The translations under genes and the position numbers were made by a program. Shown here piece after piece: positions 1-43,631 of a stretch of 43,631 nt of DNA. The notes below the pieces were generated by a model. The model worked only from the letters and a program-made list of their open reading frames with translations. It searched no databases and was not told the origin of the DNA. Every line of letters begins with the position of its first letter. Within the stretch, counting starts at the first letter, position 1. The DNA comes from a virus: IMG/VR virus record IMGVR_UViG_3300010939_000078, positions 1-43,631 of that record. One strand, 5' to 3'.

Positions 1-32
1 CTCCCCCCCCCTCCCCTCGCTCTTTTTCCGTA
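1..32. other. C-rich left terminus of the contig
   Basis: Positions 3-16 read C9-T-CCCC, and the last bases of the window (43616-43631) read C11-T-CCCC. The two ends therefore share about 14 nt and would overlap if the molecule were circular or terminally redundant. The upstream base differs (T at position 2), so the overlap is imperfect. A homopolymer sequencing limit could also have ended the assembly here. No gene lies in this stretch. Confidence 0.5.
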
Positions 33-590
33 TCAATGAACGCTCCGCAACTCCGGCAGCGATACGCTCGGATGCACCGCCCTGTCAACCTTTCGCTGGG
101 CTGGGTTTTCGATTCGGGGATGAACCGCTTCCGGCAACGAGCGGTGTCTTTCCTCACGCTCCCGAAGTGATTCGTAGGCCATACGGAACTGTGCTCGCAA
201 TGTGGCCCGCTGACCGGTTTGCGAATCGCAAACGGCTTCCCAGCCGCCGAGACCTTGGATCGTCCGCCACGTGAGGTTGTCGAGGCTCTCACGTGCTGCC
301 TGTGCGTTGCAGAAGCCATGCTTTCGGACGGCCGCCAGCATTTGCTCGAAGGATTCTCCAAACGTAATGCACTCGCCGTACGTTGCGGCTGATGCCAACT
401 TGCGGATCTTGGCGATTGACGGCCAGTCGTCACCCTCGCAGAGATAACGCATGATGGCGGATTGCAGTGTTGGCAGTGGGATATCTTGGAGGCATTGATA
501 CCAGATCTCCAGTTCCTTCGCGTTGATGGTCTCTCCCGTGCCGATTCCCAGCACTGCGAGCGCGACCCCGAATTCATGTTTTGTTAGCAT
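33..590 (-). CDS. Probable phage helicase loader (G39P-like)
   Basis: The protein has about 185 residues. Its N-terminal half matches the general pattern of phage helicase loader/inhibitor proteins of the G39P kind: a helical start, then WYQCLQDIPL, an alternating helix and WPSIAKIRKLA, which is the place where the family usually carries a P-x-x-A-E-I-R segment. The longer reading frame back to 725 is unlikely to be used. The ATG at 590 has GGAG about 7 nt upstream, and its first 17 bases overlap the end of the replication initiator gene, as expected for translational coupling. It would act in the cytoplasm by loading the host replicative helicase at the phage origin. The Arg-rich C-terminal tail has no match I recognise. 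The family assignment is by pattern only. Confidence 0.6.
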   Translation of the reverse strand: MLTKHEFGVALAVLGIGTGETINAKELEIWYQCLQDIPLPTLQSAIMRYLCEGDDWPSIAKIRKLASAATYGECITFGESFEQMLAAVRKHGFCNAQAARESLDNLTWRTIQGLGGWEAVCDSQTGQRATLRAQFRMAYESLREREERHRSLPEAVHPRIENPAQRKVDRAVHPSVSLPELRSVH

Positions 591-1308
591 TTTCATTCTC
601 CAGAAATTTCTTAACTTCATCGATCTGATCTGGTTCATTTTTTCCTTTGCCTCCGGCCTCGTAAATCCCAGTGTAACCTTGAGCGATCGAATTGTAAATT
701 GCGGCGATGGCTCGGTCGTGGCCAATCTTAGTAAGTAAATTGATCTGCCGCTTCACAGCCAGCGACGTTAGTTTTTTTTTGATCTCACGCCTGTGCTGTT
801 CCCATTCCGACCAGGCGTCTCCAAATTCGACGGTGTCGAGTTCCAGATTTAGGTCGTCGCTTTCAGACAAGAGGGAATCAGGAAAGAGGGAATCAGGAAA
901 GAGGGAATCAGGAAAGAGGGAATCAGGAAAGAGGGAATCAAGGCGCGCTGGCATGCGCCTAAGTTCCTTGCTGGGTTTATGTGTCGGTTGACACGGTAAT
1001 TTCCCTAGCGCTTCTTTCGTGTGCGGGCGCTGGTGTCGCAGGAACTCGGGAATCTCAATGAGGTTATAACACTCGGCAGCGTACCGTACGATCAGACCTT
1101 GCTTGGCGAGTTGCCGCAAGAGGTCGTCGCAATCGCAAACATCGTAGGGCAAAACTTCGGTCTTGATTCGCTCCGGTCGATCCTCAAGCCGCCCATCCCG
1201 ATCGGCTATCGTCCACAACCCGGCGAACAGCAGCCGGGCAAGAGGCTCACATTCCGCAAGCTGCTCGGAGGTGAAAAACCCTGGCTTAATGTTTCGCGAC
1301 CTTGCCAA
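574..1308 (-). CDS. Phage replication initiator (replisome organizer-like)
   Basis: The N-terminal 90 residues follow the layout common in phage replication proteins of the DnaD/replisome-organizer type: RNIKPGFF, then LARLLFAGLWTIADRDGR, LEDRPERIK and EIPEFLRHQRPHTKE, read as a winged-helix DNA-binding domain. I place the start at a TTG (1306-1308) because GGGAGG lies 5 nt upstream and the protein then opens MARSRNIKPGFF, like its relatives. The upstream ATG at 1347 has no Shine-Dalgarno and lies next to a long inverted repeat. Residues about 123-145 contain five SLFPD/SLLSE repeats encoded by a 15-bp tandem repeat. The C-terminal region resembles a short DnaD-like helical tail. It should bind the origin and recruit helicase with the loader encoded immediately downstream. 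Confidence 0.75.
   Translation of the reverse strand: MARSRNIKPGFFTSEQLAECEPLARLLFAGLWTIADRDGRLEDRPERIKTEVLPYDVCDCDDLLRQLAKQGLIVRYAAECYNLIEIPEFLRHQRPHTKEALGKLPCQPTHKPSKELRRMPARLDSLFPDSLFPDSLFPDSLFPDSLLSESDDLNLELDTVEFGDAWSEWEQHRREIKKKLTSLAVKRQINLLTKIGHDRAIAAIYNSIAQGYTGIYEAGGKGKNEPDQIDEVKKFLENENANKT
871..940. repeat. 15-bp tandem repeat, 4.7 copies, inside the initiator gene
   Basis: The unit GAGGGAATCAGGAAA starts at 871, 886, 901, 916 and 931, and the copies are identical. It encodes consecutive SLFPD pentapeptides between the winged-helix domain and the C-terminal part of the replication protein. Because the unit is 15 bp, copy-number changes would keep the frame and vary the length of the linker. 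Confidence 0.95.
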
Positions 1309-1330
1309 TTCAGCCTCCCTGCACAGCACA

Positions 1331-1417
1331 AAACACAAATCCCACAAACCGGGGCGGAAATGTTGACTTGAACGGCTTTCGCCGATTCAAGCACACCGGT
1401 TTATGGGATTTGTGTTT
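1331..1417. promoter_or_regulatory. Nested inverted repeat upstream of the replication initiator
   Basis: Outer arms 1331-1352 and 1396-1417 are complementary over 22 bp with a single exception. That exception is C-A on the plus strand but G-U in a leftward transcript, which suggests the fold matters as RNA. Inside is a second hairpin: CTTGAA (1367-1372) pairs with TTCAAG (1386-1391) and CGGC (1373-1376) with GCCG (1381-1384), around a TTTC loop. The structure ends 22 nt before the TTG start of the initiator gene. It could be a translational control element, an attenuator or part of the replication origin. There is no U-tract. Confidence 0.7.
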
Positions 1418-1508
1418 CGCTAAGTTTTTCATAGTCAACTTGCGCATCACATCCGCCAAGGGAGTCAAGTCAGCCAGCCAGCCATCAGAACTCCATTTAT
1501 TTGCTTTG

Positions 1509-1763
1509 TCAAGCCAGCTCGACAAAAATTCTCACCTGAACGTATTCGCCGGGTTCGAGGTGGAACCCCGTGAATAATTCAAAATCTCTAGAACACATCG
1601 TGCTGAGAACAGAATCATCATGCTCTAACCAGAATTGTTCCCTGGCAGCATTCACTTTCGGTTTACACTTCCAAAGCTGATAAGTTGTGCCTTCGTCGTA
1701 TGCGTTCACATTTTTATTGCGCGACAACCAAACTTTTTTCGGTCTTTTCTTCTGTTTTGCCAT
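1509..1763 (-). CDS. Hypothetical protein
   Basis: This 84-residue protein has a Lys/Arg-rich start (MAKQKKRPKK) and then a mixed, probably beta-rich body that includes YQLWKC and a PGEYVQVRI strand near the C-terminus. GGAG and AGGAA lie upstream of the ATG. I do not recognise a family. Its position between the initiator and other small early genes suggests an early accessory role, for example host takeover or nucleic-acid binding. Confidence 0.55.
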   Translation of the reverse strand: MAKQKKRPKKVWLSRNKNVNAYDEGTTYQLWKCKPKVNAAREQFWLEHDDSVLSTMCSRDFELFTGFHLEPGEYVQVRIFVELA

Positions 1764-1872
1764 GACTGGTTCCTTGCTCCTATTTATGAGATGCCGCAGA
1801 GTGGCAACTTCATCCGGCGACGGTGCAAGTCTCTTTACCAGGTTGCCGGAGAGGGTGGATTATAGGACCATG

Positions 1873-2088
1873 CTAGTTATCCTGGTGCGCGGAAACATCG
1901 ACGTGTAGTGAGTGCTTGATATTCGGCGAACGTACTTTATAGCAGTCGCGCTGAGCATAGATCAGCGGGTCCCAGCCTTCACGGATCTCAGCGGTGATGC
2001 GCGCAATCTCTTCCAGAGACGGGTCGTCAATCCGATGCGTGGTAAACTTGCGATTGGTGGCTTTAGTTTTCCGGGTTCTCACCGCCAT
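1873..2088 (-). CDS. Small protein with EEIARITAEIREGW motif
   Basis: This 71-residue protein has a basic N-terminus and a central SLEEIARITAEIREGWDP segment. I associate that style (EEI..R...IR.GW) with many small Planctomycete proteins, which is one reason for the host inference. AAAGGAG lies 8 nt upstream of the ATG. The function is unknown. The motif probably forms a helix followed by a short unstructured tail. Confidence 0.6.
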   Translation of the reverse strand: MAVRTRKTKATNRKFTTHRIDDPSLEEIARITAEIREGWDPLIYAQRDCYKVRSPNIKHSLHVDVSAHQDN

Positions 2089-2140
2089 TCTCGTGCTCCT
2101 TTATACGCTTCAATGCCTGGCCGCATCTGTGTCACAAACC

Positions 2141-2184
2141 GGGGCGCCCGGCCAACCTCACACCACAGTCAAACCGGACGCCCC
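2141..2184. promoter_or_regulatory. Intergenic hairpin between early genes
   Basis: GGGGCGCCCGG (2141-2151) and CCGGACGCCCC (2174-2184) pair over 11 bp. The single non-Watson-Crick position is C-A on the plus strand and G-U in the leftward transcript. The hairpin lies between the annealing-protein gene and the small gene ending at 1873. No U-tract follows, so mRNA processing or stability is as likely as termination. The segment ACAAACCGGGGCG at 2134-2146 also occurs in the inverted repeat near 1344-1356. Confidence 0.55.
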
Positions 2185-2195
2185 ACAACCCAGAG

Positions 2196-3326
2196 CTACG
2201 CCGCCCCGGTGCCTGATTTTTCAAACGATTCCCCCAGATCCTTCGCAAGGGACAGAAGTATCTGCCATTCGATTTCGCTTAATTTACCTTGCTCATATTC
2301 CGCCATCACGGATCTTTTGATTTCCGCCAAAGCCTCCGAATCTTTCGCGGCTTGCAAGTCTAAGGCGAAATTATAGGCAAGCTTCACTAGAGATTTCTGC
2401 GGTTCGGCCGGTTCTTGCTCTTTTCTCCCGGCAAGTTTCGGACTCGTAAGATCCGCCGCCTTCGCTCCTTTTTTCTTAGGCTTCGGCTTTTTGCCGCCGC
2501 TGTTTTCCGGCTTCTCGAACGCCTCGGCGACTGTCGTTTCCCCGTCGTTAATCGCGGTCCACAATCCGACAAGATGCACACGGTTGTCTGCGGTCCAGTT
2601 TTTGTAACTTCTGCCCAGAGCAGATTCCAACATCGCCAGCGACACTTTGATCGTCTGGAAGCTGTCAATGATGGACGTGATAGCTTTGTCATCAAGAAGT
2701 TCGGCAGCCCTGCGGTCAGCCAGCAACATAATCTCAGAGCGCAAGCCAGGAGGGACGGAGCGGGTGATGACTTCCCGGACACGCCTCGAAAGTTCTGCCT
2801 TGACCACGACGTTGTAAAAGCGGTCGTCGGGGTGCTTCACCTGCTTTTTGAATTTTGAGGTATACCACTTTGATATGATCCCGCTGTCTTCCCAGACTCT
2901 TCCTTTTTGATAATCGGTGAAAGACGCTGTGACCTTCACCGTGTCGGCATCGATTGGACTTACGTCAGTTCGGATGCGGCAATAACCGTAGGCCTCGGCA
3001 ATCGCTTCGGCAGCACGCACGGATAAATTTCGAGCATATCTCATTTGTCCGGTGTTAGAGTCTTTGCCCACCGGCTTGGTATAGACGGCAGCCTTAGCAA
3101 AGGATGGATAAGCGTCAAACTGGTCTTTAATCTCCTGCAGGATCATTTTGTGATTTCGAGGATGTGCCGCCGCTAGCGACATGATATTGTCGTTTTCCAT
3201 TTTTAGGACAGCCAGCTCCGCAGGCAGCCCGGCAATTTGAGAGACATCTCCGATCACTTGTTCGATCACTTGTTCGATCACTTGTTCGATCACTTGCGGT
3301 TCTTCTATTAGCTCTGGCGCTGGCAT
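2196..3326 (-). CDS. Candidate single-strand annealing/recombination protein
   Basis: The protein has 376 residues from the ATG at 3326, where AAAGG lies 7 nt upstream. The longer frame back to 3428 overlaps the nuclease gene and is unlikely. The conserved-looking core includes MRYARNLSVRAAEAIAEAYG, then RVWEDSG, a basic stretch ending in KHPDDRFYNVVVKAELSRRVREVI, and VPPGLRSEIM. The C-terminus is Lys-rich and acidic (KPKPKKKG). I do not recognise a named family with certainty. The context suggests a recombinase: the next upstream gene is a Cas4/RecB-like nuclease and the one before that an SMC-like ATPase, matching the usual exonuclease plus annealing-protein arrangement. The N-terminus carries four VIEQ repeats. 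Confidence 0.5.
   Translation of the reverse strand: MPAPELIEEPQVIEQVIEQVIEQVIGDVSQIAGLPAELAVLKMENDNIMSLAAAHPRNHKMILQEIKDQFDAYPSFAKAAVYTKPVGKDSNTGQMRYARNLSVRAAEAIAEAYGYCRIRTDVSPIDADTVKVTASFTDYQKGRVWEDSGIISKWYTSKFKKQVKHPDDRFYNVVVKAELSRRVREVITRSVPPGLRSEIMLLADRRAAELLDDKAITSIIDSFQTIKVSLAMLESALGRSYKNWTADNRVHLVGLWTAINDGETTVAEAFEKPENSGGKKPKPKKKGAKAADLTSPKLAGRKEQEPAEPQKSLVKLAYNFALDLQAAKDSEALAEIKRSVMAEYEQGKLSEIEWQILLSLAKDLGESFEKSGTGAA
3252..3296. repeat. 12-bp tandem repeat, 3.75 copies
   Basis: The unit GATCACTTGTTC starts at 3252, 3264, 3276 and 3288. On the minus strand it encodes VIEQ repeated near the N-terminus of the candidate annealing protein. The unit length preserves frame. Confidence 0.95.
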
Positions 3327-3337
3327 CGTTTTGCCTT

Positions 3338-4162
3338 TCAGGTTTGTAATTCGACAAGTTCTCGTTGACCTTGCCGCGTATAGGGACAGGTGCGAAAATA
3401 GCCGCACCACTTTTCGGAACACCACCACGCATCAGGAGGTGCTGGTAGAAATACTCCAGCCTGAATCGCCGTGTTCATCATGTTGATTCGCTCGGCTAGT
3501 GCAGCAAAATCAGCTTCTATCCGATCAGACTCAAGGACTTGTCGATACGTCTTAGTTTTGGTCTGGATGACGCAATCGAGCTTGACGCTCTCTGCGGGCA
3601 TACCCGACATCGCGTGAAATGCAGCCGCATAGACGGTTAGTTGTATTGATTCGTCGGCGTCCGCTTGATTCTTTTTCTTGCCGGCAGTCTTGAAATCGAT
3701 GACCTCGTTCTGGTCTGTTCCCAAATCTATGATGCCGAGCAGGTTTTTTGGTGAATCGGGAATTACAATCTCAATTTTCTCTTCGACCATGATCGGTTGG
3801 TAGCAGGGGGCCTGTTCCAAAGCGTGAACCAGAGCTAACTCAGCTAGAGAATCTTTCGCTTCCCCGATGACGGCCGCCGATCCGATTGATTGCTCTTCGT
3901 CGCTCAAGACATATTCGCCGTGCACAGCTTCGTCAAAAGCGGCGACCGCAATCTCCTGGATGTCTTCCGCAGGAAGATCCTCACGCGATTCCATCTTCTG
4001 CCGCATGTTGACTTTGGCAGCTTCGTGGAACCCGCTGCCTTTCATCAGCGACACGCCCGGCGGGATAATATCGCCCTCCATGTAACGGCGGCGGTATTGT
4101 TCTCCGCATTTTGCCATCATTCCCATCTGGGTCGGCGAATAATATGATCTACCGCTCGTCAT
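3338..4162 (-). CDS. PD-(D/E)XK nuclease (Cas4/RecB-like exonuclease)
   Basis: The 274-residue protein shows the PD-(D/E)XK layout of the RecB/Cas4/AddB group: GSGFHEA near residue 42 (motif with His), LLGIIDLGT near 138 (catalytic Asp), VIDFKTA near 152 (D-x-K) and QLTVYAAAF near 171 (Q-x-x-x-Y). It ends with CSEKWCGYFRTCPY, which with an early KCGEQY could provide four Cys ligands for an iron-sulfur cluster as in Cas4 and AddB. AGGAGG lies just upstream of the ATG. It would act as a 5'-3' or DNA-end exonuclease with the annealing protein encoded 11 bp downstream. Confidence 0.82.
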   Translation of the reverse strand: MTSGRSYYSPTQMGMMAKCGEQYRRRYMEGDIIPPGVSLMKGSGFHEAAKVNMRQKMESREDLPAEDIQEIAVAAFDEAVHGEYVLSDEEQSIGSAAVIGEAKDSLAELALVHALEQAPCYQPIMVEEKIEIVIPDSPKNLLGIIDLGTDQNEVIDFKTAGKKKNQADADESIQLTVYAAAFHAMSGMPAESVKLDCVIQTKTKTYRQVLESDRIEADFAALAERINMMNTAIQAGVFLPAPPDAWWCSEKWCGYFRTCPYTRQGQRELVELQT

Positions 4163-4174
4163 AATTTCCTCCTA

Positions 4175-4345
4175 TTATTTGAAACGGGTCATCCGTGATC
4201 CCCGTCCGTCCGATCCGTCTTTAGGTTCGCACGGCTCCGGCTTCTTAGAGGGTTGGCTGTCCGCCGAAACCGGCTCGGCGTGATCGGCCTCTAGTATTTC
4301 ACCGCGGAGGATAGGCACGTCAAATTTTCTGCTCAAGACCAACAT
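4175..4345 (-). CDS. Small protein with CsrA-like first strand
   Basis: This 56-residue frame runs from the ATG at 4345, with GGAGGATT about 5 nt upstream, to a TAA at 4175. The first seven residues, MLVLSRK, are the typical beginning of the RNA-binding regulator CsrA. The rest, FDVPILRGEIL and then an acidic and Pro-rich tail, does not follow the CsrA fold. It sits between the ATPase and nuclease genes in the same direction and is probably translated. The CsrA resemblance may be chance. Confidence 0.6.
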   Translation of the reverse strand: MLVLSRKFDVPILRGEILEADHAEPVSADSQPSKKPEPCEPKDGSDGRGSRMTRFK

Positions 4346-4381
4346 TTTTTAAATCCTCCGTGATGGTTAGAAATGCAAATT

Positions 4382-5974
4382 TTATTCAAATGTTTTCACG
4401 CCGACTTCCGAATCAGCCCCCTCTTGCCGAGACGCCTCGGCAGTGAGGATCGCAAGGTCCGTATCCTTGATGTGGTTTGCAATCAGCCGCCGGTTGTCTG
4501 CGTCTAAGCCTTCCCACGCAGCTTGCTGGATAGAGAGCAATCCGGGTCGATTTTCACGCCGGAACGCTTCAATCGCGACGTCAAGGCCGAGCTTCCAGCG
4601 TTCGCCGTGACTCAGCTCCGAGAAGTATGTCGCCCCGCGTTTGGGATGCTGAACGATCAACCGGAACTCTTTATCGACGGTGAACGGCCCGCCCATTTCG
4701 GCGACCAACCGGGACAAGATATCCTCGGTCCCGTGGGCGGCGTCGCGTAGTCGTTCAGAGTTGCGGTTTGCGATTGTCTTTCGATCGTCGAGCACCCCCG
4801 CCTCGCGCCGCCGGACAAGAGCGTCACGGACGCGCACGCCTGTTTCAATGGCTTCGCGGGATGTCTCAACTTGAGCCGCGAGCGTCTTGGTGATTTCTGG
4901 GTCCGGCGGTTCGACATCTTCGACTGCTCTGACGTCCGTTTCCCATTTGAAGATCAATTTCTCGTACTCTTGAGCGCGGCGCAGTGTCGAATACGACAAG
5001 TCTCTACGGTGCTTGATTGTTTCCAGCAGCTCCGTAGCCTTAGATAACTTGAGCCGGATCTCATCGATATGTTGCTGTTGCGTGGACACTTCGATGGTAA
5101 TTATTTCGAGTGCCACTTCCGCAAAACTGGCGGTCGTCCCGTCGTACTCCGATTTGCTCTCCTCGATACGCATGCGTGCTGCGGAAGCCGTTTCGATGGC
5201 TTCTCTCGCAGCAGCCGACCGTTGTTTCTCAGTCGCCAACTCAGTGATTGCTTGTTCCAAATCGGCCTGCAATGCATCCGCATCGTGTGGAGCCTCAATG
5301 TCGATCCCTTCGTTCGCTTCTCCCCGCGCCCGGATATCACGTTCGAGGTTCTCGGCAACGTCTGCCTCTTTTCGGCTCGCAGCCTCGAAGTCGCGCTTGA
5401 CCGCCGCAGCCAGCGAAACGATGTTGTCCTTGTCGATCGATGCCGGTTTGACCAACTCTTGAAACTGCTCTTTCCCCCCGGCAAGGTCGTAGAACAGGGA
5501 AGGGTCGGTATTGACACCGGCGTACATTACCAATCTCTTGATCCGGCGAGCGTCCGCCGCGATAGGATCTTTCAATCCGGGGTCAACCAAATCGGCGATA
5601 TTCAGCCGGTCCTCGACAGACTCGATTTCCAATTCACCGCTCCGCCGATTCGCCCCACCGCGCCCCACCTTAATGCGGACTCCGAATCCCTGAACTGTTC
5701 CCCCTGTCGTTCCGTCCCGGTTGCCGAGTCGCGATTTGCCGGTGACCAGGCCATCGACGGCTTGCAGAGCTTGCGTCTTGCCCGCGCCGTTGGGGCCGGT
5801 CAACACTGTGATTGTGCCGGGCTTGGCCACGATTGTTAATTCCTCGATTGGTCCGATGTTTTCGATTTCGATTTCGTTCTCCATTTCGTTCTCTATGACC
5901 TCTTCCGGCGGCTTTGGATGAATGGTATTTTGCCCGTGTTTATGTGATATTCTGATTCCTTTTTCAGCTGGCAT
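4382..5974 (-). CDS. SMC/Rad50/RecF-like ATPase
   Basis: This 530-residue protein has a Walker A motif GPNGAGKT at residues 60-67, a long central coiled coil (about 160-370) and an ABC signature LSHGE at 454-458. A D-loop-like GLDADNRR starts at 489 and an ILTAEAS switch segment lies near 510. This is the split ATPase with coiled coil seen in SbcC/Rad50 and RecF-like phage proteins. The Walker B position reads GLLSIQQAAWEGLD, so the usual Asp-Glu pair is Gln-Gln (483-484). AAAGGA precedes the ATG. It probably works on DNA ends with the downstream nuclease and annealing protein. Confidence 0.78.
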   Translation of the reverse strand: MPAEKGIRISHKHGQNTIHPKPPEEVIENEMENEIEIENIGPIEELTIVAKPGTITVLTGPNGAGKTQALQAVDGLVTGKSRLGNRDGTTGGTVQGFGVRIKVGRGGANRRSGELEIESVEDRLNIADLVDPGLKDPIAADARRIKRLVMYAGVNTDPSLFYDLAGGKEQFQELVKPASIDKDNIVSLAAAVKRDFEAASRKEADVAENLERDIRARGEANEGIDIEAPHDADALQADLEQAITELATEKQRSAAAREAIETASAARMRIEESKSEYDGTTASFAEVALEIITIEVSTQQQHIDEIRLKLSKATELLETIKHRRDLSYSTLRRAQEYEKLIFKWETDVRAVEDVEPPDPEITKTLAAQVETSREAIETGVRVRDALVRRREAGVLDDRKTIANRNSERLRDAAHGTEDILSRLVAEMGGPFTVDKEFRLIVQHPKRGATYFSELSHGERWKLGLDVAIEAFRRENRPGLLSIQQAAWEGLDADNRRLIANHIKDTDLAILTAEASRQEGADSEVGVKTFE

Positions 5975-6076
5975 CGTTCAGTTCCTTTTGTTAAGAAAAC
6001 CCGCTTCGCGGTAATGTCGTGAGAACTCCGCACGGCGTAGCGAGGTAGAGAAACTGGTCATTTCTTTTATATTTTT

Positions 6077-6328
6077 TTACTTGACCCAAATGCGACCGCA
6101 GCGCTGGCATTGCATACGTCGCAAATAAGGTGCAAACGCTCTGATATGTACTGCAATGAGTGACGCATGCTTAGCGCCGCAACGGCATTTTTTGCCCGGA
6201 TGACTCACCCAGTCCGGAGCCGGACGTTCCAATTCGCGTTGCCACGCCTCTTCGCTCTCGCGTTTGATGCCGTCTCCAAGTAGAGAGTCACTTGCAAGCG
6301 GTGGACGATCTGAGGAATTTCCAATCAC
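6077..6328 (-). CDS. Zinc-ribbon protein
   Basis: This 83-residue protein has a C-terminal zinc ribbon: CRCG followed about 25 residues later by CQRCGRIW. The first half is probably disordered. The start is a GTG at 6328 with AGGAG 8 nt upstream. The C-x-C/C-x-x-C spacing suggests one structural zinc. The function is unknown; nucleic-acid binding or interaction with a host enzyme is plausible. The gap to the ATPase gene holds only a short CCGC-TTC-GCGG hairpin. Confidence 0.65.
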   Translation of the reverse strand: MIGNSSDRPPLASDSLLGDGIKRESEEAWQRELERPAPDWVSHPGKKCRCGAKHASLIAVHIRAFAPYLRRMQCQRCGRIWVK

Positions 6329-6435
6329 GTTGACGGCTCCTGATTTTTAATGCGAAGTTGTTTCAATTTTTTTGTCTCTTTCCGGCGTGCCGGTAAATCT
6401 CTTGCGGCAATTAACGTTGCTGCATTTCAAAATTG

Positions 6436-6681
6436 TCATCCCAATGCTTCCAGTTCAGATTTTAAGTCTTCTTTTTTCAGTTCCGCGAGTCGCTGTATTC
6501 TTACAATTTCTTCGAGTTCTCTGACGAGTGCCCGGATTGCCGGCAAATGGCAAGGGAGTAAGTCGACACAAAAGTTTACAGCTCCTGTGATGTTGAAAAA
6601 ACTCACGGAGTCAGAGTGCCGGTGGATAAGAGGTTGGTCGGCATCTGTAAACTTAAAAAGATACTCAGTTCGCGTGTACAT
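6436..6681 (-). CDS. Hypothetical protein
   Basis: This 81-residue protein has a strong AGGAGAAGG Shine-Dalgarno upstream of the ATG at 6681. The first half (EYLFKFTDADQ, NITGAVNFCVD) looks beta-stranded. The second half is a charged helix rich in Leu and Glu (LVRELEEIVRIQRLAELKK) that could form a coiled coil. I do not recognise a family. It starts 10 bp after the end of the next gene upstream. Confidence 0.6.
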   Translation of the reverse strand: MYTRTEYLFKFTDADQPLIHRHSDSVSFFNITGAVNFCVDLLPCHLPAIRALVRELEEIVRIQRLAELKKEDLKSELEALG

Positions 6682-6690
6682 AGCCTTCTC

Positions 6691-7026
6691 CTAATTTTTT
6701 CCAGAAAATCTCTTTCGTTTTTCACACAATGTTTCTAGATGCTCTTCGTAGTCTTTGCGGCACGCTGCTACAGCAGATTCGTGGTAAGGTTCGCCGTCGC
6801 GAATTTGTTCCATGATCCACTTGCGAACGATTTGTTCTTCATCAAGGAACTTAACTGCGACACCCCGGTTTTTGTCGTAGGACCAGTCGGTGACGAAAAT
6901 AAATTCAATGTCGCCAATCAGTATTTTGTCTTCGTCAACGTCGTAATGCAAAACGTCGTAATGCAAAAAGGTTTCGTATTCGATAGAGCGATTTTCGTCG
7001 GTGATTGTCCAATGAGCTATATTCAT
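6691..7026 (-). CDS. Hypothetical acidic protein
   Basis: This 111-residue protein begins MNIAHWTITDENRS. It contains the duplicated segment HYDVLHYDV, produced by a 15-bp tandem duplication near 6940-6968, and ends in a charged helix. Its ATG overlaps the stop of the preceding gene as ATGA (7023-7026), so translation is coupled. I do not recognise a family. Confidence 0.62.
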   Translation of the reverse strand: MNIAHWTITDENRSIEYETFLHYDVLHYDVDEDKILIGDIEFIFVTDWSYDKNRGVAVKFLDEEQIVRKWIMEQIRDGEPYHESAVAACRKDYEEHLETLCEKRKRFSGKN

Positions 7027-7352
7027 GGCGATTCATCCAGTCCAACGTGCCGCTGCTTCAACTGCTTGATCTTTACCCTTGATTCTTTGAGCACCTTGCC
7101 CGCTATAAAATGCATTTCTAAAGATTCGCGCAAGTCATCAATAGTGCCTCCCAGCCGCTCAATCTCTGCCCGCAACCCAGCCGTGTGCCGCTCGATAATC
7201 ACGGCAAACACAAAGCGGCAGTGAGCCAACACGTCTTCAGCTAAAACCAGCTTTGCTACGCCGCGGTCACTCAACCTACACATCAGAGCACTAATAATGT
7301 CGGCAGCCACTTTTGATGCTTCGCTTTCCAACATGATTTCTGGCTTGCTCAT
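7023..7352 (-). CDS. Hypothetical helical protein
   Basis: The 109-residue protein is almost entirely helical, with a central segment (IERHTAGLRAEIERLGG) that looks like a coiled coil and a basic C-terminus. ATGA overlaps join it to both neighbours, so it lies inside a tightly coupled early operon. No family recognised. Confidence 0.6.
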   Translation of the reverse strand: MSKPEIMLESEASKVAADIISALMCRLSDRGVAKLVLAEDVLAHCRFVFAVIIERHTAGLRAEIERLGGTIDDLRESLEMHFIAGKVLKESRVKIKQLKQRHVGLDESP

Positions 7353-7362
7353 TTCTGGCTTG
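7330..7362. repeat. 15-bp direct duplication at a gene junction
   Basis: The segment TTCTGGCTTGCTCAT and its copy TTCTGGCTTGCTCCT lie side by side at the junction of the two genes that overlap at 7349-7352. The duplication covers the end of the upstream gene (KPGASQK) and the start of the downstream one (MSKPEI), so it may have created one of the two boundaries. Confidence 0.85.
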
Positions 7363-7618
7363 CTCCTGGTTTCAACTCCTTTTCGGCTTTCTCAAATACT
7401 CTGCGTATTGGTCCATCCGGCAAATCTTTCCAAGGTATTTCGTGGAATAATAGTTCTGCGCAGTGTATGTGCATTGCCAGTTCTTCAGCTATTCCTGGTA
7501 CGTGGCCTGTCGTTATGATATCGCCAAATAAGAGGTAATCCATGAATGTCTTACCGCAAAGCTGGCACTCGCCAAGCCGGCAGTCTGGCCCAGGCATTCC
7601 AATAGACAGGTTGCTCAT
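7349..7618 (-). CDS. Small zinc-finger-like protein
   Basis: This 89-residue protein has GECQLCGKTF near its N-terminus and MHIHCAELL further on, giving a possible C-x-x-C plus H-x-x-C zinc site. GGAGG lies 7 nt upstream of the ATG. It is followed by the coupled helical gene (ATGA overlap). No known family; it may be a protein-binding or nucleic-acid-binding accessory factor. Confidence 0.6.
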   Translation of the reverse strand: MSNLSIGMPGPDCRLGECQLCGKTFMDYLLFGDIITTGHVPGIAEELAMHIHCAELLFHEIPWKDLPDGPIRRVFEKAEKELKPGASQK

Positions 7619-7638
7619 AGCGTCGCCTCCAAAAATCT

Positions 7639-8349
7639 CTACTGGATAACAGCGATATGTTTTTGACCGTCTAGCTCAAATTCGATGTTCCGTCCTGAAA
7701 GCGGCGATTGTTTTTCAGACTCTTCCAAACCAGTTTCAATCACCGTTCCGTGCAACACGGTCCCGCCTTCGATCTTGCCGCAGGTGATTTTCTTGTCGTC
7801 TGCATCAATCTTTTCCCAGGTGCAGATCCCGGCGAAGCAGTGGTACTTAAATTTGAGAATGTGCCGGCATTCGATTGATAGTGCTGCGGATATTCCTTCA
7901 CCAGATGCGATGGATCCGCCCGAATAGATGGCCAAGTCCGCTGTTATTCTCCCGCCCGCTGTTATTGACCCGCCCGCTGTTATTCTCCCGCCCGAGTTTA
8001 TTGACCCGCCCACCGTGATGGTTCCACCTACTTTTATGGACCCGACTGAGTCAATGTACCACTCCGCTAAGATGGACCCGCCCGCTGTTAGTTCCCTGCC
8101 TGAGTCGATGAACCCTCCAGATTTTATTGACCCATCCGAGACTATGGACCCGCCTGCTGTGATTGACCAGTCCGTTTCGAGGAACGTCCCCTCTTTTATG
8201 ACGAGGCGCCCCTTCACCAGTATTTTGTTTAGGCGGATAACCCCAAGATTCGCGGCGATCTCAACATGCCCGTCAAAATTCAATAAGCCGCTATTTTTGA
8301 CGTACTGGCCGTCTCGGAAATCGGCTGACGTAAGAGTGAGAATCTTCAT
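7639..8349 (-). CDS. Repeat protein with GGSI/GGRI beta-helix units
   Basis: Residues about 60-165 are short repeats of the form I-T-x-G-G-S/R-I with 6-8 residues per turn (ITAGGSI, INSGGRI, ITVGGSI), flanked by non-repetitive ends. Such hexapeptide-like units usually stack into a left-handed beta-helix or a bactofilin-like beta-solenoid. Related phage early proteins are known to me only as uncharacterised. GGAG precedes the ATG. The nucleotide repeats are near-identical between about 7928 and 8050, so the solenoid length has probably changed by recombination. Its role may be as a scaffold or a decoy surface; this is not shown by sequence. Confidence 0.68.
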   Translation of the reverse strand: MKILTLTSADFRDGQYVKNSGLLNFDGHVEIAANLGVIRLNKILVKGRLVIKEGTFLETDWSITAGGSIVSDGSIKSGGFIDSGRELTAGGSILAEWYIDSVGSIKVGGTITVGGSINSGGRITAGGSITAGGRITADLAIYSGGSIASGEGISAALSIECRHILKFKYHCFAGICTWEKIDADDKKITCGKIEGGTVLHGTVIETGLEESEKQSPLSGRNIEFELDGQKHIAVIQ

Positions 8350-8450
8350 GGCGTTCTCCCGGTTGCGTCCCGGACCGCGAGAAGAGCGGAGCGAAACAGT
8401 ATCGATGAAAAAACCGCTGAATGAGGAACAAACTCATTCAACGGACGTAA

Positions 8451-8470
8451 CGTTATCGTGCGCGATAACG
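8451..8470. promoter_or_regulatory. Palindrome, candidate operator
   Basis: CGTTATCG (8451-8458) and CGATAACG (8463-8470) form a perfect 8-bp inverted repeat with a 4-nt centre. It lies about 100 bp upstream of the beta-solenoid gene and just beyond the end of the HTH gene. A related half-site (CGATAGCG, 8730-8737) lies in the promoter region of the HTH gene. This fits an operator for that HTH protein, which is inference. A smaller AATGAG/CTCATT hairpin is at 8420-8438. Confidence 0.55.
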
Positions 8471-8490
8471 AAATTCAAGAGTAATCCAAG

Positions 8491-8709
8491 TTAATTCTCA
8501 GAATTTTTGGATTGTCTTTTGCCCGGTAGGACGCGGATTCGCTCGACATCGCTTGCGGACAGAAGCCAGTCTCGGCCAATTTTCATGCCTATTTTATTGG
8601 CGGATTTGTTTTGCTCTTGCAGAATTTGGCGAACGCGGCCACTGGTGATGCCAAGAAATTCGGCTGCATCATGGGTTGTAAGCCATAGCTGTGGCTTTGC
8701 TATTTTCAT
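8491..8709 (-). CDS. Helix-turn-helix DNA-binding protein (MerR/excisionase-type)
   Basis: This 72-residue protein has a helix-turn-helix of the HTH_17/excisionase style: WLTTHDAAEFLGITSGRVRQIL, then IGMKIGRDWLLSASDVERI, where the typical G-R-x-W-x-x-x-x-x-D/E-V wing is recognisable. Single-domain proteins of this size act as repressors or as recombination directionality factors. No integrase is visible in the window, so a regulatory role is favoured. Candidate operator palindromes lie on both sides. Confidence 0.72.
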   Translation of the reverse strand: MKIAKPQLWLTTHDAAEFLGITSGRVRQILQEQNKSANKIGMKIGRDWLLSASDVERIRVLPGKRQSKNSEN

Positions 8710-8715
8710 ATTTCC

Positions 8716-8743
8716 AGACTACCATGTGCGATAGCGTTGTCAA
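8716..8743 (-). promoter_or_regulatory. Candidate leftward promoter for the HTH gene
   Basis: On the minus strand TTGACA (8743-8738) is followed after 16 nt by TAGTCT (8721-8716), which keeps the three most conserved -10 bases. The predicted start falls close to the ATG at 8709, so the message would be nearly leaderless. A CGATAGCG half-site lies in the spacer. Confidence 0.4.
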
Positions 8744-8744
8744 T

Positions 8745-8818
8745 AGCACACGACAGGGACAAAAATCGGCTGCAAGCCGTGAGGTTGTTCAATCAATCCT
8801 ATATTCCCGTCGTGTGCT
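8745..8818. promoter_or_regulatory. Second nested inverted repeat
   Basis: Outer arms AGCACACGAC-A-GGGA (8745-8759) and TCCC-GTCGTGTGCT (8805-8818) are complementary except for one bulged A. Between them CGGCT (8767-8771) and AGCCG (8775-8779) form an inner hairpin with a 3-nt loop. The layout, a long outer stem around a small inner hairpin, resembles the element at 1331-1417. It lies just upstream of the -35 box of the HTH gene. Confidence 0.65.
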
Positions 8819-8861
8819 TTTCTGCCGTCATTTTCTGCCGGCATAGCACGGCATGGAGATA

Positions 8862-8895
8862 AGATGACCCGGAACCAGACTGCTCCGGGTCATCT
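8862..8895 (-). terminator. Hairpin after a small early gene
   Basis: AGATGACCCGGA (8862-8873) and TCCGGGTCATCT (8884-8895) form a perfect 12-bp stem with a 10-nt loop. It lies 17 bp after the stop of the acidic gene ending at 8913. The tract beyond it in the leftward direction is only moderately T-rich, so it may be a terminator or a 3'-end stabiliser. Confidence 0.5.
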
Positions 8896-8912
8896 CCGCT
8901 CTCTGTAACCGC

Positions 8913-9209
8913 TCAGCACGGTTGCGCATCTTGCAGGTGGCGGCAATCTCCGGATGACATCCAGTAGATGTCTTCGACTGGCACTTCAATTTCGTCGTCT
9001 TCGTCGTTTTCAATATCCAGGTACCCGGACACAGCCAGGCCGGCTTCCTCCCTTTCGTCACTCCACAGGGCGCCTCTTTCGTATAGCCAGTCTTCGTTTG
9101 CCCAATCAGTTGCTGGCTCCCACTTGACTGGTTCAACCCAGTTGACACCCGGATAACTTGTTCTGTGCATCAATCGTACTTTGATGGTTTGTCTTTTGTC
9201 TGCCGGCAT
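8913..9209 (-). CDS. Hypothetical acidic protein
   Basis: This is a 98-residue protein from the ATG at 9209 (MPADKRQ), which has GGGAGA 6 nt upstream. The longer frame from 9242 would translate the leader. The protein contains W-rich segments (VNWVEPVKWEP) and a strongly acidic DIENDEDDEIEVPVEDIYW stretch. Its 5' leader is nearly the same as that of the next upstream gene. It could be a DNA mimic or an inhibitor, but the sequence alone does not show it. Confidence 0.6.
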   Translation of the reverse strand: MPADKRQTIKVRLMHRTSYPGVNWVEPVKWEPATDWANEDWLYERGALWSDEREEAGLAVSGYLDIENDEDDEIEVPVEDIYWMSSGDCRHLQDAQPC

Positions 9210-9257
9210 CTCTCGTCTCCCGTTAGTGGTTTCGTTGCTCATTGTCTGCCTCGTCAG

Positions 9258-9332
9258 GCCGGGGTGACGCCCCGGCGACCCCCTAAGGGGTTTCGGCTAC
9301 TGGCTCACGCCCTGGCTCACGCCCTGGCTCAC
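9258..9332. promoter_or_regulatory. Intergenic hairpins and 12-bp tandem repeat
   Basis: GCCGGGG (9258-9264) pairs with CCCCGGC (9270-9276), and ACCCC (9278-9282) pairs with GGGGT (9287-9291). These two strong hairpins lie back to back between two early genes. Next to them CTGGCTCACGCC is repeated from 9300, 9312 and 9324, overlapping the stop codon of the upstream gene. The hairpins could separate the two transcripts or control their stability. Confidence 0.6.
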
Positions 9333-9523
9333 CGAGTGATCCCCTCAACTTGTTCCAGATCGTCATTATTCTCGATCCAGCTGTTTACATAATCTTGAGC
9401 TTCGACGAGCGTCTCAAATTCGTCTTGCCCCGGCTCAGTGCTTACCCAGACGTCATTGGAATCGAGTGATTCCGCTGAGTAGACCCCAAACAAATTACTG
9501 ATTCTGATCTGTCGCTTGGCCAT
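9329..9523 (-). CDS. Hypothetical acidic protein, first gene of the leftward arm
   Basis: This 64-residue protein runs from the ATG at 9523 (MAKRQIRISNLFGVY), with GGGAGAA 5 nt upstream. The longer frame from 9568 reads through the leader. The body has a short beta start and an acidic helical end (DEFETLVEAQDYVNSWIENNDD). It is the first gene of the leftward early arm, divergent from the morphogenesis operon. The leader of about 40 nt (GGCAGACAA...ACGGGAGA) is duplicated before the gene at 8913. Confidence 0.6.
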   Translation of the reverse strand: MAKRQIRISNLFGVYSAESLDSNDVWVSTEPGQDEFETLVEAQDYVNSWIENNDDLEQVEGITR

Positions 9524-9594
9524 CGCTTTTCTCCCGTTTGTGGTTTCGGTTCTCATTTCGATTCTCATTTCGTTTCTCGTTGTCTGCCTTCCCC

Positions 9595-9622
9595 TTGACG
9601 GTTTCGGCTGCGTTTCTATAAT
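9595..9622 (+). promoter_or_regulatory. Sigma70-like promoter for the rightward operon
   Basis: TTGACG (9595-9600) and a perfect TATAAT (9617-9622) are separated by 16 bp, and all genes to the right run rightward. The expected start is near 9629. The 12-bp palindrome GTATCAAGATAC (9630-9641) sits at the start of the transcript and could be an operator. It is the best promoter I see in the window. Confidence 0.7.
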
Positions 9623-9670
9623 AGCATACGTATCAAGATACAGTTTGGATTGGTTAATCCGAGTAAAATC

Positions 9671-9856
9671 GTGAAAAAAAATGAGAAAAAACCGCCAGGT
9701 CCGAAGCTGTTAGAAAATGATCGGCGGCGAAGCTATCGGATGCAAATTCCGCTCAACGCTTCGGAACGAATGAACATCAATCTTGCAGCCGCCAGACACG
9801 GGCAGCCCGTCGCTGTGTGGGTGCGAAATCAGTTGGAAATGGCTATAAAATCTTGA
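9671..9856 (+). CDS. Ribbon-helix-helix-like small protein
   Basis: This is a 61-residue protein from a GTG at 9671; a TTG at 9650 is possible but lies inside a GGATT/AATCC hairpin (9647-9660). The basic N-terminus (KKNEKKPPGPK) is followed by YRMQIPLNASERMNINLAAARHG and VAVWVRNQLEMAI. This is a strand followed by two helices, as in ribbon-helix-helix DNA-binding proteins of the Arc/MobC style. As first gene of the late operon it could autoregulate at the nearby palindrome. Confidence 0.55.
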   Translation: MKKNEKKPPGPKLLENDRRRSYRMQIPLNASERMNINLAAARHGQPVAVWVRNQLEMAIKS

Positions 9857-9888
9857 CATTTTTATTTACCAAAAACCGTATTTCAGGC

Positions 9889-10293
9889 ATGAACGCTCAA
9901 CCGCAAAACGGAGATAAAAGTGATCCGGAACCCAGCGGGGGTGGGGGGGCAGTTGCCAAACGTGAAGAGCTGAAATTGGAGAGACGTGCGCTGCGCCAAC
10001 GCTGGAATGTCTCTGAGCAAGAGTTGCGGGCTGTCCTGTCGAGACAGATTGAAATTGCAATCGACCCGGATACCAAAAACCGTACAGCGACATCGGCATC
10101 TCGCGCCGTCATTGCCGCCGTTGCACAGAACCAGGCGGACGAACATAAACAGCAGCCGGACGAGGTCAATATCAATCTGACCGGTGGCGTCCGAATTGTC
10201 GAGGATGACAACTGGTATGGAAACGCCGACCGTCTTGCTGCCCTCGCCGATGGCGCATCAGATTCCGATTCTATTGGACCCGGCCCGGTTTAA
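9889..10293 (+). CDS. Candidate terminase small subunit
   Basis: This is a 134-residue protein from the ATG at 9889. It has a Gly-rich, disordered start (PSGGGGAV), then a helical region (LKLERRALRQRWNVSEQELRAVLSRQIEIAI) with the helix-turn-helix style found in small terminases, and an acidic tail. It lies directly before the large terminase gene and overlaps it by 77 bp. The identity rests on position and size; the sequence match itself is weak. Confidence 0.5.
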   Translation: MNAQPQNGDKSDPEPSGGGGAVAKREELKLERRALRQRWNVSEQELRAVLSRQIEIAIDPDTKNRTATSASRAVIAAVAQNQADEHKQQPDEVNINLTGGVRIVEDDNWYGNADRLAALADGASDSDSIGPGPV

Positions 10294-11473
10294 GGTAGTG
10301 GTGGCCGGCCGCCGGTGGGGAAAAACGGGAACGGCGCTACAGGCAGCGATTAGAGGGCACGGACCGGAGCGCGGCGACTTTCGCGGTGCGATTGACGGTG
10401 CCCTGATCTGGTGGGTCGCTCCGAGTTCCACGACGATCGAGGCATCCAACGTTTGGCATGATCTCAAGCGGATGACATCAGGTGCCTGGACCGATAAGAG
10501 CGAGATCCACAAACGGATCAATCTGCCGGGTGGCGGTTCGATTTCCGTCCGTTCTGCTGATGACCCGAATTCTTTGCGCGGTCCGGGACTGGACGGTCTG
10601 ATAATTGATGAGGCTGCGTTCTTGTCCGTGGACGCTTGGCAAAATGTCTTGCGGCCCGCGCTCTCGGACAAACAGGGGTGGTGTTTATTTATCACGACCC
10701 CGAACGGCTACAACTGGATCAGAGGTCTCTATGCCGACGCTGTGGATCGACCCGGCTGGTCGCGGTGGCAGTGTTCGTCGAGCGACAATCCACTTGTTAC
10801 GGCTGGAGAACTGGCCGATATCAAACGGACTATCGGTCCGCGCCGTTTCGCCCAAGAGCACGAAGCGAAGTTCACGGAGGTCGAGGGCGCGTTGTGGCCG
10901 TCCGAGTATTTCGAGGATCACATTTATGCGAACCCGGATGAGTGGCCGGACAGATTTCAGGCGACGGTCATCGCAATCGATCCGGCGATAGCCGTCACGT
11001 CGATGGCCGACTATTCCGCCATCGTGTTCGCTGGGTTGGCCCGCGGGAAGCTGTGGGTCGATTGCAAGCTGATTCGCTGCCCGCCCGTGGAATTAGTACA
11101 ACATGCTGTCGCGATGTCAGACAAATACATTCCGGTTCGCGTTGGAATCGAGAGCAACGCATTTCAGGCTGTGCTTCGCCCGTTGTTCGATGGATATTGC
11201 CGGGAGCACAAACACGCTCCGCTCCCGTTGTCGCTGATCAACAATCACGAAAAGAAAGAGGTTCGGATCCAGCGTCTCGATCCGTACCTCGCGAACCGCC
11301 AACTCAAGTTCCACCCGCATAATCCGGATTGCAAGATTCTGGCCGAGCAGCTTATGATGTTTCCAAGCAAAGGATACCACGACGACGGGCCGGACGCGCT
11401 CGAGATGGCGATCCGGCTGATCCGTCATATTACGACACGCACTGTTCCGCCAGAGGAGGTTTTGGTTCCATGA
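10217..11473 (+). CDS. terL: Terminase large subunit
   Basis: Visible motifs run in the order of the two-domain packaging motor. The Walker A is VVAGRRWGKTGTA, the Walker B is LIIDEA, and the coupling motif is FITTPNG. In the nuclease part there is AIDPA (first Asp), a VGIESN segment (Glu) and HDDGPDALEMAI (last Asp). This is the Terminase_6 type. I prefer the ATG at 10217; ATGs at 10205 and 10250 are alternatives and none has a strong Shine-Dalgarno. It packages DNA into proheads through the portal. Its stop overlaps the portal start as ATGA (11470-11473). Confidence 0.93.
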   Translation: METPTVLLPSPMAHQIPILLDPARFKVVVAGRRWGKTGTALQAAIRGHGPERGDFRGAIDGALIWWVAPSSTTIEASNVWHDLKRMTSGAWTDKSEIHKRINLPGGGSISVRSADDPNSLRGPGLDGLIIDEAAFLSVDAWQNVLRPALSDKQGWCLFITTPNGYNWIRGLYADAVDRPGWSRWQCSSSDNPLVTAGELADIKRTIGPRRFAQEHEAKFTEVEGALWPSEYFEDHIYANPDEWPDRFQATVIAIDPAIAVTSMADYSAIVFAGLARGKLWVDCKLIRCPPVELVQHAVAMSDKYIPVRVGIESNAFQAVLRPLFDGYCREHKHAPLPLSLINNHEKKEVRIQRLDPYLANRQLKFHPHNPDCKILAEQLMMFPSKGYHDDGPDALEMAIRLIRHITTRTVPPEEVLVP

Positions 11474-14004
11474 CAACAGAACTCATTAAAGCCAAAACCG
11501 AACTCGCCCTCGTCGAATCCCAGCTCAAGATTGAAGAGGCAAAGGCCAGGACCGCCATCATCAAACAAGCGGCCAAGCCGCTGGCAGAACATTGGGATTT
11601 CGTTCCACACGCGGTTGACAAGTTCTCTTTCCGCGACCCGCATTTCTTCGCCGATGGATTTCCGCACAGGCATACGCCCTGGTCGCTCAAGAGCGACCGT
11701 GAAGACGGCAAGTTCTTTCCGCTCTACGAGACGGAGATGGACCTTGCTCGCATTCGCGGCCAGTCCCGAAACCTTGCCGCGTTCACGTCCACGGCCATCG
11801 GGGCTGTCGAGGCGTTGAAAAACTACGTGTACGGGACCGGGTTCACCTACACGATTCAGGCGGCGGAAGGCGTGCAGGCCGATGAACTCGTCAAGCAGGC
11901 CCAGCGTGTCATTGATAAATTCATCGAGCTGAACGATTACACGGGCATCATTGACGCCGAGAGCCACCAGCGCAGCCGTGAGGACGGTGAAGTATTCATG
12001 CATCTTAGGGCGGACGGGTCGCGAGTCTTATTGGATATCATCGAGCCTGACAACGTGACCGAACCGGCAAACAAACGGGAAATCGAGGACTGGCTGGAGG
12101 TCACCGGGAAGGTTCCCGTCTCCGCGTTCGTTACGTCGTGGAAGTTTGGCATCCTCACACCCCAACGGCACACGCACGAGACACTGGGGTACCACGTTGT
12201 CTACGATTCAGCCGGCAACGATTGGGAGTGGGTGCCAGAGAGTCAGATGGTGCACATCAAACGCAACGTGCCCAGGAAAGCTAAACGCGGCGTCTCTGAT
12301 TTTGTGCCGGTGTGGGAGGACATCGAGGCTGAAGCACGGCTGCGGAAGAACACTGCTGAAGGGGCCGCGATTCAGGCCGCGATTGCGTTTATCCGCGAAC
12401 ACGTTCCCGGTACGTCGAAAACTGATATCGTTGATTTCGTCGCTGCGAATGCAACCACAAATTACGGCAAGTCCATCAAGGACGGCACGCGCACAACGCA
12501 GGTCGAGAAGTTCCAATCGGGGACCGTGAAGGATATCCCCGAAGGTATGAAATACCATGCCGGCCCGATGGGCACGCTCCGCTCGCCGATCTTCATCGAG
12601 GTTGCACAGTTCATTCTTCGCTCAATTGGTCAACGCTGGAGTTTCCCGGAGTTCATCATCTCCGGCGATGCCAGCAACGCAAACTTTGCTTCGACGCTGG
12701 TTGCCGAGTCGCCGTTCGTCAAGGCCCGCGAATGCGACCAGGCGTTCTACAAAAGAGGCGACTCGGAACTGCTGTGGAAAGTTCTTCGCTTGGCCTGGGA
12801 TAACGGCAGGTTGAAAGGCGACTGGCAACAGATTGAGCAGTCAATCGAGGTCAAGATCGACGCGCCGGAAGTTGCCAGCCGGGACAAGCAGAAACAGGCA
12901 TCGACCGATGAGATCCTGCAACGCATGGGTGTCAAGAGCCGTCGAACGATTGCCGCCGAGCATGGTTTGGATCTTGGTGAGGAGTTGCGGAACATGGAAG
13001 AGGACGGCGACCCGCAGCCGGGGGAGGGCGAATCACAACCGCTGAGCGAAGCGGCCAGGTTTCTGGGGTTATCCTTAACTGAGGCGTCTGGTTGCGGGAC
13101 CGGGACAGGCGGGTTCGGATCTGGCAACACGTGTGCCAAAGGGGGAAGCGGGCGCACGGGTCGATCACTTGAGTCAGCGACTCGCAATGACGCAGGTGAT
13201 CTTGTTTTAGCCGGTGGTTCAAAAGTTCCCGCACACATCGAAAAACTACGGATACCTCCAGCATGGTCGGATGTGGAAATCAACCCTGATGCACAAGGCG
13301 ATCTGTTAGCCAGGGGCCGTGATGCAAAGGGCAGGAGCCAGCGAATTTATTCCGATTCGTTTTCTTCAAAGCAGGCAGAAAAGAAATTCTCCCGGACGCG
13401 TGAACTGATCATCAAAAGCGATGGGATCAAAACTCAAAACGCCGCAAATTTAACGAGCAGCAATTTGGAGACAAGAAGCTCGGCCCAAGTCATGACGTTA
13501 ATCCAAGAGACCGGGATACGCCCAGGTAGCGACCGGGATACAAAAGCCGCAAAGAAAGCGTTTGGCGCGACAACGTTAGAGGGGCGGCACGTCGTCGTTG
13601 AGGGCGATTCGGTGAGTCTTCAATTCACCGGAAAAAAAGGGGTTGAACTCAACATCCCGATTAACAATCCGCAACTTGCAAATATGCTCAAGGACAATAA
13701 ACAAAAATCCGGATCGGACGGCAAACTGTTTCAAACGAACGCAAGCGAATTGCGCGAGTATTCCAAAACTCTGGACGGCGGTGGATTCAAGCCTAAGGAT
13801 TTCCGCACGGCAAAAGGAACGCAAACGGCCATCAGCCTTATCAAACAAAATCCCAACCCCGCAAAGAATATGAAAGAATACAAAAGTCGCGTCAGAAATG
13901 TCGCCGTAGCAGTTTCCAAACAGCTTGGAAATACGCCGGCAATTGCCTTACAATCTTATATCGACCCCGTCGTTTTTTCCGGTTGGAGACCCACCAGTGG
14001 CTGA
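11470..14004 (+). CDS. Portal protein fused to a type IB topoisomerase domain
   Basis: The protein has 844 residues in one frame. Residues 1 to about 520 look like a phage portal (DLARIRGQSRNLAAFTSTA; AIGAVEALKNYVYGTG; MVHIKRNVPRKAKRG; FPEFIISGDASNANFAS). A linker rich in Gly and Cys (GCGTGTGGFGSGNTCAKGG, about 540-558) follows. Residues about 590-844 match the topoisomerase IB catalytic domain: PPAWSDVEINPDAQG then GRDAKGR, IRPGS (Arg684), FGATTLEGRHVVV, FTGKKG (Lys722), LFQ, DFRTAKGT (Arg779), LGNTPA (Asn) and SYIDP (Tyr830, the expected nucleophile). A separate topoisomerase start codon is not apparent. The fusion would place the domain at or near the packaging vertex, or a protease may release it. 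The linker is duplicated in the next gene. Confidence 0.88.
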   Translation: MTTELIKAKTELALVESQLKIEEAKARTAIIKQAAKPLAEHWDFVPHAVDKFSFRDPHFFADGFPHRHTPWSLKSDREDGKFFPLYETEMDLARIRGQSRNLAAFTSTAIGAVEALKNYVYGTGFTYTIQAAEGVQADELVKQAQRVIDKFIELNDYTGIIDAESHQRSREDGEVFMHLRADGSRVLLDIIEPDNVTEPANKREIEDWLEVTGKVPVSAFVTSWKFGILTPQRHTHETLGYHVVYDSAGNDWEWVPESQMVHIKRNVPRKAKRGVSDFVPVWEDIEAEARLRKNTAEGAAIQAAIAFIREHVPGTSKTDIVDFVAANATTNYGKSIKDGTRTTQVEKFQSGTVKDIPEGMKYHAGPMGTLRSPIFIEVAQFILRSIGQRWSFPEFIISGDASNANFASTLVAESPFVKARECDQAFYKRGDSELLWKVLRLAWDNGRLKGDWQQIEQSIEVKIDAPEVASRDKQKQASTDEILQRMGVKSRRTIAAEHGLDLGEELRNMEEDGDPQPGEGESQPLSEAARFLGLSLTEASGCGTGTGGFGSGNTCAKGGSGRTGRSLESATRNDAGDLVLAGGSKVPAHIEKLRIPPAWSDVEINPDAQGDLLARGRDAKGRSQRIYSDSFSSKQAEKKFSRTRELIIKSDGIKTQNAANLTSSNLETRSSAQVMTLIQETGIRPGSDRDTKAAKKAFGATTLEGRHVVVEGDSVSLQFTGKKGVELNIPINNPQLANMLKDNKQKSGSDGKLFQTNASELREYSKTLDGGGFKPKDFRTAKGTQTAISLIKQNPNPAKNMKEYKSRVRNVAVAVSKQLGNTPAIALQSYIDPVVFSGWRPTSG
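13048..13143 (+). repeat. Linker module, copy 1
   Basis: This 96-bp segment encodes EAARFLGLSLTEASG, CGTGTGGFGSG and NTCAKG. It recurs at 14255-14350 with only a few base changes, most of them silent. It separates the portal body from the topoisomerase IB domain. Confidence 0.92.
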
Positions 14005-14983
14005 TATTCCCGGACTTGATGCTGATATTCATTTCGGATCGATCGATTCTAAGCCGGACGATTGGCGAAAAGATAAAGACCTCATCGAAGAAATTGATCC
14101 GGATGATGATGAACTGTTTGATACCCCAAAAGACGTGATCGCAATTTTAGGGTTCGATCCTCTCGAAGAGGACGATGATAAACCAGAGACGGTCGTCGAA
14201 TCAACGCCACTATTACCCGCGGATCAAGGGGCGATGGAAGGCGCGGCGACGCTGGAAGCGGCCAGGTTTCTGGGGTTATCCTTAACTGAGGCGTCTGGTT
14301 GCGGGACCGGGACAGGTGGGTTCGGATCTGGCAATACGTGCGCGAAGGGTGAAGGAACATCTAATACCCAAAAATCAACGGAGTCATTTCAACCGAAAAA
14401 AATGCTTGCGGAATTAAGTAGTGAAACACAAAAAATTCTTGAAGAAAATGAATATGAGCTAGAAGATTTTGAAACTTTTTCTGATGCCGTATTGGATGGC
14501 AATGACACAGAAATCGAATCCAATGTACCATTGATCGGCGAATCAGCAGTTGAAGAAATGGAAGAAGCAGTCTGGAATCAAGCAATTCCTCCGAAATCAG
14601 AATCCGCCTCCTATGGTCCGGGCGGAGAAACTTTCACACTTCATCGCGCAGTTAACACTAAAGAATCGAAATATTCCAATACTTTTTGGACAGACAATCC
14701 AAAAGATTCCCGCCCGTACGTGACAAAGCATTTCAAAGAAGCCAATTTGAGGGTGTTAGACGTATCAATACCTTCTGGAAAAATTGCCGACGCAAATTCA
14801 TTGCGAAGTGCTGCTCAAACCTTGGGGATTAGTGCGGAGTTTGATTTTGAACTTGCGGACAATAATGATGTCAGAGACGTTCTCAGAAGTGAAGGCATTG
14901 TGGCTATTTTCTTCCGTGATTTAGGCCCTGATAATTCTTACGAGCACGATACGATGTTACTTTTGTCGGAGCCAAAACCATGA
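13997..14983 (+). CDS. Linker-bearing protein with ADP-ribosyltransferase-like C-terminus
   Basis: This is a 328-residue protein from a GTG at 13997, which overlaps the portal stop by 8 bp and has GGAG 8 nt upstream. The N-terminus is acidic (MADIPGLDADIHFG; DPDDDELFDTPKDVIAILGFDP). Then come PADQGAMEGAATLEAA and the second copy of the GCGTGTGGFGSGNTCAKG linker. The C-terminal third differs from the upstream gene: GGETFTLHRAV, NTFWTDNPKDSRPYVTKHF and NLRVLDVSIPSG follow the usual order Arg, S-x-F/W-T and strand of ART-fold proteins. A late Glu (SEG...) could be catalytic. ART activity is inference. Base composition is more AT-rich after about 14355, suggesting recent acquisition. Confidence 0.62.
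   Translation: MADIPGLDADIHFGSIDSKPDDWRKDKDLIEEIDPDDDELFDTPKDVIAILGFDPLEEDDDKPETVVESTPLLPADQGAMEGAATLEAARFLGLSLTEASGCGTGTGGFGSGNTCAKGEGTSNTQKSTESFQPKKMLAELSSETQKILEENEYELEDFETFSDAVLDGNDTEIESNVPLIGESAVEEMEEAVWNQAIPPKSESASYGPGGETFTLHRAVNTKESKYSNTFWTDNPKDSRPYVTKHFKEANLRVLDVSIPSGKIADANSLRSAAQTLGISAEFDFELADNNDVRDVLRSEGIVAIFFRDLGPDNSYEHDTMLLLSEPKP
14255..14350 (+). repeat. Linker module, copy 2
   Basis: This is nearly the same 96 bp as at 13048-13143, offset by 1207 bp. It is preceded by module A (14216-14257, PADQGAMEGAATLE), which itself recurs at 15147-15204 with a small insertion. The two module types flank domains that differ, as expected for cassette replacement by recombination. Confidence 0.92.
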
Positions 14984-15234
14984 TAATTGCAGACCAGGAG
15001 ATATGGGATCGGGTCATAAAAATGCTCGGATTTCGCGGCAAACTATCTGTAAATCAAGCAAAAACTGTTAAGCATTTATTCGTAAAAGCTGGAGGCGGAA
15101 CGGGGGATAGAGGCGCAGATGAGCTTTCTGAATCGATCCGATTATCCCCCGCGGATCAAGGTGCGATTGCCGGGGCGATGGAAGGCGCGGCGACGCTGGA
15201 AGAGGCGCAGCAAATACTGAGAGATTATCCATGA
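14980..15234 (+). CDS. Short protein ending in the repeated PADQGAIAGAMEGA module
   Basis: This 84-residue protein has an ATG overlapping the previous stop as ATGA (14980-14983). The first 45 residues (MIIADQEIWDRVIKMLGFRG) are unique. The rest, LSPADQGAIAGAMEGAATLEEAQQILRDYP, copies the module found before the linker in the upstream gene. Portal and MuF proteins often end in such short helical tails, so this may be the displaced original C-terminus of the portal. Its function as a separate protein is unknown; an immunity or chaperone role for the neighbouring domain is speculative. Confidence 0.55.
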   Translation: MIIADQEIWDRVIKMLGFRGKLSVNQAKTVKHLFVKAGGGTGDRGADELSESIRLSPADQGAIAGAMEGAATLEEAQQILRDYP

Positions 15235-15401
15235 AGCTAAGATCATTTTTAGGATTGCCGTGTGTTTCTTTCTTTGCATCGAAATTCGAGCAGAAAGGGA
15301 TTCCGGGAACAAGACGACACACATCAAAACCGGGAACTAGTGTGACCGTTCCTGCTGGATTGAAATATCGCATTGGTTCTGGGCATTGTGAAATTGTCTA
15401 G
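15231..15401 (+). CDS. Hypothetical small protein
   Basis: This 56-residue frame starts with an ATG overlapping the previous stop (ATGA, 15231-15234) and ends at a TAG at 15399. The protein is basic, with one segment SKPGTSVTVPAGLKYRI that looks like a short beta-hairpin. I do not recognise it. Translation is supported mainly by the coupled overlap. Confidence 0.4.
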   Translation: MKLRSFLGLPCVSFFASKFEQKGIPGTRRHTSKPGTSVTVPAGLKYRIGSGHCEIV

Positions 15402-15436
15402 ACCCCAACCTGTTTTCCGGCTTGCACAGAATCGAA

Positions 15437-16183
15437 ATGGCCGAACTAAAAAACCGCAACGCACTTGATAAACGTTTCGCGCGCCAGTTCGCCAAACTCA
15501 CCGCGAAGCAGAAACGCGAATTGGAGCGGCTGCTGGGAGACCCTCCGGATCTCGCCAACGTTCCGGCAGCGTTCTGGATTGAAGCCCAGCGTGAGACCGA
15601 AGAAGAACTGGCCGCGTTGATGCTGCTGGTGTTCGTCGCCGCATCTAGCCAGCACGGGATGAACAGGACGAACAGCCAAACGCAGGGGCTTGTGTTCGCC
15701 ACGCAGCAGGCCAAACAGGTTTCCACCCAGTTCGTGACACACACTCGCGAACGGCTTGCAGCCGGGTCCGGCGTCGATACGGTACTCGGCCCGTCCCGGG
15801 TCGCCACCGTCGCCGAAACGGAAGTTACCGCTGCGCAAGCCGAGGGAACGACGGCCGCTGTCCGATCGGGGGACGTTCCAAGATTATCATTCGGGGCCCC
15901 GTTCTGGTTCACACAATGCGCCCCATCGGTGTGCAAAATCTGCTGGCCGTTTCATGGGCTGCCGGATCAGGTTTGGCGTGGGAAAATCTCACTGCCAGCA
16001 CACCCGCACTGCCAATGTTACCTGTCGGTGCTGCGCGTCGGGCGCTTGGCAGGCCGCATTCGGGTCAGAGATTGCCCGGCACCGGAAGGGGCAGACTTTA
16101 CACTTCGCAGGCGGCTGGTCGTTGAGTCAAACAGGATCCTGGAGTTAACCGGCGGTCCCCAGCGGGGCCGGTTTGATAATTGA
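15437..16183 (+). CDS. MuF-type minor head protein (SPP1 gp7-like)
   Basis: This 248-residue protein has an N-terminal helical half (KQKRELERLLG and following), then TVAETEVTAAQAEG. It ends in the cysteine/histidine-rich signature of the phage Mu F family: FTQCAPSVCKICWPFHG and LPAHPHCQCYLSVL. The ATG at 15437 is taken as start; a TTG at 15422 is possible. This protein sits inside the head near the portal, can be ejected with DNA, and in other phages is often fused to toxin domains. Here those domains are instead found on the neighbouring linker proteins. Confidence 0.75.
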   Translation: MAELKNRNALDKRFARQFAKLTAKQKRELERLLGDPPDLANVPAAFWIEAQRETEEELAALMLLVFVAASSQHGMNRTNSQTQGLVFATQQAKQVSTQFVTHTRERLAAGSGVDTVLGPSRVATVAETEVTAAQAEGTTAAVRSGDVPRLSFGAPFWFTQCAPSVCKICWPFHGLPDQVWRGKISLPAHPHCQCYLSVLRVGRLAGRIRVRDCPAPEGADFTLRRRLVVESNRILELTGGPQRGRFDN

Positions 16184-16196
16184 GGATGTTCACAAA

Positions 16197-16358
16197 ATGA
16201 GTGCATCAAAAACAGCAAAATGCCAGAAATGTGGAACGCACAAATTCGATTCAGCAAGATCGAGAGGAAAACGCGGCGTAGAGCTAGTGTGCGAAAACGG
16301 GCACAAGTCATTCGAGTCTATGCCAGGGAAATCAAGACCTAAGCCGAAACTGGCTTGA
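16197..16358 (+). CDS. Small zinc-ribbon protein
   Basis: This 53-residue protein runs from the ATG at 16197 with GAGG upstream. KCQKCGTHKF supplies one C-x-x-C; VCENGHKSF supplies a Cys and a His that could complete a zinc site. The C-terminus is basic (KSRPKPKLA). Role unknown; it lies between the MuF-type gene and the structured RNA. Confidence 0.55.
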   Translation: MSASKTAKCQKCGTHKFDSARSRGKRGVELVCENGHKSFESMPGKSRPKPKLA

Positions 16359-16393
16359 CACAATCTCCCGCCTAGTCCAACATAACAGAATGC

Positions 16394-16512
16394 AAGGGGG
16401 CCGGTGATTCATCACCGGCACTCGATTGGCTGCCGGGAATCGATGCCCGTGCAAGCCTTGAACTTCGCAGCCTTTCAAGGGGGTCGCGTGAGAAATCACG
16501 CCGGCCCCCTTT
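16394..16512 (+). ncRNA. Structured RNA with terminator and alternative pairing, candidate attenuator
   Basis: Four hairpins can be read: GCCGGTGA (16400-16407) with TCACCGGC (16412-16419); CGATT/AATCG (16423-16442); CCTTGAA (16456-16462) with TTCAAGG (16474-16480); and CGTGA-GAAA-TCACG (16487-16500) with a GNRA-type tetraloop. AAGGGGG occurs at 16394 and 16477. Both can pair with the same CCCCCTT at 16505-16511, which runs into a T-tract. The upstream copy pairs perfectly over 11 bp (AAGGGGGCCGG) but would break the first hairpin. This competition is typical of attenuators and riboswitch expression platforms. It lies between head genes and the prohead protease gene and may cap the upstream transcript. 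Confidence 0.65.
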
Positions 16513-16530
16513 TTTTATTGGTTGTGAAGT

Positions 16531-17661
16531 ATGAAACAAATCTTGCAAGAAACGACTCTTTCTGAATCACCGCTCTCCGTTGACCGTGAGGCCGGGATAA
16601 TCAAGGGTGTCAAGATCCTTGGCCGCGAATCGAAGAACGGGCGCACCTATTCGGCCCGTGCTCTCCAGGAAGCCAGTAAATTTTACGAAGACATCAAGGT
16701 CAATATCGACCATCCAGACCGCAGTAATCCGAATCAGGAGCGGTCTTTCATTTCGTTCATCGGCCAGCTTGACCGCTGTCATGTTGCGGAATCTGGCGAC
16801 GTGTACGGTGATCTCAACATCCTGAAATCGTCATCCCAATCCGAGGCGGTATTCGAGGCAGCCGAACGATTCCCAAAACAGTTCGGCCTGTCTCATAACG
16901 CCGAAGGCGAACTCGTTCAGAAAGACGGCGGCTGGGTTGTCGAATCCATCGACTGCGTTCATTCCGTTGACATCGTATCCCAACCGGCGACGAACGCCGG
17001 GCTATTTGAATCAGTGGAGCTAAAAATGAAACGAACTCTCCGCGAAGTTGTGACAACCGCAAGCCGCAAACGAAAAGGCTTCAAACGTTTTTTGGAGGAA
17101 ATGCACGAGGACGGAATGCTCGCGGATGTCGAAGGCGTGGAGGTTGAAGCTGAGATTTCCGCTGCCGATGCGGCAATCGATGCGCTTGCTCAAAAAGCGG
17201 ACGAAGCGTTCCGCGATATGAGCATGAGCCCGGAGGACACGGCGAAGGTCGTCAAAGACCTCAATAAAATTGCCATCGAGGTCGTGCAAAAACTCGAAAC
17301 CGTCGAGCAAGCCGTCGGGGAGAGCGGCAACGCGGGGGAATCGAGCTCTGGTGCTGGTGGTACGGATGAGGAAGTCAAACTTCCAGAATCGGTACAAAAG
17401 CGTTTGCGCTCAATCGACCGCATGGAAGCGAAAAACATGCTACTGGAATCGGACCGCGAAGCAAGCGGCGAACGCATCACTGCCGTTGCCGCCGTCCCGG
17501 AACGCCAGCGCCAGAAGCTGGTCGAGTCATGGCCGCGGAAAACAAGCGGCAACGGTGCAAGACGACCCGGAAAGTCACCGTCGATTCTGGAATCGGAAGG
17601 CCGCGATTGGACCCCCGCGAAGAACACACAGGAATTCGCCAGCCGCTTGCGAAAAGCGTGA
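16531..17661 (+). CDS. Prohead protease with C-terminal scaffold region
   Basis: This 376-residue protein has an N-terminal half with GVKILGRESKNGRTY, IDHPDR (candidate catalytic His) and FGLSHNAEG (a Ser-His segment), followed by VVSIDCV-like and DIVSQPATN motifs. This fits the herpesvirus-type phage protease group of the Mu I/T4 gp21 kind. The C-terminal half is acidic, helical and low in complexity, as expected for a fused scaffold that is digested during maturation. The start ATG follows the terminator-like RNA. It precedes the head-associated and capsid genes. Confidence 0.78.
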   Translation: MKQILQETTLSESPLSVDREAGIIKGVKILGRESKNGRTYSARALQEASKFYEDIKVNIDHPDRSNPNQERSFISFIGQLDRCHVAESGDVYGDLNILKSSSQSEAVFEAAERFPKQFGLSHNAEGELVQKDGGWVVESIDCVHSVDIVSQPATNAGLFESVELKMKRTLREVVTTASRKRKGFKRFLEEMHEDGMLADVEGVEVEAEISAADAAIDALAQKADEAFRDMSMSPEDTAKVVKDLNKIAIEVVQKLETVEQAVGESGNAGESSSGAGGTDEEVKLPESVQKRLRSIDRMEAKNMLLESDREASGERITAVAAVPERQRQKLVESWPRKTSGNGARRPGKSPSILESEGRDWTPAKNTQEFASRLRKA

Positions 17662-17679
17662 TCAACGGAGAATTATTCA

Positions 17680-18786
17680 ATGACCTTATCATTGTCACTT
17701 CCTGAATCGGCTCTGGCTTTGCCGCGTCGCTTCGGTTTTGAGACACTATTCAACAGCCCTCCTAAGCACCAGTACCACCAGTATTTGTTGGCGGATCTCG
17801 GCGCGGGTATTGACCTGGCCGCGACCGTGATCTTCGCTCCGGGCCGGGCGATTGTGATCCACGATATTAGGATCACAGGCGACGGGTCACCGGCCGGTGT
17901 CGACGATGCTAACACGAGCGTGTGGACAGTGACCGATGGAACTTCAACCATCGTCGCAGAAACGTACGACACCACGACTGTGTTCCCGGCCGACAGCGTG
18001 CAGACCAGCCTCGGCACGGTTGCCAACCAGGTGATCCTTGCCGGTGGCCGCGTCGAATTGACGGTTCTGAATGGTACGGCTGCCAACTTGCCGCCTGTGG
18101 TCGTCACAATTGAATACAGCGACCTCGGAGCGTACCCTTACGAGGGCTGGCAGATCATCGCGCCGGACGACGGGACTGCTATCATTGCTGACGGCGTTCC
18201 GGGCGAACTCGATCTGCTGACCGGTGGCGGATCTGATAACGATGAAATCTACATTGCCCGCGCAGTCGAAGAATTTCTGTTTGCCGATGACAAGCCGTTA
18301 TATTGGAGCACGCGGCTACGCCTCGCGGAAGCGAACACTGATGACGCCAATATTATCTGCGGTGTGATGGATGCTGTTGCCGCTAACAGGCTCCAGGATG
18401 ATGGCGCAGGTCCGCCTTCCAGTTATAGCGGCGCCGTGTTTTTCAAGGTGGACGGCGGGACCGTCTGGCAATTTGAAACGTCGCTTGGCAGCACTCAGAT
18501 CACGACCGCCTTGGCTGCTCTGTCTCCAGACGGTGCTTCTGATTACCACACACTCTGGATTGAAGCCCGCCGGCGGGATGCGACGACTATTGAACTGATC
18601 CCGTTCATTGACGAAGCGGGCGGGCAGAAAAAGGATCAGGCCCTCGACGCCAATGGCGACAAGATCAAGCACACAATCACGCTTGGCTCGCCGACCGACA
18701 TGATGGCGTTTGCCGGCGTCAAGAACGGCGGGGCCAACGCCGAAACGCTGATCGTCCAGTACATGGCCGCTTACCAACTCCGATAA
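17680..18786 (+). CDS. Head-associated (decoration-like) protein, long paralogue
   Basis: This 368-residue protein has an N-terminal 130 residues that are Thr/Val-rich and beta-like (ATVIFAPGRAIVIHDIRI). From about residue 150 it is clearly homologous to the next gene: DNDEIYIARAVEEFLFADDKP, SSYSGAVFFKVDG, FETSLGSTQ and HTITLGSPT. The position between protease and major capsid genes suits a capsid decoration or fibre protein. A beta-sandwich or ConA-like fold is likely but not shown. Both paralogues begin SLSLTLPE/LSLSLPE, so a shared N-terminal anchoring peptide is possible. Confidence 0.62.
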   Translation: MTLSLSLPESALALPRRFGFETLFNSPPKHQYHQYLLADLGAGIDLAATVIFAPGRAIVIHDIRITGDGSPAGVDDANTSVWTVTDGTSTIVAETYDTTTVFPADSVQTSLGTVANQVILAGGRVELTVLNGTAANLPPVVVTIEYSDLGAYPYEGWQIIAPDDGTAIIADGVPGELDLLTGGGSDNDEIYIARAVEEFLFADDKPLYWSTRLRLAEANTDDANIICGVMDAVAANRLQDDGAGPPSSYSGAVFFKVDGGTVWQFETSLGSTQITTALAALSPDGASDYHTLWIEARRRDATTIELIPFIDEAGGQKKDQALDANGDKIKHTITLGSPTDMMAFAGVKNGGANAETLIVQYMAAYQLR

Positions 18787-18800
18787 ACGGAAAAAACATA

Positions 18801-19535
18801 ATGTCTTTGTCATTGACTTTGCCGGAGAGATTTCTGCTCGCGCCGCGCCAATTCGGGCATGTCGATCACTTCGAGGAATTCGTCACTGGAGACCGTTGGA
18901 CTTCGCTCGAAGCCGATGCCGGTTCGAGTGTTGCCGCTGTTGATTCCGCCGAAGGTGGACTCGATCTGATTTCTGGCGGAACCGACAACGACGAAGTGTA
19001 TGTGCATACGACACAAGAGTTGTTTTTGATCGCAGACGATAAGCCAATGTCGATGATAGCTCGGCTCGCGTTTGCCGAAGCCAATATCAACGACATCAAT
19101 GTGATCTGCGGATTTCAATCTGCCGTTGTCGCCAATTCTCTTCAAGACAATGCCGGCGGGCCGCTAGCCTCCTACAGCGGTGCCGTGTTTTTCAAACTCG
19201 ATGGAGAATTGTTCTGGCGGTTTGAAACGTCGCTTGCCGGTACTCAGACCACGACCAGGCTTGCTGCGGTCAGCCCGGATGCTGCGACCGATTTTCACAC
19301 GTTGCAGATCGACATACGCCGCCGGGATGCGACGACCGTTGAACTGATCCCCATGATCGACGAATCGGGCGGGAACAATCCACTGCAAGCACTCAACAAC
19401 AACGGCGTGAAAGTCAAGCACACCATTACGTTAGGTTCACCGACCGAGATGGCCCTAGTGTGCGGTGCCAAGTCGGGCGGAGCGAACGCGGAAACAGTCC
19501 GGCTTGCAATGATCGGCTGGGAAGGCACCCGGTAG
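18801..19535 (+). CDS. Head-associated (decoration-like) protein, short paralogue
   Basis: This 244-residue protein matches the C-terminal 210 residues of the preceding protein over its whole length (DNDEVYVHTTQELFLIADDKP, YSGAVFFKLDG, FETSLAGTQ, HTITLGSPTEM, SGGANAET). It lacks the N-terminal beta region of the paralogue. The gene begins 15 bp after the previous stop. Two copies may allow mixed occupancy of one capsid site or surface diversification. Confidence 0.62.
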   Translation: MSLSLTLPERFLLAPRQFGHVDHFEEFVTGDRWTSLEADAGSSVAAVDSAEGGLDLISGGTDNDEVYVHTTQELFLIADDKPMSMIARLAFAEANINDINVICGFQSAVVANSLQDNAGGPLASYSGAVFFKLDGELFWRFETSLAGTQTTTRLAAVSPDAATDFHTLQIDIRRRDATTVELIPMIDESGGNNPLQALNNNGVKVKHTITLGSPTEMALVCGAKSGGANAETVRLAMIGWEGTR

Positions 19536-19579
19536 CCCCCACTCAAAAAAGAATCTCACGATTTCAAAAGGATACGAAC

Positions 19580-20842
19580 ATGACTGCTTTCGCAGCAACA
19601 CTCGCCCGCGACATCCGGAACGCCAAACGAACCGGTGAAGAGGACAAAGTTTTGTCGCAACTCTCTGAGGCAATGGGTATCGAAGACGCTCATAACGGCG
19701 TCAATTCCGAGGGCGGCTTTATCTGGCAGTCTCAATCTGGCTCGCGGTTCAATCGATCCCGGCAGCAGATCAAACCTTCTGAATTCTCCATCCGGGATTT
19801 ATTTGAAAATCTCGTCACGCTGGATGACGGCTCCCCTGCCGGTCGCGAACTTCTTGAATCATTCAGCCCGCGAAAGCATGGTCGCAACATTAAGCCGTTG
19901 CTCGAAGCTGGACCGATTGACCATGCGACGTTTTCAAACATCACCGGCCAGATTTTCTTCACGTCCACGCTTGAATCGTTCGACCAGCCGAATCTGATCG
20001 GCACGGCGATCACACGCAATATCCCGACCGACCTCCAAGAAGAGGAGAAGATCCCTGGGATCAGCTTGCCTGGCGACGAGGCCGAAGCGATTGGTGCGAA
20101 CCAGCCGTATCCGGAAGTCGGCGTGAGCGAGGAATGGGTGATGACGCCGGAGAAAGTCAAACGGGGTTATATTTTATCGCTCTCGAAAGAGGCTGTGTTC
20201 GGCGACCGCACCGGGTTATTGCTCGACCGGGCAAACAAAGGCGCTGAGATGATGGGGCTCAACAAAGAGAAACGCATCCTGGATGCCGTGCTTGGAATCG
20301 ATACGCTCTACCGCCGCAACGACGGGTTCGCCCAGGCGACATACGGGGACACTCACACTGACGGAGATTTTGACAACCTCGGAACGGCTGCTCTTGCAGA
20401 TTGGACTGACATCGAAGCAGCATTGCTGTTGTTCGACGCAATCAACGATCCGAACACCGGCGAGCCTGTGATGATCGGCAGCCGCCAATTGATCGTGCCG
20501 ACTGCTCTGCTGTTTACGGCCCAGCGAATTGTCAGTGCGATTGAGACCCGTGAAGTCACCAATACCAATACGACAACAATTTCTCCGAATCCGCTGAGCG
20601 GCACCCCGCTTGAAATCGTCTCAAACCAGTACGTCAACGACCGCACAAGCTCGACGATCCAGTGGTTCATTGGCGACTTTCCGCGTGGGTTTACCTACCG
20701 GGAAAACTGGCCGATCACGACCGAAGAGGAACGCGAAGGCGGTCCGAGAGCATTCAGCCACGACACGGTTGCGCGCTTCAAAGTCTCCGAAAAGGGCGTC
20801 CCGGCTGTTGAAGAGCCTCGTTACGCGGTGCGCGGGAACTAA
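19580..20842 (+). CDS. Major capsid protein
   Basis: The protein has 420 residues from the ATG at 19580, where AAAAGGA lies about 7 nt upstream; the longer frame from 19460 overlaps the previous gene. The size, the position after protease and head-associated genes, and the composition suit an HK97-fold major capsid protein. Segments IKPLLEAGPIDHATFSNITG, EWVMTPEKVKRGYILSLSKE, IPTALLFTAQRI-like and PYRENW-like motifs resemble the Mu gpT-type capsid family. The C-terminal strand DTVARFKVSEKGVPAVEEPRYAV is typical of capsid protein ends. Cleavage by the upstream protease is likely at the N-terminus. Confidence 0.85.
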   Translation: MTAFAATLARDIRNAKRTGEEDKVLSQLSEAMGIEDAHNGVNSEGGFIWQSQSGSRFNRSRQQIKPSEFSIRDLFENLVTLDDGSPAGRELLESFSPRKHGRNIKPLLEAGPIDHATFSNITGQIFFTSTLESFDQPNLIGTAITRNIPTDLQEEEKIPGISLPGDEAEAIGANQPYPEVGVSEEWVMTPEKVKRGYILSLSKEAVFGDRTGLLLDRANKGAEMMGLNKEKRILDAVLGIDTLYRRNDGFAQATYGDTHTDGDFDNLGTAALADWTDIEAALLLFDAINDPNTGEPVMIGSRQLIVPTALLFTAQRIVSAIETREVTNTNTTTISPNPLSGTPLEIVSNQYVNDRTSSTIQWFIGDFPRGFTYRENWPITTEEEREGGPRAFSHDTVARFKVSEKGVPAVEEPRYAVRGN

Positions 20843-20859
20843 CAATCCAAGAGGAAAGC

Positions 20860-21402
20860 ATGCCAGACGAAATCATCGAAGACATCACGGATCACAGTTC
20901 TGATTCGCCTGTTGTCGCCGCGCCTCAGCCGGGAGAGAGTCCCACTTCGCTCTCTCCCGGCACGCTGGCTGAGAATGATTCGTTGATTGATGTTGGCACG
21001 CCGCCGCCGGGGCATCGCATCCGCGTCGATCCCGGCGATCTCACACAAGGCAAAAAAGAATCGGATAACGATTTCAAACGTCGCCGTCACGAATACAGAA
21101 CCGCTCCGGACCCGTACAGCCCCACAGGCCGCAAGAAAGGCAAAATCTATTTGCAAGATTGGGAAGTGAAGTGCATCGGGACGAAGGGGACTGTTCCGGC
21201 CCCGGCTCGGATCAACGGTGTGCCAGCCGCTCCGGATGCTATCCGGGAGTTTCTACTTCTGCGAGGAATCAAACACGCCGCGGGTTTCAGGTTTCGTGCA
21301 TTTCCCGTTGCGAATACAAAGGTTGATGCCGGCGAGGCTGCATATTCCGCAGCACACGTACCGGATGAATTCCGGCAACGCCGGGCGAATGAAGGCGGAT
21401 AA
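20860..21402 (+). CDS. Hypothetical head protein
   Basis: This 180-residue protein has an acidic, Pro-rich N-terminus (QPGESPTSLSPGTLAE) and a more ordered C-terminal half (KIYLQDWEVKCIG; APDAIREFLLLRG; FRFRAFPVANTKVDAGE). It starts 18 bp after the capsid gene stop. A head-stabilising or head-tail role is suggested by position only. Confidence 0.5.
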   Translation: MPDEIIEDITDHSSDSPVVAAPQPGESPTSLSPGTLAENDSLIDVGTPPPGHRIRVDPGDLTQGKKESDNDFKRRRHEYRTAPDPYSPTGRKKGKIYLQDWEVKCIGTKGTVPAPARINGVPAAPDAIREFLLLRGIKHAAGFRFRAFPVANTKVDAGEAAYSAAHVPDEFRQRRANEGG

Positions 21403-21411
21403 AGGCGAATA

Positions 21412-21654
21412 ATGGCAAAGACACGCGCACAACGCATCACAAGCCTGAATAAAATCATCGACGATGCGCTGGTCGCATTAGAGGAAATGGACGTAGCAAC
21501 AAACGCTGGAGCTTTGGCGAATTCATCCGGTCAAGGGGCAGGCATCGACCATTCTGAATTTGAGTCGCGCCAGCGTAATAGAATCGACTGGGCGGAAAGA
21601 CAGCTTGCTACGTTAGGCGGGGTTGCTGAGGTCACGTCAGAGGCAATCGGATGA
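21412..21654 (+). CDS. Small head-tail protein, gpW-like candidate
   Basis: This 80-residue protein is helical with a basic start (MAKTRAQRITSLNKIIDDALVALEEM) and a C-terminal helix (RIDWAERQLATLGG). Size, helical content and position between capsid and connector genes fit the small head-completion proteins of the gpW kind. The sequence match is not clear. Confidence 0.5.
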   Translation: MAKTRAQRITSLNKIIDDALVALEEMDVATNAGALANSSGQGAGIDHSEFESRQRNRIDWAERQLATLGGVAEVTSEAIG

Positions 21655-21657
21655 TGT

Positions 21658-22047
21658 ATGACATTTATCGGCACCATGCAGGAATACTACCGGCATTTGC
21701 ACAATCGCAAGATCGTCACCGTTTCGACGGCTGGCAGCATCGACTCGGAAGCACAGCAAGATGAAATCAGTTGGAACAATTCTGGGACAACCGAAGGTGG
21801 GGCGATTGTCTTGGATCTCTCGGCGGCTCGCGCGACATTCGGGGGCATCAATCTTGCCGGCGACGAACGCACTTGGATTATCCCCGACATCTTGCTTGCC
21901 AATTTGTGTGAGATCGTCCCAGGCTATGTGATTAGCGAGGATGCGATAGCAGATATTTCGGATGAAACGACAAAATGGACGGTGAAACTGGCACAGCAGG
22001 TAAAAGAGGGCACGCAGTGGGTGTGTCTGTGCGTAAAACATGGCTAA
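21658..22047 (+). CDS. Head-closure or connector candidate
   Basis: This 129-residue beta-rich protein has EYYRHLHNRKIVTV near its start, and WIIPDILLANL and WTVKLAQQVKEGTQWVCLCVK near its end. It begins 3 bp after the previous stop and overlaps the following gene by 8 bp. Position suggests a head-closure protein. Family not identified. Confidence 0.48.
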   Translation: MTFIGTMQEYYRHLHNRKIVTVSTAGSIDSEAQQDEISWNNSGTTEGGAIVLDLSAARATFGGINLAGDERTWIIPDILLANLCEIVPGYVISEDAIADISDETTKWTVKLAQQVKEGTQWVCLCVKHG

Positions 22048-22519
22048 TTCAATTCTCGGTCAAATCATTGTCGCATTTCGGGACGCTCTCAGAAACGACA
22101 TTCCTCTGGCCGGTATTAAGAAAGAGCACATCCTGATCCAGGCGGTTCCTGAAAACGTTGCATCCGCGCCTTCCAACATGCCGTTCATCACGGTTTCTTC
22201 GTTCCTTGCCGAGTCGTTTCCCAATCCCGGCACAAACGTATCGGACGACTATGGATATCCGATTTCTGTTTTTATCGTGGACCGCAAGTCTACCGTCATA
22301 AACGACTTCACTTGTCTTGATCAGCGATTTGTTTGGCGCGAATCAATCCTTGACCATTTCATCCGCGGCAAAGTCGCGATCACTGCTACGGGGACCATTC
22401 AATATGACGTCACGATCGAGCCGTCTCCCATCGTAGACGTACCGGCGTGGTTTGAACGGGAGCTTTTCGTTTCTCCGATGACATTTAGAGCGGTGACCCG
22501 CGTGACGAGGAGAACCTGA
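22040..22519 (+). CDS. Tail terminator/completion candidate
   Basis: This 159-residue protein has FRDALRNDIPLAGIKKEHI near the N-terminus, an alternating beta region (PISVFIVDRK) and TFRAVTRVTRR at the end. This resembles the helix-plus-beta layout of phage tail completion proteins. It overlaps the next gene at 22519 by one base. The genes on either side are connector and virion-morphogenesis genes. Confidence 0.5.
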   Translation: MANSILGQIIVAFRDALRNDIPLAGIKKEHILIQAVPENVASAPSNMPFITVSSFLAESFPNPGTNVSDDYGYPISVFIVDRKSTVINDFTCLDQRFVWRESILDHFIRGKVAITATGTIQYDVTIEPSPIVDVPAWFERELFVSPMTFRAVTRVTRRT

Positions 22520-22989
22520 TGCCAGACATAACCCAAGAAGTTGTCGAAAACGAAGCAGACTTTCAGGGAATCTATGATGATATCGCACTGAATTTCCGGG
22601 AGGCTGAATACAAATCTGAACTAAGTGATTTTGAAGACGAGCTGTATGAACTCCATGCAGACAGTTTTGCGTTAGAACGCGACCCTAACCTGTCGGCATG
22701 GCCGCCACTGGCCGCCGCGACAATCGCCCGAAAAGGGCACGATGAAATTCTTTTCGAGTCCGGTCGTCTCAGAACTTCGCTCACCACGAAGGGTGGGCCA
22801 GGTCACACCGGTGAAATCTTCGATCGAGGACTGTCATTCGGAACGGACGTCCCATATTCGATCTTCCACCAGCAAGGCACGCGAAACATGCCGCAGCGTG
22901 CCCACGTCGGTATGTCTCCTAAACTCGTTGAAGATTTAACCGAAACGATAACCAAATCAGCCGTAAACAAATTGAGAAAGTCCCGGTGA
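22519..22989 (+). CDS. Virion morphogenesis protein (Mu gpG/HK97 gp10-like)
   Basis: This 156-residue protein carries WPPLAAATIARKG, ILFESGRLRTSL and YSIFHQQGTRNMPQRAHVGMS. The last two are recognisable signatures of the phage virion morphogenesis/gp10 family (SGRL followed by H-x-x-G-x-R-x-x-P-x-R). The protein acts in tail-head joining or tail completion. Its stop overlaps the next start as TGATG. Confidence 0.8.
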   Translation: MPDITQEVVENEADFQGIYDDIALNFREAEYKSELSDFEDELYELHADSFALERDPNLSAWPPLAAATIARKGHDEILFESGRLRTSLTTKGGPGHTGEIFDRGLSFGTDVPYSIFHQQGTRNMPQRAHVGMSPKLVEDLTETITKSAVNKLRKSR

Positions 22990-23261
22990 TGAAAAAACAG
23001 CAAACACTCAAACGAAATTATCACGGATACGAAATCATCAGTGTTCAGAATTTGGAACCTGTTGAGAATAGTGACGGGTGGAAACACACCGTCTTCAATA
23101 ATGAGGAAGAGCAGGTCGGTACGGCTCACACTCTGTCAGATGCGATTTGGCTTGCGCGCAACGTCATGGCAAGCGGCGAAGTTGTTCAAGCACCTGAACC
23201 TGGAGCCGGAGACACACAAGATCCCAATTCAGACATTCCCGAATCCGAGGAGCATGAATAA
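22989..23261 (+). CDS. Hypothetical protein
   Basis: This 90-residue protein has a basic start (MKKQQTLKRNYHG) and a possible small domain (NLEPVENSDGWKHTVFNNEEEQVGTAHTLSDAIWLARNVMASG). It ends in an acidic tail of Pro, Asp and Glu. It overlaps both neighbours by one to a few bases. Not identified. Confidence 0.5.
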   Translation: MKKQQTLKRNYHGYEIISVQNLEPVENSDGWKHTVFNNEEEQVGTAHTLSDAIWLARNVMASGEVVQAPEPGAGDTQDPNSDIPESEEHE

Positions 23262-24151
23262 TGGGCAGCATGGGACATCAGGGCCTGTTTGCAGCTGAAC
23301 CGGGTGCCAGCCCGCATATATTCGACGTGAGTTCTGAAGTATACGAAATCCTAAATGAAAGCGTGCAAAAGCGCGCTGTGATTCTTGACACGGCAGGCAT
23401 ACGGGGCACCCGATCACACTCAGAGGAACGAACGAAAGCTGGGCTGGTAGAGATCGGCGGATCTTTCGTGATTAACCCGTCCCCAGCAGACTTGGATTTG
23501 TGGCTTCCGCGAATTCTGGGAGCTGCTGAAGTTGCTGATTTATTTGATGTGGCCGAGACACTTCCACCGTTTGGACTTCTTTTCGAGCGGGTTGCCGAGC
23601 AGTTTCAATACACGGATTGCAAAGTCAACAGTGCTACGTTTCGAGCACGTGCCGGCGAGTTGCTGGAGCTGGAAATCAACGTCATGGGTTTGGCAGAAGT
23701 CATTGGCACCCCGTTTCCGGCAATCACTCCTGGGATTGCCGCAAACAATGCCCCGTATGCATTCTCGGAAGCGGAGATCACGCTTGTATCCGGCGCGCGT
23801 ATTTGTGTTGATTTTGAGATTACAATCGACAACCAGTTGCGGCGGCGGTTCTCAAATTCCTTGACGGCAACCGACCTGACAGCCGGCGACAGGATCGTGA
23901 CCTGTAAATTCAAGACGCCCTACACGTCGTCTGAACTTGGTCTGTACGCCCAGGCAACGGCCGGGGCAGCCGGGACCGTTGTCTTCACAAACGGGACAAT
24001 TTCGACAACGATCACGCTGGGAGTTATTCAATTTCCGGATGTGACGCCTGTGATATCGGACAAAGACGAAATCTTTTTGCAACTTGAAGGCATTGCCCGC
24101 ATGAGCGGATCGACGGCCGACATTGCCGTCACAAACGACAGCTTGGTTTAA
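23261..24151 (+). CDS. Major tail (tube) protein
   Basis: This 296-residue protein has GAGGAG 8 nt upstream of its ATG. It is rich in beta strands: SSEVYEILNESVQKRAV, EIGGSFVINPSPADLDLWLPRILG, RVAEQFQYTDCKVNSATF, LELEINVMGL. It has a second Thr/Gly-rich half (LTATDLTAGDRIVTCKFKT). This order, with the strand-rich tube domain followed by an Ig-like extension, matches siphovirus tail tube proteins. It lies immediately before the tail assembly chaperones. Confidence 0.75.
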   Translation: MGSMGHQGLFAAEPGASPHIFDVSSEVYEILNESVQKRAVILDTAGIRGTRSHSEERTKAGLVEIGGSFVINPSPADLDLWLPRILGAAEVADLFDVAETLPPFGLLFERVAEQFQYTDCKVNSATFRARAGELLELEINVMGLAEVIGTPFPAITPGIAANNAPYAFSEAEITLVSGARICVDFEITIDNQLRRRFSNSLTATDLTAGDRIVTCKFKTPYTSSELGLYAQATAGAAGTVVFTNGTISTTITLGVIQFPDVTPVISDKDEIFLQLEGIARMSGSTADIAVTNDSLV

Positions 24152-24166
24152 CGGAGGACCCAACGG

Positions 24167-24565
24167 GTGAAAGCACTGAGTGAAAGCAACGGGCGCTGCG
24201 CATTTATCCCGGACGGATATACGCGGGACGGATTTATCGAAGGCACCAAATTTCATCCCGGCGCGCGATTTGTGTATCGCCCTGCAACCAGTACAGAACG
24301 AGCCGTCGTCAACGGTGCCATCCAGTTTGAATATGCCAAAGGAACGGAAGAGGGATTTTCTCGGACAGAGAAACTTGCGGCCGAGCTACTGGTGTCTCAC
24401 GTGGTGCGCTGGGATATAGCAGATCCGGACGGGAATGAAGTCAAACTCACTGCCAAGAATGCTCTGAGAATCGAACCGCATTTGTTCAATCGTATGTATC
24501 GCGTTGTCATGGGAGAATCGGTGGCCGATCAACAGGAAGAAGTTGCAACGGAAAAAAACTCATAA
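24167..24565 (+). CDS. Tail assembly chaperone (G-like product)
   Basis: This 132-residue protein runs from a GTG at 24167 with GGAGG upstream. It has a beta start (FVYRPATSTERAVVNGAIQFEY) followed by helices (TEKLAAELLVSHVVRW; NALRIEPHLFNRMYRVVMG). It lies between tail tube and tape measure genes, as lambda G does. A -1 slippery heptamer overlaps the end of the frame, and the -1 frame continues without a stop into the downstream gene. The GT product would be about 274 residues. Confidence 0.75.
   Translation: MKALSESNGRCAFIPDGYTRDGFIEGTKFHPGARFVYRPATSTERAVVNGAIQFEYAKGTEEGFSRTEKLAAELLVSHVVRWDIADPDGNEVKLTAKNALRIEPHLFNRMYRVVMGESVADQQEEVATEKNS
24553..24559 (+). other. -1 ribosomal frameshift site A-AAA-AAC
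   Basis: The heptamer A-AAA-AAC is in the correct register: zero-frame codons are GAA, AAA, AAC. A -1 shift reads CTC-ATA-ACC-GGG-TTG-ATG, which is the frame of the downstream gene. The zero-frame stop TAA follows at 24563. This is the organisation of the G/GT tail chaperone pair in lambda-like phages. Confidence 0.85.
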
Positions 24566-24573
24566 CCGGGTTG

Positions 24574-24990
24574 ATGCTGCTAACGTGTCACCCGGAAGTC
24601 GCTTACCGGTCATGCGAATCTTGCAAAGCTGTGATGTACGATCATGGAACGGGGGAAGTTATTACAGACCGTCTCGGAGCGCCCCGACCAAGACCCAAAG
24701 GAACAAAGCCGCCTTGCGGATATCCGGGCCGCTGGAAGGACGACGAGCATCCAAAGGGAACTGGGTGCGCAAAAGTCTCTCCGGAATCTAACTCAAGCCT
24801 GACTCCGGAAAACGAATTGGCATACCAGCACTATCTCGAATGCCGTGCGATCGGACAGTTCCCAGACGATGCGATTGTAAGACGTAATGCGGCCACAATT
24901 CGCCGGATTGAAGAACTAGTCGAACAGGTCAATTCAAACCGGACCGATCAAAACATGCGAAACATCGCTCAACTATTGAGAAGACGCTGA
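24574..24990 (+). CDS. Tail assembly chaperone, T domain (frameshift extension)
   Basis: This frame is open from 24559 when entered by the -1 shift; a TTG at 24571 or ATG at 24574 could also start it, but without a clear Shine-Dalgarno. The 138-residue part has SCESCKAV, CGYPGRWKDDEHPKGTGC (Cys-rich) and a helical C-terminus (NRTDQNMRNIAQLLRRR). Such Cys pairs and a helical tail are common in GT extensions that contact the tape measure. Confidence 0.7.
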   Translation: MLLTCHPEVAYRSCESCKAVMYDHGTGEVITDRLGAPRPRPKGTKPPCGYPGRWKDDEHPKGTGCAKVSPESNSSLTPENELAYQHYLECRAIGQFPDDAIVRRNAATIRRIEELVEQVNSNRTDQNMRNIAQLLRRR

Positions 24991-24991
24991 A

Positions 24992-26428
24992 ATGCCGGAC
25001 GCCATTCGTGATCTTGTAATCAAGATTGCTATCCAGCAGACCGGCGTGAAGCTCCGCGCCCCGGATTTCGGCCCGATTCTTCTGCCGGTCCAAGAATTCC
25101 AAAAAAAAACCACAGCCAGTTTTGACAACATAACAGATAAAGTCGATGACCTCGGCGAAGAGATTGCCGATCTGAAACCTAAGCTTGAAGAAGTCGGTAT
25201 CGCATCCGGAGAAGCCCGCCAAAAACTGGCAGACGACACGCTCAAGATGGGCGAAGGCTTCCGGACCGCCGGCGAGGGAGCGTTCACGCTGGCCCGTGGT
25301 ATTGCGTTCGTGGGGATCGCAGGCGAAGAAGATTTAGCCAAAGTCGTTCAGACGATCGCCAAGTTTCAGGGTGCGTTTGATATCTTTAAGGGCGGCATCG
25401 ACGTGGTGAAGGGCCTCACGGAAGGGACACGGGCCTTGCGTACCGTCACGGCATCGGCCGCGGTTGCCGAGACCGGGCTGGCGGCTGCGAACACGGCGGT
25501 AGCGACAACCGGGGCAGCCGCGACCACTTCGATGCGTGCCTTGATGGCAACACTGGGGCCGATTGCGTTGGCGGCGTCGGCCGTTGGCGTGGCGTTCCTG
25601 ATCTTCAGAGATGCCCCTGACGATATCGACGATACGACCGGTGCCTTGGAGAGACAAAGGAAAATACTCAGACAGATCGCAGACGATAAAAGACAGGGGG
25701 TCTTCGACGAGCCACTCGCCATTTTTCTACTATCTGAAGGACTGCTCTCTTTAGAGGATCAGTTGGATTTGATCCAAGACAAGATAAAGAAATTCACCCC
25801 TGCTCTCCAAGAGGCGTTTGCCGATCCCAGTAAAGACTTTGCTGTCTCGGCTCTGCCCTCACTGAAAGAATTCGTCCAGCTTGAAAAAGACAGGTTGGGT
25901 ATCCTCAAGCAACAAAAAGCTGAACTTCAATCGGCTCATGACATTGCCGCCAGCGACCTTGCGACCGCAAAACAGCGCATCGACATTGAACGAGGAAAGC
26001 TACAAACGGCGAAAGAACGTTTCGGGCTGTTGAGCAAAGAGGATCAGCTTCAACTGGGTCGCATCGGGAAAAGGTTTGAAACGGGCGGAGCAGCCGCTTT
26101 GAGTATTGAGGAGGCTCAACTTGCCAGCCGAGTTCTCGGCGGCGTGGGGGGAAGACGCATCCTTTCGGAACGAGCATCCATCCAAGCCGATGTTGCCGGG
26201 TTTGGTAAAGTATCCGGGCTCTTAGGGGCTGGTGCAGGCATTGAACAAGCCGAAGCGATCGCCAGAGAAGCGCAGGAAAAACTCGGCGGAGCGGATGGTC
26301 TAATCACCACGCTCACAGGCTCGCTGGAATTGATCACCACTAACATCGACAGCCTGAGAGAGATCATCATACAAACATTGAAAAAGCAATCCGATCTTGA
26401 GGCGAGAATCGATAAGCTTAATAACTGA
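24992..26428 (+). CDS. Tape measure protein (short)
   Basis: This 478-residue protein has a helical N-terminus, a hydrophobic and Ala-rich middle (TSMRALMATLGPIALAASAVG, then VAFLIF) that could span a membrane, and long coiled-coil stretches (QLEKDRLGILKQQKAELQS). It lies directly after the chaperone frame. At the usual 0.15 nm per residue, 478 residues would give a tail about 70 nm long, which is short for a siphovirus. Confidence 0.72.
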   Translation: MPDAIRDLVIKIAIQQTGVKLRAPDFGPILLPVQEFQKKTTASFDNITDKVDDLGEEIADLKPKLEEVGIASGEARQKLADDTLKMGEGFRTAGEGAFTLARGIAFVGIAGEEDLAKVVQTIAKFQGAFDIFKGGIDVVKGLTEGTRALRTVTASAAVAETGLAAANTAVATTGAAATTSMRALMATLGPIALAASAVGVAFLIFRDAPDDIDDTTGALERQRKILRQIADDKRQGVFDEPLAIFLLSEGLLSLEDQLDLIQDKIKKFTPALQEAFADPSKDFAVSALPSLKEFVQLEKDRLGILKQQKAELQSAHDIAASDLATAKQRIDIERGKLQTAKERFGLLSKEDQLQLGRIGKRFETGGAAALSIEEAQLASRVLGGVGGRRILSERASIQADVAGFGKVSGLLGAGAGIEQAEAIAREAQEKLGGADGLITTLTGSLELITTNIDSLREIIIQTLKKQSDLEARIDKLNN

Positions 26429-26432
26429 GAAA

Positions 26433-26774
26433 TCATTTTCCATCTATTTCTTTCAAGTAAGGGTTTTTTCTCCAGGTTCCCTGTGGCGGCGGTGAAAATT
26501 TTTCTGGATTAAACATGAACGATTCCCACTGAACACGCCTTAGATATGCCTGCGTTTGATTGAAATATATCTCCGACTTTCGTTTTTTCAGTTCCCGTTT
26601 CTCTTTTTCCTCAGCATCCAATTTTTTGTGCATCCGCTGGACAAGTCTGCTGGCTTCAATGGCGTCACTGGCTTCACTGGCTTCACTGGCTTCACTGGCT
26701 TCAATGGCATCGACTTCTGATTTCGACTCGCATCCAATACAAAAAAAAACAATGACCAGCATGAGCGTTTTCAT
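26433..26774 (-). CDS. Lipoprotein moron inside the tail operon
   Basis: The 113-residue product begins MKTLMLVIVFFCIGC, a signal peptide with an IGC lipobox (Cys15). Next come acidic EAS repeats encoded by a 9-bp tandem repeat, then a charged helical region (HKKLDAEEKEKRELKKRK) and a Pro-rich end. The gene runs against the surrounding late operon, has its own GGAG upstream of the ATG, and lies between tape measure and distal tail genes. Secreted lipoproteins at such places often alter the host envelope, including superinfection exclusion; this role is inferred. A weak minus-strand promoter candidate is TTGCGG (26832-26827), 18 nt before TATATT (26808-26803). Confidence 0.7.
   Translation of the reverse strand: MKTLMLVIVFFCIGCESKSEVDAIEASEASEASEASDAIEASRLVQRMHKKLDAEEKEKRELKKRKSEIYFNQTQAYLRRVQWESFMFNPEKFSPPPQGTWRKNPYLKEIDGK
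26665..26702. repeat. 9-bp tandem repeat in the lipoprotein gene
   Basis: CACTGGCTT is repeated in tandem about four times, encoding the EAS tripeptide on the minus strand next to the lipobox. The unit length preserves frame, so the linker between membrane anchor and helical domain may vary in length. Confidence 0.9.
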
Positions 26775-26812
26775 TTGATTCTCCTATTTGAACCGGCTAC
26801 TGAATATACCCG

Positions 26813-27523
26813 ATGATCTTCAAGTACCGCAACTACACTCACGATAACAACGAGGTCGAAGTCGTGTTTCGACAATCGGCATTGTTCGACCAGCGTGGGA
26901 ATCGCCGCGGGTTGCGGAAGCGGCTGGAATTGAAAGGGGTCCTGCACGGCACATCGCAGGCAAACCTCACCACGAAGCTGAACGCCCTGGATGCCGCATA
27001 CACCGTCAACGGCGGAGACGCCGTTTTGTTTCTTGACGACGGCACGACACAGACACACCACAAGCTGATTTCGTCGGGAACTCTGACCGGTGTGCGAGTT
27101 GTACAGCCCCCGTCATTCGCCCCCGGCGACGGTGCTGAGTATTCCACGTTCCGAAGTTATACGATCGTCCTAGAGGCCGATTTCATCGGAGACAGTAATA
27201 TCCTCAGCTCCGAGGAAGCAGTCACGATCGTGGGTACTGGCGGGCCGAGGTTTGCGTATTTAGAGACACTCGTTACTTCCGCAGTCCGGCAACAGGTCAA
27301 CAAATTTACGCTGGTCCGGATGACCCAGAGCGGATTGGCAAAAGGATATCTATCTTACCCGTTTGTCCCGGCCCCGATCTGGCCGGCACTGGAAGATGTC
27401 GACCAGCGGTCAATTGTGACTCGATCTCCAAAAGATCAGGGGTTGATATTCACCGATTTTCCAATTTCGTGGACTTACAAATTTACGTCAGACGTTGCAC
27501 AATCAGGAATTCCGAACAGGTAA
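26813..27523 (+). CDS. Distal tail-like protein
   Basis: This 236-residue protein has RGLRKRLELKGVLHGTSQANL, DAVLFLDDGTTQTHHKL and RSYTIVLEADF, a beta-rich arrangement with an internal OB-like part that suggests a Dit-type ring protein. The gene follows the tape measure gene except for the opposed lipoprotein gene. The assignment is by position and general fold. Confidence 0.55.
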   Translation: MIFKYRNYTHDNNEVEVVFRQSALFDQRGNRRGLRKRLELKGVLHGTSQANLTTKLNALDAAYTVNGGDAVLFLDDGTTQTHHKLISSGTLTGVRVVQPPSFAPGDGAEYSTFRSYTIVLEADFIGDSNILSSEEAVTIVGTGGPRFAYLETLVTSAVRQQVNKFTLVRMTQSGLAKGYLSYPFVPAPIWPALEDVDQRSIVTRSPKDQGLIFTDFPISWTYKFTSDVAQSGIPNR

Positions 27524-27535
27524 GGGAGAGCAGGA

Positions 27536-28840
27536 ATGGCGACACGACAATGGCTGGGAGATGCGCTTGCGGTCGCGAACGTGCAGACGCTCACAGTGGG
27601 CGGAACATGGGTCAACGGTGACAAAATCACGCTTACAATCAACGGCAAGGATATTGTGATCACGGTCGGGAACGATATCACCACGACACAGGTGGCGTTG
27701 CTGGTGGCCGAAGCATGGAACGGCACGCCCATCACTGATCCGGCGGCGTCAACCGGCACGACGGGTGATCTGATTCCGGAATACAATGAGATCACGGCGT
27801 CCGCATCGTCAGCCGTGGTGACGTTGACGCATGACACACAAGGCGTGCCGTTCACGCTGGCTCAATCTGAGGATTCCACGTTGGGAACCATTACGGGACC
27901 CGCTGCGACGACGGCTGCCACCGGTCCGAACCATTGGGACGAAGCCGATAACTGGAGCGGATCGGCAGTACCGGTTGCTACGGATGACGTGATATTCGAC
28001 AGTGGATCGGTCCCGGTAAAGTATGGCCTCGCACAGAGTGCAGTCACGCTCGCGTCGCTTACGGTGGAAATGGGTTACAGCGGTTTCATTGGACTGCCAA
28101 ATTTGAACGTGGATGCAGGATCGAGCAATTCGTATTCGGAATACCGCGCAACCGAACTGGCAATCTCGGCTACCACGATCACGATCGGTGGCGGGGAAGG
28201 GAACGGGTCCGGACGAATCAAACTCAACACCGGGACTGTCAACACGACGATCAATGTTTTCAATACCGGCCAGGCTTCCGAAACTGGCGTGCCTTCTTTC
28301 ATTTGGAATTCCGGGACCGCCACTAACAATGTCAACCTGCTAAAAGGGAACGTTGGAGTTGCAATTTTTTCCGGAGACGTTGTCACGATCACGAATTTGC
28401 GGATCGGATTCGTAAGTTCTACGATCGGAGACGTGACGTTGAGGGCTGGGTCTGGGCTGACAATCACCAACGTCACGATGGGAGGCGGGACCGTCACGCT
28501 GCAATCCGCAACCACGCTGGTCGATATGACGGACGGCGTGTTGACGCTGCTCTCTGGAGCGCATGCCGCGTTGAATATCGACGGTGGAACGTGTCTCTAC
28601 CGATCGGCCGGAACTCTCACACAAGGCCGGGTAGGTCCGGATGGTACTATCGATTGTTCGCAAGATCCCAACGCGCGCACATTCACGAACCTCGAATTGT
28701 TAGAACAATCAACGTTCAAAGATCCTAACAAGAGCGTGACGTTTACGAATGCAATCGAGCTCACCAGAACCGGAATCGAGAAATTGAAAGAACTGAACCT
28801 TGGCAGCCACTACAGCATCCAGCGTGGAGTGATTCCGTAA
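27536..28840 (+). CDS. Beta-solenoid tail fibre-like protein
   Basis: This 434-residue protein is very rich in Thr, Gly, Val and Asn. The central half consists of short strands with Gly and Asn turns (TITIGGGEGNGSGRIKLN, TNVTMGGGTVTLQS), typical of a right-handed beta-helix. The N-terminus (MATRQWLGDALAVANVQTLTV) may anchor it to the tail. The stop overlaps the hub gene start (TAATG at 28838-28842). A receptor-binding or fibre role is likely. Confidence 0.65.
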   Translation: MATRQWLGDALAVANVQTLTVGGTWVNGDKITLTINGKDIVITVGNDITTTQVALLVAEAWNGTPITDPAASTGTTGDLIPEYNEITASASSAVVTLTHDTQGVPFTLAQSEDSTLGTITGPAATTAATGPNHWDEADNWSGSAVPVATDDVIFDSGSVPVKYGLAQSAVTLASLTVEMGYSGFIGLPNLNVDAGSSNSYSEYRATELAISATTITIGGGEGNGSGRIKLNTGTVNTTINVFNTGQASETGVPSFIWNSGTATNNVNLLKGNVGVAIFSGDVVTITNLRIGFVSSTIGDVTLRAGSGLTITNVTMGGGTVTLQSATTLVDMTDGVLTLLSGAHAALNIDGGTCLYRSAGTLTQGRVGPDGTIDCSQDPNARTFTNLELLEQSTFKDPNKSVTFTNAIELTRTGIEKLKELNLGSHYSIQRGVIP

Positions 28841-30486
28841 TGGCCATTCCAGACGGTGTTTTCACTTTCCCCGGACTTGCCGGAGTCCGCAAAGCCAGCT
28901 ACACGCTCACGCACGGGGTTTCTCCGTCTGTAGCGATAGTCGAAGTCATCCCGCAGATCCTCACCAGTGTGCACGGCACAATGCGATTTCTGTATGGCGC
29001 AACGGCCATACAATTCCCAGCGTCGAAGATCATATCGGCGACGGTTCGAAAGTCCGGTACCGGTTGGGTTCAGGTCGTGAAGATTTCCGACCGGAGGTGG
29101 AGGTTTACCGAAACCGGGGAAATTTCCGGCGTCTTCAATTTGCGCAAAGACGATGAGGTCCTTGACGCGAACACTGAAAAGACACCGCAGCAAATCGCCA
29201 CGCTCTGTTTTCAGGCCATGCACCAATTCGTATTCTCGATTTCCGAATTACCGAACTTGTCGCGGCCTGAAATGATTCTCGAAAATGAAAACCCCGCCCA
29301 AGTGCTCTCTGATTTGTGTGACGGGCTAGGCTGCCGGGTGGTGCTCGGATTAGACAACGTGCTGCGGATTCGTAGAGTCGGCACCGGTTCCGGACTGCCC
29401 ACGAAGGGAGTCATGTCGCCGTCGTTCTCAGTCAATGTTCCGAACGTTCCCGATTCTATTAAGGTTGTGGGGGGCAAGACACGTTTACAATCGCGGTGGA
29501 CGCTCGAAGCCGTGGGGGAAGATACGGATGGTTCGATCAAACCGATAAACGGCTTGAGTTATACTCCGGCAAGTGGGTGGAACAAAGAATGGATCGGGAA
29601 TTATTCAAATGTCTTAACGGAATTTGGAAAATCATCGCACGCTCTCGCGAAAAAAACTGTGCACCGGTGGTACAGGATCACCACCACTAACTTCTTAGGC
29701 CTGGTCATTAACAGAAAACAGTCGCTGCCGATTGAGCCTGCGTTATTCGAGACATTTGCCGACGATCACAGCGAGATCCGAGCCAAAAATGCCGTAGTTC
29801 GAGGTGTTCACTGGCTCAATCCAAACCAAATTTTACTATTTGCTGCAAATTCCTCAACAACAGACCTATACGATGGATCGTTCACGATCAATACAAAAGA
29901 AGGGGTTGTGCAGTTCAGCGAACCGGTCGTTAAGACAACTCAAAACGGGAATAATATCGATACGGATCCAGCCGAGTTGACTTTGGAGGTCTCTTTCTCG
30001 TTTCAGAATGCGACCACGAAATTGTGGAAGCGAATCGAAATCAGCCGCAATATCGGATCTCCAAGCCAGGGGACCGGCCCGTTGATCCTCAAACGGGAAG
30101 ACATCGTCAGAACCCTAAAGTTGAATTACGACGGCAACGGGAATCCCATTTCAATTACCGACACATTTGATGCCGCACAACAAGAGGCTAATTCTCAAAT
30201 CAACGCCAAGCTTGCGGAATTCCAATCGCCGCAAGCATTCACGGCCGACTATGCCGGGCTGCTCCCTATCAGCCTCGACGGGGCGATTCATCAGGTCTCG
30301 TGGGATGTCGGGCCGAGCGGTGCAATCACCCGCGCGGGATTCAATACAGAATTCGACCCGGCTATCCCGCGATTCAAGAGACTCAGGGAAATTGAACAGC
30401 AACGCGATACCATCGAAGCTGCCAAAGCAATCAAGCGAAACTTGAAGAAAGCCGGATTTCGCGGCTTGCCAGGAGCGGGGTTTTGA
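28840..30486 (+). CDS. Tail hub / late-control-like protein
   Basis: This 548-residue protein has an N-terminus typical of tail hub proteins (TLTHGVSPSVAIVEVIPQ; FPASKIISATV), and a segment LSDLCDGLGCRVVLGLDNVLRIRRVG like the gpD/gp27-type hub domain. The C-terminal third is charged and helical (IEQQRDTIEAAKAIKRNLKKAG). It should sit at the tail tip and contact the fibre and the distal tail ring. Confidence 0.65.
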   Translation: MAIPDGVFTFPGLAGVRKASYTLTHGVSPSVAIVEVIPQILTSVHGTMRFLYGATAIQFPASKIISATVRKSGTGWVQVVKISDRRWRFTETGEISGVFNLRKDDEVLDANTEKTPQQIATLCFQAMHQFVFSISELPNLSRPEMILENENPAQVLSDLCDGLGCRVVLGLDNVLRIRRVGTGSGLPTKGVMSPSFSVNVPNVPDSIKVVGGKTRLQSRWTLEAVGEDTDGSIKPINGLSYTPASGWNKEWIGNYSNVLTEFGKSSHALAKKTVHRWYRITTTNFLGLVINRKQSLPIEPALFETFADDHSEIRAKNAVVRGVHWLNPNQILLFAANSSTTDLYDGSFTINTKEGVVQFSEPVVKTTQNGNNIDTDPAELTLEVSFSFQNATTKLWKRIEISRNIGSPSQGTGPLILKREDIVRTLKLNYDGNGNPISITDTFDAAQQEANSQINAKLAEFQSPQAFTADYAGLLPISLDGAIHQVSWDVGPSGAITRAGFNTEFDPAIPRFKRLREIEQQRDTIEAAKAIKRNLKKAGFRGLPGAGF

Positions 30487-31073
30487 ACAGCTTCGAAAAT
30501 CTCTACAGCATCCCGTTCCGCAACGATTCGGGTGAGCAGATCCCAGCGTTCGGGGTTTTCAAAGTCACCGGGTCGGTAACGATCACAGACTTCGGGCAAG
30601 CGCTGAAGGCCGAGAAGCCTGATACCTACGGATCTCAGTTCATCCATTTCGTCAACGGGCCGCAGCCGGTCGACGGCACTAAAATCGGCTACTGTGCCAA
30701 CCCGTCCCAACCGGTGTATGCGAAATACGATACCGGGACGACGCCGGCCAACGCGGACCTGTGGGGGCCTGATTCGTCGTTCGATTTGAAGGAGGATGTG
30801 GGCGGCTTTCAGATCATCGGAGGTGTCGTCAGCGGGCGCGTGCTGGTCGTGCAGGCCCCAATGATAATGTTACTGGCCAAGACCGATGCGGCACACGCCA
30901 AATCCGCGTCTGGGACGATCAGCGTGTGGGACGGGACGCTGGGCAGCGAAACCGATTCGACGAAGAATATCACAGGCGTCCATAATCACTTCGCCGATCT
31001 GGCGACTACAAAGTTTGTTGTGGCGGCGTGGCGAGGTGGTGCAGACTGGTTGGAGATTTCAGGGGAATGTTGA
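30483..31073 (+). CDS. Tail-tip associated protein
   Basis: This 196-residue protein runs from a TTG at 30483 that overlaps the hub stop (TTGA); AGGAG lies 7 nt upstream, supporting this start. The sequence is beta-rich (IPFRNDSGEQIPAFGVFKVTG; GGVVSGRVLVVQAPM). A C-terminal part ends ISGEC. Its position after the hub gene suggests a tail-tip or adhesion protein. Family unknown. Confidence 0.58.
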   Translation: MNSFENLYSIPFRNDSGEQIPAFGVFKVTGSVTITDFGQALKAEKPDTYGSQFIHFVNGPQPVDGTKIGYCANPSQPVYAKYDTGTTPANADLWGPDSSFDLKEDVGGFQIIGGVVSGRVLVVQAPMIMLLAKTDAAHAKSASGTISVWDGTLGSETDSTKNITGVHNHFADLATTKFVVAAWRGGADWLEISGEC

Positions 31074-31076
31074 GCG

Positions 31077-31532
31077 ATGCTTTCCAGGCTTTTCAATCTT
31101 CCGTGGCCGCCGGGGTTCTTTCAATGCGGGTGCCCGTGTGATACTCAGACGAATGCATGCAGCAAGTGCCCTGACGGTGCACCAGCGGAATGGACTTTTG
31201 ATGTCTCAGGCATCATAGATAATTTTTGCACACAGGGCGACTGTCCTGAGGCTAACGGTACTTTTACACTGATCCACCAATCGGGTTGTATTTGGAAAAC
31301 TGCAACTTTCGGTTCAACGTGCATAGCTGATAGCTTTTGGAAGCTTGAGTATTTTTTAACTCCAGATCGGTGGGAGTTGCAACACCTGGGACCTAATATC
31401 AGTAGTTCTCCCCCATTTGTGATCGACAACGCAGACTTCGATTGTTTAGGAGATAATATATTGGCTAGTTTGAGTACAGTTGGAATAGAGTGCAAGGATT
31501 ATCCTGCAACAGCCACGATTTCTCCGGTGTAG
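31077..31532 (+). CDS. Cys-rich tail-end protein
   Basis: This 151-residue protein has many cysteines: FFQCGCPCDTQTNACSKC, DNFCTQGDC, SGCIWK and STCIADS. It also contains FDVSGIID, NGTFTLIHQ and similar strands that I associate with proteins of Planctomycete phages and prophages. Disulfides or a small metal site could stabilise a surface adhesin. It lies in the tail-end gene block. Confidence 0.6.
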   Translation: MLSRLFNLPWPPGFFQCGCPCDTQTNACSKCPDGAPAEWTFDVSGIIDNFCTQGDCPEANGTFTLIHQSGCIWKTATFGSTCIADSFWKLEYFLTPDRWELQHLGPNISSSPPFVIDNADFDCLGDNILASLSTVGIECKDYPATATISPV

Positions 31533-31534
31533 AA

Positions 31535-31909
31535 ATGGAACTTGAAAAGTGCATGCATCAGGGTAAAAGAACAGGACTCGGTTTGATCGAGTGTTTCAGC
31601 AACCACTTCGCCGGTCCCGGCTTCGCAATCCGTCCCATCTCACTGTGCAATAAACCATGCCCATTTCTCAACAAACCGAACCTTCCGGATCGGCCAACCG
31701 CGAGAACCAAATACTGCATGCATCTCGGCGAAGAAACCGGACGCATCGAATGCCCAGCATGCAGCGGAAACGTGAAGGTGAAAACCTTCGCGTGTGCCGT
31801 CCACGAACGCTGCACGCTCGGCAAGGCTCTGGACGAAGTAGCGTGCTGTGCTGGCTGCCTCGATTATCAAACGGGTGATTCTCCTGAACACGTTTCGCCA
31901 GCGGCCTGA
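31535..31909 (+). CDS. Cys-rich zinc-binding protein
   Basis: This 124-residue protein runs from the ATG at 31535. Pairs of Cys and His recur: YCMHLGEETGRIECPACSGNV, CAVHERCTL, and VACCAGCLDY. This pattern resembles small zinc-binding modules I have seen near glycosyltransferases in planctomycete contexts, which is memory and not a search result. Its stop overlaps the next frame (TGATG). Confidence 0.6.
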   Translation: MELEKCMHQGKRTGLGLIECFSNHFAGPGFAIRPISLCNKPCPFLNKPNLPDRPTARTKYCMHLGEETGRIECPACSGNVKVKTFACAVHERCTLGKALDEVACCAGCLDYQTGDSPEHVSPAA

Positions 31910-32097
31910 TGCCGGACGTACTTTATATCGGGTTGCCTCCTCGGAATGCCGTCACGGGCCTCCTGGAGCCTCAAAATCGAGGATCTGACGCGTGTTTAGT
32001 GCATTCGAACGCCGATCAGTCCGTCACGACCGTCACTAGCCTATTCTTCGTCTGGGCCGGAGTCGAATCTGTGACCGCAGTCACGAGCAGGTCATAG
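31909..32097 (+). CDS. Short frame after the Cys-rich gene, possibly a remnant
   Basis: This 62-residue frame starts as TGATG with the previous gene. The first 35 residues (MPDVLYIGLPPRNAVTGLLE) look protein-like. The last 27 overlap the convergent gene at 32016-32357 and are low-complexity. It may be a truncated remnant, since the overlap of two convergent genes by more than 80 bp is unusual here. Little can be said of function. Confidence 0.3.
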   Translation: MPDVLYIGLPPRNAVTGLLEPQNRGSDACLVHSNADQSVTTVTSLFFVWAGVESVTAVTSRS

Positions 32098-32357
32098 CTC
32101 ACACCCGTCTTGAAACCCAACGCATGGAACTGAACGGCTGCTCCGATTGCCGTCGTGATGCCTTTAATCGTTAGTGAAACCGTGCTGACTTTTACGTTTG
32201 AGATTGTGAGATCGGATGTCGTTTGCTCGACGACCGTAGGAGTCCCGGTCAACAGCTCGCCTGGCTCCAATTCTTTGGCAAACGAGGCGCGGTAGTTATT
32301 CTCGTCTCCGGCACGTGCACGCGGCCGCTGCGGTGCCCTGGTTGACGGGATGCTCAT
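32016..32357 (-). CDS. Probable structural protein with Ig-like fold
   Basis: This 113-residue protein is Thr/Val-rich and stranded: DLTISNVKVSTVSLTIKG, AAVQFHALGFKTGVSYDLLVTAVTDS. This is an Ig- or FN3-like pattern often found in phage virion proteins next to receptor-binding genes. It is the last gene of the leftward structural cluster. Its ATG overlaps the stop of the upstream gene (TAATG at 32355-32359). Confidence 0.55.
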   Translation of the reverse strand: MSIPSTRAPQRPRARAGDENNYRASFAKELEPGELLTGTPTVVEQTTSDLTISNVKVSTVSLTIKGITTAIGAAVQFHALGFKTGVSYDLLVTAVTDSTPAQTKNRLVTVVTD

Positions 32358-32632
32358 TATTGCGGGTTCTCCGGCGTGAAGTGTCCCTTGTTATCGTCGA
32401 GCACGAAGTGCCCTCGATTATCGCCGAGCACGAAGTGCCCTCGATTATCGTCGAGCACGAAATCGAAACCGCCCTCGATGTCTGCGCCAGCACTCAGTGC
32501 ATTCCCACCGTACGCATTCCCTGAAGATATCCGCCACTCTTCGCCGGGAGTTGCTACCGGAAATTTATCACGCATCCAAGGGCGACCGACCCCAAACACA
32601 GATGCGCGTTTCTGTTTCGTGTCAAGCGACAT
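32357..32632 (-). CDS. Hypothetical small structural protein with FVLDDNRGH repeats
   Basis: This 91-residue protein has an N-terminal half that is ordered (RASVFGVGRPWMRDKFPVATPG). The C-terminal half has three nearly identical units of the form FVLDDNRGH, encoded by a 27-bp tandem repeat between about 32392 and 32460. Aspartate- and glycine-rich repeats suggest a flexible or ion-binding tail. It lies in the leftward structural block and has AGGG upstream of its ATG. Confidence 0.5.
   Translation of the reverse strand: MSLDTKQKRASVFGVGRPWMRDKFPVATPGEEWRISSGNAYGGNALSAGADIEGGFDFVLDDNRGHFVLGDNRGHFVLDDNKGHFTPENPQ
32392..32460. repeat. 27-bp tandem repeat, about 2.5 copies
   Basis: The unit beginning CGAGCACGAAGTGCCCTCG is repeated with a one-base change (T/C in ATCGTCG versus ATCGCCG). 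It encodes the FVLDDNRGH units of the leftward gene here. It is the longest tandem repeat in the window. Confidence 0.85.
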
Positions 32633-32722
32633 AGGACTTACCCTTAGGCGTTGTGTGCGCTCTCATTTCCTTATGATTACTGGACCAATCACACATGGGT
32701 ATGTTACCGGTAGAAAGAAACG

Positions 32723-33514
32723 TCATGACATTTTCGCCTCCTGGTAGTCGCTCCCGTCGTCAGCCAGCAGTTTCTTAGCGATCAGAGTTCCAGCATTGTT
32801 GTAGATTTCCAACGCGTCAATGCCGCTCGTCTGAACGACAGTTTTGTTTCGCAACGCCATGTAAACCAGCATCAACGCAGTACGGACAGTAGGTGTTGCC
32901 GCGGGGATTCCAACACCCAGTTCCGAGATTGCCGTGTCGAGAGCAGCATTGACCTCGCTCTCCACTTCGGCATCCCATGCTGCGTTCCAAGGGATATTGC
33001 TCAGACCCGCTCCCAGCGCGCCAATTACAGCAGTATCGGCAAGAATCGCAGCAACGTTGGATGCAATTTCGTCCATATTCAATCCGCCCAGGTCACTGAT
33101 CGGCAACCCTAAGGCAGTATCTGCCGCAGCGTTGGGCAACGCCGCCAAGCCCATGCGGGTTGCATCGTCCGGATCGAAATCGACAAGCTGGATCGTAACC
33201 GGCAAGACGACCATGCCCGTCACGGTTCCACCGACCGTCACCTGCGAGACGCCGGTCGCAAACGCAAGGTCTGGAAGATCAAATCGATATCGCCCGTTTG
33301 CAACTTCCAAGAATCCGCCGTCCGTGTGAGCAGCCGTTAAAGCAGCCAGCGTTGCTTCCGGAATAGACGCGACGGCAGCCCCGTCGCGCCGGTAGTTCAG
33401 ATCGATTCCGGCAGTATTGAACAGCACACCCAGTTCAGGCGTACCGTCCGTGTCGTCGATAATGTAAAGCTCGACGGAAACGTTGACGGAACCTTTTCGT
33501 ATCTGCCGCGTCAT
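32723..33514 (-). CDS. Tail-fibre/adhesin-like protein
   Basis: This 263-residue protein has a beta-rich N-terminal half (VSVELYIIDDTDGTPELGVLFNTAGIDLNYRRDGA, RYRFDLPDLAFATGVS, TVTGMVVLPVTIQLVDF), then a helical part (MDEIASNVAAILADTAVIG) and a C-terminal strand. I recognise this N-terminal arrangement as common in environmental phage structural proteins without a secure name. It lies in the leftward block of structural genes, probably a fibre or fibre-associated protein. Confidence 0.52.
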   Translation of the reverse strand: MTRQIRKGSVNVSVELYIIDDTDGTPELGVLFNTAGIDLNYRRDGAAVASIPEATLAALTAAHTDGGFLEVANGRYRFDLPDLAFATGVSQVTVGGTVTGMVVLPVTIQLVDFDPDDATRMGLAALPNAAADTALGLPISDLGGLNMDEIASNVAAILADTAVIGALGAGLSNIPWNAAWDAEVESEVNAALDTAISELGVGIPAATPTVRTALMLVYMALRNKTVVQTSGIDALEIYNNAGTLIAKKLLADDGSDYQEAKMS

Positions 33515-33517
33515 GCG

Positions 33518-34429
33518 CTAATCCTGTAATATGCTGTGATACGCTGTCACGATTTGAGGTAGTATTGTCCCGGCTGCCGCTGCCGGTGCCTTCGAAATCG
33601 TGATCGGCCTGCGTTGGAAGATGCCCAGCGGAGTTTCGTAATGAAACCATATCTCCGCAGCATTCAACGCACGGTCATACAATAATGCGAGACCAATCTG
33701 ACCGTCCATAGTCCGGTCAGCGCCACCCGCAAGCGTCTCAGCACCTAGCACCATATCCAACGTGTTGTTGGCAACGGTTACCGGAACCGTGCCAGCGGTG
33801 ACCGTGCTTCCGACATCCTTGCCGCCGATATAAAAAGTGACCGTTCTGGCAGCTCCGTCCCATACCGACACTATTTGAGTCCACACATTTAACGGCATAG
33901 CCAAGTTGCTGAGAACCACGGCTCCGCTAAAAAATACTACCATAGAAGAAATAACGATTCTCAGTTTACCCTCGTTGGCACCCCCAATATCATCGGCCAT
34001 CCCGAACAACCAAGAGCGCTGGTTAGCGCTTTCATCAAATTTCGCCATTATGCCCGGAGGCTTGCCCGCAAGGGAGCCTGAAAAGTTCCGGAGTTTAAGC
34101 CACACGATATGCGTCATGGCTGCCGATGATGGCGTCAAATAGTCCGCGTCGGGAACGTTGATGTGATCGTCTAACTTGTCAAAATCCAACACGTATCCCG
34201 GCAGACGCGAATTGCCACCAATGACCCAATCTGATGCAGGAGCCATGTTCGTAAGCGTGCCGTGATTCTTTTTAACGCTCACGTCTCGCAACGTGACGCC
34301 TGCCGGTCCCAACGCAGGCACCCACGCGCCTATCAATCCTTTCCACCGGTTCGGATACGCCGACGCGCTGGCAGAGCGTGCGAAACCTTGCTTGAAACCA
34401 GGTTGTCGTGCTTGCGGCAGATAGAGCAT
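33518..34429 (-). CDS. LamG/concanavalin-like lectin domain protein
   Basis: This 303-residue protein has SSAAMTHIVWLKLRNFSG, a W-containing strand GKLRIVISSMVVFF, a V-x-V-x-D-G turn (SVWDGAARTVTFYIGG), and LALLYDRALNAAEIWFHYETP, which closes LamG/ConA-like jellyroll domains. Such domains bind carbohydrates and are typical of phage receptor-binding proteins. It is the largest gene of the leftward fibre block and is a good candidate for the host-recognition protein. Confidence 0.7.
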   Translation of the reverse strand: MLYLPQARQPGFKQGFARSASASAYPNRWKGLIGAWVPALGPAGVTLRDVSVKKNHGTLTNMAPASDWVIGGNSRLPGYVLDFDKLDDHINVPDADYLTPSSAAMTHIVWLKLRNFSGSLAGKPPGIMAKFDESANQRSWLFGMADDIGGANEGKLRIVISSMVVFFSGAVVLSNLAMPLNVWTQIVSVWDGAARTVTFYIGGKDVGSTVTAGTVPVTVANNTLDMVLGAETLAGGADRTMDGQIGLALLYDRALNAAEIWFHYETPLGIFQRRPITISKAPAAAAGTILPQIVTAYHSILQD

Positions 34430-34888
34430 TTAGACTTCCCATACGGCTGACCGCATAACTTCATCATCCAACCCGTTTGATTCCCAGGTCAAAGAACCAA
34501 CAGGAGTCAGCAAGTTAGCCTCGGCGCTCGCATATCCGCTGGCGTCGGTTTCCAGTCCAGCCATCACGTCGCCTTGTGCCAAGAATACGTCAAATGTACC
34601 GTCGGCAAGAGTTCCTGCGTCATGCGTTATCTCAAGTTGAACGAAATATCCAAGGAACAAGTTGGTGGTGTTGTCAATTTCGTTACCCAATTGTTCGGCG
34701 CCGTCCGCTAACGTATTAGTAGCGGCAAAGTTCAAATCGTCATCCGTTAGCTGCGTGTATGTAATCTTACCGGTGCCGGGATCGACGATCCATCCCGTTA
34801 CTTTCAAATTCAGCCGGCCGTTCAAATCGAAAGTAAGTGTCTGTCCCGAATTATTGACAACTATAAATTTTGAAAACTTTGGCAACAT
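34430..34888 (-). CDS. Probable virion structural protein
   Basis: This 152-residue beta-rich protein has FIVVNNSGQTLTFDLNGRLNLKVTGWIVDPGTGKITYTQL, FVQLEITHDAGTLADGTFDVFLAQGDVM and SLTWESNG, the kind of Gly/Asp-turn strands seen in phage tail or collar proteins. The stop touches the lectin gene start (34429/34430). Identity inferred from composition and neighbours. Confidence 0.55.
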   Translation of the reverse strand: MLPKFSKFIVVNNSGQTLTFDLNGRLNLKVTGWIVDPGTGKITYTQLTDDDLNFAATNTLADGAEQLGNEIDNTTNLFLGYFVQLEITHDAGTLADGTFDVFLAQGDVMAGLETDASGYASAEANLLTPVGSLTWESNGLDDEVMRSAVWEV

Positions 34889-34890
34889 AA

Positions 34891-35286
34891 TTACAACCTC
34901 ACTTGCTGGACGTATCCGGCTTTGACAAGGTTCAACCCAAGCTCGACCGCCCGGCTGACGCCAGTTTTTCTTGCGTCAGCCAACGCAGCGATCGTCACTC
35001 CGCCTGCACCCCTGAAGGCATCCGCAATGAGAGTTGCCTCCAAGCCGAATGGATTGACGTTTCCCAGATGAACGATATGCCACACCACTTGTTTCTGAGC
35101 GTTGCCGCGCGTCGCCCACTCCGAGGCATCGACAGCGTTGAGAATCTCACTACCAGACATCGACGTTCTGTTAATGGTCCGGTCGATCACGTTGAGCGAA
35201 TCCGCAACCGCCGCGTCGCTCATCCCCGCGTAGCCGCGTGCCAGCGGATCAGTATCGATTTCAGTTTTCAGTGCGTTGAGATTCAT
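34891..35286 (-). CDS. Conserved phage protein of the LKTEIDTDPLARGY type
   Basis: This is a 131-residue protein from the ATG at 35286. It opens LKTEIDTDPLARGYAGMSDAAVADSLN, a motif found in many phage genomes near tail genes; I know no function. The rest is helical with the basic segment TGVSRAVELGLNLVKAGYVQQV. The ATG overlaps the upstream gene by 26 bp. The longer frame to 35397 is not likely. Confidence 0.58.
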   Translation of the reverse strand: MNLNALKTEIDTDPLARGYAGMSDAAVADSLNVIDRTINRTSMSGSEILNAVDASEWATRGNAQKQVVWHIVHLGNVNPFGLEATLIADAFRGAGGVTIAALADARKTGVSRAVELGLNLVKAGYVQQVRL

Positions 35287-35440
35287 TTTGTGTTTCTTCC
35301 TTATCTGGTTTCGCACTTTTAGCGTCAAGAATCGTCTCGGGCGCGATCGATAAGCCGAATTCTTCCGGGAGCGCGACCGCAACACCGGCAATGGCAATCC
35401 GGAATCTCCGGCTGTGTAATGCTGATTGGAGCTTGGTCAT
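35261..35440 (-). CDS. Hypothetical small protein, possible membrane-associated
   Basis: This 59-residue protein runs from the ATG at 35440. The first half (MTKLQSALHSRRFRIAIAGVAVALPEEFG) has a basic stretch followed by a short hydrophobic one. The second half is acidic with polar residues. It overlaps both neighbours (ATGA at 35437-35440). Small proteins of this kind often accompany holins; I see no direct evidence. Confidence 0.45.
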   Translation of the reverse strand: MTKLQSALHSRRFRIAIAGVAVALPEEFGLSIAPETILDAKSAKPDKEETQNESQRTEN

Positions 35441-36030
35441 TTCGGTTTCCTTGTCACTCCCCAGGCAGCGGCAGCGGCAGCGGCAACCCATCCAAGCCAC
35501 CACAGATATTCTTTCCGTGATTCCTTGCTCGTCTCGCGGAACGCTTCAACGTGGTCTGCAACCTCTTTGTCTACAACCTCTTCGGTTGCCTCGCGCGTTT
35601 TCCGGCCTGCCGTTTTGAGTTCAAGGCGACTTATCGCCCCGCGGACTGCATCGTCAATTTCTCCACGAATTGATGACGGCCACGGTTGCTGAGAATGCAA
35701 TGAATGCAATGAGGTGGGTGCTTCCATAGGATTGGCTCCAACTTTTTCGTCTGTTTGCCGACCGGTTGATTCAAGTGCTCTACCGATCTCGCGGAACGTC
35801 TCGACCGCTTCGTTGATGTCGTCCTGCCGGTCTTCGATCAGTTCGCGGAACGCTTCGACCTTGCCGGCGACTGCTTCGGCTGCATCGCTGATCTTGTTGC
35901 CGATCTTGTGGATGTCGTCTGCCGGTTCCTTAGCTGCAGGCGGTTCTTCCCGCGGCGGCAGTGGGTCCGGCTGCTTGGGAGCCAACGGCTGGATCGGATT
36001 GAACGGCGGGAACGCAAACGGCGGCCTCAC
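35437..36030 (-). CDS. Coiled-coil protein with C-terminal membrane segment
   Basis: This 197-residue protein runs from a GTG at 36030. The N-terminus is Pro-rich (NPIQPLAPKQPDPLPP) and the middle is a long heptad-rich helix (AVAGKVEAFRELIEDRQDDIN; AVETFREIGRALEST). The C-terminus is a hydrophobic helix, YLWWLGWVAAAAAAAWG, followed by VTRKPK. A tail-anchored topology is likely. A spanin-like or holin-accessory job is possible since the protease and holin-like genes are about 1 kb upstream. Confidence 0.55.
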   Translation of the reverse strand: MRPPFAFPPFNPIQPLAPKQPDPLPPREEPPAAKEPADDIHKIGNKISDAAEAVAGKVEAFRELIEDRQDDINEAVETFREIGRALESTGRQTDEKVGANPMEAPTSLHSLHSQQPWPSSIRGEIDDAVRGAISRLELKTAGRKTREATEEVVDKEVADHVEAFRETSKESRKEYLWWLGWVAAAAAAAWGVTRKPK

Positions 36031-36078
36031 CTGCGGTGACCGGTCCCCCCCGAACCGGGGAGGCGTGCGATAATCCGG

Positions 36079-36471
36079 TCACGTGAATCGCCCGCCCATA
36101 TTACGATACTGCCAAATGAATCCATCGATCCCATGCCAACCTCGCGAATGTATCTCCTGGCCGTCGATCTTCCACTCGATTCTCGGTGTACCCCGTAGAA
36201 ACTCGTGGTCCCACCTCCAATCAAAATGGTCTCGCAGATAATGCGAGCCTTCCACGTCCCAGCGAATCCTATCGAGGTCGCGGCGGTTCGCTCGGACTTT
36301 GACTTTCGTTTTGACTGCGACCTGTTCAATCGGATCGTGCACAGACGGCAAAGCCGGCGGTGAACCGTAAGAAGTCATCACGCAAGAGACGAAGCCTAAA
36401 AAGAGCGCCGCCAAAACGATTGTCATAATGATTGCCATCCGGTGCAGCATGCGTTGTTCCATTTCAGTCAT
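36079..36471 (-). CDS. Membrane-anchored secreted protein
   Basis: This 130-residue protein has an N-terminal hydrophobic segment (IIMTIVLAALFLGFVSC) that is a signal anchor or a lipobox-like signal, followed by a charged, Trp-rich extracytoplasmic part (RDHFDWRWDHEFLRGTPRIEWKIDG, WHGIDGFIWQYRNMGG). The gene lies between structural genes and the protease in the leftward arm. It could act at the envelope, for instance in lysis or exclusion. No family recognised. Confidence 0.55.
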   Translation of the reverse strand: MTEMEQRMLHRMAIIMTIVLAALFLGFVSCVMTSYGSPPALPSVHDPIEQVAVKTKVKVRANRRDLDRIRWDVEGSHYLRDHFDWRWDHEFLRGTPRIEWKIDGQEIHSRGWHGIDGFIWQYRNMGGRFT

Positions 36472-36591
36472 TCTGACTAGGGCTTAAGATTCCGCAGGTT
36501 GTGATTTCTGCTTTCAGCCGTTAAATGCGAGTCGCGGCAGTGGATGCTGCCGCAGCTCTAAACACACTCGAATTATGAAGGAATCCGAGCC

Positions 36592-36822
36592 ATGTCTAAA
36601 ATTATTTCTATCAAAACTTGCCCCACATGCAAAGCGGAAAAGTCGCTCGACGATTTTTTCCGGAATCGCGCCCAAGCCAGCGGAAGACATGCTCATTGCA
36701 AAAAATGCATGATCGCATATCGGCGCGCTTATCGTAAAACGGAAAAGGGCCGGGAACTTAGGCGTAAACACAATATCAAATATGAAACATCGAAAAAGGG
36801 CAGGGAAACTTCCGCACATTAG
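36592..36822 (+). CDS. Zinc-finger protein, first part of a frameshifted HNH-like gene
   Basis: This 76-residue protein has CPTCKAEKSLDDFFRNR and CKKCMIAYRRAYRKTEKGREL, the zinc-knuckle start common to small phage HNH/endonuclease VII-like proteins. The C-terminus ends abruptly in SAH. The adjacent frame from 36782 carries the other half of the usual protein. AAGGAA precedes the ATG. The gene stands against the leftward arm around it. Confidence 0.6.
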   Translation: MSKIISIKTCPTCKAEKSLDDFFRNRAQASGRHAHCKKCMIAYRRAYRKTEKGRELRRKHNIKYETSKKGRETSAH

Positions 36823-36955
36823 TACTCGCCAATGCGAAGAATGCGAAGAATGTGGCGAACAAGCTCAACACTGGCAGCACCTTGGTTATGAAAAAGAGAA
36901 CTGGTTGGAAGTTATTCCCGTTTGCGGCATTTGCCATGATATCGCCCACACTTGA
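36782..36955 (+). CDS. HNH-like second part of the frameshifted zinc-finger gene
   Basis: This 57-residue frame from ATG 36782 overlaps the preceding gene in another register. It contains AGKLPHISTRQCEECEECG, HLGYEKENWLEVIPVCGICHDIAH, which is the typical HNH/CxxC-H-x-GY-x-x-x-W-L-x-V-x-P-x-C-x-x-C-H end. Removing one A from the A5 run at 36792-36796 would join both halves into one protein. A 9-bp duplication (AATGCGAAG) has doubled the EEC unit. It may be a pseudogene or a product of frameshifting. Confidence 0.5.
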   Translation: MKHRKRAGKLPHISTRQCEECEECGEQAQHWQHLGYEKENWLEVIPVCGICHDIAHT

Positions 36956-37646
36956 AGTGCTGATTCTCGGCCCCCCACGGACCGTACAGCAGCTCCAAAA
37001 GCGCTCTGTTAGAAGTTACCAGCGAAGTTCGCCCGGATGTTCCCCGTAACACTCCGAGCAAACCGCCCGTAACCGCATCCACGACTGGTCCCCCGCTGTG
37101 ACCACGCCAGGCATTATCGTTGAGCCTGAATTGATACGCTTCCCGGCCGACCGAACTGATGGCAACGTGACGCACTGCCGGAGTCACTGTCCGCCCGGCG
37201 TATGACCCGGCGACGAACACGGGCTGGTCTTTGAATGGTCCGGCGTATCCGTCTGCGAGCGGAACGGCTGCCGGCAACTCGGCAAAGTGATCCGGCGACA
37301 CCCACACGATCGAGCAGTCGTAGCGCGGATGCGCGCGGACGAACTGGCCGTCAACTTTGGCACGTTGGCCGTCCTTGAAAAATACCAGACGCACACGCCC
37401 GCGACGGTTGACGCAATGCTTACAAGTTGCGATCCAGACCCCGTGCGCGCGCGAAGCATGGAATACACCGCCACTGCAACCGGACGGCGAGGTCATACGT
37501 ATCCAGGGGTCGGGAGGCGCGCCGCAGGCGCTCATCACAAACAGGAAAAAGACAAGCACTGCGCCGGTCAGCAGATAGAGAATCGTTCCCAGTCCAGGCC
37601 CTTTCGGTAAGTCGTCCAGATTTCTGTAATCGTAATTGCTTTTCAT
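36912..37646 (-). CDS. Trypsin-like serine protease, membrane or lipid anchored
   Basis: This 244-residue protein has an N-terminal signal/anchor (LGTILYLLTGAVLVFFLFVMSAC, Cys41 a possible lipobox). The catalytic triad of the chymotrypsin family is present in order: TCKHCV (His77), RYDCSIV (Asp110) and GHSGGP (Ser184). The cysteines around His77 and elsewhere could form disulfides. The product should be in the periplasm or outside the cell. The gene lies 2 bp after the holin-like gene, suggesting that both are expressed together, possibly in lysis. Confidence 0.82.
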   Translation of the reverse strand: MKSNYDYRNLDDLPKGPGLGTILYLLTGAVLVFFLFVMSACGAPPDPWIRMTSPSGCSGGVFHASRAHGVWIATCKHCVNRRGRVRLVFFKDGQRAKVDGQFVRAHPRYDCSIVWVSPDHFAELPAAVPLADGYAGPFKDQPVFVAGSYAGRTVTPAVRHVAISSVGREAYQFRLNDNAWRGHSGGPVVDAVTGGLLGVLRGTSGRTSLVTSNRALLELLYGPWGAENQHFKCGRYHGKCRKRE

Positions 37647-37648
37647 GA

Positions 37649-38002
37649 TTAGTGACCTTTATGAAACCAGCCAAAAACTTCGTTGAAGAGCATGAGGATG
37701 GCTCCCGACAAAAGACCCCAGATCATCTTCAGGCCGATTGCCGATCTCTTTCGGAAACCTTGCAATGTTTGAATCTGAGAAAATGCGTCTGGGTCGTCAG
37801 GAATTTTGTTCCCCAGATTTTCTTCAATTGTAGAGAGCCTCTTTTCAGTTCCTTTTGAATATCTGTTAATTGTTTCACACAGGGTGTCGACAGCTTTGTT
37901 TGCCGCTTTTTGCTCAGCCTTGAGTTCAACGAAATCCAAACGGATGCCCGTGACCGTATCATGGATCTTGTTGATTTGTGAATCGATACCCGTTCCAGCC
38001 AT
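37649..38002 (-). CDS. Holin-like protein (XhlA-type)
   Basis: This 117-residue protein runs from the ATG at 38002 with GGAG upstream. A long coiled-coil N-terminal part (SQINKIHDTVTGIRLDFVELKAEQ; INRYSKGTEKRLSTIEENLGNK) is followed by one hydrophobic helix, IGLKMIWGLLSGAILMLFNEV, near the C-terminus. This is the plan of XhlA/BhlA haemolysin-like holins. The gene lies between an XRE regulator and a secreted protease and may form the membrane lesion for protease export or cell lysis. Confidence 0.6.
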   Translation of the reverse strand: MAGTGIDSQINKIHDTVTGIRLDFVELKAEQKAANKAVDTLCETINRYSKGTEKRLSTIEENLGNKIPDDPDAFSQIQTLQGFRKRSAIGLKMIWGLLSGAILMLFNEVFGWFHKGH

Positions 38003-38006
38003 GCGG

Positions 38007-38648
38007 TCACTCCAAACAAAGAATACCATGCACGGGCTGTTCGCCCGGCCCTCCAGATTCTGCAACGTTGTGATTCTGAGCTACTCCTCGCAGCACAGCC
38101 TCGATGTCTTCAGACTGCATCCGGTAGACCTTTACCGCTACCACTGCGCCAGAATCTCTTGGCGACGGCTGGACGAGTGGAACCAGTATTTCCGCCGAAT
38201 CCATCGCGTCGTATTCTGCCGTCGAAATTTGCCACGGTATGGCGTGATACTCAAGCCATGCTCCGCCGAGTGCTGCTTTCAGCCGTTCTATCTCAGCCGC
38301 TTGTGCGTCCAGCTTCTCCTCTGAAACTGAATTTGCGCGGAGCGCTCTGAAAAGAACCGGGAGCTTCTCAACAAGCTCGGCATCGTCGAGCAGGTCTTTT
38401 GGTAGCTCTCCTCTTGATGCTGCCGCCAGATCAAAAAACTCCATCCATTCTTCGCTTCCTTCTTTAATGTCTAATGCGGCAGCATACCTCTCTAAGATTT
38501 CATGTTTCTGCGGTGGAAGATAGCGTCCTCGCTCAAGCCGGCTGTAATTTCCAGGATCAAGCCCTGTTGCTTGGCAATGCTCTCTAAGAGTGACGCCCTT
38601 CCTGATCCTCAACTCTTTCAGATACTTTCCAAATGCTGGCGTAGACAT
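38007..38648 (-). CDS. XRE-family transcriptional regulator
   Basis: This 213-residue protein has a clear N-terminal HTH_3/XRE domain: YLKELRIRKGVTLREHCQATGLDPGNYSRLERGRYLPP. The rest is helical (LDAQAAEIERLKAALGG) with an end VPLVQPSPRDSGAVVAVKVYR that is not a LexA-like peptidase. GGGAG precedes the ATG. It is located immediately upstream of the holin-like gene, so timing of the lysis-like genes could be one target. It is not evidence for lysogeny on its own because no integrase is visible. Confidence 0.78.
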   Translation of the reverse strand: MSTPAFGKYLKELRIRKGVTLREHCQATGLDPGNYSRLERGRYLPPQKHEILERYAAALDIKEGSEEWMEFFDLAAASRGELPKDLLDDAELVEKLPVLFRALRANSVSEEKLDAQAAEIERLKAALGGAWLEYHAIPWQISTAEYDAMDSAEILVPLVQPSPRDSGAVVAVKVYRMQSEDIEAVLRGVAQNHNVAESGGPGEQPVHGILCLE

Positions 38649-38710
38649 TGTTGCGCTCCCGTCACTGGTTTTTTATGCATACGAAAGCCGGTTCGTGCAT
38701 TCGCTCCCGG

Positions 38711-38971
38711 TCAAGCACTACCCGCGTATTTACCGTCTACGAACAACTGCCGGCAGACTTCTGTATGCTGCGTGAATGCGGGCCCGTCGCCGGCCTGGGC
38801 AACTTGGAAGCCTCTTTTCCTGAGGCTGTAGTTGTACTCCCACGCAATTGTTTCGTTGAATCGTGGTGGTGGCGAGGCAACCATCGCCGAAGAATCTCGT
38901 TGCAGGGTGGACACAAAAAAACACTGTTCCCCGTGCCAGACATAACTCTTAAGCTTGCGGGTGTTGTGCAT
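38711..38971 (-). CDS. Hypothetical protein
   Basis: This 86-residue protein has AAGGAAG upstream of the ATG at 38971. Its sequence (KSYVWHGEQCFFVSTLQRDSSAM; FNETIAWEYNYSLRKRGFQVAQ) looks like a real small beta/alpha protein, but I cannot name it. It lies upstream of the XRE gene, in the same direction. The 180 bp above it up to the methyltransferase gene contains a 12-bp palindrome CGTACATGTACG (39117-39128) and no gene I can support. Confidence 0.5.
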   Translation of the reverse strand: MHNTRKLKSYVWHGEQCFFVSTLQRDSSAMVASPPPRFNETIAWEYNYSLRKRGFQVAQAGDGPAFTQHTEVCRQLFVDGKYAGSA

Positions 38972-39154
38972 TTGCTTAGCTTCCTTGAGTCATGTTTTCC
39001 AATACCAAACATTGTCGCACAACACAGCTTGGCGAGGGGGCCCGTTACTGTTCCTTACCAGATGGGCCGTCAAAATGCCGCGCGCAGCCTGATGCCGGCC
39101 TCAACTTTCACGCAGGTCGTACATGTACGCAGAACCGGTAATCGATGGTTATTT

Positions 39155-40375
39155 TCATTCCTGCTCCAGCTTGTAGTTTGCCCACAGGCATTCAATCTTT
39201 TTTTTCTTCTTCTTCGAGGACGACGCCTTGTTGTCGATCTCAATATCGGCGCGGTACCAGCCCTGAGCTTTTGAGACAATCTCATAAAGCTCAGACGGAT
39301 ATCCGCTCAGAATGAATTTTCCCTTTAGTTTTTTACTGAAATAGCTCTCCAGCACGGACCACTGGTCGTCACTCCAAGATTCTTTCCGTCTGCCAAGAGC
39401 CATTGATCTGCCAAGAGCCATTGGTCTGTCTGGATTGGACAACAGCATCAATAATCGCGCATGGTCAAAGACACTCATTTCAAATTCACCGTACTCGCCG
39501 GTCGAAGACCGTGTTGTGTGCAGATACGGCGGGTCGCAGTAAACCAGCGTGCGGTTCCCGTCCTGCTGCTGGATCACATTGCAGGCATCGTCGTTCAGAA
39601 TCACGACGCCTTTCAACCGCTCGTGGACTTCCGGCAAGCCTTCGATGCCGTTCCACCAGGCGTTCGCTTCGGCGTTGCGCCCGCCGCGCGTCCGGTTGCG
39701 AGTCAGCGGCGTAAAACAATTCATACGCCCGGCCATTGACTGGCGGGCGCGGACGAAAAACCAGACCGCATTAGTGAGAAGGTCTTCGCCGGAAGCCCGT
39801 AGTCCCGGGTCGCTTGCACCAGCGCCGCGCGACAACGTATTACACTGGTTCCAGCCATCCTGGCTGAATGGAATCGCCTGCATGATCCGCTCGAATCTCG
39901 AGAACATTTTTTCATCAGCCAATACTTTCCAAAAGTTTGTCAGCGCGCCGTTGACATCATTTACGATTTCAGAGCCGCCGCGCAAATGAGCGGGAAGCTT
40001 ATCGCCGTTCTCCAGTCTCCAGGCTTCGTCGAGGAGCCAATCGCGATTCGGGTCGCGCGCCAACAGCACAGCGCAGCCGCCGCAAAATGGTTCGACAAAG
40101 TGAAGGTGTGCGGGGAAAAACGAAATGATCCACTTCGCTAAAAAATGCTTTCCGCCCGGCCACTTGAGTGGTTGTATTAGCTTAATGTTTGTGCTCCTGA
40201 CCTTCCCTAAACTGGCCTGCGCGCAATTGGCCGGCGATACAACACCACCCTGCGCTGGTATTGAAAGGCTTGCCTGTCTTGTTCCTGTTTTGCCCGGTAA
40301 TATCCAGTCGTACTCGAACAAAGGATTTGGCGGCGGCGTCTTTGAAGTTTCAGATTTTGGTTGTTTGCCTGGCAT
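39155..40375 (-). CDS. Dam-type adenine-N6 DNA methyltransferase
   Basis: This 406-residue protein of the D12 class carries PLKWPGGKHFLAKWI (motif X), FVEPFCGGCAVLL (motif I, Phe-x-Gly variant) and VYCDPPY (motif IV, DPPY), with a target domain between. It starts at the ATG at 40375 with AAAGG 7 nt upstream and overlaps the preceding gene by 26 bp. The 60-residue N-terminal extension is Pro/Ser-rich and unrelated. An 18-bp duplication (near 39388-39423) created PMALGRSMALG. It would modify the phage genome, probably against host restriction. Confidence 0.85.
   Translation of the reverse strand: MPGKQPKSETSKTPPPNPLFEYDWILPGKTGTRQASLSIPAQGGVVSPANCAQASLGKVRSTNIKLIQPLKWPGGKHFLAKWIISFFPAHLHFVEPFCGGCAVLLARDPNRDWLLDEAWRLENGDKLPAHLRGGSEIVNDVNGALTNFWKVLADEKMFSRFERIMQAIPFSQDGWNQCNTLSRGAGASDPGLRASGEDLLTNAVWFFVRARQSMAGRMNCFTPLTRNRTRGGRNAEANAWWNGIEGLPEVHERLKGVVILNDDACNVIQQQDGNRTLVYCDPPYLHTTRSSTGEYGEFEMSVFDHARLLMLLSNPDRPMALGRSMALGRRKESWSDDQWSVLESYFSKKLKGKFILSGYPSELYEIVSKAQGWYRADIEIDNKASSSKKKKKKIECLWANYKLEQE
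39388..39423. repeat. 18-bp direct duplication in the methyltransferase gene
   Basis: CCAAGAGCCATTGATCTG is followed directly by CCAAGAGCCATTGGTCTG. It duplicates six residues (MALGRS) between the DPPY motif and the C-terminal domain, close to a surface loop. Confidence 0.85.
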
Positions 40376-41453
40376 CCACTCGCCTTTCTGCTCCGTTCCC
40401 AAGATCTCTCCCTGCGGTCGCGACGCGCGGCATTTGGCGGACTCTCAAGTCTTCCGGCCACTCTGACATGTCGCCCCCTTTTTTGTCCTTGAGCCGTATC
40501 CGATTCACGTCCGTCCCGGTGCCGTCCGGCCAGCATTGCGAGCCGGGAACTGTACACGTCGTCGCGGCGTTGCGGCCGATTACGTTTGCTCCAAGCTGCT
40601 TCACAAAACAATCGATTCCCGCTGCACCGCATTGCGTCACAATCGAGCGAATCCAATCGGTGTTGCACGGCCGAGCTCCCGGCCCAGATTCACCGCCGGC
40701 GATTATTTGATCAAGTGTCGCCACCGCTGCCCGGGTGCGATCTTGGATACCGTCCGGTCGCGCACTCCGAAAGCCGCCGCGATCCGCGTCTTCCTCAATC
40801 CACTGCGAAAAATTAATCGGTGACAGCAACGGCTCCGCAGAAATAAACCTGATGCAAGCCGCACAGTTCAGTAGATGTGGAATCCGTTCCTCGGCCCGCT
40901 GCTGGTCTTCGCAGGAGACGCCAAGCCAGACGTTGGGAAGCGGCCGGGGCGGCTCCTTCCATTTAACTCCATATTTTTTCCCAATCAAACCCATTTCATC
41001 GAACCACTCATCTGCGCATTCATCATCGCGGGACTGTCTGCGATCTCCAAGATACTCCGCCATCCGCCCCGCTCTTTTCGTAAGGCACTGAAACGTATGC
41101 TGCGGGCAAAGAGCCATCACCGCGAACACTTTATCGATGAATTCGAACGGAACTTGTTCGTGAAACAGGTCGCTCATCGAGTTGACAAACCAGGTCGCCG
41201 GCTTCTTTTTCTTCAGCGGGATTGATAAGGCAAACACATTGATTTTTATTTTCCCCGTCCAGAGAATACGACCGTTCTGCTTTTCTGTCGTACCTTGATA
41301 CTTATCCTGCCCCATCGCTTCGAGACGAAAAGCCATTCGCATCGCATAACAATTATGGCAACCCGGCGAGACGATTGAACATCCCGACACCGGGTTCCAT
41401 GTTTCACCTCGGGTGCCATCAGAGTTTTGCGCCCACTCAATTTTAGTAGCCAT
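40350..41453 (-). CDS. Phage Gp37/Gp68 (DUF5131) family protein
   Basis: This 367-residue protein has KIEWAQNSDGTRGETWNPVSGC and GCHNCYAM, then FVNSMSDLFHEQVPFEFIDKVFAVM and GGESGPGARPCN and FVKQLGA. These are the signatures of DUF5131 (Gp37/Gp68). The spacing of the early cysteines resembles a radical-SAM-like iron-sulfur site, but the activity of the family is unknown to me. The ATG overlaps the upstream stop as TAATG. It sits directly before the methyltransferase and may belong to a DNA or nucleotide modification pathway. Confidence 0.85.
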   Translation of the reverse strand: MATKIEWAQNSDGTRGETWNPVSGCSIVSPGCHNCYAMRMAFRLEAMGQDKYQGTTEKQNGRILWTGKIKINVFALSIPLKKKKPATWFVNSMSDLFHEQVPFEFIDKVFAVMALCPQHTFQCLTKRAGRMAEYLGDRRQSRDDECADEWFDEMGLIGKKYGVKWKEPPRPLPNVWLGVSCEDQQRAEERIPHLLNCAACIRFISAEPLLSPINFSQWIEEDADRGGFRSARPDGIQDRTRAAVATLDQIIAGGESGPGARPCNTDWIRSIVTQCGAAGIDCFVKQLGANVIGRNAATTCTVPGSQCWPDGTGTDVNRIRLKDKKGGDMSEWPEDLRVRQMPRVATAGRDLGNGAERRVDARQTTKI

Positions 41454-41737
41454 TACGCGCCTCGATCGTTGAGGAGCACGTGCGCCTCATCTTTGAAGAG
41501 CACTTGCGCCTCGTCGCCGTATTGATTGACCAGCAGCCACGCTATTGCTTTGTCCCACTTCGACCATAAAGGATCTTCCAAACAAGAATCAAAAACCAAA
41601 ACGGACATATCGATGTTTCCATCCGGCGTCACACATACCATATTCTCGACTTCTGTTTCCCAGTCTGCCGCAGCAACATCGTGCGTTAGATAATCCATGT
41701 AAAATGAGAGACTGCCGCAACTATCCGCGTAATCCAT
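41453..41737 (-). CDS. Hypothetical acidic protein
   Basis: This is a 94-residue protein from the ATG at 41737 (MDYADSCG), with AAAGG 6 nt upstream. The GTG at 41764 would translate a duplicated leader. It contains acidic VENMVCVTPDGNIDMSVLVFDSCLEDPLW and a C-terminus with the duplicated segment AQVLFKDEAHVLLND. Tandem duplications at both ends (about 41468-41515 and 41722-41770) have shaped it. No family recognised. Confidence 0.5.
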   Translation of the reverse strand: MDYADSCGSLSFYMDYLTHDVAAADWETEVENMVCVTPDGNIDMSVLVFDSCLEDPLWSKWDKAIAWLLVNQYGDEAQVLFKDEAHVLLNDRGA

Positions 41738-42140
41738 TACTCGCCTTTCTGAGTAATCCAGCACTCGCTTTTCTGATTTGTAAATTTCTCAACTCTTCCA
41801 GAAGATGCAGTAAAACGTCAACGTGACACGCACGGCCGAGAGGGCAATAACAAGCTAGAAAATCATACTGGTCCAATTCGCCGAGAGCAGACAGGAAGTC
41901 GTTGCCTGTTTTATCCGGGTCGGCCGTGTCATCCAGATTCATACCGTCGTTAAGAAACTGCGCAGAGGCTCCGATAGTGTCTGCCCGGGCGTCTGGGAAA
42001 CGTAACAGCCAAAACCGGAACCACTGCACAGCGTGCCTGCCGGTAAACGGATTCGACCAGAATCCAGGTCGAGTACAACATTTCGTGTGCGGCGGAAGCC
42101 TGAAGTTTTTTGTTCTACGACGCTGAATTCGTTTCGGCAT
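41721..42140 (-). CDS. DUF4326-like protein
   Basis: This is a 139-residue protein from the ATG at 42140 (MPKRIQRRRTKNFRLPPHTK). The N-terminal basic motif followed by RPGFWSNPFTG and the C-terminal LACYCPLGRACHVDVLLHLLEE match the pattern of DUF4326 (W/Y-C-P-L and C-H-A/V-D-V-L). The cysteine and histidine residues suggest a metal or nucleic-acid site. It lies in the modification block with DUF5131 and Dam-type genes. Confidence 0.68.
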   Translation of the reverse strand: MPKRIQRRRTKNFRLPPHTKCCTRPGFWSNPFTGRHAVQWFRFWLLRFPDARADTIGASAQFLNDGMNLDDTADPDKTGNDFLSALGELDQYDFLACYCPLGRACHVDVLLHLLEELRNLQIRKASAGLLRKASNGLRG

Positions 42141-42242
42141 TGTTATCTTTCTGATACAAAACATCGCGATACGTCTGCAGCCGTCATCCTCGCCAAGAAC
42201 TGCGTGCTTTACGGATATGTACATTCGCCGGTTTCCACTACC

Positions 42243-42704
42243 TCATGGAACGTGACGGCTATTGAGAGAGCACTCCAGAGGTCGCCATGAATGCCATACA
42301 GGGGACCTTTTTTTTTTCGTTCCCACTTGTGGAATCTTGCCGCCGCCAGACGCAGGATAACGATCGATAAGAGCTTGCCGGATATTTGAATCCTTAGCCC
42401 GCATCGAACCGCAAAGATGTAGCTTGACATCCTTGCGATAGATCCGGGACCACTCCCCCGGCCACGCCTGGATAAATCTCCCTGTCCAGAAAACAGTCTC
42501 GAACACTTCCCTGCCAACTGGCATTCCAAAACTTGCAATCATTTCAATTGCAAGATGATGGCGATATGCATCGCCCTTTGACCACTCGGCAATCCGCAAC
42601 AGCACGATTGGATTTGTCTCCTTGGCAAACCGTAAAATCTTTCCTGATTCAAAATACAGCCACGCCGATTCAGTTGGACCGGGATCAATGCCTAAAATAA
42701 TCAT
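42243..42704 (-). CDS. RuvC-like nuclease, frameshifted at an A10 run
   Basis: This 153-residue frame begins IILGIDPGPTESAW (Asp7), LAIEMIASFG (catalytic Glu) and RYPASGGGKIPQVGTKKK. The usual end is missing; instead it reads RSPVWHSWRPLE. The adjacent frame (stop at 42209) carries KGPLYGIHGDLWSALSIAVTFHE, the normal end with the last catalytic Asp. Nine instead of ten A (42308-42317, T on the plus strand) would restore the full protein of about 164 residues. Either the assembly carries one extra base, or the run is used for slippage. It would resolve branched phage DNA before packaging. Confidence 0.72.
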   Translation of the reverse strand: MIILGIDPGPTESAWLYFESGKILRFAKETNPIVLLRIAEWSKGDAYRHHLAIEMIASFGMPVGREVFETVFWTGRFIQAWPGEWSRIYRKDVKLHLCGSMRAKDSNIRQALIDRYPASGGGKIPQVGTKKKRSPVWHSWRPLECSLNSRHVP

Positions 42705-42711
42705 AATTCAC

Positions 42712-42957
42712 TTATTTCAATTTTGCTTCGGCACGATCGAGGCGTTCGATCAGCCACACAGTAAGGCTTGCCGTGTCAGGCAAAATTAACAGCTTGCCAG
42801 TCGCTTCCCGCCACATCTCGAGCCCGCGCCGTTCCGCCTTCCAGTGCAGGTCGAACGTCGCCTGCAATTCGTCGCGTTCCTGTTGGATCTCGCGGAACCG
42901 TGCAGCACATGCTGAACAAGGCGGCGATTCGTTTTCCGGCTTCGTGATTTCAGTCAT
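42712..42957 (-). CDS. Hypothetical coiled-coil protein
   Basis: This 81-residue protein has CSACAARFREIQQERDELQATFDLHWKAE, a C-x-x-C followed by a heptad-rich helix, and a C-terminal LIERLDRAEAKL helix. It starts 2 bp before the stop of the upstream gene and precedes the RuvC-like gene by 8 bp. No family recognised. Confidence 0.55.
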   Translation of the reverse strand: MTEITKPENESPPCSACAARFREIQQERDELQATFDLHWKAERRGLEMWREATGKLLILPDTASLTVWLIERLDRAEAKLK

Positions 42958-42958
42958 T

Positions 42959-43348
42959 TCAGGCTTCGTCGTCTTTCGTTTTCTCCGGAAGTGAACCTGA
43001 TTTCGACACGGTGATTGTGCCAGACTTCTTCAAAAAACCATCGAGTATTACCGGGTCTATGTCATCCTTCGCAAAGATGAGAGTGCACCCAAATTCTTCC
43101 GGTCGAACACTGAATTTCTTGACGTCGAATACCGCCTTCACGGACGAAACGGACCCTTCGAATAGTTTGTCTTGACCTTCCGCTTCGTTTTCGCGAACGA
43201 CTTCGACTGTGCCTGTCAGACGATGACCAGCGAATAATTCATCAGCCGTGTCAAGGCTGAGATTATCGCGGCTGATTTTACAACCGATCGTCCGGTGCTC
43301 CAGTTGCAAGTTGACGCTAGTGAAATCACACTTGATCTTTTTCTTCAC
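42959..43348 (-). CDS. Hypothetical protein, possible DNA-processing accessory
   Basis: This is a 129-residue protein from a GTG at 43348; GGAG lies 9 nt upstream, and the apparent extension back to 43429 is translated repeat sequence. The protein is stranded (IKCDFTSVNLQLEHRTIGCKISRD; LFAGHRLTGTVEVV; VFDVKKFSVRPEEFGCTLIFA). It lies next to the RuvC-like gene at the head of the leftward arm. It may be a nucleic-acid-binding OB-like or a recombination accessory protein; the sequence does not decide. Confidence 0.5.
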   Translation of the reverse strand: MKKKIKCDFTSVNLQLEHRTIGCKISRDNLSLDTADELFAGHRLTGTVEVVRENEAEGQDKLFEGSVSSVKAVFDVKKFSVRPEEFGCTLIFAKDDIDPVILDGFLKKSGTITVSKSGSLPEKTKDDEA

Positions 43349-43376
43349 GTCTTTGAGCTCCTTCTTTCTAAAACCT

Positions 43377-43600
43377 TTCCTGCCTTGGAGTTGCCTCTTT
43401 TTGAAGCCTTTACTGCCTTGGAGTTGCACCTACCTAGCACCTACCTAGCACCTACCTTGCACCTAGCTAACACCTTCCCTGCCTCTTTTTGAAGCTTTTA
43501 CTACCTTTTAGTTCCTTCTTTCCTAGAATCTTTCTCTTTAGCCCTTCTTCCTTAATCTTCCTCTTTAAGTTCTTCTTCTTTAATCTTCCTCTTTATAAGA
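43377..43600. repeat. Repeat-rich leader at the right end
   Basis: Several short motifs recur: TGCCTTGGAGTTGC at 43381 and 43414; TGCCTCTTTTTGAAGC at about 43393 and 43480; CACCTACCTAG in tandem from about 43427 to 43470; and TTAATCTTCCTCTTTA twice between 43550 and 43595. On the minus strand the tract is A/G-rich and precedes the first gene of the leftward arm. It could be an origin, a leader with repeated ribosome-binding purine tracts, or packaging-associated sequence. No protein-coding frame is convincing. Confidence 0.7.
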
Positions 43601-43615
43601 AATTAAAAACAAAGA

Positions 43616-43631
43616 CCCCCCCCCCCTCCCC
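43616..43631. other. C-tract right terminus
   Basis: C11-T-CCCC ends the window, and C9-T-CCCC opens it. The shared tract suggests circular closure or a terminal repeat. The A/T-rich tract at 43590-43614 lies directly inside. Confidence 0.55.

Follow-up and report, generated by a model that had tools for sequence, protein, structure and literature searches.

The window analysed here is the whole of a 43,631-nucleotide viral DNA record (IMG/VR IMGVR_UViG_3300010939_000078). We identified in it a single open frame that encodes a portal protein, a Cys/Gly tag and a topoisomerase IB (TopIB) domain, directly followed by a second gene with a small acidic module. The features of the locus are as follows.

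10184–11473, + strand: terminase large subunit, upstream neighbour (PHROG 38, E 1.2e-34; PHROG 2, E 1e-33)
11470–14004, + strand: portal-tag-TopIB fusion protein, 844 aa (single open frame; Pfam)
11731–12705, + strand: portal body, Phage_portal_2, residues 88–412 (Pfam; PHROG 21 portal)
13048–13109, + strand: 62-base stretch with an exact copy in gene 2 (62/62 identical; the identity extends no further)
13093–13146, + strand: tag core CGTGTGGFGSGNTCAKGG, residues 542–559 (tag pattern scan of viral contigs)
13234–13323, + strand: TopIB N-terminal domain, Top1B_N_bact, residues 589–618 (Pfam)
13360–13941, + strand: TopIB catalytic core, Topoisom_I, residues 631–824 (Pfam; structure prediction)
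13957–13959, + strand: codon of the nucleophile Tyr830 (translation; retained in all aligned rows)
13997–14983, + strand: gene 2, with acidic module, tag and unclassified C-terminal domain; it starts with GTG and shares its first 8 nt with the end of the TopIB frame, stop codon included
14021–14173, + strand: acidic partner module (own profile, E 2.9e-20, the window sequence being the seed)
14228–14262, + strand: stretch shared with 15172–15206 (34/35 identical; sequence comparison)
14255–14316, + strand: repeat of the tag DNA within gene 2 (copy of 13048–13109)
14980–15234, + strand: 84-aa ORF containing 15172–15206, which pairs with the 35-base stretch above (sequence comparison)
15422–16183, + strand: head morphogenesis (MuF-like) protein (PHROG 4728, E 8.2e-6)

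The fusion frame is translated into 844 residues with zero internal stops, and its ATG overlaps the stop codon of the large-terminase ORF located upstream. Residues 88–412 matched the lambda-family portal Phage_portal_2 (PF05136) with 64.5 bits against a curated cut-off of 32.9, and PHROGs annotates residues 86–520 as portal (E 1.1e-31). The gene order of terminase, portal and head morphogenesis is that of lambda-family portal loci.

The C-terminal part of the fusion matched Top1B_N_bact (35.7 bits, curated cut-off 27) and Topoisom_I (79.4 bits, curated cut-off 23.7). The TopIB catalytic residues follow one another in the expected order, namely Arg684, Lys722, Arg779, Asn821 and Tyr830. Across an alignment of 67 TopIB domains, in which the other rows are 44–59% identical to the window, R684, R779, N821 and Y830 are present in 67/67 and K722 in 66/67. 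The nearest solved chain by sequence is the Deinococcus radiodurans TopIB (2f4q, E 2.1e-30), and the bacterial enzyme (2f4q, 3m4a) shares both the domains and the catalytic residues of the window. An AlphaFold2 model of residues 585–844 reached a mean pLDDT of 94.3 and a pTM of 0.88. Aligned with VIA-align, this model was closest to variola TopIB (best Z 21.6, 251 residues, 3.0 A). The best tyrosine recombinase gave Z 15.0 over 171 residues (rmsd 3.4) and this identity was rejected. Based on sequence and model, the domain is a TopIB with a complete catalytic set, and relaxation activity is predicted. The preliminary description had read one uninterrupted portal, linker and TopIB frame with these same catalytic residues, including the Asn of the LGNT motif; frame and residues were correct, the predicted fold agrees with them, and the loss of the catalytic Tyr that it proposed to look for in homologues was seen in none of the rows.

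Scans seeded by the window and five relatives (80 of 94 loci kept) led to 87 loci, which were grouped at 90% identity into 70 clusters of related TopIBs, all from uncultured viruses; L187 and L188 (fragments) were left out, and so were L100 and L102, which lie on the contigs of L109 and L165. All relatives of the window's TopIB clade lie on metagenomic or MAG contigs (MAG contigs in the case of L184 and L185), and 50,697 cultured-phage records contained only distant TopIBs of at most 30% identity. In a quick tree, an outgroup of seven rows (six plasmid TopIBs and one other) separated from the 70 head-type rows with an SH-aLRT of 84. The window's domain is about 30–35% identical to the plasmid-borne bacterial TopIBs.

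The proposed search for further portal-linker-TopIB chains was productive, with a portal fused to TopIB in 26 of the 70 clusters and portals of four Pfam families among them (L165, which is absent from the Pfam output, is our presumed second Portal_Mu member). A portal fusion was not found in the other 44, of which 11 have an N-part that is too short (<100 aa) or none; N-parts were thus scanned in 59 clusters, and in 4 of these Pfam placed a Mu F domain before TopIB. The remaining TopIBs stand after MuF, after other domains or nearly alone. On the quick tree, the portal/no-portal state changes 16 times, and Phage_portal_3 accounts for at least 6 changes by starred branches. The nearest TopIB to that of the window (L109, 59%) follows a portal of a different family and a tag of the same kind. 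Two loci (L009, L014) carry the window's portal type, 38–39% identical up to the tag, and other C-termini after it. In two more (L207, L248), most of TopIB has been deleted in frame and portal and acidic module are kept; TopIB is therefore dispensable there.

A module of about 48 residues with a median net charge of −12 follows TopIB at a distance of up to 900 nt in 63/70 clusters, an association that is new here and was counted with our own profile, built from the window seed and trained on the same loci. The reverse search with the module alone, a more independent test, found TopIB at 53 of 59 matches. The module matched no family in Pfam or PHROG and nothing in the cultured-phage records, and gave 0 matches among 92 tag loci collected without reference to TopIB. 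TopIB, with or without a portal, thus has a small acidic module gene after it. This gene overlaps the TopIB stop in 46/62 cases; a small gene coupled directly downstream of a variable domain is also the arrangement of toxin-immunity cassettes. The module is a separate small gene in 35/67 loci (L114 and L121 also read as separate genes). In 13/67, window included, it forms the N-terminal part of a longer protein that carries a tag, and in three clusters (L154, L171, L179) it is fused in frame behind TopIB in one chain. In a single-chain model of the natural L179 fusion, for which the folded alignment included the three fusion rows, the module was at low confidence except near residues 311–320 (block mean pLDDT 76). 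We interpret the module as a dedicated TopIB partner, with an inhibitor or antidote as its most likely role. The preliminary description had passed over this small acidic partner immediately after the TopIB stop.

The Cys/Gly stretch between portal and TopIB, earlier described as a linker, is a tag that also accompanies other cargo domains and whose DNA is repeated in the next gene; both points had been overlooked as well. Pattern scans of viral contigs recovered 92 stretches and 106 open-frame occurrences. Elsewhere, the domains after the window's tag type include ADP-ribosyltransferases (three Pfam models, with 7, 4 and 2 matches in 48), zeta-type kinase-like domains (2/48) and a 2H domain (1/48). 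Before it there are portals, which belong to three Pfam families (4, 2 and 1 of 35), a prohead protease (1/35) and MuF (1/35); the tag expressions behind these counts were composed with sequences already in view, and some true tags occur among the control ORFs. In TopIB relatives, a short tag mostly stands directly before TopIB. The tag marks a junction joining varied catalytic domains to head proteins. An HPR-type tag precedes TopIB in 39 clusters, and before HPR there is an [FW]xE[SAG]-like stretch with F/W in 39/39 and E in 38/39. This stretch resembles the T4-type prohead-protease cleavage rule. The tag type of the window lacks a constant counterpart, so a prohead-protease site in the tag remains a lead.

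The recurrence of the tag before other cargo domains and its copy in the next gene, together with the variety of carriers, suggest that TopIB is one interchangeable head cargo. Based on this, we hypothesised that the ORF is a portal protein bearing TopIB as cargo that is set free or ejected together with the DNA, the acidic module keeping the enzyme inactive; on balance, we consider this probable. Because portal C-termini point into the head, the capsid could enclose as many as twelve TopIB copies together with the genome. The domain would be freed or ejected along with the DNA and, in the newly infected cell, would relax the incoming phage genome, the chromosome of the host or both during early expression. 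In the producing cell, coupled translation would make the acidic module, which would bind TopIB and hold it inactive until packaging, as an antidote or DNA-mimic inhibitor. A domain on the portal ring would, against this proposal, remain anchored unless cut. More tentatively, TopIB may be a virion-delivered DNA-topology effector of uncultured phages, carried on unrelated portal and head proteins and in nearly all cases accompanied by its own DNA-mimic-like inhibitor of an undescribed family, such that the producer is spared and DNA is relaxed at entry.

The acidic module could also act as a loading chaperone or docking adaptor. Its N-terminal position in longer tagged proteins and its fusions behind TopIB are consistent with a docking or loading partner, rather than an inhibitor, through which the next tagged cargo would enter the head. 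The module is mostly a small gene of its own, however, and we regard this role as rather unlikely. Less likely still is that a portal-sited TopIB relaxes torsion from the packaging motor, which the preliminary description had offered as supercoiling relief during packaging. The portal fusions and the inward direction of portal C-termini agree with such a swivel, but it is not favoured by the 44 clusters in which no portal fusion was found (11 with N-parts too short or none), the MuF and other carriers and the repeated interchange of states. Moreover, L207 and L248 lose TopIB and keep the portal, and tag and portals also bear ADP-ribosyltransferase, zeta and 2H domains without evident packaging role. 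Of the two roles first suggested, delivery with the DNA is thus the one that interchangeable cargo supports, and we infer that ejection is favoured over a portal-bound function in packaging. A non-catalytic appendage, structural or DNA-binding, might be useful in the head, where mere DNA binding could help, but it is very improbable given how the catalytic residues are retained among such divergent rows. A misassembly or frameshift joining portal and TopIB genes was rejected as practically negligible, although the records are exclusively metagenomic, because no stop interrupts the 844 codons and such frames are also present in 26 other clusters, with portals of four families.

Several known systems share features with this fusion. 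The closest fold is that of poxvirus TopIB. Poxvirus virions package this enzyme, which aids early transcription, and poxviruses probably bring control over supercoiling into the cell together with their genome. To our knowledge, the poxvirus enzyme is a stand-alone protein of an animal virus with no portal, tag or acidic partner. For enzyme domains encoded among virion genes or in one chain with a head protein such as MuF or a portal, packaging and injection have been predicted, and portal fusions with PBECR, 2H, Nudix and ADP-ribosyltransferase domains were described (Iyer et al, 2017, PMC5512222; Iyer et al, 2022, PMC9503650). The window likewise has an enzyme domain and a head protein in one chain among virion genes. 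It differs in its TopIB cargo, four portal families and acidic partner, which were not met in the accessible text of these two papers. There, by term look-up, “topoisomerase” occurs in a reference title only (PMC5512222) or is absent (PMC9503650), and “linker” is in neither. TopIB therein lies outside the published head-effector repertoire, which is itself open. In the MuF polymorphic toxins of temperate phages, the head-protein part is constant and the enzyme at the C-terminus varies (Jamet et al, 2017, PMC5576092), as in the window and its relatives, but their carrier is MuF, whereas Pfam shows the window's carrier to be a portal without a MuF domain; the accessible text of that paper has 0 occurrences of “topoisomerase” and “motif”. 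The TopIBs of jumbo phages (Motura, Lu11, PaBG and others) share fold and phage origin with the window, but are treated as sporadic DNA-topology enzymes with no head fusion described in the text available to us (PMC7824862); that of Lu11 is ~29% identical to the window over part of the domain only. Among the head-packaged phage effectors described in the accessible literature, ADP-ribosyltransferases, nucleases, peptidases and nucleotide enzymes predominate. If a topoisomerase joins them, phages would send supercoiling control along with the genome. The acidic partner is a candidate natural TopIB inhibitor, and the tag offers a handle to find more head cargoes.

The C-terminal domain of gene 2 follows the second copy of the tag. 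The gene 2 ORF had no Pfam or PHROG match, and a comparison of this domain with 8,171 local ORFs gave only the window's own copies; in viral contigs, 3 stretches fit its pattern and 0 were confirmed. Because profile, ORF and contig searches gave no relative, the label ADP-ribosyltransferase-like was assigned only by eye, from the letters. The near-identity of 14228–14262 with the stretch in the 84-aa ORF downstream indicates that the region preceding the gene 2 tag is mosaic.

The ORF at 11470–14004 of the window forms a single frame of 844 codons, and its ATG overlaps the stop of the large-terminase ORF. The preliminary description had read an uninterrupted chain of portal and type IB topoisomerase (TopIB) here, and Pfam bears this out, with all three domains above cut-off:

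Residues 88–412: Phage_portal_2
Residues 589–618: Top1B_N_bact
Residues 631–824: Topoisom_I

The five catalytic residues that it assigned are also correct. In the structure prediction it had proposed, the TopIB part was modeled with a pLDDT of 94.3 and matched variola, bacterial and human TopIBs clearly better than tyrosine recombinases. The portal–TopIB fusion is real and its catalytic residues are intact.

A protein scan of IMG/VR with the whole window protein returned two near-identical relatives. No whole-protein relative was identified among 50,697 cultured-phage records, where we found eight distant TopIBs (≤30% identity). With TopIB alignments as queries, 9 and later 94 loci were recovered, of which 80 were retained, and a one-genome-per-species scan gave five TopIB loci, all in MAGs. 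Clustering at 90% identity reduced 87 loci to 70 clusters. Among the 59 portions preceding TopIB with at least 100 residues, Pfam identified Phage_portal_3 in 21, Portal_Mu and Phage_portal_2 in two each and Phage_portal in one; the search for further portal–TopIB chains therefore yielded 26 clusters besides the window. Mu F was found in four. In 43 records labelled as lacking a TopIB–portal fusion, Phage_portal_3 was present in 19, Mu F in 27 and either in 34 (E ≤ 0.001, match anywhere in the record). Two MuF–TopIB chains (L115, 3613–6000; L132, 1771–6000) contain internal matches to intein-splicing profiles, below the Pfam cut-off.

The head part and the C-terminal domain are joined by a short Cys/Gly-type tag, and the cargo at this tag is interchangeable. 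The nearest TopIB to that of the window (locus L109) is carried by an HK97-type portal, yet has the same kind of tag, whereas loci L009 and L014 have a portal of the window’s type but other domains after the tag. A quick tree built from 77 TopIB domains sets apart an outgroup of seven (SH-aLRT 84), of which six come from plasmids and one from a phage. The portal/no-portal label required 16 changes on this tree, in which shallow branches are weakly supported. The DNA pattern of the window tag, GTGxGGFxxGNTCA, was located in 92 stretches of viral contigs, with 106 occurrences in open frames and at most five per locus; in that locus (L078), five CGTGxGGF tags span three ORFs of one 9-kb contig. 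The 35 distinct portions ahead of the tag included portals of three families (4, 2 and 1), one prohead protease and one MuF. The 48 distinct portions after it were diverse: three Pfam models for ADP-ribosyltransferase domains matched 7, 4 and 2 of them, and zeta-type domains were recognized in two and 2H in one.

Loose expressions place a tag, either of the window’s type or of a different one, ahead of TopIB in 57 of 68 clusters examined; as a control, 158,025 residues of other ORFs gave 62 type B and C matches, some of them true tags. Clusters with the HPR-type tag (e.g., L158 and L175) have a strong [FW]xE[SAG] stretch ahead of HPR (F/W in 39/39, E in 38/39), possibly a head-protease site.

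Gene 2 (13997–14983), directly after the fusion, encodes a small acidic module, a tag and a C-terminal domain. Because 62 bases of the window tag DNA recur identically in it, and the bases just ahead of this copy match the end of the next ORF (84 residues) at 34 of 35 positions, gene 2 appears to be a mosaic of recent origin.

The acidic module is linked to TopIB. It comprises ~48 residues directly after TopIB (consensus PDVHFG...DWR...DDDEEL..TPxDVVAxLGFDP; median net charge −12), and in 63 of 70 clusters its profile gave a same-strand match no more than 900 nt downstream of TopIB. In the remaining seven, the module lies at 957–1396 nt in three and 14 nt away on the opposite strand in one, two contigs stop soon after TopIB, and one (L104) lacks it. 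Module start and TopIB stop overlap in 46 of the 62 cases that could be measured. The profile found no module in any of the 92 tag loci (0.70 Mb) collected independently of TopIB. Conversely, a DNA pattern of the module alone retrieved 59 stretches, every one of which the profile confirmed; TopIB lies within 1.7 kb upstream in 53, three are too close to an end and three lack it. One module without a nearby TopIB (L213) shares its contig with the TopIB of L130. In L207 (oriented 5526–7613) and L248 (oriented 531–2618), a single frame runs from portal and tag through a TopIB stub into the module, as though an in-frame deletion had removed the TopIB core. The module had no convincing match in Pfam or PHROG families and none in cultured phages.

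We propose that TopIB would occupy a lumenal position in the head, be released and ejected, and act at entry, and that the module would inhibit it. The pair resembles toxin-immunity or enzyme-inhibitor pairs in that the module is acidic, is translationally coupled to TopIB and is linked almost exclusively to it. A docking role for the module also fits, since some modules belong to longer tagged proteins and others are joined to TopIB in one chain. Portal and MuF fusions to other enzymes are described in earlier reports (PMC5512222, PMC9503650, PMC5576092), and a literature search on TopIB with portal, virion or capsid, with most subscription journals outside its coverage, found no publication describing a head fusion of TopIB; we therefore regard TopIB as cargo and the acidic module as partner as new.

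By eye, an ORF of L132 (from 6735) encodes the acidic module, a Cys-type tag and pentapeptide repeats reminiscent of gyrase-protecting proteins. In the window, the ORF ahead of the likely capsid region (16531–17661) has an N-terminus that best matches PHROG 29592 (function unknown) and by eye resembles T4-type head proteases. Two adjacent ORFs at 17680–18786 and 18801–19535 have C-terminal halves that are clearly similar by eye, tandem paralogues among the head genes.

What the first reader, a model, noticed from the sequence alone, without database searches (positions are those of the whole stretch)
13048..15234. Repeated linker modules flank swappable C-terminal domains
A 96-bp linker module (13048-13143) recurs almost unchanged at 14255-14350, and a second module (PADQGAMEGA) at 14216 recurs at 15147. 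Between the copies lie different domains: TopIB and an ART-like one. Near-identical DNA at both sides of unrelated domains is what recombination-driven cassette exchange would leave. The layout recalls polymorphic toxins fused to MuF proteins, but the carriers here are the portal and a satellite gene next to the MuF gene. This may be an undescribed effector-diversification locus of phage heads.
Basis: partly seen in the sequence, partly recalled or inferred. Interest (0 to 1): 0.92.

Follow-up and report, generated by a model that had tools for sequence, protein, structure and literature searches.

The report
Swappable effectors behind phage-head header peptide
In this phage, and in many uncultured relatives, a short conserved peptide marks the point in head proteins where interchangeable enzymes and toxin-like domains are attached, which suggests a widespread plug-in system for loading virus heads with proteins to inject into bacteria.

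Summary
The repeat is real: 96 nt at 13048-13143 and 14255-14350 share 90 positions, and all six differences are silent and lie in the last 34 nt. It encodes a 14-residue header, CGTGxGGFxxGNxC, followed by a spacer that is usually glycine-rich. The header occurs in at least 88 IMG/VR stretches but in only 1 of 84,980 prokaryote genomes and in no GenBank phage convincingly. It follows portals of three families, MuF, prohead protease or a short leader, and precedes ADP-ribosyltransferase, zeta-toxin, TopIB, 2H and unknown domains. One relative carries header plus cargo as a clean in-frame insertion in a protease gene that is uninterrupted in eight others. The window's TopIB cassette also sits on an unrelated portal family. 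A second header, QPRDxxGRW, behaves similarly. Portal- and MuF-effector fusions are known; I found no description of the header. Its action (release, loading or both) is inferred. The ART-like call is unverified.

The parts
11470..14004 (+). portal protein (lambda family) fused through the header to a DNA topoisomerase IB domain
   Evidence: Pfam Phage_portal_2 1.2e-17 (aa 88-412), Topoisom_I 3.4e-22 (aa 631-824), Top1B_N_bact 7e-9; PHROG 21 portal 1e-31
13048..13143 (+). repeat copy 1: EAARFLGLSLTEASG + header CGTGTGGFGSGNTC + AKG; first to last header Cys codons 13093-13134
   Evidence: homology to the L157 TopIB cassette starts at the first Cys codon, 13093
13234..13941 (+). cargo 1: topoisomerase IB; catalytic Arg, Lys, Arg, Asn and Tyr all present
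   Evidence: alignment to 2f4q, Deinococcus TopIB, E 1.9e-30
13997..14983 (+). satellite gene: acidic N-terminal part, piece of portal tail, header, cargo domain of unverified fold (ART-like motifs by eye only)
   Evidence: N-terminal part about 39% identical to the N-terminus of the L225 ART-like gene
14255..14350 (+). repeat copy 2 (header Cys codons 14300-14341)
14214..14262 (+). portal-tail-like piece PADQGAMEGAATLE in the satellite gene
   Evidence: repeat of 15146-15206 with a 12-nt indel
14980..15234 (+). 84-aa ORF; its C-terminal half resembles the portal tail that precedes the header in relatives, so probably a displaced portal tail
   Evidence: local alignment score 56 to the L205 portal tail, 0 of 1000 shuffles as high
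15422..16183 (+). MuF-like head morphogenesis protein (likely start ATG at 15437), no header
   Evidence: PHROG 4728 8e-6; L205 homolog follows portal-header-ART
16531..17661 (+). T4 gp21-type prohead protease with helical scaffold-like C-terminal part
   Evidence: invariant H61, S121, D147; AlphaFold model best matches T4 gp21, 5jbl, probability 1.00; homologs follow header genes in 42 contigs

Best explanation
A header-marked plug-in system for phage-head effectors. The unit is a header peptide ([DN]-C-G-T-G-x-G-G-F-x-x-G-N-x-C-A), a spacer that is usually glycine-rich, and one effector domain. Units are attached behind proteins that end up inside the head (portal C-terminus, MuF, prohead protease/scaffold), behind one another in series, or behind a short leader as free genes. 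SHOWN by sequence: the header is conserved, cargo is exchanged between carriers, and breakpoints fall at the header. INFERRED from cargo and carriers: the domains are packed in the head and injected with the DNA to act early in infection (ADP-ribosylation, kinases, nucleases, topoisomerase, anti-defence). INFERRED and less certain: the header is a protein-level signal at the carrier-cargo joint, most likely where cargo is cut free from the portal or leader during head maturation by the gp21-type protease encoded next door, because a domain fixed to the portal ring could not otherwise leave through the portal channel. The protein-level need keeps the header sequence constant, and that constancy gives recombination a shared junction, so cargo can be swapped in frame. 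In this window a portal-TopIB unit and a satellite unit share a recently copied portal-tail/header junction.
For: Header kept when not selected for: first Cys in all 101 instances found without it, GNxC in 64/64 found without it; Cys-Cys spacing only 14, 17 or 20 residues. Carriers: Phage_portal_2, Phage_portal, Portal_Mu, S78 protease, MuF, major head. Cargo: ADPrib_exo_Tox, ART-PolyVal, ART, PARP, Zeta_toxin, TopIB, 2H, and others. Exchange: 217 pairs same upstream DNA/unrelated cargo versus 142 same on both sides; 18 same cargo/unrelated upstream; breakpoints at the header. Carrier groups of 26, 16 and 7 contigs hold 8, 7 and 6 cargo clusters. L113 has a 435-nt in-frame header+cargo insertion, with 8 uninterrupted relatives. 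TopIB cassette on lambda-type (window) and HK97-type (L157) portals, 58% identity starting at the header. Prohead protease homolog next to or near the header gene in 42 contigs.
Against: No virion proteomics or biochemistry: packaging, cleavage and injection are not shown. The T4-type cleavage motif (L/I)-x-E is at most weakly enriched before the header (25 versus 15.5 expected; the broader pattern shows none), so cleavage by the gp21-type protease is unsupported at motif level. Free genes with the header near the N-terminus fit a loading tag as well as a cleavage site. Many carrier groups (14 of 25) show one cargo only. Swap counts are pairs, not independent events.
Confidence: 0.68

Rival explanations
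1. The header is a capsid-loading (targeting) tag, like the T4 capsid targeting sequence, that docks cargo to the scaffold or portal; cleavage at the header is not its job.
For: Many free ORFs have the header within 13-75 residues of the ORF start. In T4 a 10-residue N-terminal tag is enough to load foreign proteins, which are then cleaved (PMC9026906).
Against: Portal, protease and MuF carriers need no extra tag to be in the head, yet the header sits exactly at their cargo joint, and in series between cargos.
Confidence: 0.35
2. The header is conserved only as a DNA recombination site and has no protein function.
For: Breakpoints lie at the header; header DNA identity is higher in pairs that share cargo (0.85) or carrier (0.82) than in unrelated pairs (0.71).
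Against: Silent sites match only slightly more than codon usage predicts (0.53 versus 0.44); all six window differences are silent; residues are strictly kept across phages with different codon use.
Confidence: 0.06
3. The header is an inert flexible linker kept by common descent.
For: It is usually followed by a glycine-rich stretch.
Against: Strict Cys, Phe and Asn conservation across unrelated carriers, and discrete 14/17/20 spacing, are unlike free linkers.
Confidence: 0.07
4. The two header cysteines form a redox or metal switch: closed in the virion, opened in the reducing host cytoplasm to free or refold the cargo.
For: Both Cys are kept in every copy, including longer loops.
Against: The second header family, QPRDxxGRW, has no Cys but the same kinds of carriers and cargo, so Cys chemistry cannot be the general principle.
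Confidence: 0.12
5. Assembly duplication or chance repeat.
For: None beyond the similarity itself.
Against: Six clustered silent differences; the same module in hundreds of copies elsewhere.
Confidence: 0.01

Closest known systems
Polyvalent proteins of phages and conjugative elements (Iyer et al. 2017, PMC5512222; 2022, PMC9503650)
   Same: Multi-domain or portal/MuF-fused effectors (ART, 2H, zeta kinase, PBECR) predicted to be packed in heads and injected; several cargo families here are the same Pfam families (ART-PolyVal, PBECR).
   Different: Search of these papers for linker, cysteine and related terms found no shared header peptide. Here the constant header at the joint and the exchange breakpoints define the system.
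MuF polymorphic toxins of temperate phages (Jamet et al. 2017, PMC5576092)
   Same: Constant phage-head domain with variable C-terminal toxin-like domains.
   Different: Carriers here are mainly portals, also protease, MuF and free leaders. The phages are rarely seen as prophages (1 of 84,980 genomes). No immunity gene was identified next to the window cargo.
T4 capsid targeting sequence and gp21 maturation (PMC9026906)
   Same: Short peptide in front of internal, injected head proteins; a gp21-type protease is encoded beside the window locus.
   Different: The T4 tag is N-terminal and cleaved after L/I-x-E. This header is often internal and shows no clear enrichment of such a site.
CdiA VENN and Rhs/polymorphic toxin constant-variable junctions (from general knowledge)
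   Same: A conserved peptide marks where variable C-terminal domains are exchanged; CdiA-type domains occur behind the QPRD header.
   Different: No secretion machinery; phage-head carriers; no sequence relation of header and VENN was tested.

Membership tests
Phage polyvalent / head-injected effector proteins | Effector or conflict domains fused to or encoded among portal/MuF/head genes | tested here: met
Phage polyvalent / head-injected effector proteins | Protein packaged in the head and injected | not testable with these tools
   needs virion proteomics and delivery assay
MuF polymorphic toxins | Variable toxin domain fused to a MuF domain | tested here: not met
   in the window the MuF-like gene carries no header or cargo; the cargo is on the portal and satellite. 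Met in relatives such as L008
MuF polymorphic toxins | C-terminal domains polymorphic among close relatives | tested here: met
   (for the header system as a whole)
T4-type capsid targeting sequence | N-terminal position followed by cleavage at (L/I)-x-E by gp21 | tested here: inconclusive
   N-terminal in many free genes, internal in fusions; (L/I)-x-E 25 versus 15.5 expected, broader pattern 50 versus 49.5
gp21-type prohead protease (window 16531-17661) | gp21 fold with Ser-His-Asp catalytic residues | tested here: met
   invariant H61, S121, D147 in 16 homologs; Foldseek top three hits all T4 gp21, probability 1.00; full-length TM-score is low because the C-terminal half is unmatched
DNA topoisomerase IB | Catalytic Arg, Lys, Arg, Asn/His, Tyr | tested here: met
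   all five align with Deinococcus TopIB (2f4q); residue roles from general knowledge
ADP-ribosyltransferase (satellite cargo) | ART fold / R-S-E or H-Y-E motif | tested here: inconclusive
   no family hit, no relative found, low-confidence model, no fold match

The most novel reading that the evidence does not exclude
Phages use a small set of header peptides (CGTGxGGFxxGNxC, QPRDxxGRW, possibly more) as interchangeable joint codes for head-loaded effectors: any domain behind a header is loaded and released, whatever the carrier, and cargo moves between unrelated phages as header-plus-domain cassettes.
Probability: 0.5. Interest if true: 0.92.

Novelty: new variant of a known kind. Interest (0 to 1): 0.8.

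Why it matters
It turns a scattered class (effectors fused to phage head proteins) into something searchable: a short header predicts where an injected effector starts, even when the domain has no known relative (most of the 98 cargo segments scanned had no Pfam match). It makes an open question directly testable, namely how proteins fused to the portal or other fixed head parts get out of the head. Cargo classes include known anti-defence (Acb1, 2H) and toxin families, so unknown cargo behind the header is a ready list of candidate anti-defence and host-takeover proteins. If the header alone loads and frees cargo, it would be a compact tag for studying protein delivery by phages in laboratory strains.

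Tried and rejected
Direct search with the portal core found no viral relative; relatives came instead from motif scans. The satellite cargo found no relative, and its AlphaFold model and fold search were uninformative. A planctomycete-wide host link was tested and is weak: 1 of 392 Planctomycetota genomes, Singulisphaera acidiphila, the only genome hit overall. A third header guess (NPNQPRVPAGSPEGGQF) had no match in GenBank phages. gp21-type cleavage motif before the header: not clearly enriched. Pfam and PDB sequence searches did not identify the protease; PHROGs gave only weak head maturation protease matches to relatives; the fold search did. A purely DNA-level reading of the header was rejected by silent-site comparison. 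An ungapped breakpoint scan was replaced by a gapped one, because indels in glycine stretches can fake breakpoints. An assembly artefact was rejected. Literature search for the motif letters: none.
Full report
WHAT WAS CLAIMED AND WHAT IS THERE. The 96-nt repeat exists as described. Copy 1 (13048-13143) lies in the portal ORF 11470-14004 and copy 2 (14255-14350) in the satellite ORF 13997-14983. They are identical at 90 of 96 positions. The first 62 are identical; the six differences (63, 81, 87, 90, 93, 96) are all silent third-codon changes in the last 34 nt. This is neither chance nor an assembly copy. The clustering suggests that the left part (EAARFLGLSLTEASG-CGTGT) was copied recently, while the right part (GGFGSGNTCAKG) has its own history with each cargo. 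That is what a junction inside the module would leave, but six sites are thin evidence. The second repeat (14198-14262 / 15130-15206) is one repeat with a 12-nt indel.

THE WINDOW LOCUS. The order is terminase (10184), portal-header-TopIB (11470-14004), satellite-header-cargo (13997-14983), 84-aa ORF (14980-15234), MuF-like gene (15422-16183), then ORF 16531-17661. The TopIB domain aligns over its full length with Deinococcus TopIB (2f4q, E 1.9e-30). The five residues known from that family to be catalytic (Arg, Lys, Arg, Asn, Tyr) are all present, so it is probably active. ORF 16531-17661 had no Pfam answer. Sixteen homologs share invariant H61, S121 and D147, and an AlphaFold model from that alignment has T4 gp21, the capsid assembly protease, as its three best solved-structure matches with probability 1.00. 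Only about half of the model takes part in that match. It is therefore read as a gp21-type prohead protease with a scaffold-like tail. The 84-aa ORF resembles the portal tail that stands before the header in relatives L168/L196/L205 (local score 56, 0 of 1000 shuffles). I read it as a displaced portal tail, a piece of which is also joined to the satellite gene's header.

THE MODULE IS A WIDESPREAD PROTEIN HEADER. A DNA pattern for CGTGxGGFxxGN(S/T)CA found 88 stretches in IMG/VR, one in 84,980 prokaryote genomes (Singulisphaera acidiphila) and no convincing GenBank phage (one weak hit, E 5). Because such a scan imposes its own residues, two relaxed scans were made. Leaving out the first Cys, all 101 instances still had it, sometimes with a longer loop. 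Leaving out the second half, 64 of 64 still had GNxC. The Cys-to-Cys span takes only three values, 14, 17 and 20 residues (222, 29 and 8 copies). The residue before the first Cys is Asp, Asn or, less often, Gly in nearly all copies. Up to six copies occur in one contig. Silent sites of copies in one contig agree only slightly more than codon usage predicts (0.53 versus 0.44; 31 of 47 contigs above expectation), so the module is held by selection on the protein.

WHAT STANDS BEFORE AND AFTER IT. Of 38 non-redundant upstream parts, Pfam finds lambda-type portals (9), HK97-type portals (8), a Mu-type portal, prohead protease S78 (2), MuF and others; PHROGs adds major head protein matches. Of 98 downstream parts, it finds ADP-ribosyltransferases of several families, zeta toxin, TopIB (this window), 2H phosphoesterase, MuF, DUF5824, and many with no match. 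Many free ORFs have the header near their start, after a short leader.

With a gapped comparison, 142 pairs of copies share DNA on both sides. 217 share at least 200 nt of upstream DNA (75% or more) but have unrelated cargo, and in these the homology ends 0-35 nt after the last Cys codon. Another 18 pairs share cargo DNA on unrelated upstream sequence, with homology starting 0-21 nt before the first Cys in 16 of 18. Pairs are not independent, so groups were also counted: 248 copies form 107 carrier groups and 78 cargo clusters. The largest carrier groups (26, 16 and 11 contigs) hold 8, 7 and 4 cargo clusters, and a 7-contig group holds 6. Fourteen of 25 groups with at least three contigs show a single cargo. 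In 42 contigs the gp21-like gene lies downstream of the header gene, within 25 nt in 20 of them, so cargo changes between fixed flanks.

AN INSERTION WITH NATURAL UNINTERRUPTED COUNTERPARTS. In L113 the protease gene itself carries header plus about 110 residues of cargo between its protease and scaffold parts. L031, L088, L202, L199, L078, L042, L025 and L009 are collinear and uninterrupted at 75-94% DNA identity on the two sides. The inserted length is about 435 nt, in frame, with GAAAAA on both ends. The cassette holds no other gene.

THE WINDOW'S OWN CASSETTES IN RELATIVES. The window portal is about 45% identical to those of L168, L191, L196 and L205. In those, the same header is followed by a domain with ART-like motifs (by eye) where the window has TopIB; in L205 a MuF homolog follows, as in the window. 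The TopIB unit reappears, 58% identical, behind the same header on L157, whose portal does not match the window portal and looks HK97-type. Translated similarity to the window starts at the header's first Cys codon. It also appears behind a different header in L225-L227 and L293. The N-terminal part of the satellite protein resembles that of an L225 gene with ART-like motifs and the other header.

A SECOND HEADER. Behind it are ADPrib_exo_Tox (15), MuF (9), zeta (6), ART (6), ART-PolyVal (4), TopIB (2) and CdiA-type, PBECR and restriction-fold toxin domains. Before it are portals of four Pfam families, MuF, S78 protease and anti-CBASS Acb1. Breakpoints were not measured for this header.

MECHANISM. 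Shown: header conservation, header at the carrier-cargo joint, cargo exchange with breakpoints at the header, and a gp21-type protease beside it. Inferred: head packaging and injection, from carriers and cargo and from the precedent of polyvalent and MuF proteins (PMC5512222, PMC9503650, PMC5576092). Inferred, about even odds with its rival: the header is where cargo is separated from its carrier during head maturation. The argument is physical, since a domain fused to the portal must be freed to leave. T4 precedents exist for internal proteins loaded by a short tag and cut by gp21 (PMC9026906). Against it, the T4 cleavage motif is not clearly enriched before the header, and a pure loading tag would fit the free genes equally well.

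NOVELTY. Head-protein/effector fusions are known. A shared, portable header with exchange at its edges was not found in the papers read or searched. Most subscription papers and preprints were not searchable, so prior description cannot be excluded. I rate it a new variant of a known kind, with high interest because it predicts effectors without homology and makes release from the head testable.

LIMITS. Most contigs are fragments; hosts are unknown; the satellite cargo fold is unverified; no protein-level experiment was available.

Noticed in passing
L225:2437-6261, L227-L344 (many): A second header peptide, (F/Y)xPxQPRDxxGR(W/F)(T/S), precedes effector-like domains in at least 120 viral stretches; both headers occur in one contig in L028, L059, L062 and L209.
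   Followed up: partly
CGTG header copies in L104, L123, L125, L139, L147, L160 and others: The distance between the two header cysteines is only ever 14, 17 or 20 residues, growing in steps of three by Gly/Ala/Pro-rich insertions.
   Followed up: no
L043:3358-4560, L013:3225-4331, L051:4030-5136, L073, L183, L064: At the same protease/scaffold boundary where L113 carries header plus cargo, relatives carry a different short Cys motif (CWEGYxPAKGVxAYxxGSCVKAE).
   Followed up: no
window 17680-18786 and 18801-19535: Two neighbouring genes between the protease and the capsid gene are tandem paralogs (59% identity over 202 aa) without PHROG matches.
   Followed up: no
window 9207-9243 and 9521-9557: A 37-nt direct repeat (84%) 314 nt apart in the region upstream of the terminase.
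   Followed up: no
L293:3-3848: One ORF reads as QPRD header, MuF-like region interrupted by an intein-like insert (by eye), QPRD header, TopIB.
   Followed up: no
L205 portal, about aa 520-620: A stretch resembling DUF5824 (by eye) lies between portal core and header; DUF5824 is also frequent among upstream and downstream parts, so other short mobile modules may share these joints.
   Followed up: no
L003, L016, L052, L061, L084, L085, L118, L159, L187 and others: In one large cargo cluster the header is followed directly by Gly/Ala-rich, glycine-zipper-like repeats, a possible membrane-inserting segment.
   Followed up: no
window 39155-40402 (-): DNA methyltransferase gene of the phage (PHROG 56, 5.8e-49).
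   Followed up: no
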